A stretch of 36,298 nucleotides of DNA from Thermoleophilia bacterium. GTDB lineage: Bacteria; Actinomycetota; Thermoleophilia; Gaiellales; SKUG01. Positions 1 through 36,298 of this stretch are shown here, one piece after another. The translations under genes and the position numbers were made by a program. Location of the stretch: contig JAOPYV010000044.1 in NCBI GenBank assembly GCA_025964435.1, positions 1-36,298 of the forward strand, in the 5' to 3' direction. Position 1 is the stretch's first letter. Every line of letters starts with the position of its first letter. The notes under the pieces were generated by a model, which made no database searches, was not told the origin of the DNA, and worked only from the letters and a program-made list of their open reading frames with translations.

Positions 1-191
1 GTGAGGTCATAGGGCGAGAGCTCGACCTTGACGCGATCGCCCGGGAGGATGCGGATGTAGTACCGACGCATCTTGCCGGAGATATGGCCGAGCACTTCGT
101 GGTCGTTGTCGAGCTTTACCTTGAACATTGTGTTCGGCAGGGCTTCGACGACGACACCCTCGACCTCAATGGTGTCTTCCTTGGTGGACAT
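1..191 (-). CDS. infA: Translation initiation factor IF-1 (partial, C-terminus beyond window)
   Basis: The visible 63 codons on the minus strand begin [14 protein letters not shown] and contain the IF-1 OB-fold signature ([33 protein letters not shown]). IF-1 binds the ribosomal A site during 30S initiation and is normally 70-75 residues, so only the last few residues lie outside the window. The ATG at 191 matches the usual N-terminus. A TATGCT hexamer (198-203, minus) ends 6 nt before the ATG, suggesting a leaderless transcript. The gene is divergent from dtd, and both promoters fit in the 56-nt gap. Confidence 0.95.
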
Positions 192-197
192 GGGTGC

Positions 198-241
198 AGC
201 ATACCGAGGTCGGGGGATGCACGCGTGCCGGATGCGACAAT
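198..241. promoter_or_regulatory. Divergent infA/dtd promoter region with start-proximal -10 boxes
   Basis: On the minus strand TATGCT (198-203) lies 6 nt before the infA ATG. On the plus strand GACAAT (236-241) lies 6 nt before the dtd ATG. At that spacing transcription should start at or within a base or two of the start codon. No convincing -35 box or Shine-Dalgarno sequence is visible for either gene. Confidence 0.5.
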
Positions 242-247
242 CGATCC

Positions 248-685
248 ATGAAATGTGTCGTGCAGCGAGTTGCAGAAGCCCACGTGTCGGTTGCCGGAAA
301 CGTCGTCGGGGAGATTGGGCCGGGCCTGCTGGTCCTCGTAGGAATCGCCGAGGGGGACGGTGAGGAGCAGCTGCGCTGGATGGCCGACAAGGTCGTGAAG
401 CTGCGGATCTTCGATGACGATGCCGGTCGATTCGATCGCTCGCTGCTCGATACGGGGGGCGCACTGCTGAGCGTGAGCCAGTTCACCTTGCTGGCCAACG
501 TGGAGAAGGGTGCACGCCCCAGCTTCACGCGCGCGGCACCCCCTGAATGGGCCCAGCCGGCGTGGGAGCGTTTCAACGAGTTGGTCCGCGACCTGGGCGT
601 CGACGTCGCAGCCGGTGTCTTCGGGGCCAGCATGCAGGTGGGACTCGTCAACGACGGGCCCGTGACGATCGTACTGGAGCGGTAA
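248..685 (+). CDS. dtd: D-aminoacyl-tRNA deacylase
   Basis: This 145-residue protein is the full length of the DTD family, which hydrolyses D-amino acids (and glycine) mischarged on tRNA in the cytoplasm. It starts MKCVVQRV, as DTDs do. It carries both active-site motifs: SVSQFTL at residues 75-81 and the cross-subunit Gly-cisPro motif NDGPVT at 135-140. The ATG at 248 is preferred over longer in-frame starts because it matches the family N-terminus and because GACAAT ends 6 nt upstream. It is divergent from infA. A terminator-like hairpin follows at 741-767. Confidence 0.95.
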
Positions 686-740
686 GGGCGTGGCAGATCG
701 CGTGAATCATTCGTGGCGATCGATTCGATGATCTGGCACT

Positions 741-767
741 GGGCTCCGTCGTGGGGACGACGAGCCC
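741..767. terminator. GC-rich hairpin after dtd
   Basis: GGGCTC-C-GTCGT pairs with ACGACGAGCCC around a GGGG loop: 11 pairs with one bulged C. There is no T-tract, and the stem ends a few bases before the Shine-Dalgarno of the next gene. It could therefore terminate dtd or act on translation of the small gene at 787. Confidence 0.45.
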
Positions 768-786
768 GCGCACGAGGGGATCCGCC

Positions 787-1119
787 ATGTCCATCACGCC
801 TGTCATGAACGTCATCGCCGATCTCGGTGCGGCCGGGGCCGCGAGCTCCGCCATCGGGACCACACGCGGCGTGCTGGATACGCCTGCGGGCGGGATGCTG
901 CTCGACGTGCTCAAGCTGCGCGGCAACGCGGCACTGAAGGGAGTCGACGAACTCGGCCTGCTCGCGGATCCCCGCAGCCGGACGGAGGCGACTGACATCG
1001 CACGCAACCTCGGGTTCATCGAGGCGGGCACCTTCTCCCAACATGAGGGGCGAGCAGTGGCGAGCGGCGTCGAGTACCTGTTCCAGCAGGTCATCAAGAA
1101 CCTCAACGTCGGCGCATAG
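787..1119 (+). CDS. Small protein of unknown function
   Basis: This is a 110-residue protein beginning MSITPVMNVIADLG that I do not recognise. The ATG at 787 is chosen because GAGGGGA lies about 8 nt upstream. The longer in-frame ORF from 751 has no such site and would run through the hairpin. The product is Ala/Gly-rich, has no signal peptide, membrane segment or cysteine, and ends in a probable amphipathic helix (VEYLFQQVIKNLNV). It converges on the HD-GYP gene with a 15-nt gap. It resembles the other small soluble unknowns in this window (16959 and 25659) only in size and style; I see no sequence match between them. Confidence 0.7.
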   Translation: MSITPVMNVIADLGAAGAASSAIGTTRGVLDTPAGGMLLDVLKLRGNAALKGVDELGLLADPRSRTEATDIARNLGFIEAGTFSQHEGRAVASGVEYLFQQVIKNLNVGA

Positions 1120-1134
1120 GCTGACGCGCACGAC

Positions 1135-2208
1135 CTACGCGGCGAGGTCTTCCTTGTCGAAGCCGGTCGTCCAGTCGATCTCGGGCTCGTCCGGCTGGCC
1201 GACGACGCGTCGGCCGTCGCCTGAGCTGTCCGCGCCGCGCGAGGCGGGCAGGGGAGCCGGGAGCGGACGTCGCCCCTCGGTCACGTCCTCGGGCGTGAGC
1301 CCGAACATCCAGGGATCCTTGGCGAGCACGTCGATGAAGGCACGAACGACACGCTCGTCGAACTGGGCGCCTGCGCAGCGACGGACTTCCTCGAGCGCGA
1401 CGAAAGCTGGCTGGCCACGGCGGTAGGGGCGATCGCTGGTGATCGCGTCCCACGTGTCGGCGACGGCGATGATGCGTGCGCCGATCGGGATCTGCGTGCT
1501 GAGCAGCCCGTCGGGATAGCCACGGCCGTCCATGCGCTCGTGGTGCGAACGAATCAGCGGTACTGCGTCGCGCAGCACCTGGAGCTTGGAGCAGATGCGC
1601 GCGCCCTCGATCGGGTGCACCTTCATCGCCTCGAACTCCTCGTCCGTCAGCCGACCGGGCTTCTGGAGCACGCCGTCGGGGACGGCGATCTTGCCGATGT
1701 CGTGGAAGGTGGCGGCGTGGCGCAACACGTCGAGCTCCCGCTCGTTCATGCCGAGCTCCTGGCCGATCAGGATCGAGACCAGCGTGACGCGCAGGCCGTG
1801 GCCGGCGGTGTAGCGATCCTTCGCTTCGACGGCGGCGTTGAGCGCTGCGAAGGTCTCGAGCGTCGACTCGGCGAGCTGGCGGCTCGCCTCGGCGAGGTCG
1901 ATCGCATGCCCGCGTGCTCGCTGGAGCGGGGCTCGAACGGTGAAGAAGAGCACGGCGCCGATGAGCGCGAACCCGAGGATGACGATGCCGAGCACGACGC
2001 TGCCGGGCAGGTTGCCCGCCTCGGTCACGCCCGTGGTGCTGCCACGCTCGATGCCGGAGTGCCAAGCGAGGTTCGCGGCGAAGAGCCCGAGGACGATGAA
2101 GGCCCCGGTGCCACAGATCACTGCGAGCACGCTGGCACGCAGGCGCGCGACGGTACCCCGGACGTCCGGGTCGTCGTCAAATGTGCGGTAGGCGAACGGG
2201 TGCGGCAT
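1135..2208 (-). CDS. Membrane-anchored HD-GYP domain protein
   Basis: This 357-residue protein has two predicted transmembrane segments (about 27-49 and 71-91) with a roughly 20-residue loop between them. A helical linker with the KDRYTAGHGLRV motif follows (130-141), then an HD-GYP domain with HDIGK (169-173) and HHERMDGRGYP (222-232). HD-GYP proteins are metal-dependent phosphodiesterases that usually degrade cyclic di-GMP, and the full HD and GYP signatures suggest an active enzyme. The small extracytoplasmic loop could be sensory, but no known sensor domain is visible. The C-terminal 40 residues are acidic and probably disordered. A TACGCT box (2214-2219, minus) lies 5 nt before the ATG. 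Confidence 0.9.
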   Translation of the reverse strand: MPHPFAYRTFDDDPDVRGTVARLRASVLAVICGTGAFIVLGLFAANLAWHSGIERGSTTGVTEAGNLPGSVVLGIVILGFALIGAVLFFTVRAPLQRARGHAIDLAEASRQLAESTLETFAALNAAVEAKDRYTAGHGLRVTLVSILIGQELGMNERELDVLRHAATFHDIGKIAVPDGVLQKPGRLTDEEFEAMKVHPIEGARICSKLQVLRDAVPLIRSHHERMDGRGYPDGLLSTQIPIGARIIAVADTWDAITSDRPYRRGQPAFVALEEVRRCAGAQFDERVVRAFIDVLAKDPWMFGLTPEDVTEGRRPLPAPLPASRGADSSGDGRRVVGQPDEPEIDWTTGFDKEDLAA

Positions 2209-2241
2209 TCACGAGCGTATCGGCACGCCGACGCTCGTGGT

Positions 2242-2260
2242 TGAGCGCTCTTCGCGCTCA
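2242..2260. terminator. Hairpin overlapping the pitA stop codon
   Basis: TGAGCGC and GCGCTCA form a perfect 7-bp stem around TCTTC. The stem includes the pitA stop codon on the minus strand and lies between pitA and the HD-GYP promoter. There is no T-tract, so it may act as a terminator or as a 3'-end stabiliser. Confidence 0.4.
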
Positions 2261-3334
2261 GTGTGCGACGGCGCCGCCGCGCTTGGCGAGCTGGATGCGC
2301 ATCGCGATGACGAGGCCACCCGAGATCACGAGCAGCAGCACGGGGCTGATCGCCGTGATGGAGAAGGCGAGTGCGCCGACCAAGCCGGCCATCGGCAGGG
2401 TCATGATCCACGCCGTGAGGATGTCGCCGACGACCGTCCAGCGCACGGAGGAGACGCGCTTGGCGGCGCCGGCGCCGAGCACGCTGCCGGTGACGACGTG
2501 GGTCGTGGAGACGGGCATGCCGTTGTGCTCGGCGAAGGTGAGGATGCCGGCGGAGGCGATCGACGCGGAGAAGCCCTGCATCGGGCTCATCTTGACCATC
2601 TTGCCGCCGAGCGTCTTGATGATCTTCCAGCCGCCGGCGTAGGTGCCGAGGCCCATCGCGAGTGCTGCGCTCAGCTTGACCCACATCGGCGGCTCGCTCA
2701 CTGAGGAGTCCAGGCTTCCGGCCGCGATCAGCGCGAGCATCATGACGCCCATCGCCTTCTGCGCATCGTTGAGGCCGTGGGCGAACGAGAGCCAGCCGCC
2801 GGAGAGGATCTGTGCGCGGCGGAAGGCCTTGTTGCCCGTGCGCGGGGACATGCCGCCGACCATGCGCATGAGGATCGCCATGACGACCAGCCCGCCGATG
2901 AGGCCGAGCATCGGTGCGATCAGTGACGGGATGAGCACCTTCTCGCGCACGCCCGACCAGTAGATCGTCGTGTTGCCCTGTGCGACGGCGGCACCGACGA
3001 GGCCGCCGACGAGCGCATGGGACGACGAGGAGGGGAGACCGTAGAACCACGTAACGAGGTTCCAGGTGATGGCGCCGGCCAGGCCCGCGAGTGCGACCTC
3101 GAGCGTCGCGACGTTCGGCGCGGCCTCAATGATGCCCTTGCCGACCGTCGCGGCGACCTCACTGCCCGAGAGTGCCCCGATGAAGTTGAGCACGGCCGCG
3201 TAGGCGACGGCGATCTTCGGGTCGAGCGCGCGCGTGCCAACCATCGTCGCGATGGAGTTCGCGGTGTCGTGGAAGCCGTTCGTGAAGTCGAACACGAGGG
3301 CGAGCAGGATGACCATGACGAGGGTGGAGACCAT
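2258..3334 (-). CDS. pitA: PiT-family inorganic phosphate transporter
   Basis: This 358-residue integral membrane protein belongs to the PHO4/PiT family of low-affinity, ion-coupled phosphate (metal-phosphate) symporters. The duplicated PiT signature is visible as FDFTNGFHDTANS near the N-terminus and AHGLNDAQKAMGV in the second half, with VSTTHVVTGS further on. About ten hydrophobic segments are present, and the length is normal for short bacterial PiT proteins. It begins 9 nt after the DUF47 gene on the same strand, the usual bacterial pairing of a PiT transporter with its DUF47 partner. The two are probably co-transcribed from the promoter in front of the DUF47 gene. Confidence 0.93.
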   Translation of the reverse strand: MVSTLVMVILLALVFDFTNGFHDTANSIATMVGTRALDPKIAVAYAAVLNFIGALSGSEVAATVGKGIIEAAPNVATLEVALAGLAGAITWNLVTWFYGLPSSSSHALVGGLVGAAVAQGNTTIYWSGVREKVLIPSLIAPMLGLIGGLVVMAILMRMVGGMSPRTGNKAFRRAQILSGGWLSFAHGLNDAQKAMGVMMLALIAAGSLDSSVSEPPMWVKLSAALAMGLGTYAGGWKIIKTLGGKMVKMSPMQGFSASIASAGILTFAEHNGMPVSTTHVVTGSVLGAGAAKRVSSVRWTVVGDILTAWIMTLPMAGLVGALAFSITAISPVLLLVISGGLVIAMRIQLAKRGGAVAH

Positions 3335-3343
3335 GATCCGTGA

Positions 3344-3964
3344 TCAGCTGTTCTTGACGGCGATCTGCTCCAGGATGGAGGCGGCGCGCTCGCAGGAGTC
3401 GATCGCTTCCTCCATCTGGTTGTAGATGTCCTTCCAGCAGATGATGATTGCCGGCTCGTCGTAGCAGGCGGCGAAGACTTCCTTGATGCCCGTGCGCAGC
3501 AGCTCGTCGCCGGCATCCTCGAGCTTGTGGATGTTCTGCCAGTGGTGTTCCATCCGGCTCGGCTCGTTGATGTGGCGCAGCGCGGCCTGCAGCTCCTGGG
3601 TCGCGGCAACGAGGATGTCGGCCTGGCCCTTCACCGTGTTGGTGACTGCTTCGACCTGGTAGATGTCGAAGAGCGAAGCCGCTTCGTCGGTGTCGTCGAT
3701 GATGTCGTCGACGTACTTGGCCAGCGAGTAGATGTCCTCGCGGTCGTACGGCGTGACGAAGGTTGCGGTCAGCTCGCCGACGAGCTCACGCATGACGCGG
3801 TCGCCCTGGTGCTCGAGCGCCTTGATCTCCTGCACCATGCCCGACGTCTGCGGGTAGCCGCTGAGCATCTTCTGCATCGCGCTCGCGGTCTGTGCGGCGA
3901 CGTCGCCGCCCTGCACGAGCAGCGAGTCGAACTTCGTGTTCTTCGGCACCAGGGAGAAAGCCAT
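3344..3964 (-). CDS. DUF47 (PhoU-like) accessory protein of the PiT transporter
   Basis: This 206-residue, all-helical, acidic protein of the DUF47/PhoU-like family begins MAFSLVPKNTKFDSLL. Conserved stretches include ALEHQGDRVMRELVGEL, TPYDREDIYSLAKYVDDIID and DIYNQMEEAIDSCERAA, which carry the paired acidic metal-binding motifs of PhoU-like bundles. The family is almost always encoded next to PiT transporters and is thought to modulate them; the exact mechanism is not settled. pitA lies 9 nt downstream. A GATACT box (3971-3976, minus) ends 6 nt before the ATG, so the two-gene message is probably leaderless. Confidence 0.92.
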   Translation of the reverse strand: MAFSLVPKNTKFDSLLVQGGDVAAQTASAMQKMLSGYPQTSGMVQEIKALEHQGDRVMRELVGELTATFVTPYDREDIYSLAKYVDDIIDDTDEAASLFDIYQVEAVTNTVKGQADILVAATQELQAALRHINEPSRMEHHWQNIHKLEDAGDELLRTGIKEVFAACYDEPAIIICWKDIYNQMEEAIDSCERAASILEQIAVKNS

Positions 3965-4194
3965 TCGCGGAGTATCGCAGCGCTGTGTGAAGCTGCCGTG
4001 AAGGTGGGGGCACCGTCATGGAATGTTCCGAGGATCGGCTGAAACAGGTGGGTCGCGGCGTCCGACGAGTAGGTGTGGATGAAACTCGGGACGAACCAAA
4101 TCGCATTGTTGATGCGCAGGCTGCCGCGAAGCAGCGAAACACGGCGGACAAGCCCTTCTTCTGGCGTGTAGCCAGTGGAGTGCTGTATGCGGAG

Positions 4195-4941
4195 ATGGCA
4201 TACACGCGCTCCATCCGGCCGCCCCTCCTCACGGAGTGGGAGTCGGAGCGGGTCCAGGCCTTCAAGAACCGCGACAGCCGGGCACGCTGGATGGCGGGGC
4301 GGGCACTGGCGAAGGTGCTCGTGAAGGAGCGACTGAGCCTGCCGGGCATCGTCGAGATCCGCGAGGGCGCCGACGGTGAGCCGCTCGTGTACTCCGACGG
4401 GTTCCCGATGCCGGACGTCTGGCTCGGCATCAGCGTGCGACACAACCGCATCAGCTGCGTGCTTGCCGACCGCCCGGTGGCGCTGGAGACGCGTCAGGTC
4501 CGCGCCGAGGAGGGTCATCTCGTCGACCACTTCCTCGAGCGGAGCGAGCAGCGGATCCTGCGACGCGCGCTCGGCAACGCACAGACCGTGCGCAGCGCCG
4601 GATGGGCGATCAAGGAAGCCGCGCAGCGAGCGGCGCGCATGCGTCGCACGACCGAGCTCAGGGACGTTGCACTCACCTCCGATTTCGGAGTCCACGTGGG
4701 TGACTCGACCAAGCTCGACGTGCTGGCACTCCGGGTGGTGGACGACATCGCCGTGGCGATCGTCGGCCGGTTCCTGGTCGAGGAGCGCCAGACGGTGCGC
4801 ATCGTGCTCGATGCCGCGGCACGCGAGGACGCGACGCCGCGCCTGCAGGCAGCGTTCGAGCGATCGATGGTCCGTGCGCGACGCATCGCCGACGCGCGGA
4901 TGCGCTGGCAGCCGCTGCGGCCGGACCTCAGCGAAGGCTGA
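4195..4941 (+). CDS. 4'-phosphopantetheinyl transferase-like protein (degenerate acid motif)
   Basis: This 248-residue protein has the order of elements of the Sfp/AcpS superfamily, which transfers phosphopantetheine from CoA to carrier proteins. It shows an N-terminal RARWMAGRALAKVLV helix, ISVRHN (79-84, where the family has a SxSH motif), VALETR (95-100, where the family has GxDxE) and WAIKEA (137-142, the conserved W-x-x-KEA). The expected Mg-binding Asp and Glu of GxDxE appear to be Glu and Arg here, so activity is doubtful. About 75 C-terminal residues follow without a recognisable domain. The start is uncertain: the frame is open back to 4018, but that part looks intergenic, and no good Shine-Dalgarno is visible. 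Assignment is from motif order only. Confidence 0.5.
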   Translation: MAYTRSIRPPLLTEWESERVQAFKNRDSRARWMAGRALAKVLVKERLSLPGIVEIREGADGEPLVYSDGFPMPDVWLGISVRHNRISCVLADRPVALETRQVRAEEGHLVDHFLERSEQRILRRALGNAQTVRSAGWAIKEAAQRAARMRRTTELRDVALTSDFGVHVGDSTKLDVLALRVVDDIAVAIVGRFLVEERQTVRIVLDAAAREDATPRLQAAFERSMVRARRIADARMRWQPLRPDLSEG

Positions 4942-5047
4942 TCCGCACCCAACGAGCGTTCCGCTCCGTACGCGAGCAGTGCCCAAGGATGGGCCGCGGC
5001 ATGGCCGTTGCTGCAGTACGGGGTCGGTTTTTCGACGATTCTGCGTC

Positions 5048-5076
5048 TTGACCGGGGTGGATTGCCGTCCTACCTT
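5048..5076 (+). promoter_or_regulatory. Consensus-like sigma70 promoter of the 5083 gene
   Basis: TTGACC (5048-5053) and TACCTT (5071-5076) are separated by exactly 17 nt. The -10 ends 6 nt before the ATG at 5083, and the intervening GGAGGC could also be read as a Shine-Dalgarno too close to the start. The block TACCTTGGAGGCA recurs in the promoter at 16866-16894. Confidence 0.7.
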
Positions 5077-5082
5077 GGAGGC

Positions 5083-5604
5083 ATGACCACCTTCTCCCGC
5101 GCCTCCGTCTCGAATCTCATCCCGTCATGGGAGCCCGAGCACGCCGAAGGTCCGGTCAGCGAGCCGCTCGGAACGAGCGTGGTCGAGCAGGCAGTCGCCG
5201 CACACGTGGTGGAGCAGGCGCAGGTCGTGGAGCATGCGCGTCAGCCGGAGCGGTCACCTGCGGTGCATGCGCGCAGGATCACGCCGCCGCCGACCTATGA
5301 CGTCGGTGATGTCACAGATCCAGTGCCGGTGCGCAGCAGCTTCGCCTACGACGTGCTGTCGAAGGACCCCGAGCCGATCGTCGAGCCGCTCATGGCGCTG
5401 ACGGTCGATGACGTGGACGTGTTGTCCACGCAGACGCTCGCGCGCGAGGCGCTGCGCGGTCGCATCCTGGCGTTCGCACAGCAGCGTGAGCGCCGCAGCG
5501 CCTATGAGATCGCCTTCATCCTGCTCGCAGGCGCCGTCGCCGTGCTGCTCGCCGCCCCGCCGCTCGTTCGCGTGCTGCTGGCCGCGCGTGGCATCGAGGC
5601 CTGA
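5083..5604 (+). CDS. Tail-anchored membrane protein of unknown function
   Basis: This 173-residue protein begins MTTFSRASVSNL. Residues 1-115 are acidic, proline-rich and probably disordered, with a short VVEQAVAAHVVEQAQVVEHA helix. A charged helix (118-140) leads into a single C-terminal hydrophobic segment (about 143-168), so the bulk would be cytoplasmic with a tail anchor. I do not recognise a family. The ATG at 5083 sits directly behind the promoter at 5048-5076. The stop codon overlaps the start of the SLT-M15 hydrolase by one base (TGATG), so the two are translationally coupled. That makes a role in localising or controlling the hydrolase a reasonable guess. Confidence 0.75.
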   Translation: MTTFSRASVSNLIPSWEPEHAEGPVSEPLGTSVVEQAVAAHVVEQAQVVEHARQPERSPAVHARRITPPPTYDVGDVTDPVPVRSSFAYDVLSKDPEPIVEPLMALTVDDVDVLSTQTLAREALRGRILAFAQQRERRSAYEIAFILLAGAVAVLLAAPPLVRVLLAARGIEA

Positions 5605-6635
5605 TGCGCCGACCGCGCTTCCCACACTTCCCGCGTGGCCCACGCGCCGGCGGACTGCTCGTGCTGATGGTCGCACTGGCGGCCTTCCTCGCTGCGGGTG
5701 CTCCGGGTGCACCGGGTCCGATCGCCGGCGACGTTGCGCCCTCCGAGGAGTGGCTCGACCAGCAGGCGCGCGAGCAGCTGCGCCTGGACGAGCTCGACAT
5801 CGCCACCGACACCGGCGAGGACCAGGCGCTCGTCGACAGCGTCCTCACGGGCAAGACGTCGGCAATCGCTGCCGCCAAGCCGAAGCCGCTGCGCCGGATC
5901 GACTTCCGGGCGATGGCCTACCGCGCCGCCGTCGGCGCCGGCATCAAGCGGCCCGGACTGTTCGTCCGGCAGATGGCGGCCGAGAGCGGTTTTCAGCCCT
6001 GTGCGGGCAGTCCGGCAGGTGCCATTGGCATCGCCCAGATCATGCCCGAGACGGCGCGCGGCTGGGGCGTCGATCCCTGGGTGCCCGCGGATGCGCTGCA
6101 GGCTGCCGCCAAGGCTATGGCCAAGTATGAGCGGCAGCTCGGCTCGTATCGGCTCGCGCTGGCGGCGTACAACGCGGGGACGGGCGCCGTGGCGCGTTTC
6201 GGTGGCGTGCCGCCCTATGCCGAGACGCAGGAGTACATCCGGCGCGTCATGACCATCTCCTACAAGCTGCCGGGGATGACCCAGGTCTTCGATATCCCAC
6301 AGCGGATGAAGCCCGAGTTCGCGGGTCGACTGCGCCTGCTGGCGAAGGATGTCCGCTCACGTGGCGCGACGCTCGAGGTGGAGGAGGCGTGGCGCAGCTA
6401 CGAGGACTCGATGCGGATCTGGAAGGCGGCCAAGCGCAAGCGCGGCGGCTGGAAGAACGCGAAGGTCTGGGCTGCTCCGCCCGGCTGCTCGAACCACGTG
6501 CGGGGCCTGGCTGCCGACCTCCAGGGCAACCTCGCGCTCGCCAAGCGCCTCGCACCGAAGTACGGACTCGTCTTCCCGATGGCGCACGAGCCATGGCATG
6601 TCGAGCTGGCGGGGATCCGGACCCAGTCGGGGTAG
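5604..6635 (+). CDS. Exported bifunctional peptidoglycan hydrolase: SLT lytic transglycosylase plus M15-like peptidase
   Basis: This 343-residue protein has an N-terminal signal or anchor segment (about 16-34). An SLT domain follows (about 100-225) with the catalytic Glu127 in AAESGF, GIAQIMP (142-148), AAYNAG (187-192) and YIRRVM. The C-terminal domain (about 255-335) resembles M15/VanY D,D-carboxypeptidases. It has H298 and D305 in SNHVRGLAADL and EPWH at 329-332, the expected zinc-site pattern. The SLT domain would cleave the glycan strand and the M15 domain the stem peptide. It is coupled by a one-base overlap to the tail-anchored protein upstream. I infer a wall-remodelling role; a lysis role has no phage context here. 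Confidence 0.85.
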   Translation: MRRPRFPHFPRGPRAGGLLVLMVALAAFLAAGAPGAPGPIAGDVAPSEEWLDQQAREQLRLDELDIATDTGEDQALVDSVLTGKTSAIAAAKPKPLRRIDFRAMAYRAAVGAGIKRPGLFVRQMAAESGFQPCAGSPAGAIGIAQIMPETARGWGVDPWVPADALQAAAKAMAKYERQLGSYRLALAAYNAGTGAVARFGGVPPYAETQEYIRRVMTISYKLPGMTQVFDIPQRMKPEFAGRLRLLAKDVRSRGATLEVEEAWRSYEDSMRIWKAAKRKRGGWKNAKVWAAPPGCSNHVRGLAADLQGNLALAKRLAPKYGLVFPMAHEPWHVELAGIRTQSG

Positions 6636-6728
6636 GCCTGGGGTCAAGTCGGCCACGACTGCGGGAAGGTCGGCCAGCGAATGGTCTGATACCTGTCGCC
6701 GCGCGCACGCACGCGGGACGATCGTGAC

Positions 6729-7298
6729 GTGATCCCGTCCATCCTCCTGACCAATCGTCCATTCGCCCGCCTGTGGGCTGCCACGTCGTTGTCCACGTTC
6801 GGCAATCAGCTGACGTTCCTGGCCCTGCCCATCGTGGCGTTCGAGAAGACAGGATCGGCCGCGACGTTCGCTTCCGTGATGGCAGCGAGTAGCGCCGGGA
6901 TCCTGCTGACGATGCTCGTAGGCGGTGCGCTTGCCGACCGGATGGATCGCCGATGGCTCATGCTCACGGGTGATGCATGCCTGATCCCGATCGTCGTGGG
7001 CCTGGGCGCGTGCGTGCACTTCGAGGCGTGGTCGCTGGTCGTGGCTCTCGCATTCGTGCAGACCATCGTCGCCTCGCTGTTTCGCGCGGGCGACGCACTC
7101 CAACGCGATCTCGTCGACGACGGCGAGCGCAACGGCGCGACCGCACTGCGCCAGTTCTCCCTGCAGACCTCGTCGTTCGTCACCCCGCTGCTCGGTGCGG
7201 GTCTCTACTCGATCGCCGGATTCGAGGTCATCGTCGCCATCGACGCGGCAACGTACCTTGCGAGCTTCGTGCTCATGCTCGGCGTGGCGGATCCGTGA
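6729..7298 (+). CDS. MFS transporter, N-terminal half (frame 1 of a split gene)
   Basis: These 189 residues contain the first six transmembrane helices of an MFS_3-type exporter (FARLWAATSLSTFGNQLTF; then the inter-helix motif GGALADRMDRR). Reading stops right after TM6 (LASFVLMLGVADP). The C-terminal six-helix half continues in the -1 frame, starting at a GTG that overlaps this stop (GTGA). The start is a GTG at 6729, with GACGAT (6717-6722) ending 6 nt upstream. The break lies in the central loop between the two six-helix domains. It could be a frameshift error, a broken gene, or a genuine two-subunit transporter coupled by the overlap. No slippery heptamer is visible near the stop. Confidence 0.75.
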   Translation: MIPSILLTNRPFARLWAATSLSTFGNQLTFLALPIVAFEKTGSAATFASVMAASSAGILLTMLVGGALADRMDRRWLMLTGDACLIPIVVGLGACVHFEAWSLVVALAFVQTIVASLFRAGDALQRDLVDDGERNGATALRQFSLQTSSFVTPLLGAGLYSIAGFEVIVAIDAATYLASFVLMLGVADP

Positions 7299-8062
7299 AG
7301 CGAACGGCGCGCCGAGAGCGCTGGCGCGAGGTGGCCGCGAACCTCGTGCGCGAGATCCGCGACGGGTTCGACCTCTCGGTCAGGGACGGCTACCTGCGCG
7401 GGACGCTCGCGCTCACCCTGTTCAGCGGTGCGGCGAACGGGCTCTTCTTCGTGTCGATGGTGCCGTGGGTCACCGAGACGCTCGACCAGCCGACGACGAT
7501 CTACGGCGCGATCATCTCGCTCGTCGGCGCGACCGGCATCATCGCCGCCGCCGTGTTGGCGCGCATCGGCGATCGTTTCGCGCCCGAGCGTCTGGCGCTC
7601 GTCGGTATCGGCTTGACCGTCCTCGGCTCGCTGGCCTTCTTCGGCACCACCGACCTGCGACTGATCGGCGTCTGTCTCGCATGCTTCGGGGTGTCGAACG
7701 TCGTCAATGGCATCGGCTTCTCGACGATCCAACAGCGCCGATACCCGTCCGACGTGCAGGGCCGCATCGGATCACTGCAGATGGTCGCGACCCAAGCAGC
7801 CTCACTGCTCGCGGTGGCGCTTGCTGGCTCGTTGGGGGCGACCGCCGATCCGGCGATGCTCGTCGCCCTGTTCGGCGCCGGGCTGCTCCTGGGGGAGGCC
7901 TGCGCGCTCCTGGCGCTCCGCAGCGCCCGGCGAAGGCCGGTTGCCATGCTCGCCGTCGCTGACCCCGATCTCGCGATGCGGCTCCCGCGGCCCAGCTCGC
8001 TCAGCGCATCAGGGAGTCTTCGCCGACGATCGTCAGCACGTGCTCGGGTACGACGCCCGTGA
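7295..8062 (+). CDS. MFS transporter, C-terminal half (frame 2 of a split gene)
   Basis: From the GTG at 7295 this frame encodes 255 residues. The charged central-loop sequence (RRERWREVAANLVREIRDGF) comes first, then helices 7-12 (TLALTLFSGAANGLFFVSM, TIYGAIISLVGATGIIAAAV, DRFAPERLALVGIGLTVLG and onward). Halves 1 and 2 together would give a normal MFS length of about 425-440 residues. The frame stays free of stops for over 300 nt upstream of 7295, so the position of any shift cannot be fixed from sequence alone. The last 60 or so residues after helix 12 are Arg-rich and overlap the 3' end of the convergent SDR gene by 62 nt, so the C-terminus may be unreliable. Confidence 0.7.
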   Translation: MKRTARRERWREVAANLVREIRDGFDLSVRDGYLRGTLALTLFSGAANGLFFVSMVPWVTETLDQPTTIYGAIISLVGATGIIAAAVLARIGDRFAPERLALVGIGLTVLGSLAFFGTTDLRLIGVCLACFGVSNVVNGIGFSTIQQRRYPSDVQGRIGSLQMVATQAASLLAVALAGSLGATADPAMLVALFGAGLLLGEACALLALRSARRRPVAMLAVADPDLAMRLPRPSSLSASGSLRRRSSARARVRRP

Positions 8063-8888
8063 CCCAGTAGCGGTCGATGTCGAGCTGGGTCGCACCGGCC
8101 GAGCGGAGGATCTCCTCGTCGGTGAACTGGTTGCCGGTGCACTCCGCGGGCGGGCGGGAGAAGAGCTCGGTGACGGCGTCGGCGATGATCTCCGGCGTGC
8201 GGTACTGGCTCTCGTCGCCCATGCCATTCACGCGCACGGCGGCGGTGTCGATCATCGTCACCGGCCAGATCGTGTTCGCGGCGATGTTGTCGCCGCGGTG
8301 CTCCTCGGCGATCGACATGGCGATCCGGGTCATGCCGAGCTTGGTCACCATGTACGGCGCCATGCCCGGCGAGGGATCCAGGTGGAGCGGCGGGGAGAAG
8401 TTGAGGATGTGGCCGAACTGCTGCTCGACCATGTGCGGCAGCGCGAAGTGCGCGGTGGCGTGCGCGGCGCGCACGTTGACCTGGAACATCAGGTCGAACT
8501 TCTTCGGCGGCACCACGGCAACGGGGCCCAGCACGATCGCGCCTGCGTTGTTGAAGAGGTAGTCGATGCGCCCGTGCTCCGCCTTCGCGTGGGCGATGAG
8601 GCCCTCGACCGCGTCGGTGTCGCGCACGTCCAACTGGAACCAGCTGGCGGTGCCGCCGTCGGCGCGGATCGCTTCGACGCAGTCGACGATCGTGCCCGGC
8701 AGGGTCGCGTGTGGCTCGACTGACTTGGCGGCGACCACGACGGCTGCGCCCTCGGCTGCGAGGCGGCGGGCGACGGAGCGGCCGATGCCGCGGCTGGCGC
8801 CGGTGATCACCGCGACGCGACCTGCGTGGCGTCCGGGGGTGGGGGTCCCCACGTGGTCCGGGGTCGTAGCTGCAGGCGGAGTCGTCAT
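8001..8888 (-). CDS. Short-chain dehydrogenase/reductase, HSDL2-like
   Basis: This 295-residue SDR has the nucleotide-binding motif TGASRGIG (29-36), NNAG (113-116), and a catalytic set Ser165, Tyr179 and Lys183 (YMVTK). The stretch AKSVEPHATLPGTI is typical of hydroxysteroid dehydrogenase-like protein 2 (HSDL2) relatives. These are NAD(P)-dependent oxidoreductases linked to lipid metabolism whose substrate is generally unknown. The sterol-carrier domain found in animal HSDL2 is absent. The first 20 residues are Pro/Thr-rich and extend beyond the fold. A TAGCCT box (8895-8900, minus) ends 6 nt before the ATG, which supports this start. It converges with and overlaps the split MFS gene. Confidence 0.88.
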   Translation of the reverse strand: MTTPPAATTPDHVGTPTPGRHAGRVAVITGASRGIGRSVARRLAAEGAAVVVAAKSVEPHATLPGTIVDCVEAIRADGGTASWFQLDVRDTDAVEGLIAHAKAEHGRIDYLFNNAGAIVLGPVAVVPPKKFDLMFQVNVRAAHATAHFALPHMVEQQFGHILNFSPPLHLDPSPGMAPYMVTKLGMTRIAMSIAEEHRGDNIAANTIWPVTMIDTAAVRVNGMGDESQYRTPEIIADAVTELFSRPPAECTGNQFTDEEILRSAGATQLDIDRYWVTGVVPEHVLTIVGEDSLMR

Positions 8889-8975
8889 GGCATCAGGCTA
8901 CCGGGTGCCCCGGCGACGGGGGCTTCACGAAGGTTTCCTGCACGCGAGCGCACGCGGCATGATGGAATGGTTCAC

Positions 8976-9590
8976 ATGTGGAATCTGGATGCAGGTGAAC
9001 TCAAGCGCGCGTCTGGCGGAGGCGTTGGACTGCGCCTCTTCGTGGCGATGCCGGTGCCGACCGCCGCGGCCTCGATGCTGGCGGACTATGCCGACCTGCT
9101 CGTGGACCGTGTCCCGACCACCCGCCCGGTGCTGCCGACTGACATGCACCTGACCTTCGCCTACCTCGGCGAGGTCTCGGAAGACCTCCTGCCGGTCGTC
9201 GCCAGCCTCGTCGACGATGCAGCGCAGGACATCGGCGGCGCGACCTCCTGCTCGACGACCGGGATCGGCGTCAAGGGCCGAGCCAGCGCTGCGGTGTCGA
9301 TCGACACAGACCTGCTCGTGCTGCTCGCCGCGGCGCGTGATCGACTGCTCAACGCTGCGGCACCGCTGGCGCCGCATCGCGACCTGCGTGCATGGCAGCC
9401 GCACGTCACGATCGCCCGCGGCGCCCGAGCCACCGACCTTCCGGAGCCGCTGTCGGGTGTCATCGGCGAACCCCCTGCGGTGACCTGGATCGCGTCGGAG
9501 CTCGTGCTCCACGCGTCGCTGCCGGGCATGTCCGAGCGCCAGCACCGCGTGCTCCACGTCGCCAGCTGCGGCGAGATCCACGCGAGCTGA
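8976..9590 (+). CDS. thpR: RNA 2',3'-cyclic phosphodiesterase (2H family)
   Basis: This protein of about 204 residues belongs to the LigT/ThpR branch of the 2H phosphoesterases, which opens 2',3'-cyclic phosphates on RNA ends. Both catalytic histidine motifs are present: HLTFAYLG (58-65) and HVTIARGAR (143-151). The family core begins with the RLFVAMPVP strand at residue 20, so the annotated N-terminus is about 18 residues longer than usual. An in-frame ATG at 8967 or a start nearer the core cannot be excluded. It is followed after 5 nt by nadE, so the pair is probably one transcription unit. The physiological RNA substrate of the family is unclear. Confidence 0.85.
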   Translation: MWNLDAGELKRASGGGVGLRLFVAMPVPTAAASMLADYADLLVDRVPTTRPVLPTDMHLTFAYLGEVSEDLLPVVASLVDDAAQDIGGATSCSTTGIGVKGRASAAVSIDTDLLVLLAAARDRLLNAAAPLAPHRDLRAWQPHVTIARGARATDLPEPLSGVIGEPPAVTWIASELVLHASLPGMSERQHRVLHVASCGEIHAS

Positions 9591-9595
9591 ATCCG

Positions 9596-11245
<1,650 letters not shown>

Positions 11246-11254
11246 GATCCATCC

Positions 11255-11692
11255 ATGGCTCACCACGGTATTTCCACCATCGACGTCGACGCCTCGGCCG
11301 AGACACTGTTCGCCATCGTGACCGACCTCGAGTCGTATCCCGAGTGGCTCACCGACGTGAAGGAGGTGGAGGTCCTCGGCCATGACGCCGACGGTCTCCC
11401 CACCGCATCCACGATGCGCGTCGACGTGACGATCAAGGAAGTCACGTACACGCTCGACTACGAGTACGACGCGCCCAACCGGGTTGCGTGGACGAGCCGG
11501 CCCGGTGGCGACGTCAAGCTCATCGAGGGCTCCTACGAGTTCGCCGTCAACGACCACGGCGGGACCACCGTCACCTACAGCCTTGCGATGGATCCGGGCT
11601 TCCCGGTGCCCGGTTTCCTGCTCAAGCGCGCCGCGAAGCACGTCACGGCGCAGGCACTCACCGGTCTCAAGGCTCGCGCCGAGGAAGGCTGA
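11255..11692 (+). CDS. SRPBCC/START-like (polyketide cyclase/COQ10-type) protein
   Basis: This is a 145-residue single-domain protein of the SRPBCC helix-grip superfamily. The N-terminal pattern STIDVDASAETLFAIVTDLESYPEWLTDVKEVEVL is the classic START of coenzyme Q-binding/cyclase-type members, and the C-terminal long helix (FLLKRAAKHVTAQALTGLKARAEE) closes the pocket. Such proteins bind lipids or other hydrophobic ligands, and the ligand cannot be told from sequence. It sits 6 nt before the terC-like gene and is likely co-transcribed with it. Confidence 0.85.
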   Translation: MAHHGISTIDVDASAETLFAIVTDLESYPEWLTDVKEVEVLGHDADGLPTASTMRVDVTIKEVTYTLDYEYDAPNRVAWTSRPGGDVKLIEGSYEFAVNDHGGTTVTYSLAMDPGFPVPGFLLKRAAKHVTAQALTGLKARAEEG

Positions 11693-11698
11693 GCCAGG

Positions 11699-12478
11699 AT
11701 GCTTCCTGACTTCGGCGCCGAGTTCTTCGTCGCCCTCGGTGGCATCATCGTCGCGGACCTCGTGCTCGCCGGCGACAACGCCGTCGTCATCGCGCTGGCC
11801 GCCCGCAACCTGCCGAAGGAGCTGCGCCGTCGCGCCGTCTTCATCGGCGCCGTCGCTGCCATCGCACTGCGCGCCTCGCTGACCGTCGCTGCGGTCTTCC
11901 TGCTCAAGCAGGACCTGCCCTTCGTCCAGCTCATCGGCGGTGTCGCGCTGCTGTGGATCGCCTGGAACCTCGCGATCGAGGAGCAGCACGACCACGAAGG
12001 CATCGACACTGCGACGACGATGCGCGGCGCGATTCGGACGATCCTCGTGGCCGATGTCGTGATGAGCATCGACAACGTCCTTGCAGTCGCGGCGTTCGCC
12101 AAGGACGACATCTGGTTGGTCGTCATCGGCCTGCTCATCTCGATCCCGATCGTGATGGGCGGGGCCAGCATCCTGCTGCGGCTGATCGACCGGTATCCCA
12201 TCATCGTCTGGATCGGTGCCGCGCTGATCGGCTACGTCGGCGTCGAGCTGATCTTCATCGACCCGGTCGTGCACCACCGGCTCCCGGAGTGGCTGGCCGG
12301 CATCTGGACGGAGCGCCTCGTCGCCGTCGCGATCGGCATCGCCATCACGTCGGTCGCCTGGTATGTCCGCACCCACGACCGCGACGGCACGCCACCGACC
12401 TCTGGAAAGGTATCTGGAGAGGATCCGGATGGTACGGAGTCTGGACTCATGGTCGAGGGTTCTGACTCCGATGGGTGA
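11699..12478 (+). CDS. TerC-family integral membrane protein (YjbE-type)
   Basis: This 259-residue membrane protein has about seven hydrophobic segments. It carries the two family motifs with membrane-embedded acidic residues: LAGDNAVVIALAA (GDN at 25-27) and MSIDNVLAVAA (SIDN at 123-126). TerC/YjbE-like proteins are linked to metal homeostasis; characterised relatives export manganese, or supply it to exported proteins. The last 40 or so residues are acidic and probably disordered. The ATG lies 6 nt after the SRPBCC stop, with GAGGAAGG upstream. I see no yybP-ykoY manganese riboswitch in front of the pair. Confidence 0.88.
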   Translation: MLPDFGAEFFVALGGIIVADLVLAGDNAVVIALAARNLPKELRRRAVFIGAVAAIALRASLTVAAVFLLKQDLPFVQLIGGVALLWIAWNLAIEEQHDHEGIDTATTMRGAIRTILVADVVMSIDNVLAVAAFAKDDIWLVVIGLLISIPIVMGGASILLRLIDRYPIIVWIGAALIGYVGVELIFIDPVVHHRLPEWLAGIWTERLVAVAIGIAITSVAWYVRTHDRDGTPPTSGKVSGEDPDGTESGLMVEGSDSDG

Positions 12479-12551
12479 GCGCGTCCTGCCGTAGTCGGCT
12501 GGTCGCACCCGGGGCACGGATCGCCTCGGGACACCGACGACCAGGTCACGG

Positions 12552-14105
12552 ATGGCACTCGCACCTTCAGCTCGAGCACGACGACGGATCTCGCGATCCT
12601 GCCTCGTCCTGCTCGGTGCAGCCGTCGTGGCGCTCGGTGCCGTCGGCAGCGCGGTTGCCGCAGGCGCCACGGCCAGTGCCGTGGCGACGTCCTCGGCGAA
12701 CCCACCCACCTTCATCCCGAACTGGGATGGCCACACCGATTCGACGATGCTCGACTACACGCTGCTCGTGCGCAGCCGCGTCGTCGTGCAGGTCGTCGAC
12801 GGCCGAGGCTCGATCGTCGACACGCTCGAACGCTCGACGCGTCCCGCTGGCACGCATGTGGCGGTGTGGGACGGGCGCACGACGACCGGTCGCGTGCTGC
12901 CGGCCGGCACGTATCGCATCCGCATCACGGCGACGCCGCTCGAGCGCGGCAGCGACGAGCCGGGCGAGGCCAACGCCGGCGTCGGCATCGTCAACGGCAC
13001 GCGCGACGTCGCCGTCGTCCTGGAGCAGTCGCCCGTCTCGGTGACGGCAGTTCGGCTGACGCGCGGTTCGCTCGGTCGAGCCAAGCAGCTCTCGATGACC
13101 CGTGCACGCTTCCAGCTGTCGGCGCCTGCAGCGGTGTCCGCGGTCGTCATCAATGCCAGCGGTGGCATCGTGCGCACACTGCACACCGGGCGCATGAACG
13201 CCGGTGAACGCTGGGTCGACTGGCGCGGCGTCGGTGGCAGTGGTCGCCCCGTCGCCGACGGCGACTACACACTGCTCGTGGCCGCGGCTGGTGGCGGACG
13301 CCCGTCCGAGACGCTCCGGCAGCCGCTGCGCGTCGACCGCACCGTTCCGGTGCTACGCACGAAGCGTGCCGTCCGAACCGTCAGCAGCGCTCGCGCCGTG
13401 ACGATCCCGCTCGTCGTCTCGGTGAGTGAGCCGTCGAAGGTGTCGATCAGGATCGGCCGCCGAACCGTCACCGCGGACAAGGCAGCCGGCACGCATCGGC
13501 TGTCCGTCCCGGGCAGCTCACTCGGCCTGCGGCCCGCACGCTCGATCCGTCGTCTTCCTGCCGTCGTGTCAGCCGTCGATTCGACCGGCAACGCCCGGAC
13601 GCTCGCCGTGACGCTCGTCGTGCCGGCCGCATCGAAGACCGTGAAGGTCCCGGCGCGCACGCCCGTGAAGACTCCCGTCGCGCCGCCCGTATCGCCGCCG
13701 ACGAACCAGGGCCCGCAGCCCGTCTCCGGCGCGTTCGGCTGGCCTGCCGTCGGTGTCGTGTCGTCGCCCTTCGGCCCGCGCGGCGGACGCATGCACCAGG
13801 GCATCGACATCGCCGCGCCGGGTGGAACGCCGATCCACCCCGCCACGGCTGGCGTCGTGAACTTCGTCGGCGATCGAGCCGACTGCTACGGCAACGTCGT
13901 CGTGCTCGACCATCCCAACGGTGTGCAGACCTGGTACGCGCACCAGTCGAAGCTCGGCCGCTTCGTCGTCGGAGATCGTGTCGATCGCCTGGATGTCATC
14001 GGCTACGTCGGGACGACCGGGTGCAGCACGGGTGACCACGTCCACTTCGAGGTGCGGATCGGCGGCAAGGCGCGGAATCCGATGGCGTACCTCGCCAAGC
14101 GGTAG
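12552..14105 (+). CDS. Exported M23 (LytM) peptidoglycan endopeptidase with FlgD/Ig-like repeats
   Basis: This 517-residue protein has an N-terminal signal peptide (about 12-40). The repeats are FlgD-Ig-like: VVDGRGSIVDTL to VWDGRTTTGRVLPAGTYRI at about 75-125, and a second at about 170-262 with WRGVGGSGRPVADGDYTL. A third beta domain and a Pro/Thr/Val linker (360-388) come next. The M23 domain follows, with H415 and D419 in HQGIDIAAP and HVHFEV (496-501), the complete LytM zinc site. M23 enzymes cut peptide cross-bridges in peptidoglycan. The repeats probably mediate surface or wall attachment. The ATG at 12552 is chosen for the signal peptide; no strong Shine-Dalgarno is visible. Confidence 0.9.
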   Translation: MALAPSARARRRISRSCLVLLGAAVVALGAVGSAVAAGATASAVATSSANPPTFIPNWDGHTDSTMLDYTLLVRSRVVVQVVDGRGSIVDTLERSTRPAGTHVAVWDGRTTTGRVLPAGTYRIRITATPLERGSDEPGEANAGVGIVNGTRDVAVVLEQSPVSVTAVRLTRGSLGRAKQLSMTRARFQLSAPAAVSAVVINASGGIVRTLHTGRMNAGERWVDWRGVGGSGRPVADGDYTLLVAAAGGGRPSETLRQPLRVDRTVPVLRTKRAVRTVSSARAVTIPLVVSVSEPSKVSIRIGRRTVTADKAAGTHRLSVPGSSLGLRPARSIRRLPAVVSAVDSTGNARTLAVTLVVPAASKTVKVPARTPVKTPVAPPVSPPTNQGPQPVSGAFGWPAVGVVSSPFGPRGGRMHQGIDIAAPGGTPIHPATAGVVNFVGDRADCYGNVVVLDHPNGVQTWYAHQSKLGRFVVGDRVDRLDVIGYVGTTGCSTGDHVHFEVRIGGKARNPMAYLAKR

Positions 14106-14202
14106 TGCGTCGGAGCGCCGGCCACCAGATCGCACGGCATGTTCGGTGCGGTCGCGGGTTCCCTCGAGACGGGGACGAATGAGCGATGACGGAGGAATAC
14201 CT

Positions 14203-15897
14203 GTGGCCCAGGGAAATCCGCTGGGCGTGACGCTTGCTGCGCGCGCACTGGCAGAACATTCACGCAACAACCTGACGCTGGCACCGAGCGGACAGGAGGA
14301 AGACACGACGGTGGACACGGATGCGGTCGAGGCAGACGCCGCCGACCTGTACGCCTACATCGAGACGCGGGGTTTCCACTTCCCCCGCGAGCTCGTGACG
14401 CGCTACCTGCTGGCGCTGCTGACCAAGCCGTTCGCGCTCTTCACGGGCATCAGCGGCACGGGCAAGACCAAGCTCGCGCTGCTGACCGCGGAGTTCTACG
14501 CCGCGCGCCCGGGAACCCGTGCTCGCCGCTGGGAGCGGCCCGTCGACGGCGACCACGAGTTCTACCTGCCGATCGACGCGGTCACGCTTCGCAGCGGAAC
14601 GATCACGCCCAGCAGCGACCAGCTCGACTACTTCAACGTGCCGCCGGGTGCGACGGAGACCTTCACCGTCTCCATCACCAACATCCTGGGTGCGCACGGC
14701 GACATCACGTTCCGCGCCACCAACCTCGTCGCGGACGGGCGCAAGCACCTGACGCTGCAGGTGCCCTCGACGGTGCGGCGCGCCTTCGAGGAGACGGGCG
14801 TGACCGAGCGTGACTACCTCCGGTTCGAGATCGTCGAGGAGTTCAAGCGCTATCGCGTCTCGCTCTTCCGGCCCGGCTCGGAAGAGGTGGACGTCCCCGC
14901 GGAGGATCGCTACGAGTTCATCAGCGTGCGACCGAACTGGTCCGACCACACGGCGCTGCTGGGCACCTTCAACTCCCACTACGAGCGCTACGAGCGCACG
15001 CCGGTGGTGGAGCTGCTGCTGCGCGCCGCCCGTGAGGAACGCGATGCACGTGCCGCCGGGGTCAAGCCGGCGCCGTACTTCCTGGTCTTCGACGAGATGA
15101 ACCTGGCGCGGATCGAGCACTACTTCTCGGACTTCCTGTCGGCGCTCGAATCGCGTCGGCGCGACCACGACGGGACGATCCGCCAGGAGCCGCTGCACCT
15201 GCATCGCGTCGACGCGGCACGGCTGCTGTGGGTCGACCACGTCGGGATCGAGTATGAGATCCCCGAGCGGTTGGAGATCCCGACCAACGTCCTGTTCACG
15301 GGAACGCTCAACCTCGATGAGTCGACCTACGGCCTGAGCGCCAAGGTCGTCGATCGCGCCAACACGATCGCCTTCAGCGCGGTCGACTTCGCGGGCTTCC
15401 TGCGCGGCGCTGAGGGCTCGGACGACGGCAGCCCGCTGGAGCTCTCCGCCGAGGCGACCGCCTCGATCGAGCTGGGCACCTTCGCGCTCGCCGAGGCGAG
15501 TGACAGCCGCGCCGTGGCGAAGGAGCTGGAGCCATTCGTCCAGCTCAACGAGCTGCTCGTGCGGCATGACCAGCACTACGGCTACCGCGTGCTCAACGAT
15601 GTCGCCTTCTATGTCCGCTCGGCGCAGCAGCTCGTGGGCGATTCGCCCGAGGTGCTGCACGCCGCGGTGGATGCCTGCGTGCTGCAGAAGGTGGTGCCGA
15701 AGTTCTACGGCTGGAAGCAGGACCGCGGCGGCATGCTGCGCGACCTGCTCTCGTTCTGCGTCGAGGGCTCGGCGATGCCGACGATGCGGGAGATCCAGGT
15801 CGATGCCAATGATCGCGCGGTCTGCATCGACGGGTCGACGCCGTACCTACCGCGTGCCGCAGGACGCCTGGCTCGCATGCTGGGGGCGATGGGGTAG
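14203..15897 (+). CDS. McrB-like AAA+ ATPase without McrC partner
   Basis: From the GTG at 14203 (GGAGGA 6 nt upstream) this is a 564-residue protein. The AAA+ core has Walker A GISGTGKT (82-89), RYEFISVRPNWSDHTALLG (236-254), Walker B LVFDEMNLARIEHYFSDFL (294-312), and sensor region GTLNLDESTYGLSAKVVDRAN (367-387). This is the arrangement of McrB-type restriction NTPases. The McrB GTP signature MNTAD reads TLNLDE here, so ATP is the more likely nucleotide. About 120 residues between Walker A and the RYEF motif (about 112-235) form a beta-rich insert. No McrC nuclease follows. The neighbours are two peptidoglycan hydrolases, the downstream one starting 9 nt after the stop. Alternative starts are ATG 14179, or GTG 14311 behind AGGAGGA. 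Confidence 0.8.
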   Translation: MAQGNPLGVTLAARALAEHSRNNLTLAPSGQEEDTTVDTDAVEADAADLYAYIETRGFHFPRELVTRYLLALLTKPFALFTGISGTGKTKLALLTAEFYAARPGTRARRWERPVDGDHEFYLPIDAVTLRSGTITPSSDQLDYFNVPPGATETFTVSITNILGAHGDITFRATNLVADGRKHLTLQVPSTVRRAFEETGVTERDYLRFEIVEEFKRYRVSLFRPGSEEVDVPAEDRYEFISVRPNWSDHTALLGTFNSHYERYERTPVVELLLRAAREERDARAAGVKPAPYFLVFDEMNLARIEHYFSDFLSALESRRRDHDGTIRQEPLHLHRVDAARLLWVDHVGIEYEIPERLEIPTNVLFTGTLNLDESTYGLSAKVVDRANTIAFSAVDFAGFLRGAEGSDDGSPLELSAEATASIELGTFALAEASDSRAVAKELEPFVQLNELLVRHDQHYGYRVLNDVAFYVRSAQQLVGDSPEVLHAAVDACVLQKVVPKFYGWKQDRGGMLRDLLSFCVEGSAMPTMREIQVDANDRAVCIDGSTPYLPRAAGRLARMLGAMG

Positions 15898-15906
15898 GAC
15901 CCGTCC

Positions 15907-16854
15907 ATGCTCCGGTCCATGACCCGCGTGCGTGTCCTCGTCGCGACCTCCGTCGCGTGTGTCGGCCTGCTCCTCGCCGTGCCCGGTGCGGGCATGGGCG
16001 CCGCGGTGCCGGGGCCGGTGCTCGAGCGGCTCGAGGCGGATGTCACGCGGGCGACGCGCGCGGCAGCTGCCGGCCGGCCGGCGCTCGTCAAGGTCGCACG
16101 CGCACAGCGTCTGGCGACGGCAGATGCGGAGCGGGTCGCGGCGCGGCTCGCCGTCATCGAGGGCATCGTCGAGACCTTTCCCACGTCGGCGGGCGCACCG
16201 ACGGCCGCGGCATTCTCCGAACACGCAGCCACCGTCCGCGCTGCCGCCCTGACGGCGACGGGAGAGCTCGACGAGGTGACCGAGGGAGCAGCCGAGCTCC
16301 AGGGTGACGTCCTCGACGCCCAACGTCGGCTCGCCGCCATCCGCAGGGCGGTCGGCAGCGCCGGTTCCCCGGCGTCGCCGATCGGCTCGTGGCGCTTCGG
16401 CTCCGGCGGCCCGACGGTGAGCGCCGAGTCGATCGACCGGTTCCTCGCCTCGAAGGGCTCGCCGATGGCGGGCCACGGGCGTGGCTTCCTCAAGGCCGGG
16501 CTCGAGCACGACCTGGATCCGCGCCTGATCGTGGCCATCGCCGGCGCCGAGTCCTACTTCGGCGCCGAGACGTGCGCCCCGTTCAACGGGTGGGGCTGGG
16601 GCTGCCCGACCAGCCCGTTCCGCTTCACGTCGTGGGACGAAGGGGCGATGACCGTCGCCGCAGGGCTCCGGTCGGGCTACCTCGATGACGGGCTGACGAC
16701 GATCGGGAAGATCCACCTGCGCTACGCACCACCGGCGGCGACGAACGACCCGACCGGCCTGAACTATGGGTGGGCCGACAACGTCGCCAGGTTCCTGGTG
16801 GAGCAGGGCGGCGACCCCGAGGCCGTGAGTGGCGTGCTTCCGCCGTCGAGGTAG
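15907..16854 (+). CDS. Exported glucosaminidase/lysozyme-like protein
   Basis: This 315-residue protein has a signal peptide (about 8-32) and a long Ala-rich helical, possibly coiled-coil region (35-150). A C-terminal domain (about 170-300) matches the GH73-like endo-beta-N-acetylglucosaminidase pattern. It contains IDRFLASKGSPMAGHGRGFLKAG, then LDPRLIVAIAGAESYFGAETC with a candidate catalytic Glu, and FNGWGWG. Such enzymes cut the glycan strand of peptidoglycan. It begins 9 nt after the McrB-like ATPase, so the two are probably co-expressed even though one acts in the cytoplasm and the other outside. The stop codon TAG of the ATPase also forms a weak TAGGAC -10-like box 6 nt before this ATG. 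Confidence 0.75.
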   Translation: MLRSMTRVRVLVATSVACVGLLLAVPGAGMGAAVPGPVLERLEADVTRATRAAAAGRPALVKVARAQRLATADAERVAARLAVIEGIVETFPTSAGAPTAAAFSEHAATVRAAALTATGELDEVTEGAAELQGDVLDAQRRLAAIRRAVGSAGSPASPIGSWRFGSGGPTVSAESIDRFLASKGSPMAGHGRGFLKAGLEHDLDPRLIVAIAGAESYFGAETCAPFNGWGWGCPTSPFRFTSWDEGAMTVAAGLRSGYLDDGLTTIGKIHLRYAPPAATNDPTGLNYGWADNVARFLVEQGGDPEAVSGVLPPSR

Positions 16855-16865
16855 ACGGATAGGGC

Positions 16866-16894
16866 TTGCAGGGTCGCGGATCTCGTCGTACCTT
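16866..16894 (+). promoter_or_regulatory. Sigma70-like promoter of the 16959 gene
   Basis: TTGCAG (16866-16871) and TACCTT (16889-16894) are separated by 17 nt. The sequence TACCTTGGAGGCA is identical to that at 5071-5083. Here no start codon follows at 6 nt, so a 5' leader of about 58 nt is expected before the ATG at 16959. Confidence 0.6.
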
Positions 16895-16958
16895 GGAGGC
16901 AGCGACACGTCCCCCGACGTGGCGCACTACCCCCGACCCGACTGGAGCCACCACCTCG

Positions 16959-17453
16959 ATGACCGATCACGCATCGACTGGCGTCGCGACCATCAGCACG
17001 ATGGCGTGGACGAACGTCGCATCCGCGGATGCGAAGCGGTCCTTGACGTTGATGGGCCGCGTTACCGGCTGGCGCTCCTCGGAACCAAGCTTCCAGGAAT
17101 CGGTCGACGTCGCAGCGGGATGGATCGATCGCGCGCGCCGAGCCGGCAAGCTGCCGGCCGAGCTCCTCGACCTTGCCGGCTCCACGCTGCAGGACGCACG
17201 GAGCCATGTCGGCGAGCTGGAACGTCTCGCCACGCAGGTCGCCCGCGACGCGAACGAGACCGGCACCCTCGACCATTCGCGACTGGCGCAGCTCGAGCAC
17301 ATGGCAGACACCTTGGCGGCCTGGTCCACGGGACTTCGCTCGGTGCTCGACACCGAGCGCGGCGATGACTCCGGTGCGATCGTGCGGCTGCGTGCCGCGG
17401 TTGCGACTCGCACCAGCGGTGGCGGCCTCGAGCTGCTCGTCGCGAAGCTCTGA
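16959..17453 (+). CDS. Small helical protein of unknown function
   Basis: This 164-residue soluble protein begins MTDHASTGVATISTMAWTNV. It is mostly predicted helix: IDRARRAGKLPAELLDLAGSTLQDARSHVGELERLATQVARDAN, then LAQLEHMADTLAAWSTGLRSVL. There is no signal peptide, membrane segment or cysteine, and I do not recognise a family. The ATG at 16959 is preferred over a longer frame from 16866, because the upstream part overlaps the promoter and GGAG lies 11 nt before it. It shares its promoter core with the tail-anchored protein at 5083, suggesting common control. It converges with murJ; the two stop codons lie within a small hairpin. Confidence 0.75.
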   Translation: MTDHASTGVATISTMAWTNVASADAKRSLTLMGRVTGWRSSEPSFQESVDVAAGWIDRARRAGKLPAELLDLAGSTLQDARSHVGELERLATQVARDANETGTLDHSRLAQLEHMADTLAAWSTGLRSVLDTERGDDSGAIVRLRAAVATRTSGGGLELLVAKL

Positions 17454-17466
17454 CGCCAGTCGTCAG
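17450..17466. terminator. Short hairpin between convergent genes
   Basis: CTGACG and CGTCAG form a 6-bp stem around CCAGT and contain the stop codons of both the 16959 gene and murJ. It is short and lacks T-tracts, so a terminator role is tentative. Confidence 0.3.
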
Positions 17467-19091
17467 CGTCCGCGGCGCAGGATCGCGCGCAGCTGGGGCG
17501 CATTCACCATGCGGAACTTGAGCGCGAGGGCGCTGTAGATGCCCCACGTGACGATCACCGCGAGGCCCATGCCGAGCAGCTGGGCGAGGAAGCCGTCGCC
17601 GAGCAGCTGCTCGATGCCGCTCCAGGTCAGGTAACCGAGGCCCACCGAGAGCGAGCCGACGAGCAGCGCCAGACCGGTGATCGACGCGACCGGGCGCATC
17701 GACATGCCGCCGATCCGGCGTCGCAGGATGTACCACATGGCGAAGAACGTGACGGTGTTGGCGATGGCCATCGAGACGGTGATGCCGAAGACGCCGTACT
17801 CCGTGTGGAGCAGGCCGGCGACGATCACGTGCAGCAGGAAGTTGGTGAAGAAGCCGATCGCGGCTGGCGTCCACGGCGACTTCAGGCTGAAGAAGGCGCG
17901 CATCAGCAGCTGGATCGCGCCGTTGCCGATGAGGCCCCACGAGAAGCCGCGCAGCGCGGAGGCGATCAGCTCGGTGTCGCCACCGTCGGTCGCGCCGTAC
18001 TGGAAGAGCAGGCGCACGATCGGCTCGGCCAGGACGATCATGAAGAGCGATGCCGGCATGAGCAGCACGACGATCTGGCGCACGCTGGCCACGGTCGCGT
18101 CGCGGAAGCCGTCATGGTCGCCGCGCGCCGAGTAGCGAGCGAAGAGCGGGAAGAAGACCGTCGCGACGGCGAGCGAGAAGATGCCCTGTGGCAGCTGGAA
18201 GAGGCTGAAGGCGCGGTAGATGACGGCGGGGCCGGCACCGGCATCGCCATCGAGCATCGAGCCGGGGATCCGGCTCGACCAGTAGGTGTTGACGATGTTG
18301 TTGATGCTGATCACCGCGAGGCTGAGCATCACCGGCAGCATCGCGACGAGGACCGCCTTCACGGCGGGATCGCGGAACGACGTGCCGAGCTTGAGGCGAT
18401 GTCCGTGTCCGCGCAGCCACGGCACGGGCAGCAGCGCCTGGACGACCGTGGCGATGACGATCGAGATCGCGTAGACGAAGATCTCCTCGTCCTTCGGCAC
18501 GAGGAAGACCACGACGGCGGTGAAGGCGACGGAGACGACGTTGAAGGCGAGCTGCGCGATGGCCGGCGGCCCGAACTTCCCGTACGAGTTGAGGATGCCG
18601 ATGATGACGCCGCCGATGCTCATGAGCATGACGATGGGCACCAGGATGCGGAACAGCTCGACGGCGAGCGTCATCTCGTCGAAGTGGTCATAGACGACGA
18701 GGTCGACGAAGAACTCGCCGAAGTACATCGCGATGAGGGTCGCCGGCACGAGCATCAGGAGCAGGACGCTCACGATGGTGCTCGCCACGCGCCACGCGCG
18801 CTCCTCCTCATCCTCCTCGCGCAGGCCCGTGAAGACGGGAACGAGCGAGCCGACGAGCGCCTGGTCGGCGACGAAGGTGCGGATGACGTTGGGGATCTGG
18901 AATGCGACGGTGAATGCCGAGAAGGCGGCGCCCGCGCCGAACAGCGCGGAGGACATCGTCTCGCGTGCTAGCCCGACCAGCTTCGTCAGCAGCGTGGCGA
19001 CCATGACCACGACCGTGGACGTGCGGGCACCCCGGATGGGAGCCGTGCCGGGAGTCGATGGTGCATCTGGAGCGGGGGAGGAGGTGCTCAC
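17463..19091 (-). CDS. murJ: Lipid II flippase MurJ
   Basis: This 542-residue polytopic membrane protein of the MOP superfamily moves lipid II across the inner membrane. It has about 14 hydrophobic segments. Family landmarks include TLLTKLVGLARETMSSALFGAG, IPNVIRTFVADQALVGSLVPVF, QLPQGIFSLAVATVFFPLFARYSA and LLFQYGATD. The frame stays open upstream through the tRNA gene, so the GTG at 19091 (VSTSSPAPD) is taken as the start. TAGGAT (19100-19105, minus) lies 8 nt before it and also reads as an AGGA Shine-Dalgarno. The first 25 residues are a disordered cytoplasmic tail. The tRNA-Met gene lies 42 nt upstream on the same strand. Confidence 0.95.
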   Translation of the reverse strand: MSTSSPAPDAPSTPGTAPIRGARTSTVVVMVATLLTKLVGLARETMSSALFGAGAAFSAFTVAFQIPNVIRTFVADQALVGSLVPVFTGLREEDEEERAWRVASTIVSVLLLMLVPATLIAMYFGEFFVDLVVYDHFDEMTLAVELFRILVPIVMLMSIGGVIIGILNSYGKFGPPAIAQLAFNVVSVAFTAVVVFLVPKDEEIFVYAISIVIATVVQALLPVPWLRGHGHRLKLGTSFRDPAVKAVLVAMLPVMLSLAVISINNIVNTYWSSRIPGSMLDGDAGAGPAVIYRAFSLFQLPQGIFSLAVATVFFPLFARYSARGDHDGFRDATVASVRQIVVLLMPASLFMIVLAEPIVRLLFQYGATDGGDTELIASALRGFSWGLIGNGAIQLLMRAFFSLKSPWTPAAIGFFTNFLLHVIVAGLLHTEYGVFGITVSMAIANTVTFFAMWYILRRRIGGMSMRPVASITGLALLVGSLSVGLGYLTWSGIEQLLGDGFLAQLLGMGLAVIVTWGIYSALALKFRMVNAPQLRAILRRGR

Positions 19092-19133
19092 GCCGCAAGA
19101 TCCTACCGGCTCGTGCGGGCCGCGTGCATGGAG

Positions 19134-19207
19134 TGGGGGCGCCGGGACTCGAACCCGGGACCGGCAGGTTATGAGCCCGCTGCTCTGACCAACTGAGCTA
19201 CACCCCC
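19134..19207 (-). tRNA. tRNA-Met (anticodon CAU), elongator type
   Basis: The 74-nt minus-strand sequence folds as a standard cloverleaf. The acceptor stem is GGGGGTG/CGCCCCC. The D-arm contains AGCTCAGTTGGTCAGAGC, the anticodon arm CGGGCTCATAACCCG, and the T-arm CCCGGGTTCGAGTCCCGG. The anticodon is CAU. The paired G1-C72 and the anticodon arm fit elongator Met rather than initiator; an Ile2 (lysidine) tRNA cannot be fully excluded. The discriminator is A, and CCA is not encoded. Confidence 0.95.
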
Positions 19208-19229
19208 GTAGCGGCGGCAAGTCTACCGG

Positions 19230-19269
19230 GTGGCCGCTCGTGACCATGGCGTGGCCGGGCAGCGGCCAC
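19230..19269. promoter_or_regulatory. Mutually exclusive hairpins upstream of the first zincin gene
   Basis: AGCGGCCAC (19261-19269) can pair with GTGGCCGCT (19230-19238; 9 bp) or with the nearer GTGGCCG (19251-19257; 7 bp, loop GGCAG). Two direct repeats competing for one complement resemble an attenuator-like switch, but chance pairing in GC-rich DNA is also possible. Confidence 0.25.
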
Positions 19270-19352
19270 TCGGTGCCGGTCGTGCTGCGGGGGAGGGGCG
19301 CGGGCCCGAGGGACAGGTGTCACGACGACACTGCAGCCCATGGACGGGCACC

Positions 19353-20276
19353 ATGCAACTTCCCACCTCCCCGACGACGACATCCCCGAGCAACATCGTG
19401 CAGGCGCAGCCGCGCTTCCGCATCGACGGGACCGGGCCGGTCTCCCAGCGCTCGATCACGCCCGTCACGACGAGCGCGACGGCGCTGATGGCCCAGGGCT
19501 CGGCGGCGACCGATGCCGTGCGCGGCGTGCTCCGACTGGTCGAGGATGCCGCCGGCGGCGCTGCGGCTTCGGCCCGCGTCGACGTCAACGGCGTCGCGCT
19601 GGCGTTCACGCCGCACGGACACGCCACCAACGTCTTCGCGGCGCACGCGGACGAGGATCCGGCATTCGGCGCCGAGTACCGGGCCGCCACGCCCGCCGGC
19701 CAGCGACAGCTGGCGCAGGAGCTCCATGCCGAGGCGATGCGCACGGCCAGCGGGGGCGAGGCGATGGTGACGAGCGGCTGGGTGAACCTCGCAGCGACCG
19801 CCAGCCGTGGACTGCTGGGAGCCGCGAGCGGCGCAGCCAGCTCCGACGAGGCGGCGCTCGCGATTCGCATCGCGCGTCACGAGGCGCAGCACCTCGCCGA
19901 CGATTCGAAGCCGAGCCTCGACGAGGATGGGACGCGCGGGCTGCGTGAGGCGCTCGCCGAGGCACACTCCACGCGCCTGCCGCAGCTCCAGCGAGCACGC
20001 GCCCTGCTCGGCCTCGACCAGGTCGTCTCCGATGCCTCGCTGCATGGCGCGATCGCCAACCGACCGTACCGCGAGTACGAGGCAGACCTCGCCTCGCTGC
20101 TGCAGCGCGCGGGTATCGACCCGGTCGGGCCGGTCTCGGGGGCCCTGCTCGCCAAGCCGTCGAACGAGGTTGCGGACACGCTGGCGAACGGCATCGCACG
20201 GCACAGCGGGGCGAGCGTGGAGCAGGCGCGCGCCCAGATCGCGGCCGCCTTCGCGGACAGCGCACACGGCCACTGA
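19353..20276 (+). CDS. HExxH zincin-like protein 1 (unknown family)
   Basis: This is a 307-residue protein with no signal peptide and a Thr/Ser/Pro/Gln-rich, probably disordered N-terminus (1-45). The middle region (65-150) is mixed. The motif IRIARHEAQHLADD holds HEAQH at 176-180, with Glu199 and Glu203 (REALAEAHS) as candidate third zinc ligands. This pattern suggests a zinc metallopeptidase fold, but I cannot name a family. The ATG at 19353 is preferred, with a weak GGACGGG ahead; the frame is open further upstream to 19230 without a better start. Two more HExxH proteins with similar architecture lie at 21377 and 24708. pdxS follows after 75 nt. Confidence 0.7.
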   Translation: MQLPTSPTTTSPSNIVQAQPRFRIDGTGPVSQRSITPVTTSATALMAQGSAATDAVRGVLRLVEDAAGGAAASARVDVNGVALAFTPHGHATNVFAAHADEDPAFGAEYRAATPAGQRQLAQELHAEAMRTASGGEAMVTSGWVNLAATASRGLLGAASGAASSDEAALAIRIARHEAQHLADDSKPSLDEDGTRGLREALAEAHSTRLPQLQRARALLGLDQVVSDASLHGAIANRPYREYEADLASLLQRAGIDPVGPVSGALLAKPSNEVADTLANGIARHSGASVEQARAQIAAAFADSAHGH

Positions 20277-20351
20277 TCGCGCCGCTCGCTAGGATCGAGG
20301 CGAACGCGGCCCTGCCGCACTTGATCCTTCCGTACGAAAGCGACTGACCCG

Positions 20352-21245
20352 ATGACCGACCCCGGAACCGCACGCATCAAGACCGGACTTGCCGAGATGT
20401 TCAAGGGCGGCGTGATCATGGACGTCGTCACTGCCGAGGAGGCAGTCATCGCGGAGGAGGCCGGCGCCTGCGCCGTCATGGCGCTCGAGCGCGTGCCGTC
20501 CGACATCCGCCGCGACGGCGGCGTGGCTCGTATGAGCGACCCGGAGATGATTCGCGGCATCCAGGAGGCGGTCTCGATTCCCGTCATGGCCAAGGTCCGC
20601 ATCGGCCACTTTGTCGAGGCACAGGTGCTCGAGGCGCTCGAGGTCGACTTCATCGACGAGAGCGAGGTGCTGACGCCTGCCGACGAGGTCAACCACGTCG
20701 ACAAGTTCGCCTTCACCGTGCCGTTCGTGTGTGGCGCGACCAACCTGGGCGAGGCGCTGCGCCGCATCGCCGAGGGCGCGGCCATGATCCGCACCAAGGG
20801 CGAGGCCGGCACCGGCAACGTCGTCGAGGCAGTGCGCCACCTGCGCAGCCTGATCAACGAGATCCGGGCCCTGCAGGGCATCGGCCGCGACGAGATCTAC
20901 GCCGCGGCGAAGGAGCTGCGCGCGCCGGTCGAGCTCGTCCAGCAGATCGCCGACACCGGCAAGCTGCCGGTCCCGATGTTCACCGCCGGCGGTATCGCGA
21001 CGCCCGCTGACGCGGCGCTGATGATGCAGCTCGGTGCCGAGGGCGTCTTCGTCGGCAGCGGCATCTTCAAGAGCGATGATCCGGCGACGCGCGCTCGCGC
21101 CATCGTCGAGGCGACGACGCACTTCAACGACGCTGCGGTCATCGCACGCGTGTCGACCGGACTCGGCACCGCTATGCCCGGTATCGAGATGGCGACGCTG
21201 GCTGCCGGCGGCAGCGGCGGCACCTTCGCGAACCGCGGCTGGTAG
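20352..21245 (+). CDS. pdxS: Pyridoxal 5'-phosphate synthase lyase subunit PdxS
   Basis: This 297-residue TIM-barrel enzyme makes pyridoxal 5'-phosphate from ribose 5-phosphate, glyceraldehyde 3-phosphate and ammonia supplied by PdxT. It has the substrate-binding lysines Lys81 ([14 protein letters not shown]) and Lys149 ([11 protein letters not shown]), the GGVIMDVV start of the barrel with Asp24, and the C-terminal GTAMPGIEM region. Length and sequence are fully typical. The usual partner pdxT is not adjacent: a zincin-like gene and a methyltransferase gene lie between. A strong hairpin at 21270-21308 ends the transcript. No clear Shine-Dalgarno precedes the ATG. Confidence 0.97.
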
Positions 21246-21269
21246 CCAACCAGCTCCATTCGGGCCACC

Positions 21270-21308
21270 GACGGGCCGCTCTTCGTCATTGACGATGGGC
21301 GGCCCGTC
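21270..21308 (+). terminator. Strong two-tier hairpin after pdxS
   Basis: GACGGGCCGC (21270-21279) pairs perfectly with GCGGCCCGTC (21299-21308). Inside this, TCGTC and GACGA pair around ATT. The stem follows the pdxS stop by about 25 nt, consistent with termination before the zincin gene. No T-tract follows. Confidence 0.6.
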
Positions 21309-21376
21309 GTGGTGTCGTGGATCCGTGGCCCTACGCACGTTGCTTCGCGTGCGCCACGATCGAGGAGCCGAAGCCC

Positions 21377-22318
21377 ATGACATCCGCACTCACGGGCCTG
21401 CCGGTCCGACTGCCCGGCGGTTCGGTCGCGCCCGCCGCCACCGGTCAGCCCGACGCCTGCGCTGACGCGCCCGCTCCGCTCTTCGTCAATGGTCCGATGC
21501 CGGTTGGCGTCGCGCCGATCACGATCGCTCCGGTCTCGACGCCTGCCGCTGCTCCGACCGCGATGCCCGCACCGTCCGCCGGCATCGCTGCGAACCTCGG
21601 CGTCGCTGCGCTCGGCGCACCTGGCATGGTCGCCGCCCCGGTGTTCGCCCAGCCGCAGTCGGCCGCTCCCGTGCTGGCCGGCGGTGCCGCCGCTGCGCCG
21701 CTGCGCATGACGACCGTCGCACCGGGTGGCTCACAGGCCGATGCGGACCAGGTCGAGCGGACGCTCGGCGTGCTGCGCCAGTCCCCGAGCGGAGCGCAGC
21801 TCGTCGATCGCATGCTCGCGGTGGGGGCGAAGGTGACCGTGATCGGCGACGCCGAGTTCACCGCGCTCGGTCAGGCTGATGCGCACGCCTTCTTCGATCC
21901 GAACGACGACACGATCTACCTGCGTCGCTCGCAGCTGTCGGGTGGCGACCCGTCGTTCGCCGCAGTCGCCCTGGCACACGAGGGAACGCACCTGCTCGAC
22001 GACGTCGCGAAGCTCGATGCACCATTCTTCGATTCGGCGTCCCGCGCGGTCGCCGCTGCCGGCGGATTCTCGACGGCGCAGGGCATCGCCACGCAGGAGC
22101 AGACGCTGTTCGAGCTGACGATGATCCGCGAGGCACGGGCCTTCACCTTCGCGGGGCAGGTCGCCCGCGACCTCGGCACCCGGCTGCCTGCATCGGACCC
22201 GACGGCGATCGCGGCGGGGGGCGGCAACGATCCGGCCACCTATGGGCGTGTGTGGACGGCGCTGCTGCAGTCGAGCTACAACCCCGATCGGCGCGCGGCG
22301 AACGTCCGGAACTTCTAG
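21377..22318 (+). CDS. HExxH zincin-like protein 2 (unknown family)
   Basis: This 313-residue protein has an Ala/Pro/Val-rich, low-complexity N-terminal third (1-115) and no signal peptide. The C-terminal domain contains ADAHAFFDPNDDTIYLRRSQL and then VALAHEGTHLLDDV, with HEGTH at 201-205. Candidate third zinc ligands are Glu246 and Glu252 (LTMIREARAF). The His-Glu motif followed by Leu-x-Asp-Asp resembles zincin protein 1 (HLADD), suggesting distant relationship. GAGGAG lies 9 nt before the ATG, which fixes the start. The gene is inserted between pdxS and pdxT. The function is unknown; the architecture would suit a processed or exported effector, but that is inference only. Confidence 0.7.
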   Translation: MTSALTGLPVRLPGGSVAPAATGQPDACADAPAPLFVNGPMPVGVAPITIAPVSTPAAAPTAMPAPSAGIAANLGVAALGAPGMVAAPVFAQPQSAAPVLAGGAAAAPLRMTTVAPGGSQADADQVERTLGVLRQSPSGAQLVDRMLAVGAKVTVIGDAEFTALGQADAHAFFDPNDDTIYLRRSQLSGGDPSFAAVALAHEGTHLLDDVAKLDAPFFDSASRAVAAAGGFSTAQGIATQEQTLFELTMIREARAFTFAGQVARDLGTRLPASDPTAIAAGGGNDPATYGRVWTALLQSSYNPDRRAANVRNF

Positions 22319-22365
22319 CGACGATCGGGTGACCGGAGCGGGCGGTCGGTGGGTAGGGTGTCGTC

Positions 22366-23085
22366 GTGGCACGCATCGACGACATCGACCTGATCCGGCG
22401 CGACTACAGTGATCCGGACCGGCTCGAGGAACGCTTCAAGGCGTGGCGCGAGTATCACGACCCGGACCTGCTCGGCCTGATCGAGCACGCGGTCGCCGAG
22501 GGCCCCCACGAGGAGATCCTCGAGGTCGGCTGCGGCGATGGACGCTTCAGCGAGCAGATGCGCGACGAGCTGTCGGCGCGCGTCGTCGCCTTCGACTTCT
22601 CGCCCGGCATGGCGGCACGAGCGGCCCTGCGCGGGCTCGACGTCCAGGTCGGCGACATCCAGGTGATGCCGTGGCCCGACGCCCAGTTCGACGTGGTCGT
22701 GGCGAACTGGATGCTGTACCACGTGCCCGACCTGGATCGCGGGCTGACCGAGATCGTCCGCGTGCTCGAGCCGGGCGGCCGGCTGGTCGCCAGCACGATG
22801 GGACACGGGCACATGCGCGAGCTGTGGGACCGCGTCTCCGATGGCGATTCCGCGCCCGAGCTCGACTTCTCGAGCGAGAACGGCGAGCAGGTGCTGCAGC
22901 GCCACTTCCCGCACGTCGACGTGCGACCGATGTTCGGACACGCCACCTTCCCCGACCACGCCGCCGCCGTCGCGCACATCAAGACGACGTTGACGCGGGC
23001 GCACCTGGCCGATCGCCTGCCGCACTTCGAGGGGCCACTGCGCGTGACGACCACCAACACCATGTTCGTCGCCACGCGCGACTGA
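22366..23085 (+). CDS. Class I SAM-dependent methyltransferase
   Basis: This 239-residue protein of the Methyltransf_11/25 type has motif I ILEVGCGDGR (51-60), then VVAFDFSPGM, the acidic motif VQVGDIQVMPWPDAQFDVVVANWMLYHVPD, and VLEPGGRLV. These define the Rossmann-like fold that binds S-adenosylmethionine. The substrate cannot be deduced; the sequence is close in style to generic small-molecule methyltransferases. The start is a GTG at 22366, with TAGGGT (22354-22359) ending 6 nt before it, so the message is probably leaderless. The stop lies 18 nt before pdxT, whose own -10-like box sits in that gap. Confidence 0.9.
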   Translation: MARIDDIDLIRRDYSDPDRLEERFKAWREYHDPDLLGLIEHAVAEGPHEEILEVGCGDGRFSEQMRDELSARVVAFDFSPGMAARAALRGLDVQVGDIQVMPWPDAQFDVVVANWMLYHVPDLDRGLTEIVRVLEPGGRLVASTMGHGHMRELWDRVSDGDSAPELDFSSENGEQVLQRHFPHVDVRPMFGHATFPDHAAAVAHIKTTLTRAHLADRLPHFEGPLRVTTTNTMFVATRD

Positions 23086-23091
23086 CGGCGA

Positions 23092-23097
23092 TACGAT
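23092..23097 (+). promoter_or_regulatory. -10 box for a leaderless pdxT transcript
   Basis: TACGAT ends 6 nt before the GTG start of pdxT. The identical hexamer occurs at the same distance from the GTG of queA (33685-33690). No Shine-Dalgarno is present. Confidence 0.5.
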
Positions 23098-23103
23098 GGC
23101 GGC

Positions 23104-23754
23104 GTGAACGATTCCCACGACATCCATGTCGGCGTGCTGGCGATGCAGGGCGCCTTCGCGCGTCACGTCGCGGTGCTGCAGGAGCGCGGCGTGCGTGCCT
23201 CCGAGGTCCGTACGCCGGCCGAGCTGGCGGCCGTCGATGCGCTGGTCATTCCCGGTGGCGAGAGCACGGCGATCCGCAAGGCGCTGGATCGCGGCGAGCT
23301 GCTCGAGCCGCTTCGCGAGCGACTGGCGTCGGGCATGCCGGCCTTCGGCACCTGCGCGGGGCTGATCGTCCTGGCGCACGCGGCCGAGGATGGCGCACCC
23401 GAGACATACGGTGCGCTTGACGTCGATGTGGCACGCAATGGGTTCGGACGACAGGTGCACTCCTTCGAGGGGTCGGTCGACATGTCCGGCGGCGATCTCG
23501 GCGACCTCGATGGCGGACGGCTGTCAGGCGTGTTCATCCGCGCGCCGCGCATCACGCGGCTCGGCGACGACGTGACGGTGCTCGGCCGGCTGGCTGGAGG
23601 CGAGCACGACGGCGAGCCCGTGGTCGTGCGCCAGGGCAACCTGCTCGGTGCGACCTTCCATCCCGAGCTCACCGATGACCCAGCGCTCCATGCGCGGTTT
23701 GTCGAGCTCGTCCGCGCGGCCCTCGCCGCGCCGGCGACGACGTCGGCGCCCTGA
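23104..23754 (+). CDS. pdxT: Pyridoxal 5'-phosphate synthase glutaminase subunit PdxT
   Basis: This 216-residue class I glutamine amidotransferase supplies ammonia to PdxS. It has the N-terminal VGVLAMQGAFARHV, the oxyanion motif IPGGEST (49-55), the catalytic Cys84 in FGTCAGLI, and His186 and Glu188 in FHPEL. The GTG at 23104 is chosen because the family start lies just inside it and TACGAT ends 6 nt upstream. pdxT stands about 1.9 kb from pdxS, separated by the zincin 2 and methyltransferase genes. In most genomes the two genes are adjacent. A long hairpin follows at 23801-23843. Confidence 0.96.
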   Translation: MNDSHDIHVGVLAMQGAFARHVAVLQERGVRASEVRTPAELAAVDALVIPGGESTAIRKALDRGELLEPLRERLASGMPAFGTCAGLIVLAHAAEDGAPETYGALDVDVARNGFGRQVHSFEGSVDMSGGDLGDLDGGRLSGVFIRAPRITRLGDDVTVLGRLAGGEHDGEPVVVRQGNLLGATFHPELTDDPALHARFVELVRAALAAPATTSAP

Positions 23755-23800
23755 CAGCACGTCCGAGGTTCGGCGGTGCCGTGGCCTGGTCCGCACCGAG

Positions 23801-23843
23801 GTGTGGCGGCTCAGTTGCTCCATGCGCGACTCAGCCGCCACAC
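23801..23843 (+). terminator. Long hairpin between pdxT and yebC
   Basis: GTGTGGCGGCT (23801-23811) pairs perfectly with AGCCGCCACAC (23833-23843). After one C-C mismatch, AGTTGC pairs with GCGACT (one G-U pair) around a 7-nt loop. This 17-pair stem is the strongest in the region and most likely terminates pdxT. A regulatory role for yebC, whose promoter follows at 23876, is possible. Confidence 0.6.
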
Positions 23844-23875
23844 TCTCCGCGCTGTCCGAGCTGGGCGTCCGGAGG

Positions 23876-23903
23876 TTGCCGTCGGCGGATCGTCGGGTAT
23901 CCT
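23876..23903 (+). promoter_or_regulatory. Putative sigma70 promoter of yebC
   Basis: TTGCCG (23876-23881) and TATCCT (23898-23903) are separated by 16 nt. The start codon lies about 48 nt downstream behind a GGGAGGA Shine-Dalgarno, so yebC has an ordinary leader, unlike many neighbours. Confidence 0.55.
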
Positions 23904-23951
23904 CAGGCGCGACGACGCGACGAAGCTCGAACCACCGGGAGGACGCCACGC

Positions 23952-24704
23952 ATGGCCGGCCACAGTAAATGGGCGAACATCAAGCACCGCAAGGGGCGCC
24001 AGGATGCCAAGCGCGGCATCCTCTTCTCCAAGCTCTCGCGCGCCATCACGGTCGCAGCCAAGCAGGGTGGACCTGACCCCGATTCCAACGCGACGCTGAC
24101 GCAGGCCATCCAGGCCGCGAAGGACGTCTCGATGCCGAAGGACAACATCGAGCGCGCCGTGGCGAAGGGCGCCGGCAGCGCCGAGGGCGAGAACTTCGAG
24201 AACATCGTCTACGAGGGCTACGGCCCCGACGGCGTGGCGCTCATGGTCGAGTGCCTGACCGACAATCGCAACCGCACCGCAGCCGAGGTGCGCCACGGCT
24301 TCACGCGCGCGGGCGGCTCGCTCGGCACCGACGGCAGCGTCGCATGGATGTTCAACCGCATCGGTGAGATCCAGCTGGCCGCGGGCGTGGACGAGGACGA
24401 GGCACTCCTCGCAGCCGCCGACGCCGGCGCCGACGACGTCTCCAGCGACGAGGACGGCCAGGTCATGGTGACCTGCGAGCCCGCCGTCCTGATCGCGGTC
24501 CGCAAGGCACTGGAGGAGGCCGGCTTCACCGTCGAGCGCTCCGAGAGCGTGCTGCGACCCAACAACACGGTGGAGCTCGACCAGGCGGGACTCGAGAAGG
24601 TCCTGCGCATGATCGACGCGCTCGAGGAGCTCGACGACGTGCAGAAGGTCAGCGCGAACTTCGAGGCCTCCGACGAGGTCATGGAAGCCGTCTACGGCGG
24701 TTGA
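23952..24704 (+). CDS. yebC: YebC/PmpR-family protein
   Basis: This 250-residue protein of the highly conserved YebC/TACO1 family begins MAGHSKWANIKHRKGRQDAKRG. It has the conserved MPKDNIERAVAKGAG, YEGYGPDGVALMVECLTDNRNRT and GGSLGTDGSVAWMFNRIG. Family members have been described both as transcriptional regulators and as translation factors that ease ribosome stalling. In actinobacteria and other bacteria the gene often sits upstream of ruvC, as here, although a zincin gene and a small unknown gene are interposed. GGGAGGA 9 nt upstream fixes the start. It converges with zincin protein 3, with only 3 nt between the stop codons. Confidence 0.95.
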   Translation: MAGHSKWANIKHRKGRQDAKRGILFSKLSRAITVAAKQGGPDPDSNATLTQAIQAAKDVSMPKDNIERAVAKGAGSAEGENFENIVYEGYGPDGVALMVECLTDNRNRTAAEVRHGFTRAGGSLGTDGSVAWMFNRIGEIQLAAGVDEDEALLAAADAGADDVSSDEDGQVMVTCEPAVLIAVRKALEEAGFTVERSESVLRPNNTVELDQAGLEKVLRMIDALEELDDVQKVSANFEASDEVMEAVYGG

Positions 24705-24707
24705 CGA

Positions 24708-25541
24708 TCAGCGCAGGTGACGTGCTGCCTGCGCGACGACTGACATGACCTCGCGGTTGCCCGACGCGCGTGCGGTGGATCGCATCGCATCGGCCACGTC
24801 ACCGAACGCAAGCGGCCGATCCGGCTGCTTCGCGAGGTCGCGCATCGTGCCGCGCAGGATCGTCCGCATGTCAGTCCAGCCGAGCGCTTCGGTGCCGTGG
24901 AAGGCATTCGTCACGGGTGCCCCACCGGCATGGGCGTCGAAGTCGAGGTCGAAGTTCGCCGCGGCGGCGCGTACGTCGCGGACCGTCATCGACAGTCGCT
25001 CAGGCGCGATCACGTCGCGGCCGAACTCATGCCCGACGGGACCGAGCTGCCACGCGCGCTTGTGGAGGGCGCCCGCGACGTCGGAGAGACCCTCGCGGAT
25101 CGCCCGGTCCTCGGATTCGATCCGGCTCAGGCGGCGCTCGGCGCGTTCCGAGCGCGGCGGACGTGCGTCCTGCCACGTCCACGGCCGCAGCTCGTTGGTC
25201 GCGTCATGCATCAGCTCGTGCGCGATCACGCCCCTGTCCATCGTGAGGGCATCGAGCGGTCCGGCGTAGAGCGTGTGCGATGCGGTATCCATCGCGGCAG
25301 CACTCATGCCGGGCAGGTCGGTCACGACTGTCAGGGGTCGCGTGGCGAAGTTCGGCAGCTGCTCGGCACCGAGCATCGAGTGCAGGTCGTGCGCCGCATC
25401 GGCGACGAGGTCGCGCATCTGCCAGAGGCGCGGTGCATGCGCGATGAAGTTGGGGGTGGGGGCGAGGTGGGACGTGACGCTGACCGGCCAGGCGCGCGGG
25501 CCCTGTATCGCTGCGGCCACCGATGTTCCCTCGATCGCCAT
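24708..25541 (-). CDS. HExxH zincin-like protein 3, thermolysin-like motif
   Basis: This is a 277-residue protein with no signal peptide. RGVIAHELMHDATNE holds HELMH at 108-112. IREGLSDVAGAL holds a Glu150-x-x-x-Asp154 pair, the arrangement of the M4 (thermolysin-like) HExxH plus ExxSD motif, though the spacing of 38 residues is longer than in thermolysin. No propeptide is visible, and the rest of the protein does not match M4 peptidases in my reading. The ATG at 25541 has AGGGGG at a suitable distance; an upstream in-frame ATG at 25592 is an alternative. It is divergent from the small helical protein at 25659 and 3 nt from yebC. The function is unknown. Confidence 0.7.
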   Translation of the reverse strand: MAIEGTSVAAAIQGPRAWPVSVTSHLAPTPNFIAHAPRLWQMRDLVADAAHDLHSMLGAEQLPNFATRPLTVVTDLPGMSAAAMDTASHTLYAGPLDALTMDRGVIAHELMHDATNELRPWTWQDARPPRSERAERRLSRIESEDRAIREGLSDVAGALHKRAWQLGPVGHEFGRDVIAPERLSMTVRDVRAAAANFDLDFDAHAGGAPVTNAFHGTEALGWTDMRTILRGTMRDLAKQPDRPLAFGDVADAMRSTARASGNREVMSVVAQAARHLR

Positions 25542-25658
25542 CTGGCGTGACCCCCTGCCGATGTGTCGTGTGGGCTGGGACTGTCGTTGCATCTGACTGA
25601 TCCCGACGCCTCGCCAAACCCGATAGAGCGGTAGGGGAATCGAACCGGGGGAACCACC

Positions 25659-26045
25659 ATGTCTGCCATTTCCACGCTTGAGCGTGCCATCGTCCAGTCG
25701 AGCAAGCTCGCCGAGACCGCATCGAAGCATGCCGATGCCGCCTTGGGCGCACTCGCACGTGGGGATCACGCCGCCGTGGCGACCTCCTCGGGTCGCGTCG
25801 AACGGCACCTGCAGCTCCTCGTCAGCCGCATGGAGCACCTGCCCGGCGGTGCGCCGACCGAGGCGCTGGGCCACGAGAACCTCATCTACGGCCAGTCGAT
25901 CGAAGCGCTGGCGGTCCTGCGCGGGGCGGGTGGCGCCTCCGGTGACGGCGGCTTCCAGGCGATCTCCGGGGCGAACCAGAAGCTCGGGGTCATGCGCGCC
26001 GGTTTCGAGCGACTGCAGGAGCTGGCTCGCCCGGTCCAGTACTAG
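25659..26045 (+). CDS. Small helical protein divergent from zincin 3
   Basis: This 128-residue protein is almost entirely predicted helix, beginning MSAISTLERAIVQSSKLAETASKHADAAL. It has no cysteine, signal peptide or membrane segment. I do not recognise it. GGGGGAA lies just before the ATG. It shares a 117-nt intergenic region with zincin 3, which is transcribed the other way, so the two may be co-regulated. A chaperone, immunity or structural role for the zincin is possible but only by position. It is followed after 54 nt by ruvC, whose own -10-like box lies in the gap. Confidence 0.75.
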   Translation: MSAISTLERAIVQSSKLAETASKHADAALGALARGDHAAVATSSGRVERHLQLLVSRMEHLPGGAPTEALGHENLIYGQSIEALAVLRGAGGASGDGGFQAISGANQKLGVMRAGFERLQELARPVQY

Positions 26046-26099
26046 GACCGCTCGGCAGCCCGAAGCAGGAACGTCCGAGGCAACGGCGAACATACGTTC

Positions 26100-26666
26100 G
26101 TGACCTTCGCGACCCCCGCTCCGCCGGTGCACCAGCCCGGCACCCCGCTGCGCATCCTCGGCATCGATCCCGGCACCGCCTCGACGGGCTTCGGCGTCGT
26201 CGACCGGTTGGGCGTGCGGATGACCCCGGTCTGGTACGACTGCCTGACCACGTCGCCGCGGGAGGCACCGGCTGCGCGCCTGGTTCGCATCGCCCAGGCG
26301 ACGCGCGAGATCGTGGAGCGGATGCAGCCGCACGCGATGGCGATCGAGGAGCTGTTCTTCGGCGCCAGCGCGAAGGCGGCGCTCGCCGTCGGGCAGGCGC
26401 GCGGCGTCTGCATGGTGATCTGTGCCGAGGCGGGCATCCCCGTCTACGAGTACAACAACAGCACGATCAAGATGGCGGTGACCGGCTACGGTCGTGCCGA
26501 CAAGCTCCAGGTCATGGAGATGGTGAAGCACCAGCTCGGCATGAGCGAGGTGCCCCGGCCCGACCACGCGGCCGACGCACTCGCCATCGCGATCACCCAC
26601 GCGGGCTCGATGCACGTGGACATCGTGGCGGCCAGGACACGGACGCGCACGCCTCGATCCCGCTGA
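26100..26666 (+). CDS. ruvC: Holliday junction endonuclease RuvC
   Basis: This 188-residue resolvase cuts Holliday junctions within the RuvABC complex. The RNase H-like acidic site is visible: Asp23 in LGIDPGTASTGFG, Glu83 in AIEELFFG, and the C-terminal HAADALAIAITH (156-167) providing His156 and Asp159. E. coli has Asp at the first of these, while the Thermus enzyme also uses His. The start is a GTG at 26100, giving about 15 disordered residues before the core. GAACAT (26088-26093) ends 6 nt upstream. A C-terminal Arg/Thr tail follows. ruvA and ruvB lie downstream on the same strand. Confidence 0.95.
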   Translation: MTFATPAPPVHQPGTPLRILGIDPGTASTGFGVVDRLGVRMTPVWYDCLTTSPREAPAARLVRIAQATREIVERMQPHAMAIEELFFGASAKAALAVGQARGVCMVICAEAGIPVYEYNNSTIKMAVTGYGRADKLQVMEMVKHQLGMSEVPRPDHAADALAIAITHAGSMHVDIVAARTRTRTPRSR

Positions 26667-26732
26667 GCAGCGCCTCGACGAGGTAGTGGCGCGCTACCGA
26701 TGGCGTCCGGCGCTCCGGTCAGACTTTCCCCC

Positions 26733-27359
26733 ATGATTGCCCGCCTCACCGGTCGCTGCGTCCATGCCGACGCGGATTCGCTCATCGTCGATGTCGGCGG
26801 TGTCGGCTACCTCGTGCGTGCCACGACCGGCGTGCTGGTCGCTGCACGGACCCACCCAGAGGAGGTGACGGTCCACATCCACACGAGCGTGCGTGAGGAC
26901 GCGATCCAGCTCTTCGGCTTCGCGAGCGTCGCGGAGCAGTCGGTCTTCGAGCGCCTCACCAGCCTGCAGGGAGTCGGCCCCAAGGTCGCCATCGGCGTGC
27001 TCAGCTCGCTCAGCCCGCAGGACGTGCGGCGCGCCACCGACGTGGAGGACGTGGCGCTGCTGCAGTCCGTCCCCGGTGTCGGCCCCAAGGTCGCGCGGCG
27101 GATCGTGACCGAGCTCAAGGGCAAGCTCGACGACATCGTGCCGCCCATGACCACCTTTGCGGCCACCGTCGAGGATGGCGCCGCGATGCTCGATCACCGC
27201 GCCACCTTCTACGAGGCGCGTGAGGCGCTGGTCGGCCTTGGCATGGGCATTCCCGAAGCCGACGCGGCGCTCGCCGGCACGGCTGAGGACGCGACCGCGG
27301 CCGAGCGCGTCAAGCAGGCACTGGCAGCAACGAAGAAGACCAAGGCGGCGAAGCGATGA
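26733..27359 (+). CDS. ruvA: Holliday junction branch migration protein RuvA
   Basis: This 208-residue junction-binding subunit forms tetramers on Holliday junctions and loads RuvB. It begins [10 protein letters not shown], the usual family start, so the ATG at 26733 is preferred over the in-frame ATG at 26700. Two helix-hairpin-helix segments are visible ([22 protein letters not shown] and [24 protein letters not shown]). The C-terminal RuvB-binding domain (about 160-200: [22 protein letters not shown]) is also present. Its stop overlaps the ruvB start (ATGA), a standard coupling. Confidence 0.96.
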
Positions 27360-29896
27360 GCGACCTCGACTTCTCCCACAAGCCGGGCATCCCGGTGGGC
27401 GATCCGGGCACAGGTACGCCCGGTGGCGCACCGCGCGAGGAGGGCTCGCCGATGCGCAGCCCGATCGCCGACGCCGAATCCCGCCGCGGCGACGACGAGC
27501 TGGACCGCTCGCTGCGCCCGAAGAGCCTCGACGACTTCGTCGGCCAGAAGCGCGTCCGTGAGCAGCTGCAGGTCTTCATCGACGCTGCGCGGCATCGCGA
27601 CGAGGCGCTCGACCACGCGCTGTTCGCCGGCCCGCCCGGGCTCGGCAAGTGCGTCACGCCCGACACGATGGTCTTCACGACGCACGGCATGGAGCCGATC
27701 GGTGGACTCGGCGTCGTCGGTGGCGAGAGCTGGCAGCCGATCACCCGACCGATCGCCGGCCTCTACGGAACACGCACGGCCGACTACTTCTACGACAACG
27801 GTGACGGGCCGACGCTCCGGGTCACCACCCGCGCGGGCTACCGTGTCGAAGGCACGCCGAACCACCCGCTGCTGGTCAAGGGCAACGATGGACGGCTGCA
27901 GTTCCGCCGACTCGGTGAGCTCCGCTTCGGCGATGAGGTTGCAGTGCGTCTCGGCGCGCAGGTCTTCGGCTCCAACACGAAGCTGCACGTCGAAGGCGTC
28001 GGCATTCCGAGCATGCAGGACCCTGCACGCACGACTGACGAGCTCGAGCCGGACCTGGCGCGCCTGCTCGGCCTGCTGCTCGACGGTGGGCGCATCTCGC
28101 CCGGCGGCGACGGCATCGTCTTCGTCACCCGTGACGCAGTCCGCGCGGAGGAGTTCCAGGCCTGCGCCCAGTCGGCGCTGTGCCTGACGGTGGAGTCCTT
28201 CGGGTCCGGCCCGCTCGGTGAGCGCTGGGGCGCACGCAGCCCACGCGTTGCCACCTTCCTGCAGGGGCTCGGACTCACGCGCGAGGGTTTCGCCGACGTG
28301 CCCGAGTGCATCTACCGCGCGCCGCGACTGCTCGTCGCCGAGTTCCTGCGCGGCCTGTTCTGGGGCGTCGAGCATGCACCTGTCTTCAGCCACCAGGAGC
28401 GCACGGTCGTCGCGCACCTGCAGCTGATGCTCGCCAACTTCGGCATCGAGTCGAGCATCCTGCCGAGCGAGCGGGGCTGGGCCCTGCGCGCCAGCTCCGA
28501 GCCCGCGAAGTTCGATTCGATGCACCCGGACGAGTTCGGTGACATCCACGATCCCTACGCCGAGGTCGGTGGACAGCACCATCACGGCGACGAGCCCCGC
28601 GACGCTGCCGCACGATTGCGCGATCGCGAGCGCAACACGCAGCGGGCCCAGGTGTCGACGCCACTGGCCGAGACGCGCGACGGTCGCGAGGGTGGCGTCG
28701 GCTTCGGCCTGACCGCTGCCGGCGTCCTCGTCGCGATGGAGGCGGAGGAGATCGACTCCTACCGCCGCGGCGGCGCACGCGCCGACGACATCGTGCCGGT
28801 CCGGGTCGAGAACACGGGGCGGGTGCAGATCGAATCGGTCACCGTGGCCGAGGTCGAGCCGGTCGAGCGCGGTCGCGCCCTGCTGCGCGAGACCGAGCAC
28901 GACCACCGCGCGCTCGCCGTGCGAAGCGTGCGGTCCAAGCTGCGCCGGGACGAGATGGTGGAGCTTGCCTGGGAGCCGGTCGTCTCGATCGAGCCGGGCA
29001 CGGCACACACCGTCGACGTCAGCGTCCCCGACGGCCACACCTTCATCGGCAACGGCATCATCTGTCACAACACGACGCTCGCCAGCGTCGTCGCCAACGA
29101 GCTCGGCTCCACGATGCACGCCACGAGTGGGCCCGCCCTGGAGAAGAAGGCCGATGTCGCTGCCATCCTCACGGCGCTCGGGCCACACGACGTGCTGTTC
29201 ATCGACGAGATCCATCGCCTCAGCACCGCGATCGAGGAAGTCCTCTACACGGCGATGGAGGACTACCAGATCGACATCGTGCTCGGTCAGGGTCCCGCAG
29301 CGCGCACGCTGCGACTCGACCTGGAACCGTTCACGCTCGTCGGTGCCACGACCCGGGCGGGCCTGCTGACGACGCCGCTGCGCGATCGCTTCGGCATCAC
29401 CCAGCGGCTCGAGTACTACGACGTCGCCGAGCTGACCGATGTCGTGCGTCGCTCCGCGCGCCTGCTCGAGCTGGAGATCGACGACCAGTCCGCCGGCGAG
29501 ATCGCGTCTCGTTCACGTGGCACGCCACGTATCGCCAATCGCCTGCTGCGTCGGGTCCGCGACGTCGCGCAAGTGCGGCACGCCGGCCACATCACGCTCG
29601 ACATCACGCAGGAAGCGCTCGACCTCGTCGACATCGACGCCGTCGGCCTCGACCGCATCGACCGGCAGATCCTCGAGGTGATCCTCTCGAAGTTCGGTGG
29701 CGGTCCCGTCGGCCTGTCGACGCTCGCCGTCGCGATCGGCGAGGAGCAGCACACGATCGAGGATGTCTACGAGCCGTTCCTGCTGCAGCGTGGATTCCTG
29801 ATGCGCACTCCGCGTGGGCGCGTCATCACGCCGCGCGGCCGGGCGCACCTCGGGGCCGCGGGCTTCGATGTCACGACGGCCGGCGAGCTGTTCTGA
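27356..29896 (+). CDS. ruvB: RuvB Holliday junction helicase precursor containing an intein
   Basis: The 846-residue frame is RuvB interrupted by a 474-residue intein. The N-extein (1-98) holds a 50-residue disordered extension, [11 protein letters not shown] and Walker A as far as GPPGLGK. The C-extein resumes with [12 protein letters not shown], then FIDEIHR (Walker B), GATTRAG, the sensor and arginine-finger region, and the winged-helix domain ending [10 protein letters not shown]. Removing the intein restores GPPGLGKTTLA and leaves a 372-residue RuvB, the AAA+ motor that drives branch migration with RuvA. Without splicing, the ATP site is disrupted. Its start overlaps ruvA, and a strong terminator follows at 29911-29939. 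Confidence 0.97.
27650..29071 (+). other. Intein in the RuvB P-loop, with degenerate LAGLIDADG endonuclease
   Basis: The intein is 474 residues, from Cys1 ([18 protein letters not shown], block A) to Asn474. Block B is [17 protein letters not shown] with TPNH at 69-72. Block F lies at about 443-463 and block G is GNGIICHN (467-474), followed by Thr as the +1 extein residue. The splicing residues Cys1, block B Thr/His, and the terminal His-Asn are all present, so splicing is likely. The middle (about 130-290) has two LAGLIDADG-like helices, [10 protein letters not shown] (140-149) and LRGLFWGVE (233-241). The catalytic acidic position appears to be Gly and Val respectively, so the homing endonuclease is probably dead. 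A linker of about 130 residues (285-420) has no recognisable motif. Confidence 0.95.
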
Positions 29897-29910
29897 CTGA
29901 CGCATGACGA

Positions 29911-29939
29911 ACGGGGCCCGCGAACTTCGCGGGCCCCGT
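29911..29939. terminator. Bidirectional terminator between ruvB and qorB
   Basis: ACGGGGCCCGCG and CGCGGGCCCCGT form a perfect 12-bp stem around AACTT, 14 nt after the ruvB stop and 28 nt from the convergent qorB stop. There are only a few Ts downstream, but the stem stability and position make a terminator very likely. Confidence 0.85.
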
Positions 29940-29967
29940 CCTCGTTACCGTGGTGCAGCAACTCGCG

Positions 29968-30849
29968 TCAGGCGAGCTCGAGCTCCAGCTGCGCGATCGG
30001 TGCGATCAGCGCCGTACGGATCGACTGGGTCGGTCGACCGATCAGTCGGCTCAGGTCGCCACTGGTCGTATCGAGGTGACCCTTCGCCAGCCCCGCGTCC
30101 GAGTCGGCGAGGATGCTGGCGAACGCCGCGGGCAGGCCCGCGCCCTCGAGCACCTGGGCGTATTCGGCCTCGGGCAGGTCGGTGTAGACGACCTCGGTGC
30201 CGCTCACGTCCGCGATGATCTCGGCCAGCTCGGCCAGTGACACGCGCTCGTCGCCACCCAGCTCGTAGGTCGCGCCTTCGTGGTCCGCTCCGACCAGCAC
30301 CGCAGCTGCGGCTGCGGCGAAGTCATCGCGCGTCGCCGGCGCGAACTTCGTGTCGCCACCGGCACCGAAGAGGGCGCCATGCTCGAGTGCGGCACCCAGG
30401 GTTCCCTCGTAGTTCTCGATGTACCAGCCGTTGCGCAGCAACGTGAAGGCGATGCCCGACGCGCGGAGCAGCTCCTCGGTGGTTCGATGCTCGCCTGCGA
30501 GCTGCAGGTCCGATTCGTCGGCGCGCAGCACGCTGGTGTAGGCGACGTAGGGCACCTCTGCCTCGAGCGCCGCCGAGATCACGTTGCCGTGGTGCAGGGC
30601 GCGCTGGCCAACCTCGCTGGAGGAGATGAGCAGCAGGCGATCGACGCCGGTCAGCGCAGTGACGAGGGCCGACGGGTCGGTGTAGTCGGCGACGCGGACC
30701 TGCACGCCGGACGTGGCCAGTGGCGCTGCCTTGTCGACGTCGCGGACGATCGCGACGATGTCGGACGGCGCGGTGCCGCCCTCGAGCAGGTGGGCGATGA
30801 CGAGGCGGCCGAGGTTGCCGGTGGCGCCGGTGATGGCAAGACGGGTCAT
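29968..30849 (-). CDS. NmrA-like NAD(P)-binding oxidoreductase, QorB-type
   Basis: This 293-residue atypical SDR of the NmrA/HSCARG group has the N-terminal dinucleotide motif ITGATGNLGR (6-15). Next come IVRDVDKA, LLLISSSEVGQRALHHGNVISAA and FTLLRNGWYIENY, which are typical of QorB (YtfG) quinone oxidoreductases. It lacks the Tyr-x-x-x-Lys site of classical SDRs, as the group does. The likely role is NAD(P)H-dependent quinone reduction or redox sensing. The ATG at 30849 has GGAG 5 nt upstream. It is the last gene of the minus-strand cluster headed by the Atg22-like transporter but also has its own promoter (30903-30930). Confidence 0.85.
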   Translation of the reverse strand: MTRLAITGATGNLGRLVIAHLLEGGTAPSDIVAIVRDVDKAAPLATSGVQVRVADYTDPSALVTALTGVDRLLLISSSEVGQRALHHGNVISAALEAEVPYVAYTSVLRADESDLQLAGEHRTTEELLRASGIAFTLLRNGWYIENYEGTLGAALEHGALFGAGGDTKFAPATRDDFAAAAAAVLVGADHEGATYELGGDERVSLAELAEIIADVSGTEVVYTDLPEAEYAQVLEGAGLPAAFASILADSDAGLAKGHLDTTSGDLSRLIGRPTQSIRTALIAPIAQLELELA

Positions 30850-30878
30850 GAAGGCTCCAAGGTTCGTGGAATACGGTG

Positions 30879-30930
30879 CGCGCAATTCGCGCGGTTCGAT
30901 CCATGCTAGCAGATTCGATTGCGCCCGCAA
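30879..30930 (-). promoter_or_regulatory. qorB promoter with extended -10 and operator-like inverted repeat
   Basis: On the minus strand TTGCGG (30925-30930) and TGC-TAGCAT (-10 at 30903-30908, with an extended TGn) are separated by 16 nt. Just downstream of the predicted start, CGCGC-AATTC-GCGCG (30879-30893) forms an inverted repeat. This places a possible repressor site at about +3 to +17. The tetR gene immediately upstream is the obvious candidate regulator, but the repeat does not resemble the operator at 33618. Confidence 0.55.
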
Positions 30931-30934
30931 CTAT

Positions 30935-31531
30935 CTACTCGGGGGAGCCCGTCATCCACGTGCGGTGGCTGGCGAGCACGCCGTCGTACTCGCCCTGACC
31001 GACGAGGCCGCGGGTCCCGAGCGAGGCTCCCAGCAGTCCGAGCGCGATGATCGTCCACGCCTCACCGTGCGGGTCGCGGTCGGGGAGGAGCCCCCCTGCG
31101 CCGGCGCTCCGCTCGACGACGGAAGCCACATAGTCGTGCACTTCCCGCATGCGGCGCGCGAGGTGCTCGTCGATCGCCTCGATGCCCGTCGTCTCCACGA
31201 GCCCGCGCATCCACATGCGCGCCACCGAGGGTTCGCTGCGAACGATCTCCAGGAAGGACCGGCCGGGCATGCGCCAGTGGCGCGCCTCGGGCTCGAGGTC
31301 GTAGAGCTCGTCGCAGCGCACGAGCATCCGGCTCCATGCGGCGTCGACGCACTCGAGGAAGAGCTGCTGCTTCGCACCGAAGTGGCGGAAGATGAGCGCC
31401 TCGTTGACACCCGCGGTGCGCGCGAGCCAAGACGTCGTCGTCCCGGCATAGCCACGCTCCGCGAAGCAGGTCGTGGCTGCCGCGAGGATGCCGCTGCGTC
31501 GCGCGTCGGCTGACATGCGGGGACCACTCAT
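30935..31531 (-). CDS. TetR-family transcriptional regulator
   Basis: This 198-residue protein has the N-terminal TetR DNA-binding domain. ILAAATTCFAERGYAGTTTSWLARTAGVNEALIFRHFGAKQQLF spans residues 15-58, with the helix-turn-helix at about 31-53. The C-terminal ligand domain is unassigned. Its ATG overlaps the stop of the plsC-like gene (ATGA), so it is translated with the transporter and acyltransferase upstream. It probably represses that operon through the palindrome at 33618-33637, which would be autoregulation. The natural inducer is unknown; the acyltransferase neighbour hints at a lipid or acyl compound. Confidence 0.92.
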   Translation of the reverse strand: MSGPRMSADARRSGILAAATTCFAERGYAGTTTSWLARTAGVNEALIFRHFGAKQQLFLECVDAAWSRMLVRCDELYDLEPEARHWRMPGRSFLEIVRSEPSVARMWMRGLVETTGIEAIDEHLARRMREVHDYVASVVERSAGAGGLLPDRDPHGEAWTIIALGLLGASLGTRGLVGQGEYDGVLASHRTWMTGSPE

Positions 31532-32286
31532 CGCTCCACCTCGCTGACACGGAGCGCATCCTCGAGCGACGCACCGATCGGCGGACGCCCGCCTGGGCGA
31601 TGATGGATCACGCGCGCCTGCTCGAAGCAGCGCGTCACCTCGCCCCAGATCGCATCGCGTACCTCTGCGACACGCTCGCCGGAGGGCTGCTCTTCCCGGG
31701 CGAAGCTGATCGGCTCACCCCAGACAGCGGTGACCTTGGGTCGATGCTGCCACCAGCGGCGGCCATAGGCGCTCGCCCGCTTGGCGCCGTAGGCAGCGAC
31801 GGGCACGACGGGTGCCCCGGTCAACAACGCGAGGATGGCCAGGCCGTCGCGCGGCGTGGCGAGCCCGTCGTGGTCGAGTGACATGCGCCCCTCCATGAAC
31901 AGCACCAGGCCGTCGCCGCTCTCGACGACGGTGCGGGCCACGGCGAGCGCCGACGCGCTGCGCCCACCGCCGCGCAGCACGGGAAAGCCGCCGCCCCAGC
32001 GCACGAACCGACCTGCGATCGGCCACCCGAGCGCGTCCGCCTTGGCCATGAAACGCAGCCGCGTACGCGGTTGGCCGAGCCCGAAGATGAAGGGATCCAT
32101 GTACGCGCCGTGCGGCCCGGGGGCGAGCAGGAACCCGCCCTCCTCGGGAACCCGCGGCCAGTGACCGTAGCCGCGGTAGCGATAGATCATCCGGCCGGGT
32201 CGCGCCACGAGCACTCGGCAGAACCGCTGGAAGCCGGAGGGGTCGTGATGTGCCCAGTCCTCGGGTGTCAGGTGGTCGATCTTCAT
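31528..32286 (-). CDS. PlsC-type 1-acylglycerol-3-phosphate acyltransferase family protein
   Basis: This 252-residue acyltransferase has motif I HGAYMD (His59 to Asp64, the HX4D catalytic pair) and motif III LFMEGRMS (129-136, the FxEGxxS element), with the PVVPVAAYG strand further on. PlsC-family enzymes acylate lysophosphatidic acid or related lipids at the inner membrane. There is no long N-terminal membrane anchor; residues 1-50 are soluble in character. The ATG at 32286 overlaps the transporter stop (ATGA), and its own stop overlaps the tetR start. An in-frame GTG at 32304 is an alternative start. Coupling to an Atg22-like exporter suggests joint handling of a lipid-related substrate, which is inference. 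Confidence 0.88.
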   Translation of the reverse strand: MKIDHLTPEDWAHHDPSGFQRFCRVLVARPGRMIYRYRGYGHWPRVPEEGGFLLAPGPHGAYMDPFIFGLGQPRTRLRFMAKADALGWPIAGRFVRWGGGFPVLRGGGRSASALAVARTVVESGDGLVLFMEGRMSLDHDGLATPRDGLAILALLTGAPVVPVAAYGAKRASAYGRRWWQHRPKVTAVWGEPISFAREEQPSGERVAEVRDAIWGEVTRCFEQARVIHHRPGGRPPIGASLEDALRVSEVER

Positions 32287-33605
32287 GCCTCCGCCACCTG
32301 CCACTCGTCGTCCGCGAAGCGCGGCGCATCACTGAGCGGTCGAAGCATCAACAACCCGGCGATGGCGGCCAGCGCGAGCATCGCCAGTGCTACGCGGCTT
32401 GCGTCGAGCACGCTCGCGGAGCCCTGGTCATGGAGCAGCCAGATCGTGCCGCCCCACAGCACGAGCGGACCGATGCCGGAGGAGAGCTTGCCGACGAGGT
32501 TGTAGATCCCGAAGAACTCGCCGCGCAGCTCGGGCGGTGTGAGCCGCATCATGAAGACGCGGTCGCTGGTCGCGACGCCGCCGAGGGTCGCGCCGATCGC
32601 CGGACCGAGCACCCAGACGAGCGTGGGGCTGCCGGTCGCCGCCGCGATGAGCAGCGTCGTGGCAGCGAGCACGAGGATGCCGCTCAGCACGCGCTTGGGG
32701 CCGACCCGCTCGACGAGGCGACCGCAGATGAATGCAGAGAGCGCCGCACTCACCATCGCGAGGCCGAGCACGGCGGTCTTGTCGCCCTTGCTGAAGTCGC
32801 CGACACGGCCCATGTAGACGGTCATGTACGCGATCACGGTGGCTGTCGCGTCGACGTAGAGGAAGCGGGCGATGAGGAAGCGCCCGGCCGCGCGGTGGTC
32901 GGAGCGGATATGGCGGGCCGTGCGCACGACCTGCTGCAGCGCGCCGCGAACGATCGCGCCCGTGCTGGACGTGCGGGCTCGCTGCGGGCGGCGCTCGCGC
33001 ACGAAGATGAAGATCGGTACCGCGAAGACCGCGAAGAGGATCGCCGTCGGCAGGAACGCCTGCTGGAGGTCGTTCTCCGGCACGATGATCGTCAACAGGA
33101 TGCTCGCGATGAGCACGCCGACGTAGCCGAGGCCGACGCCGAAACCGGAGACCGCACCATGATGCTCGGGCGGCGCGACCGTCGCCAAGAGCGGGTCGTA
33201 CATCGAGAGCGACAGCTGGAACGCGAAGATCGCGAAGCCGGCCATCACGAGCGCGGCCGTGACGGAGGAGATCATGCCGAGGCTGACTGTGGCGAGCACG
33301 CAGAGCGTGGTGAACACGGCGAGGAAGGGCAGTCGCCGGCCGAGCTGGTCGCTGATCGCACCGAGCGCCGGCATCGCCGCGATCAGCACGAGCCCGACGA
33401 TGAACCCCATGACGCCGACGTGCCAGTCGGGTCGGCCCTGCTGGTCGATCACCCACTCGTTGAAGTAGCGGGTGATGACGGCGAAGGAGAAGATCGTGTT
33501 CGCGAAGTCGTAGAAGGCCCACGCGACGACCGGACGGCTGAAGAGGCGGAACACGCGTGGATCACGTGAAGCCGTGTCGGGGCTGGTGGCAACGGTCGTA
33601 TCCAT
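32283..33605 (-). CDS. MFS transporter of the Atg22/UMF1 family
   Basis: This 440-residue membrane protein has about 12 helices. The family hallmark WAFYDFANTIFSFAVITRYFNEW sits near the N-terminus, with SDQLGRRLPFL after helix 2 and PPELRGEFFGIYNLVGKLSSGIGP in the C-terminal half. Members resemble the yeast vacuolar amino-acid effluxer Atg22; bacterial substrates are mostly unknown. GAGGAG lies 5 nt before the ATG at 33605. It heads a four-gene cluster (transporter, plsC-like, tetR, qorB-like). The first three genes are joined by 4-nt overlaps. A strong promoter with an overlapping TetR-type palindrome lies directly upstream. Confidence 0.9.
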   Translation of the reverse strand: MDTTVATSPDTASRDPRVFRLFSRPVVAWAFYDFANTIFSFAVITRYFNEWVIDQQGRPDWHVGVMGFIVGLVLIAAMPALGAISDQLGRRLPFLAVFTTLCVLATVSLGMISSVTAALVMAGFAIFAFQLSLSMYDPLLATVAPPEHHGAVSGFGVGLGYVGVLIASILLTIIVPENDLQQAFLPTAILFAVFAVPIFIFVRERRPQRARTSSTGAIVRGALQQVVRTARHIRSDHRAAGRFLIARFLYVDATATVIAYMTVYMGRVGDFSKGDKTAVLGLAMVSAALSAFICGRLVERVGPKRVLSGILVLAATTLLIAAATGSPTLVWVLGPAIGATLGGVATSDRVFMMRLTPPELRGEFFGIYNLVGKLSSGIGPLVLWGGTIWLLHDQGSASVLDASRVALAMLALAAIAGLLMLRPLSDAPRFADDEWQVAEA

Positions 33606-33617
33606 GCGCGCTCCTCG

Positions 33618-33637
33618 AAGTAAGTATGCACTTACTT
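33618..33637. promoter_or_regulatory. TetR-type operator palindrome
   Basis: AAGTAAGT and ACTTACTT are perfect 8-bp inverted arms around ATGC. It is the most AT-rich stretch nearby and overlaps half of the -10 box and the predicted transcription start of the transporter operon. The size and half-site pattern are typical of TetR-family operators, and a tetR gene is in the operon. Confidence 0.75.
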
Positions 33638-33663
33638 ATAGCTGGACCCGCCCATCGACACAA
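33635..33663 (-). promoter_or_regulatory. Promoter of the transporter-plsC-tetR operon
   Basis: On the minus strand TTGTGT (33658-33663) and TATAAG (33635-33640) are separated by exactly 17 nt. The predicted start lies about 7 nt further on, inside the palindrome at 33618-33637. The leader is short and carries a GAGGAG Shine-Dalgarno. Confidence 0.75.
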
Positions 33664-33696
33664 GGGCTTCATGCGCGGGATCGGTACGATTCCTCC

Positions 33697-34803
33697 GTGA
33701 CCCTTCCTGCGCCCCTCACCACCGATGACCTCGACTACGAGCTGCCCGACGCGCGGATCGCGCAGCAGCCGGCGTCCGAGCGCGGCGGCTCCCGCCTGAT
33801 GGTGCTGCAGGCCGGGGTGGAGGAGCCGTTGGCGATCGGTCGCTTCGACGAGCTGTTCCTCGACCAGCTGCAGGCCGACGACCTCGTCGTGGCCAACGAT
33901 TCCCGCGTGCTCCATGCGCGCCTGCCGATCCGCCGCGACACGGGCGGTCGCGGCGAGGTGCTCCTGCTCGCACCTGTCGCCGATGCCGCCGATGGCGCGC
34001 CCGGTCGGTGCCGCTGGACCGCGATGGCGCGCCCCGCTCGCAAGTACCGCGAGGACCAGGTCGTGACCACCGAGGCGGGCGCGGCGTCGCTGACGATGGT
34101 CGAGCGCACCGGCTCGCAGACCTGGACCGTCGAGCTGCCCTGCGCGCTCGACGAGGTGCCGGCCTGGCTGCAGCTCCACGGCGAGCTGCCACTGCCGCCA
34201 TACGTCACCGAGCGCGGGCAGGACGAGGGCCGCTACCAGACGGTCCACGCACGCCACGACGGCTCCGTCGCGGCGCCGACCGCCGGCCTGCACTTCAGCG
34301 ACGAGCTCTGGGCGCAGGTGCGCGAGCGCTGCGAGGTCGCCCACGTCACGCTTCACGTCGGCGCGGGAACCTTCCTGCCGGTCAGCGATGGCTCGCTCGA
34401 CGAGCACGTCATGCACCACGAGCGCTACGAGGTGCCGCCGCAGACAGACGCCGCAGTCCGTCGAGCGCTGGCCGAGGGCCGCCGCGTGGTTGCCATCGGC
34501 ACGACGTCGACCCGCACCCTCGAGCACGTCTACGGCGCGGGCGGCGAGCTCGTCGGCAGCACGGACCTGTTCATCCAGCCCGGCTACACGTGGGCCTGCG
34601 TCGGCGCGATGCTGACCAACTTCCACCTGCCCAAGTCGACGCTCGTCGCGCTCGTCATGGCCTTCCATGGAATCGACGCGACGCGCGCGGCCTACGCCCG
34701 AGCGATCGCGGAAGAGCTGCGCTTCTACTCCTTCGGTGACGCCATGTTCCTGCACGGCCCGCCGGTCGCCTCGAGTGGCGACACGGATGTCGCCGTCACC
34801 TGA
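33697..34803 (+). CDS. queA: tRNA preQ1(34) S-adenosylmethionine ribosyltransferase-isomerase
   Basis: This 368-residue enzyme transfers and isomerises the ribosyl moiety of S-adenosylmethionine onto preQ1 in tRNA, giving epoxyqueuosine. Landmarks are LDYELPDARIAQQPASERGGSRLM at the N-terminus, LVVANDSRVLHARL, AAPTAGLHFS, HVTLHVGAGTFLPV and NFHLPKSTLVALV. Length is near the family norm of about 350. The start is a GTG at 33697, with TACGAT (33685-33690) ending 6 nt before it and no Shine-Dalgarno, so a leaderless message is likely. tgt, the enzyme acting one step earlier, follows after a 219-nt gap that contains the stem-loop repeats. Confidence 0.96.
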   Translation: MTLPAPLTTDDLDYELPDARIAQQPASERGGSRLMVLQAGVEEPLAIGRFDELFLDQLQADDLVVANDSRVLHARLPIRRDTGGRGEVLLLAPVADAADGAPGRCRWTAMARPARKYREDQVVTTEAGAASLTMVERTGSQTWTVELPCALDEVPAWLQLHGELPLPPYVTERGQDEGRYQTVHARHDGSVAAPTAGLHFSDELWAQVRERCEVAHVTLHVGAGTFLPVSDGSLDEHVMHHERYEVPPQTDAAVRRALAEGRRVVAIGTTSTRTLEHVYGAGGELVGSTDLFIQPGYTWACVGAMLTNFHLPKSTLVALVMAFHGIDATRAAYARAIAEELRFYSFGDAMFLHGPPVASSGDTDVAVT

Positions 34804-34831
34804 AGACCGGGCATCGGGAACGTCAAGCTCG

Positions 34832-36234
<1,403 letters not shown>

Positions 36235-36242
36235 GCGAGCCG

Positions 36243-36280
36243 GGCGACCGGACCGCTGGAACGGATCATCGGTGGTCGCC
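36243..36280 (+). terminator. Possible hairpin after tgt
   Basis: GGCGACC (36243-36249) can pair with GGTCGCC (36274-36280) across a 24-nt loop, 8 nt after the tgt stop. The window ends 18 nt later, so termination cannot be judged. Confidence 0.25.
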
Positions 36281-36298
36281 GACGATCTGGCAGGGGGA

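Follow-up and report, generated by a model that had tools for sequence, protein, structure and literature searches.

The window, the whole stretch of 36,298 nt that was analysed, is one complete contig of the draft genome G000 (3.22 Mb in 213 contigs, 88% complete), which belongs to an uncultivated Thermoleophilia genus and was compared with the drafts of three congeners, G001, G002 (64% complete) and G003 (78% complete). Within it, a gene for an AAA+ GTPase is followed by a gene for an exported glucosaminidase-like protein, in the following setting:

12552..14105, + strand: exported FlgD-Ig/M23 peptidase, a resident neighbour (Pfam M23, 2.8e-28; G001 has the orthologue but no cassette)
14203..15897, + strand: partnerless McrB-family (NxD branch) AAA+ GTPase, 564 aa (PADLOC PDC-M26A, 2.3e-35; motifs; Shine-Dalgarno sequence and orthologue start)
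14446..14472, + strand: Walker A, GISGTGKTK
14554..14913, + strand: predicted B3-like DNA-binding domain, between Walker A and Walker B (AF2 and Foldseek)
15079..15102, + strand: Walker B, FLVFDEMN
15301..15321, + strand: NxD signature, GTLNLDE (NxD branch according to PMC11090510)
15907..16854, + strand: exported coiled-coil and endo-beta-N-acetylglucosaminidase-like protein, 9 nt after the GTPase stop (signal peptide read by eye)
16959..17453, + strand: small protein, directly 3′ of the M23 gene in the uninterrupted G001 locus
17463..19091, − strand: MurJ, the syntenic anchor (TIGR01695, 2.8e-87; synteny; start inferred from the G001 orthologue)

The M23 gene upstream and the glucosaminidase-like gene 9 nt downstream, both described in an earlier note on this DNA, were confirmed. 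Gene order is identical in G000 and G003 (NadE-SRPBCC-TerC-M23-GTPase-glucosaminidase-small gene-MurJ), and G003 also keeps the 9 nt gap. G001 carries the same locus on one contig, uninterrupted, with the small gene and murJ immediately after the M23 gene, and with neither GTPase nor glucosaminidase; the locus is absent from the G002 assembly (64% complete). As G001 retains the M23 gene without the other two, the GTPase and glucosaminidase genes make up a cassette of two, with the M23 peptidase as a bystander. The surroundings of the GTPase are non-defence genes (NadE, TerC, MurJ, PdxS-type and transport genes). No convincing flanking repeats, the mark of a mobile element, were found around the cassette, and a plasmid search returned only partial matches of under 60%.

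A conserved GTACCTTGGAGG-like stretch (16880-16960 in the window, with equivalents in L031 and L032) precedes the small gene in all three congeners that have the locus; it sits at the cassette's downstream edge, and is possibly the small gene's own promoter. A tRNA-Met gene (anticodon CAT; 19133-19207, − strand) lies immediately 5′ of murJ and is overlapped by the longest murJ ORF, so murJ probably starts at the GTG at 19091.

Pfam assigned no family over cut-off to the product of the second cassette gene. A profile (A7) of its paralogues in the genus matched solved glucosaminidases (8yxk at 4.1e-7 and 4q2w at 0.010), and a catalytic-type glutamate, E215, is invariant; homology to solved enzymes together with the conserved glutamate thus marks the product as a putative endo-beta-N-acetylglucosaminidase. 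In the AF2 model, which is of low confidence (pLDDT 59), the N-terminal half consists of two long helices. This half evolves fast, and the glucosaminidase domain is highly conserved between G000 and G003. Each of the four congeners encodes at least one further glucosaminidase-domain paralogue away from the locus, with coiled-coil-like N-terminal or long C-terminal extensions (L010 and L014 in G000; L008, L009 and L011-L013 in the other congeners).

An McrB-family GTPase with a predicted B3-like insert

The GTPase gene likely starts at the GTG at 14203, as this codon has GGAGG upstream and yields an N-terminus, MAQGNPLG, that aligns with MAQINPLG of the G003 orthologue; a less likely alternative is an in-frame ATG further upstream, at 14179. 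Pfam detected no family over cut-off in the protein. A profile of the protein and 19 relatives matched the Escherichia coli McrB structure 6hz4 at 3.8e-12, and also 6ut6 and 7vsr, all within a range of about 1e-11 to 1e-12. The earlier note had read an McrB-like ATPase with Walker A, Walker B and DRAN motifs, and all three were indeed found, with every catalytic motif residue retained; judged by core homology and by its Walker A, Walker B and Nx(xx)D motifs, the protein is a member of the McrB family. The note had further taken TLNLDE to be a departure from the McrB GTP signature. This was a misreading, as a large branch of McrB GTPases is defined by just this NxD form, in which N-x-D usually precedes E or D (PMC11090510); the signature reads NLDE in the window, NLDD in G003 and GTVNVDETT in relatives. 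We are nearly certain that the protein is an NxD-branch McrB-family GTPase, a branch from which no member had been characterised at the time of a 2024 census (PMC11090510). The family is found in five of 399 genomes of the class at E 1e-20.

Between Walker A and Walker B lies an insert of about 120 residues (126-245, counted from the ATG at 14179), and a homologous insert is common to about 20 relatives that have a nuclease partner. Its AF2 model, built from 21 sequences, reached a pLDDT of 76.9, and a Foldseek search placed the N-terminal domain of LlaJI.R1 first (6c5d, 2.6e-5), followed by several plant B3 domains and EcoRII-N. The insert is thus a putative B3 DNA-binding domain. Between G000 and G003 it is 80% identical, and the core 76%. 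Among the listed partnered pairs, the insert is the fastest-changing part of the protein (identity 0.12-0.51, versus 0.65-0.88 for the core), a comparison between orthologues from a single locus and homologues which may be non-orthologous and may differ in specificity; in one close partnered pair, L062/L063, the insert is also conserved (0.92 versus 0.94 for the core). The conservation of the insert in the partnerless pair is suggestive of a fixed DNA target. Upstream of the GTPase gene, the only shared operator-like word was a 9-mer, which is within the shuffle range.

LlaJI.R1 is an McrB-like protein that binds DNA site-specifically through its B3 domain (PMC7680126); it binds its site without the R2 subunit, and restriction by LlaJI requires both subunits (PMC1459862). 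The window protein resembles it in combining an McrB-type GTPase with a B3-like domain, here a predicted fold, but the LlaJI domain is N-terminal, whereas that of the window protein lies inside the AAA+ fold. The LlaJI system also has R2, a nuclease, and methyltransferases as working partners; the window GTPase adjoins neither an R2 nuclease nor cognate methyltransferases, its neighbours being TerC, M23, glucosaminidase and MurJ. With the NxD-branch McrBC systems, which include the CoCoNuTs (PMC11090510), it shares the N-x-D-E signature and a GTPase domain that carries an insertion, but its locus has neither a DUF2357 McrC homologue nor CoCoNuT accessory genes. The 564 aa protein comprises the AAA+ core and the B3-like insert, with no fused coiled-coil, and there are no tandem nuclease genes, so it is not itself a CoCoNuT. 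It matches the PADLOC candidate defence family PDC-M26A well, but lacks that family's usual nuclease partner. E. coli McrBC has the same AAA+ GTPase core, and differs in its NxxD motif, its methylcytosine-binding N-terminal domain and its McrC.

The nuclease partner in relatives and congeners

The comparison set comprised 80 homologous loci from many phyla, three of which are truncated on one side by the end of a contig. In all 77 assessable loci, a DUF2357-PDDEXK (McrC) partner is encoded within 1 kb; it is directly adjacent and on the same strand in 75 (67 downstream and eight upstream), and slightly further off in the other two. A partner is likewise encoded at four further loci from Actinomycetota and at three from viruses; the viral loci are distant and were found with a profile query, a single protein query having given no matches. 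The only partnerless members are the window gene and its 69% identical G003 orthologue, and class- and phylum-wide searches revealed no other.

No DUF2357, PDDEXK_7 or McrBC-family protein is encoded near the window GTPase. The earlier statement that McrC is absent nearby was thus correct, and the view that a conventional restriction role fits poorly is supported. The GTPase is an exception in its family, as every assessable relative has the partner. Without a DUF2357-PD-(D/E)xK protein encoded alongside the GTPase, the locus does not qualify as an McrBC or Type IV restriction system. The same note had proposed a search for McrC elsewhere in the genome. PF10117 had no match over cut-off in G000; as Pfam is blind to the GTPase itself, this family alone would be an unfair test for McrC, and DUF2357, PDDEXK_7 and a 21-sequence partner profile (A3) were added. 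PF09823 and PF04411 had no match over cut-off in any of the four congeners, and the partner profile had none in G000 (88% complete) and none over cut-off in the other congeners; a few matches in G003 and G002 were below cut-off or weak (best 0.0107, in G003).

The partnerless protein also lacks the long N-terminal domain that is usual in relatives, and has lost a conserved C-terminal G-F motif. One relative, L043, is a short-N-terminus, insert-bearing form that is partnered, which indicates that a short N-terminus and an insert are compatible with having a partner. Another locus, L127 (6350-10430), has two tandem McrB-like GTPase genes with almost identical cores before a single DUF2357 partner gene, and another GTPase-partner pair comes after them.

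Conservation and alternative explanations

The dN values between G000 and G003, obtained by a simple counting method on strongly GC-rich codons, were 0.25 for the GTPase, 0.26 for TerC, 0.33 for MurJ, 0.42 for the glucosaminidase and 0.47 for M23. By this measure, the GTPase has been constrained since the two species split, and its amino acid identity, which is like that of TerC (68-70%), is consistent with vertical descent. Both partnerless proteins deviate from the family at 13 of 71 near-invariant columns (family median 2; the sole member that deviates more is L100, at 14 of 71), and a long stem branch leads to the pair.

These features could be read as the decay of a restriction system that has lost its nuclease and now has no function, and the missing partner and N-terminal domain, the lost G-F motif and the long stem branch would all fit. 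However, the gene is intact with all motifs in two species, and its dN, close to that of TerC, is lower than those of the glucosaminidase, MurJ and M23; decay was already disfavoured and we consider it very improbable. It is also quite unlikely, although less so than decay, that the GTPase belongs to a split restriction system of the McrBC/LlaJI type, in which the nuclease half is encoded elsewhere, unassembled or too diverged for the profiles. A distant partner could have escaped the incomplete drafts G000 and G003, the protein keeps the NxD aspartate and every motif, and NxD systems can have unusual McrC homologues (PMC11090510). Against this stand the partner's constant place in the GTPase locus in all assessable relatives, the failure of a sensitive family profile to find a match in G000, an insert that is not diversifying, and a chance of only about 0.03 (0.12 x 0.22) that the partner was missed in both drafts, if losses through incompleteness were random and independent.

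Alternatively, the two cassette genes may form a functional module in which the AAA+ protein, alone or on a DNA signal, controls wall hydrolysis, for example in a lysis-type defence or as a growth-control switch. The earlier note had thought a coupling to wall hydrolysis conceivable and had looked to the conservation of the neighbours. The order does recur in G003 with the same 9 nt spacing, the glucosaminidase domain is highly conserved between the two species, and both genes are missing together in G001. This joint absence, however, is a single presence/absence event; neither a glucosaminidase domain nor an M23 peptidase occurs near the GTPase at any distant homologous locus examined, and the M23 peptidase of the window is a resident. 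Moreover, the genus has other glucosaminidase paralogues, and as the enzyme is apparently exported, any action of a cytosolic GTPase on it would have to be indirect. The coupling is thus weakly suggested by the neighbourhood, and we regard such a module as unlikely.

A possible nuclease-free role

The reading that we favour, and to which we give about an even chance, is exaptation of the GTPase as a nuclease-free DNA-binding NTPase. An NxD-branch McrB GTPase would have lost, or never acquired, its DUF2357-PDDEXK nuclease, and would have been retained at one chromosomal locus in a cassette with an exported glucosaminidase-like gene. The protein would assemble into a nucleotide-dependent ring, its B3 domain would bind a fixed DNA sequence, and GTP (or another NTP) would be cycled without DNA cleavage, the outcome being a switch or roadblock bound to specific sites, either in the host chromosome or in invading DNA. 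We infer that the protein oligomerises, binds DNA and hydrolyses NTP, and that its role is non-cleaving. In the canonical system, the aspartate of the NxxD motif interacts with McrC; the corresponding NxD aspartate is still present in the window protein, so that an McrC-like partner could exist, which counts against a partnerless reading. McrB alone has a low basal GTPase activity that is stimulated by McrC (PMC7680126), and a partnerless form is, therefore, plausible as a slow nucleotide-gated DNA binder.

A more specific proposal, which is tentative and on balance doubtful, is that the domesticated McrB motor is an NTP-driven, sequence-specific DNA-binding regulator of the host, co-expressed with a cell-wall hydrolase; that it might control its own operon or wall genes is a guess. 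If true, this would add a nuclease-free function to a family otherwise known as one half of a restriction enzyme. Partnerless McrB homologues are already known, the 2024 census having added some HHpred-annotated orphans (PMC11090510); what is new here is the cross-species conservation of a partnerless McrB whose DNA-binding insert is frozen and whose neighbours are non-defence genes. As most work on McrB motors concerns their activation of the McrC nuclease, such a protein would reveal what the motor does on its own, and would also offer a test case for the recruitment of restriction parts to host functions.

Elsewhere in the window, the RuvB gene (27356-29896, + strand; 846 aa) is interrupted by an intein, with Pfam RuvB domains and an Intein_splicing match at residues 151-572.

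Follow-up and report, generated by a model that had tools for sequence, protein, structure and literature searches.

A class-1 intein at the Walker A lysine-threonine junction of RuvB in a family of Thermoleophilia

RuvB is the motor that moves DNA crossovers (Holliday junctions) in repair. Inteins favor the P-loops of DNA-replication and repair ATPases. According to a review, 70% of them are located in ATP-binding domains (PMC10663303), and for several the splicing step has been found to be controlled. Splicing of the P-loop intein DnaBi1 is under redox and zinc control (PMC6195587, PMC7360933), and the RadA and MoaA inteins are controlled by heat, single-stranded DNA (ssDNA), and disulfide formation (PMC10663303). 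A table in one review lists RuvB itself among the bacterial hosts of inteins (PMC5874633).

The ruvB gene and its intein

The locus described here lies on a 36,298-nucleotide contig (JAOPYV010000044.1, assembly GCA_025964435.1) of a Thermoleophilia bacterium of the order Gaiellales, and this whole stretch is referred to as the window. An open frame of 846 codons (27356..29896, +) encodes an 846-amino acid RuvB precursor that scored above the cut-offs of both NF000868 (E 2.4e-146) and TIGR00635 (E 6.3e-134). Upstream in the same gene cluster are ruvC (26100..26666, +; PF02075, E 2.2e-43) and ruvA (26700..27359, +; PF01330, E 1.8e-18), giving the order ruvC-ruvA-ruvB, with the ruvB start inside the last ruvA codons and an overlap of 4 bases. 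The protein was identified as RuvB by these model matches, by a Walker A motif that is complete upon excision of the insert, and by the adjoining ruvA. The source genome (3.2 Mb, 88% complete) has a single copy of ruvB, the remaining matches to RuvB models being weak and of AAA type, and PF14890 finds one intein in it, the one in RuvB. On the minus strand, a frame adjoining ruvC (24708-25616) contains HELMHD and EGLSDVAG motifs that recall a thermolysin-like metallopeptidase and has no Pfam match. A second minus-strand block (29968-33605) encodes an NmrA-like protein, a TetR regulator, an acyltransferase, and an MFS transporter and is located between ruvB and the apparent downstream genes queA and tgt.

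A preliminary description had placed a 474-residue block, beginning with Cys and ending with His-Asn, between the Walker A Lys and Thr of RuvB, and this placement was borne out to the base. The DNA reads ...GGCAAG and then TGC across the N-terminal junction (between 27649 and 27650), and ...CACAAC and then ACG across the C-terminal junction (between 29071 and 29072), after which the protein continues as TTLASVV. The intervening 1422 bases (27650..29071, +) amount to 474 codons between Lys98 and Thr573. The N-extein (residues 1-98; 27356..27649, +) ends in GPPGLGK, which is Walker A through its Lys, and corresponds to TIGR00635 positions 1-44. The C-extein (29072..29893, +) extends from Thr573, the Walker A Thr and the +1 nucleophile, to the end of RuvB and corresponds to positions 43-304, the model match being interrupted by the intein at positions 44/43. 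Subtraction of the insert (846-474) leaves the 372-residue RuvB that had been expected. When the flanks are joined without the intein they give GPPGLGKTTLASV, and GPPGLGKTTLA, as in the joined exteins, is what eight RuvBs of the class that lack an intein have at this site.

The further claim that the block is an intein was confirmed by Pfam and NCBIfam intein models, all above their curated cut-offs, and by the presence of the same block at the same site in four further genomes. The matches are to PF14890 (Intein_splicing; E 5e-11, 43.1 bits against a cut-off of 35.8), to TIGR01445 (intein N-terminus; residues 1-76, 27.6 bits against 24.5), and to TIGR01443 (intein C-terminus; residues 456-474, 25.1 bits against 15.6). 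The five RuvB inteins all share the class-1 residue Cys1 (27650-27652), the Thr and His of the block B TxxH motif (T69-P-N-H72), and, in blocks F and G, D456, H463, H473, and N474, followed by an equally invariant +1 residue, Thr573.

Conservation is uneven along the intein. Within the genus, identity is 89-90% in the N-terminal splicing region with Cys1 and block B (27650..27964, +) and 90-92% in the C-terminal splicing region (28955..29071, +), which comprises blocks F and G with D456, H463, Cys472 at position -3, His473, and Asn474. A variable tail (residues 286-394; 28505..28831, +) contains indels, is 53-62% identical within the genus (calculated over residues 286-400), and has half the length in the sister genus. 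A frameshift origin of this odd hydrophilic stretch (28505-28831) was considered and rejected because the reading frame is maintained through it and four genomes can be aligned there. Between the tail and block F, residues 395-435 (28832..28954, +) have 83-90% identity to the window within the genus and 63% in the sister genus. This segment is conserved like the splicing blocks, and about 24 of its residues are missing from the other inteins in the comparison.

The endonuclease domain and the distribution of the intein

Residues 106-285 (27965..28504, +) constitute a degenerate LAGLIDADG endonuclease domain, recognized by alignment with NrdJ and phage terminase inteins and by a structural model searched with Foldseek. 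Motif 1 reads LLGLLLDGG (residues 139-147) and motif 2 reads LRGLFWGVE (residues 233-241). In the alignment with the NrdJ and terminase inteins, the catalytic acid positions are occupied by Gly in motif 1 and Val in motif 2 (sister genus Gly, Asn), so that none of the five RuvB inteins has an acid at either, and the hairpin following motif 2 is shortened by about 6 residues relative to the inteins used for comparison. An Asp precedes the catalytic position of motif 1 by one residue. The endonuclease model PF14528 matched the RuvB intein with E 0.07, under its cut-off. Structure prediction gave a mean pLDDT of 34 with 3 sequences and of 52 with 4 sequences, the latter usable for the endonuclease region only, the splicing domain with Cys1 and Cys472 being poorly modelled. 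Residues 131-280 (28040-28489) of the predicted structure m112d38364883 have a pLDDT of about 80, and a Foldseek search with them retrieved VMA inteins, I-DmoI, and WhiA with E values from 1e-10 to 1e-3. WhiA is a LAGLIDADG protein that serves as a transcription factor in actinobacteria. Judging by its motifs, the domain appears to be a remnant and not an active homing endonuclease. With both catalytic acids missing, the intein should no longer be able to home by its own nuclease, and since the acids are gone in both genera, the inactivation is probably old.

Every family member sampled has the intein at the same RuvB site. The sample is small, with four genomes from the genus of the window (its own source genome among them) and one from a sister genus, each <90% complete, and two of the carriers are public metagenome-assembled genomes (MAGs). 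The other three members of the genus have inteins with 75-78% identity to that of the window, and the sister genus one with 54%. Searches of the 129 genomes of the order and of samples from the class (399 genomes) and the phylum (397) yielded no other RuvB with this insert, the weaker matches outside the family being NrdJ and GyrA inteins. A phage collection contained no match to the RuvB intein at 80% coverage, and scanning viral sequences for GPPG(L/F)GK-Cys gave no RuvB intein either. Three viral candidates were rejected: L041, which reads GPPGFGK-Cys, is a phage DnaB-like helicase, and L042 and L043 do not read GPPGLGKC.

In the full-length tree, the five RuvB inteins form one clade with support of 100/100. 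Within it, the intein tree weakly supports the pairs window + G247 and G343 + G237, and for each of these four, the C-extein at the lowest non-synonymous distance is also that of its partner. Synonymous distances (dS) within the genus are 0.54-0.66 for the C-extein and 0.44-0.91 for the splicing blocks and endonuclease region, and this similarity suggests that intein and host diverged together. The GC content of the intein equals that of its flanks (65-73%). These data support the presence of the intein in the common ancestor of the family, followed by what would be vertical inheritance with ruvB. A direct origin from NrdJ or terminase inteins was considered because those inteins are also found at a Lys/Thr junction, and was rejected, as the tree shows separate deep clades with long branches.

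Splicing dependence, selection, and alternative readings

We consider it highly likely that this is a class-1 RuvB intein that is spliced out, nuclease-dead, and vertically inherited, and that it has been kept because impaired splicing of any kind would put an important motor of DNA repair out of action. The ruvB mRNA would be translated into the 846-residue precursor, in which the P-loop is interrupted and the ATPase presumably inactive. Cys1 would attack the carbonyl of Lys98, the N-extein would move to the hydroxyl of Thr573, and cyclization of Asn474 would excise the intein, so that ligation would restore the 372-residue RuvB with its GPPGLGKTTLA loop. Thr573 would thus act as the +1 residue and later, as the Walker A threonine, help bind Mg-ATP. 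The endonuclease would keep its fold without its acids, leaving an immobile intein passed on with ruvB since the family ancestor. The anatomy and junctions, the missing acids, the distribution, the shared divergence, and the purifying selection are observed features, while we infer the splicing chemistry and the inactivity of the precursor, along with vertical descent. The dependence of RuvB activity on splicing that had been proposed earlier is upheld in the latter sense: with the P-loop interrupted and a single ruvB in the genome, RuvB and P-loop biochemistry indicates that RuvB very probably cannot work unless the precursor is spliced.

Selection was compared among regions as dN/dS within the genus, with values that are rough, the synonymous sites being moderately divergent, and a ranking of regions that is clear. 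The C-extein gave 0.13-0.21, the N-terminal splicing block 0.11-0.19, and the C-terminal splicing block 0.05-0.17, from which the splicing blocks appear to be constrained as strongly as RuvB. The 41-residue segment before block F gave 0.12-0.33, the endonuclease region 0.18-0.30 with no indels over 180 codons, and the tail, with its indels, 0.30-0.58. In the homing-cycle model, such elements are expected to decay and then be lost. The model has selection on the endonuclease end at fixation (PMC1654191), so ongoing constraint on a dead domain needs another cause. As estimated from these alignments, the constraint seems to exceed the strict expectation for a purely passive remnant, and most simply it would reflect a domain that must fold without harming splicing.

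Several alternative readings were weighed against this one. That the block is a non-splicing in-frame insertion, with RuvB either working despite it or being a pseudogene, is scarcely credible: the class-1 intein residues are all present and invariant, the P-loop is interrupted, five genomes have the reading frame intact, and both exteins and intein are under strong purifying selection. Continued mobility, in which the intein would home within the family by its own nuclease, could draw on the retained and constrained LAGLIDADG fold and on the Asp next to the catalytic position of motif 1, but the non-acidic catalytic positions in all five inteins, the shortened hairpin, a divergence in step with that of RuvB and without signs of recent transfer, and the restriction to the family in the order, class, and phylum samples make it very improbable.

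A retained regulator is the remaining alternative, in which oxidation, metals, or the state of DNA would slow splicing and RuvB would be activated only when suitable; its sensor would be a disulfide or metal site formed by Cys1 and the Cys at -3, or DNA binding by the dead endonuclease fold. The RuvB inteins have two invariant cysteines besides Cys1, Cys178 and Cys472, and Cys472 (-3) is matched by Ser or Asn in 18 other class and phage inteins. The constraint on an endonuclease region that has lost its acids, the likeness of its fold to WhiA, and the precedents of DnaBi1 (PMC6195587, PMC7360933) and of the RadA and MoaA inteins (PMC10663303) also favor regulation. However, the Cys at -3 represents a single evolutionary event and not five independent ones, and conservation of the fold may only reflect that misfolding spoils splicing. 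We regard regulation as unlikely, and its more specific form, in which an immobile intein became fixed in RuvB maturation of one family with its dead LAGLIDADG domain kept to sense DNA state or redox (through Cys1 and Cys-3) and so to time activation of the motor, as rather improbable. Cys472, Cys178, and the constrained dead endonuclease can be taken as a lead on the redox or metal control through Cys1 that had also been suggested earlier, not as evidence of control, and the data can be explained by the splicing of an immobile, inherited intein without invoking a regulatory role.

Comparison with described inteins

Within the order and the class, the inteins of the ribonucleotide reductase NrdJ, at Lys/Thr and Gly sites, are full-length with a LAGLIDADG endonuclease and have about 25-32% identity to the RuvB intein. 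They differ in their host, in forming separate, well-supported clades, and in having Asn or Ser, not Cys, at -3, and the NrdJ Lys/Thr group retains an acidic residue in motif 1, unlike the RuvB intein. The Lys/Thr NrdJ inteins are found in L009, L010, L014, and L017 (ISK/C...HN/TVN, slashes marking the junctions), those in other members of the class being Gly/Thr, and the Lys/Thr junction is common to these sites and those of the RuvB and terminase inteins. The phage large-terminase intein (IMG/VR L040:1641-4937) also occupies a Walker A Lys/Thr junction (GRRSGK/C...HN/TAIG), with 29% identity to the RuvB intein over the N-terminal half and a C-terminus that matches as well, but it has a phage host protein, keeps the motif 2 Asp, and does not group specifically with the RuvB inteins.

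Pyrococcus RadA, a recombination ATPase, has an intein in its P-loop as RuvB does (PMC6195587, PMC10663303), although host protein and domain of life are different and control of splicing by heat and ssDNA is established for RadA. Mycobacterium DnaBi1 likewise interrupts Walker A in an ATPase that acts on DNA and has no active endonuclease, and in it, too, the Mg-binding P-loop hydroxyl residue doubles as the +1 nucleophile (PMC6195587). DnaBi1 is a class 3 mini-intein with a block F Cys and +1 Ser, whereas the RuvB intein is class 1, with Cys1, +1 Thr, and an apparently dead endonuclease fold that has been kept.

The RuvB entry in the review table (PMC5874633) shares the host name with the intein described here and is given without insertion site, species, or sequence. 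For the present RuvB intein, the insertion site is defined exactly, five natural alleles share an endonuclease that appears dead, and the family as sampled contains no relative free of the intein. Its main interest is as an apparently immobile, family-wide intein with a conserved dead endonuclease. A dead domain under purifying selection makes passive versus functional persistence of such inteins testable. RuvB was already known as an intein host, and to this are added the exact site, the seemingly inactive endonuclease, and retention throughout the sampled family.

Follow-up and report, generated by a model that had tools for sequence, protein, structure and literature searches.

A predicted TetR operator with a shifted half-site at the promoter of a transporter-acyltransferase operon in a Thermoleophilia bacterium

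Results and discussion

Genes and promoter at the locus

The window, that is, the whole 36,298-nucleotide stretch of contig JAOPYV010000044.1 (assembly GCA_025964435.1) analysed here, has a G+C content of 69%. Three overlapping genes lie on its minus strand. The first encodes an MFS transporter of 440 aa (32283-33605; Pfam MFS_1 6e-30, ATG22 1e-24), and the second a plsC-type acyltransferase (31528-32286; PF01553, 48.8 bits, cut-off 23) with the HX4D motif GPHGAYMD. The third encodes a TetR-family regulator of 198 aa (30935-31531; PF00440, 59 bits, cut-off 24), whose recognition helix reads NEALIFRHF (residues 43-51). An earlier note on this DNA had named tetR as the third gene of the operon, and this was borne out by its 4-bp overlap with plsC. 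With its start placed at the ATG at 32286, plsC in turn shares 4 bp with the MFS gene. This start was chosen by comparison with loci L032 and L033 of the two nearest named relatives, both Thermoleophilia MAGs; the longest reading frame starts at a GTG at 32304. Locus L032 has an identical pair of 4-bp overlaps at the two junctions. An NmrA-like NAD(P)-binding protein is encoded 85 bp behind tetR (29968-30849, minus strand). It was considered as a possible fourth member of the operon and rejected, having no match in L032 or L033.

The promoter before the MFS gene is present with the letters claimed in the earlier note. It consists of a -35 element TTGTGT (33658-33663) and a -10 element TATAAG (33635-33640), both on the minus strand, and a ribosome-binding site GAGGAG (33611-33616), read from the sequence, follows 5 nt before the MFS ATG (33605). 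The -35 and -10 elements read TTGCGC and TATATG in L032, and TTGCGC and TATAAG in L033, with a 17-bp spacer in all three genomes. Because both elements and the spacer recur in the two relatives, the promoter at 33635-33663 is likely real. Its description as strong was an overstatement: only 8 of 12 positions match the consensus, the -10 element lacks the final T, and a scan of 29700-34000 at 9 of 12 positions found no promoter. Judged from the -10 element, transcription would start at about 33628.

On the plus strand, queA (33697-34803) diverges from the operon and is accompanied by tgt. A putative leaderless promoter of its own was seen by eye at 33685-33699: the element TACGAT (33685-33690), 6 bp and then the GTG start, clear of the palindrome described below. 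Similar elements stand just before queA in the relatives G001 (TATGAT) and L033 (TAGGAT), also by eye. Between queA and tgt, two copies of a 34-bp repeat lie 60 bp apart (34831-34924). This repeat family has 25 matches at up to three mismatches on 19 contigs of the same genome (reversed control, 0), and pairs spaced 60-61 bp apart were found on six contigs.

A palindrome over the promoter

A perfect inverted repeat, AAGTAAGT-ATGC-ACTTACTT, occupies 33618-33637 and is not assigned to either strand. Its arms of 8 bp are separated by a 4-bp spacer, and its conserved core, GTAAGTNNNNACTTAC (33620-33635), is kept in genus relatives. From its letters and conservation, it is predicted to be a TetR operator. 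In the window, L032 and L033 alike, the core follows the first -10 base at a distance of 5 bp. The palindrome thus overlaps the promoter, with the letters that the earlier note had given. That note had also put the -10 element and the start site inside the palindrome. The expected start does fall there, at the centre, but the -10 element is covered only in its AAG half.

Perfect inverted repeats with 8-bp arms are not rare in the window (32 with spacers of 0-10, nested ones counted separately). Of these, only the one at 33618-33637 has 6 or more A/T in each arm, and no repeat of such A/T content was found in 100 dinucleotide shuffles of the window. The shorter form TAAGN6CTTA occurs in the window only at 33621.

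The search for further genomic copies that had been proposed as a check was run. In the own genome (3.2 Mb, 88% complete), the palindrome was the single match when up to three of its 16 specified bases were allowed to differ; its reversed control gave one match at this threshold and no exact one. The 12-base core matched exactly once and, with one mismatch, at one more position (contig C38), a number equalled by the control. With one copy in its own genome, the regulator looks local there. A second exact target was not found in this genome; G002, a relative, does have one.

Conservation within the genus

Four genus members were compared: the own genome, G001, G002 (locus L033 = G002:C13) and G003 (locus L032 = G003:C159). 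Gene order in L032 and L033 is as in the window, with queA, MFS (71-73%), plsC (69-71%) and tetR (68-69%), and both have GTAAGTNNNNACTTAC before the MFS gene at the same promoter position. In one of them, queA and the MFS gene are separated by an extra ORF of 284 aa (L032:1086-1940); in L033 and G001 the two genes are close together.

At the same place, G001 has queA, MFS (64%) and plsC (60%). No TetR match was detected behind these genes in a 9-kb stretch, and a search of the whole G001 genome at up to one mismatch found no palindrome core. This genome is 81% complete, but its queA-MFS-plsC locus lies on one continuous contig. Palindrome and tetR are therefore both present in three of the four genus members and both absent from the fourth. 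The TAAG form of the site was found at an MFS-plsC-tetR operon in these three genomes only.

Related regulators in a second family

Homologues of the window TetR were searched at E ≤ 1e-20 in 61 related genomes, and then in 399 genomes sampled from the class. Across both sets, matches were restricted to the genus of the window and to one further family of the same order (f4). The f4 proteins share 29-42% identity with the window TetR and are encoded directly behind a different MFS gene. Fifty of the 51 f4 places were analysed; G300, whose match lies right at a contig's start, was left out. Seven of the 50 were excluded from the analysis of upstream sites, five for want of an MFS start or upstream DNA (L112, L114, L118, L129, L134) and two with no match to the MFS of the relatives (L106, L110). 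L113, in which 48 MFS residues matched close to tetR, was kept. The 43 remaining loci have an MFS gene of ~478 aa before tetR, with Pfam MFS_1 in the two tested; by its length, we take this transporter to be DHA2-like.

All 43 loci have a related site 17-63 nt before the estimated MFS start, with 0-3 mismatches to GTTAGTNNNNACTAAC. The upstream base counts took in L106 as well and hence have 44 rows. The form TAG[TC]N4[AG]CTA had 76 matches in the 237,447 bases of the 43 loci, every one of them in the part scanned ahead of the transporter gene. In 31 of the 43 (among L040-L056 and L103-L135), two copies stand exactly 15 bp from each other. Upstream sequence was available for 45 f4 loci; L106 and L110 were the two among them in which the scanned stretch contained no convincing site. 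Eight whole genomes were searched for the paired array. Four of them (G002, G003, G050, G053) have it, in each case confined to the place linked to TetR, and it is missing from G000, G001, G054 and G060, which have no second TetR match or none at all at 1e-20. The reversed control gave 0 matches. No -35/-10 pair at a consistent position was common to the f4 loci; a candidate was present in 20 of 43, at scattered positions.

The f4 operons resemble that of the window in that tetR stands directly behind an MFS gene, a palindrome precedes the MFS start and the half-sites are related. They differ in the MFS itself, in having no plsC, in the TAG..CTA code with its tandem units (31/43) and in the helix [ST]EPxxYRHF. 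The window operon falls outside the f4 type: it has no ~478-aa MFS partner, and TAG[TC]N4[AG]CTA was not found anywhere in the window. A tblastn search of L040-L056 at 1e-6 with the 440-aa MFS of the window found nothing.

Recognition helix and operator form

The recognition helix reads [ST]EPxxYRHF in all 50 f4 TetRs and NEAL(I/V)FRH(F/Y) in all three TetRs of the window type. Positions 43, 45 and 48 differ consistently between the two types, and the consensus half-sites are one base pair apart (GTAAGT in the window type vs GTTAGT in f4). Both types meet in two genomes. G002 and G003 each also encode a TetR relative with the helix TEPVLYHHF, which groups inside the f4 clade in the tree. The ORF in front of this relative is preceded by three TAG..CTA units at 15-bp steps and not by TAAG..CTTA, the form found with the window-type TetR of the same two genomes. 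These relatives lie at L096:17019-18556 and L097:3552-5162. The front ORF encodes 272 aa without a Pfam match in L096, and its start in L097 is tentative.

In an alignment by hand, A45 and F48 of the window TetR correspond to Pro39 and Tyr42 of TetR. Pro39 and Tyr42 touch DNA bases, and Gln38, Pro39 and Thr40 are described as important for specificity, according to the relevant part of PMC7102968. Since 6 of 15 outgroup TetRs also carry an SEPxxY helix, the NEALxF helix looks derived. The split between the outgroups and the window TetR plus f4 had weak support (72/22). A second tree left out L134 for its long branch, and the protein of outgroup locus L025 was too short. The joint change of helix and operator is a correlation only, as it represents a single evolutionary change on the tree. 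From these sequences, we infer that the helix changes may have caused the change of operator.

The predicted model of the window TetR (mean pLDDT 81) has nine helices. It aligned with 2g3b_A over 187 of 198 residues (Z 19.7, rmsd 2.8), and as modelled the protein has the all-helical TetR fold across the whole chain. The nearest solved structures single out no ligand: FadR (acyl-CoA), LuxR/SmcR, QacR and others lie within ~3 Z of the best, and families absent from this list may still be relevant to the ligand. The position of the palindrome in the promoter of the regulator's own operon, as judged from sequence and conservation, is what would be expected of a TetR-family protein.

Comparison with published operators

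TetR autoregulation of a transporter operon is of a known kind, and the circuit itself is textbook. In mycobacteria, BkaR (Rv2506/MSMEG_4718) is likewise an autoregulatory TetR-family protein with a 16-bp palindrome in which a 4-bp spacer separates two 6-bp halves, as given in the part of PMC3920632 concerned. Its half-sites GTTA-/-TAAC, from the same source, are very close to the f4 form. The BkaR core GTTA(N)T(N4)A(N)TAAC was not matched in the window, where the core GTAAGTATGCACTTAC has GTAA/TTAC and half-sites GTAAGT/ACTTAC. BkaR also differs in that the same source has it controlling branched-chain keto-acid genes; the neighbours in the window are MFS, plsC, NmrA-like and queA genes.

Among the literature matches listed, which mostly lie outside the subscription literature, there was no published account of this operator. 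Three sources in which the operator letters turned up were rejected. The excerpt of PMC4538802 deals with PmeR/TtgR operators of another architecture. In the excerpt of PMC4424350 the letters belong to a primer, and the MbdR operator given there, ATACN10GTAT, also has another architecture; the excerpt of PMC11980582 has them in primers. The part of PMC11970672 (TimR) that was covered gives no operator.

Proposed mechanism and alternatives

The palindrome is very probably the operator of the operon's own TetR, in a case of classical negative autoregulation with a shifted operator code. A TetR dimer bound at 33618-33637 would lie over the expected start and the second half of the -10 element, a position from which repressors usually block transcription, and would thereby keep RNA polymerase off the promoter. 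A ligand would release TetR, and the MFS transporter, the acyltransferase and the repressor would be made; with tetR the last of the overlapping genes, release would raise all three together. Falling ligand would restore repression. The operator code would be of a kind shared with the f4 relatives, which use TAG[TC]N4[AG]CTA, often in two copies 15 bp apart. The genus of the window would have a single TAAGTN4ACTTA site and the NEAL(I/V)F helix in place of [ST]EPxxY. The self-control proposed in the earlier note is thus well supported by sequence comparison: site and tetR occur together in three genus members and are both missing from the fourth, and a related site precedes the transporter gene of the f4 relatives in all 43 loci where the start of that gene is visible.

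Another TetR-family protein of the genome might instead bind the site, with the operon's TetR acting elsewhere. Six further matches to the window TetR at E ≤ 0.001 are found in the own genome, and one operator architecture can be common to distinct TetR proteins, as the BkaR core illustrates (PMC3920632, in part). However, the presence or absence of the site tracks the operon's own tetR in four genomes, and the site is the sole copy in its genome. The related f4 sites, too, stand before an MFS gene that adjoins its own tetR (43/43), and the TEPVLY-helix relative in G002 and G003 has the other type of site, so that we give this explanation very little credence. Slightly less improbable, and still poorly favoured, is that TetR is an activator or that the site also controls the divergent queA. 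Activators do exist in the TetR family (NCBIfam lists FasR as one), and queA is divergent at a distance of 60 bp. Against this, the overlap with the -10 element and expected start of the MFS promoter is a blocking position, and the putative queA -10 element (TACGAT, 33685-33690) is ~47 bp from the site. G001 also has a similar element before queA with no palindrome, as seen by eye.

The position of the palindrome at the start of the message, adjoining the ribosome-binding site, could suggest a function in RNA, as a leader hairpin or terminator. Because the expected start is in the palindrome centre, the transcript would hold one arm only. The terminator scan had no match at the palindrome, and most of the related f4 sites repeat a 12-bp unit at 15-bp steps and do not resemble a single hairpin. 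A role in RNA is thus scarcely credible, and an operator for the operon's own TetR remains the preferred reading.

Possible function of the transporter and the acyltransferase

The MFS gene and plsC are adjacent in all four genus members. As read from the translations, PlsC has the HX4D motif in all four and the EGR motif in three, with EGH in L032. The window PlsC weakly matches the PlsC part of the acyl-ACP-phospholipid acyltransferase PRK08633, and a Pfam search found no acyl-ACP synthetase domain in it. A widely conserved MFS-plsC pair was considered and rejected: MFS homologues in G004, G059 and G060 had no plsC match within the stretch examined. The window MFS was likewise rejected as an LplT (NCBIfam NF008397), not being among the three matches in its genome, all of which were under the cut-off. 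The only solved MFS relative found was weak (6s7v, E 0.00095).

To our knowledge, there is no tetR in the E. coli lplT-aas operon. LplT-Aas, the lysophospholipid flippase-acyltransferase pair of E. coli, likewise combines an MFS protein with a co-encoded acyltransferase, and its authors leave room for further lysophospholipid transporters (PMC11416262, in the section concerned). The window pair differs from it in both partners, as the MFS misses the LplT model and PlsC is without the synthetase domain. As a pair, the transporter and the acyltransferase probably act on a membrane lipid or some other hydrophobic molecule, to which the evidence points weakly; that they recycle lysolipids is a guess.

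The second exact copy of GTAAGTNNNNACTTAC in G002 (L096:4749-4764) stands before a DUF3419 gene (4784-5959), and a TTGACC-16-TACTAT promoter immediately precedes this copy. We presume this gene to be BtaA-like (a betaine-lipid enzyme). The DUF3419 gene of G003 (79%) lies close behind the previous gene and has no site at up to three mismatches in the stretch examined; G000 and G001 do not have the gene. A lipid regulon is therefore suggested by one case only.

Significance

A broader scenario can be offered tentatively, and we regard it as rather doubtful. In it, the operator code was rewired, with [ST]EPxxY giving way to NEAL(I/V)F, the TTAG half-site to TAAG and the 15-bp tandem array being lost, which would avoid cross-talk with the TetR relative in G002 and G003. 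The lineage would have been redeployed from exporters to a membrane-lipid circuit, in which a non-LplT transporter and an acyltransferase recycle lysophospholipids, joined in G002 by the DUF3419 gene.

The lysolipid side is a weak lead to a possible recycling pair outside LplT-Aas. The part worth following is the difference in operator code between related TetRs within one genome. A computational study of the divergence of duplicated repressors and operators exists (PMC1464816, of which a part was considered). The locus may add a compact natural case of repressor and operator changing together, in which both of the related TetR groups coexist in G002 and in G003. A limited number of helix and operator exchanges would be enough to test how related repressors remain insulated from each other, and the sites described provide candidate operators for a TetR-transporter family in Thermoleophilia.
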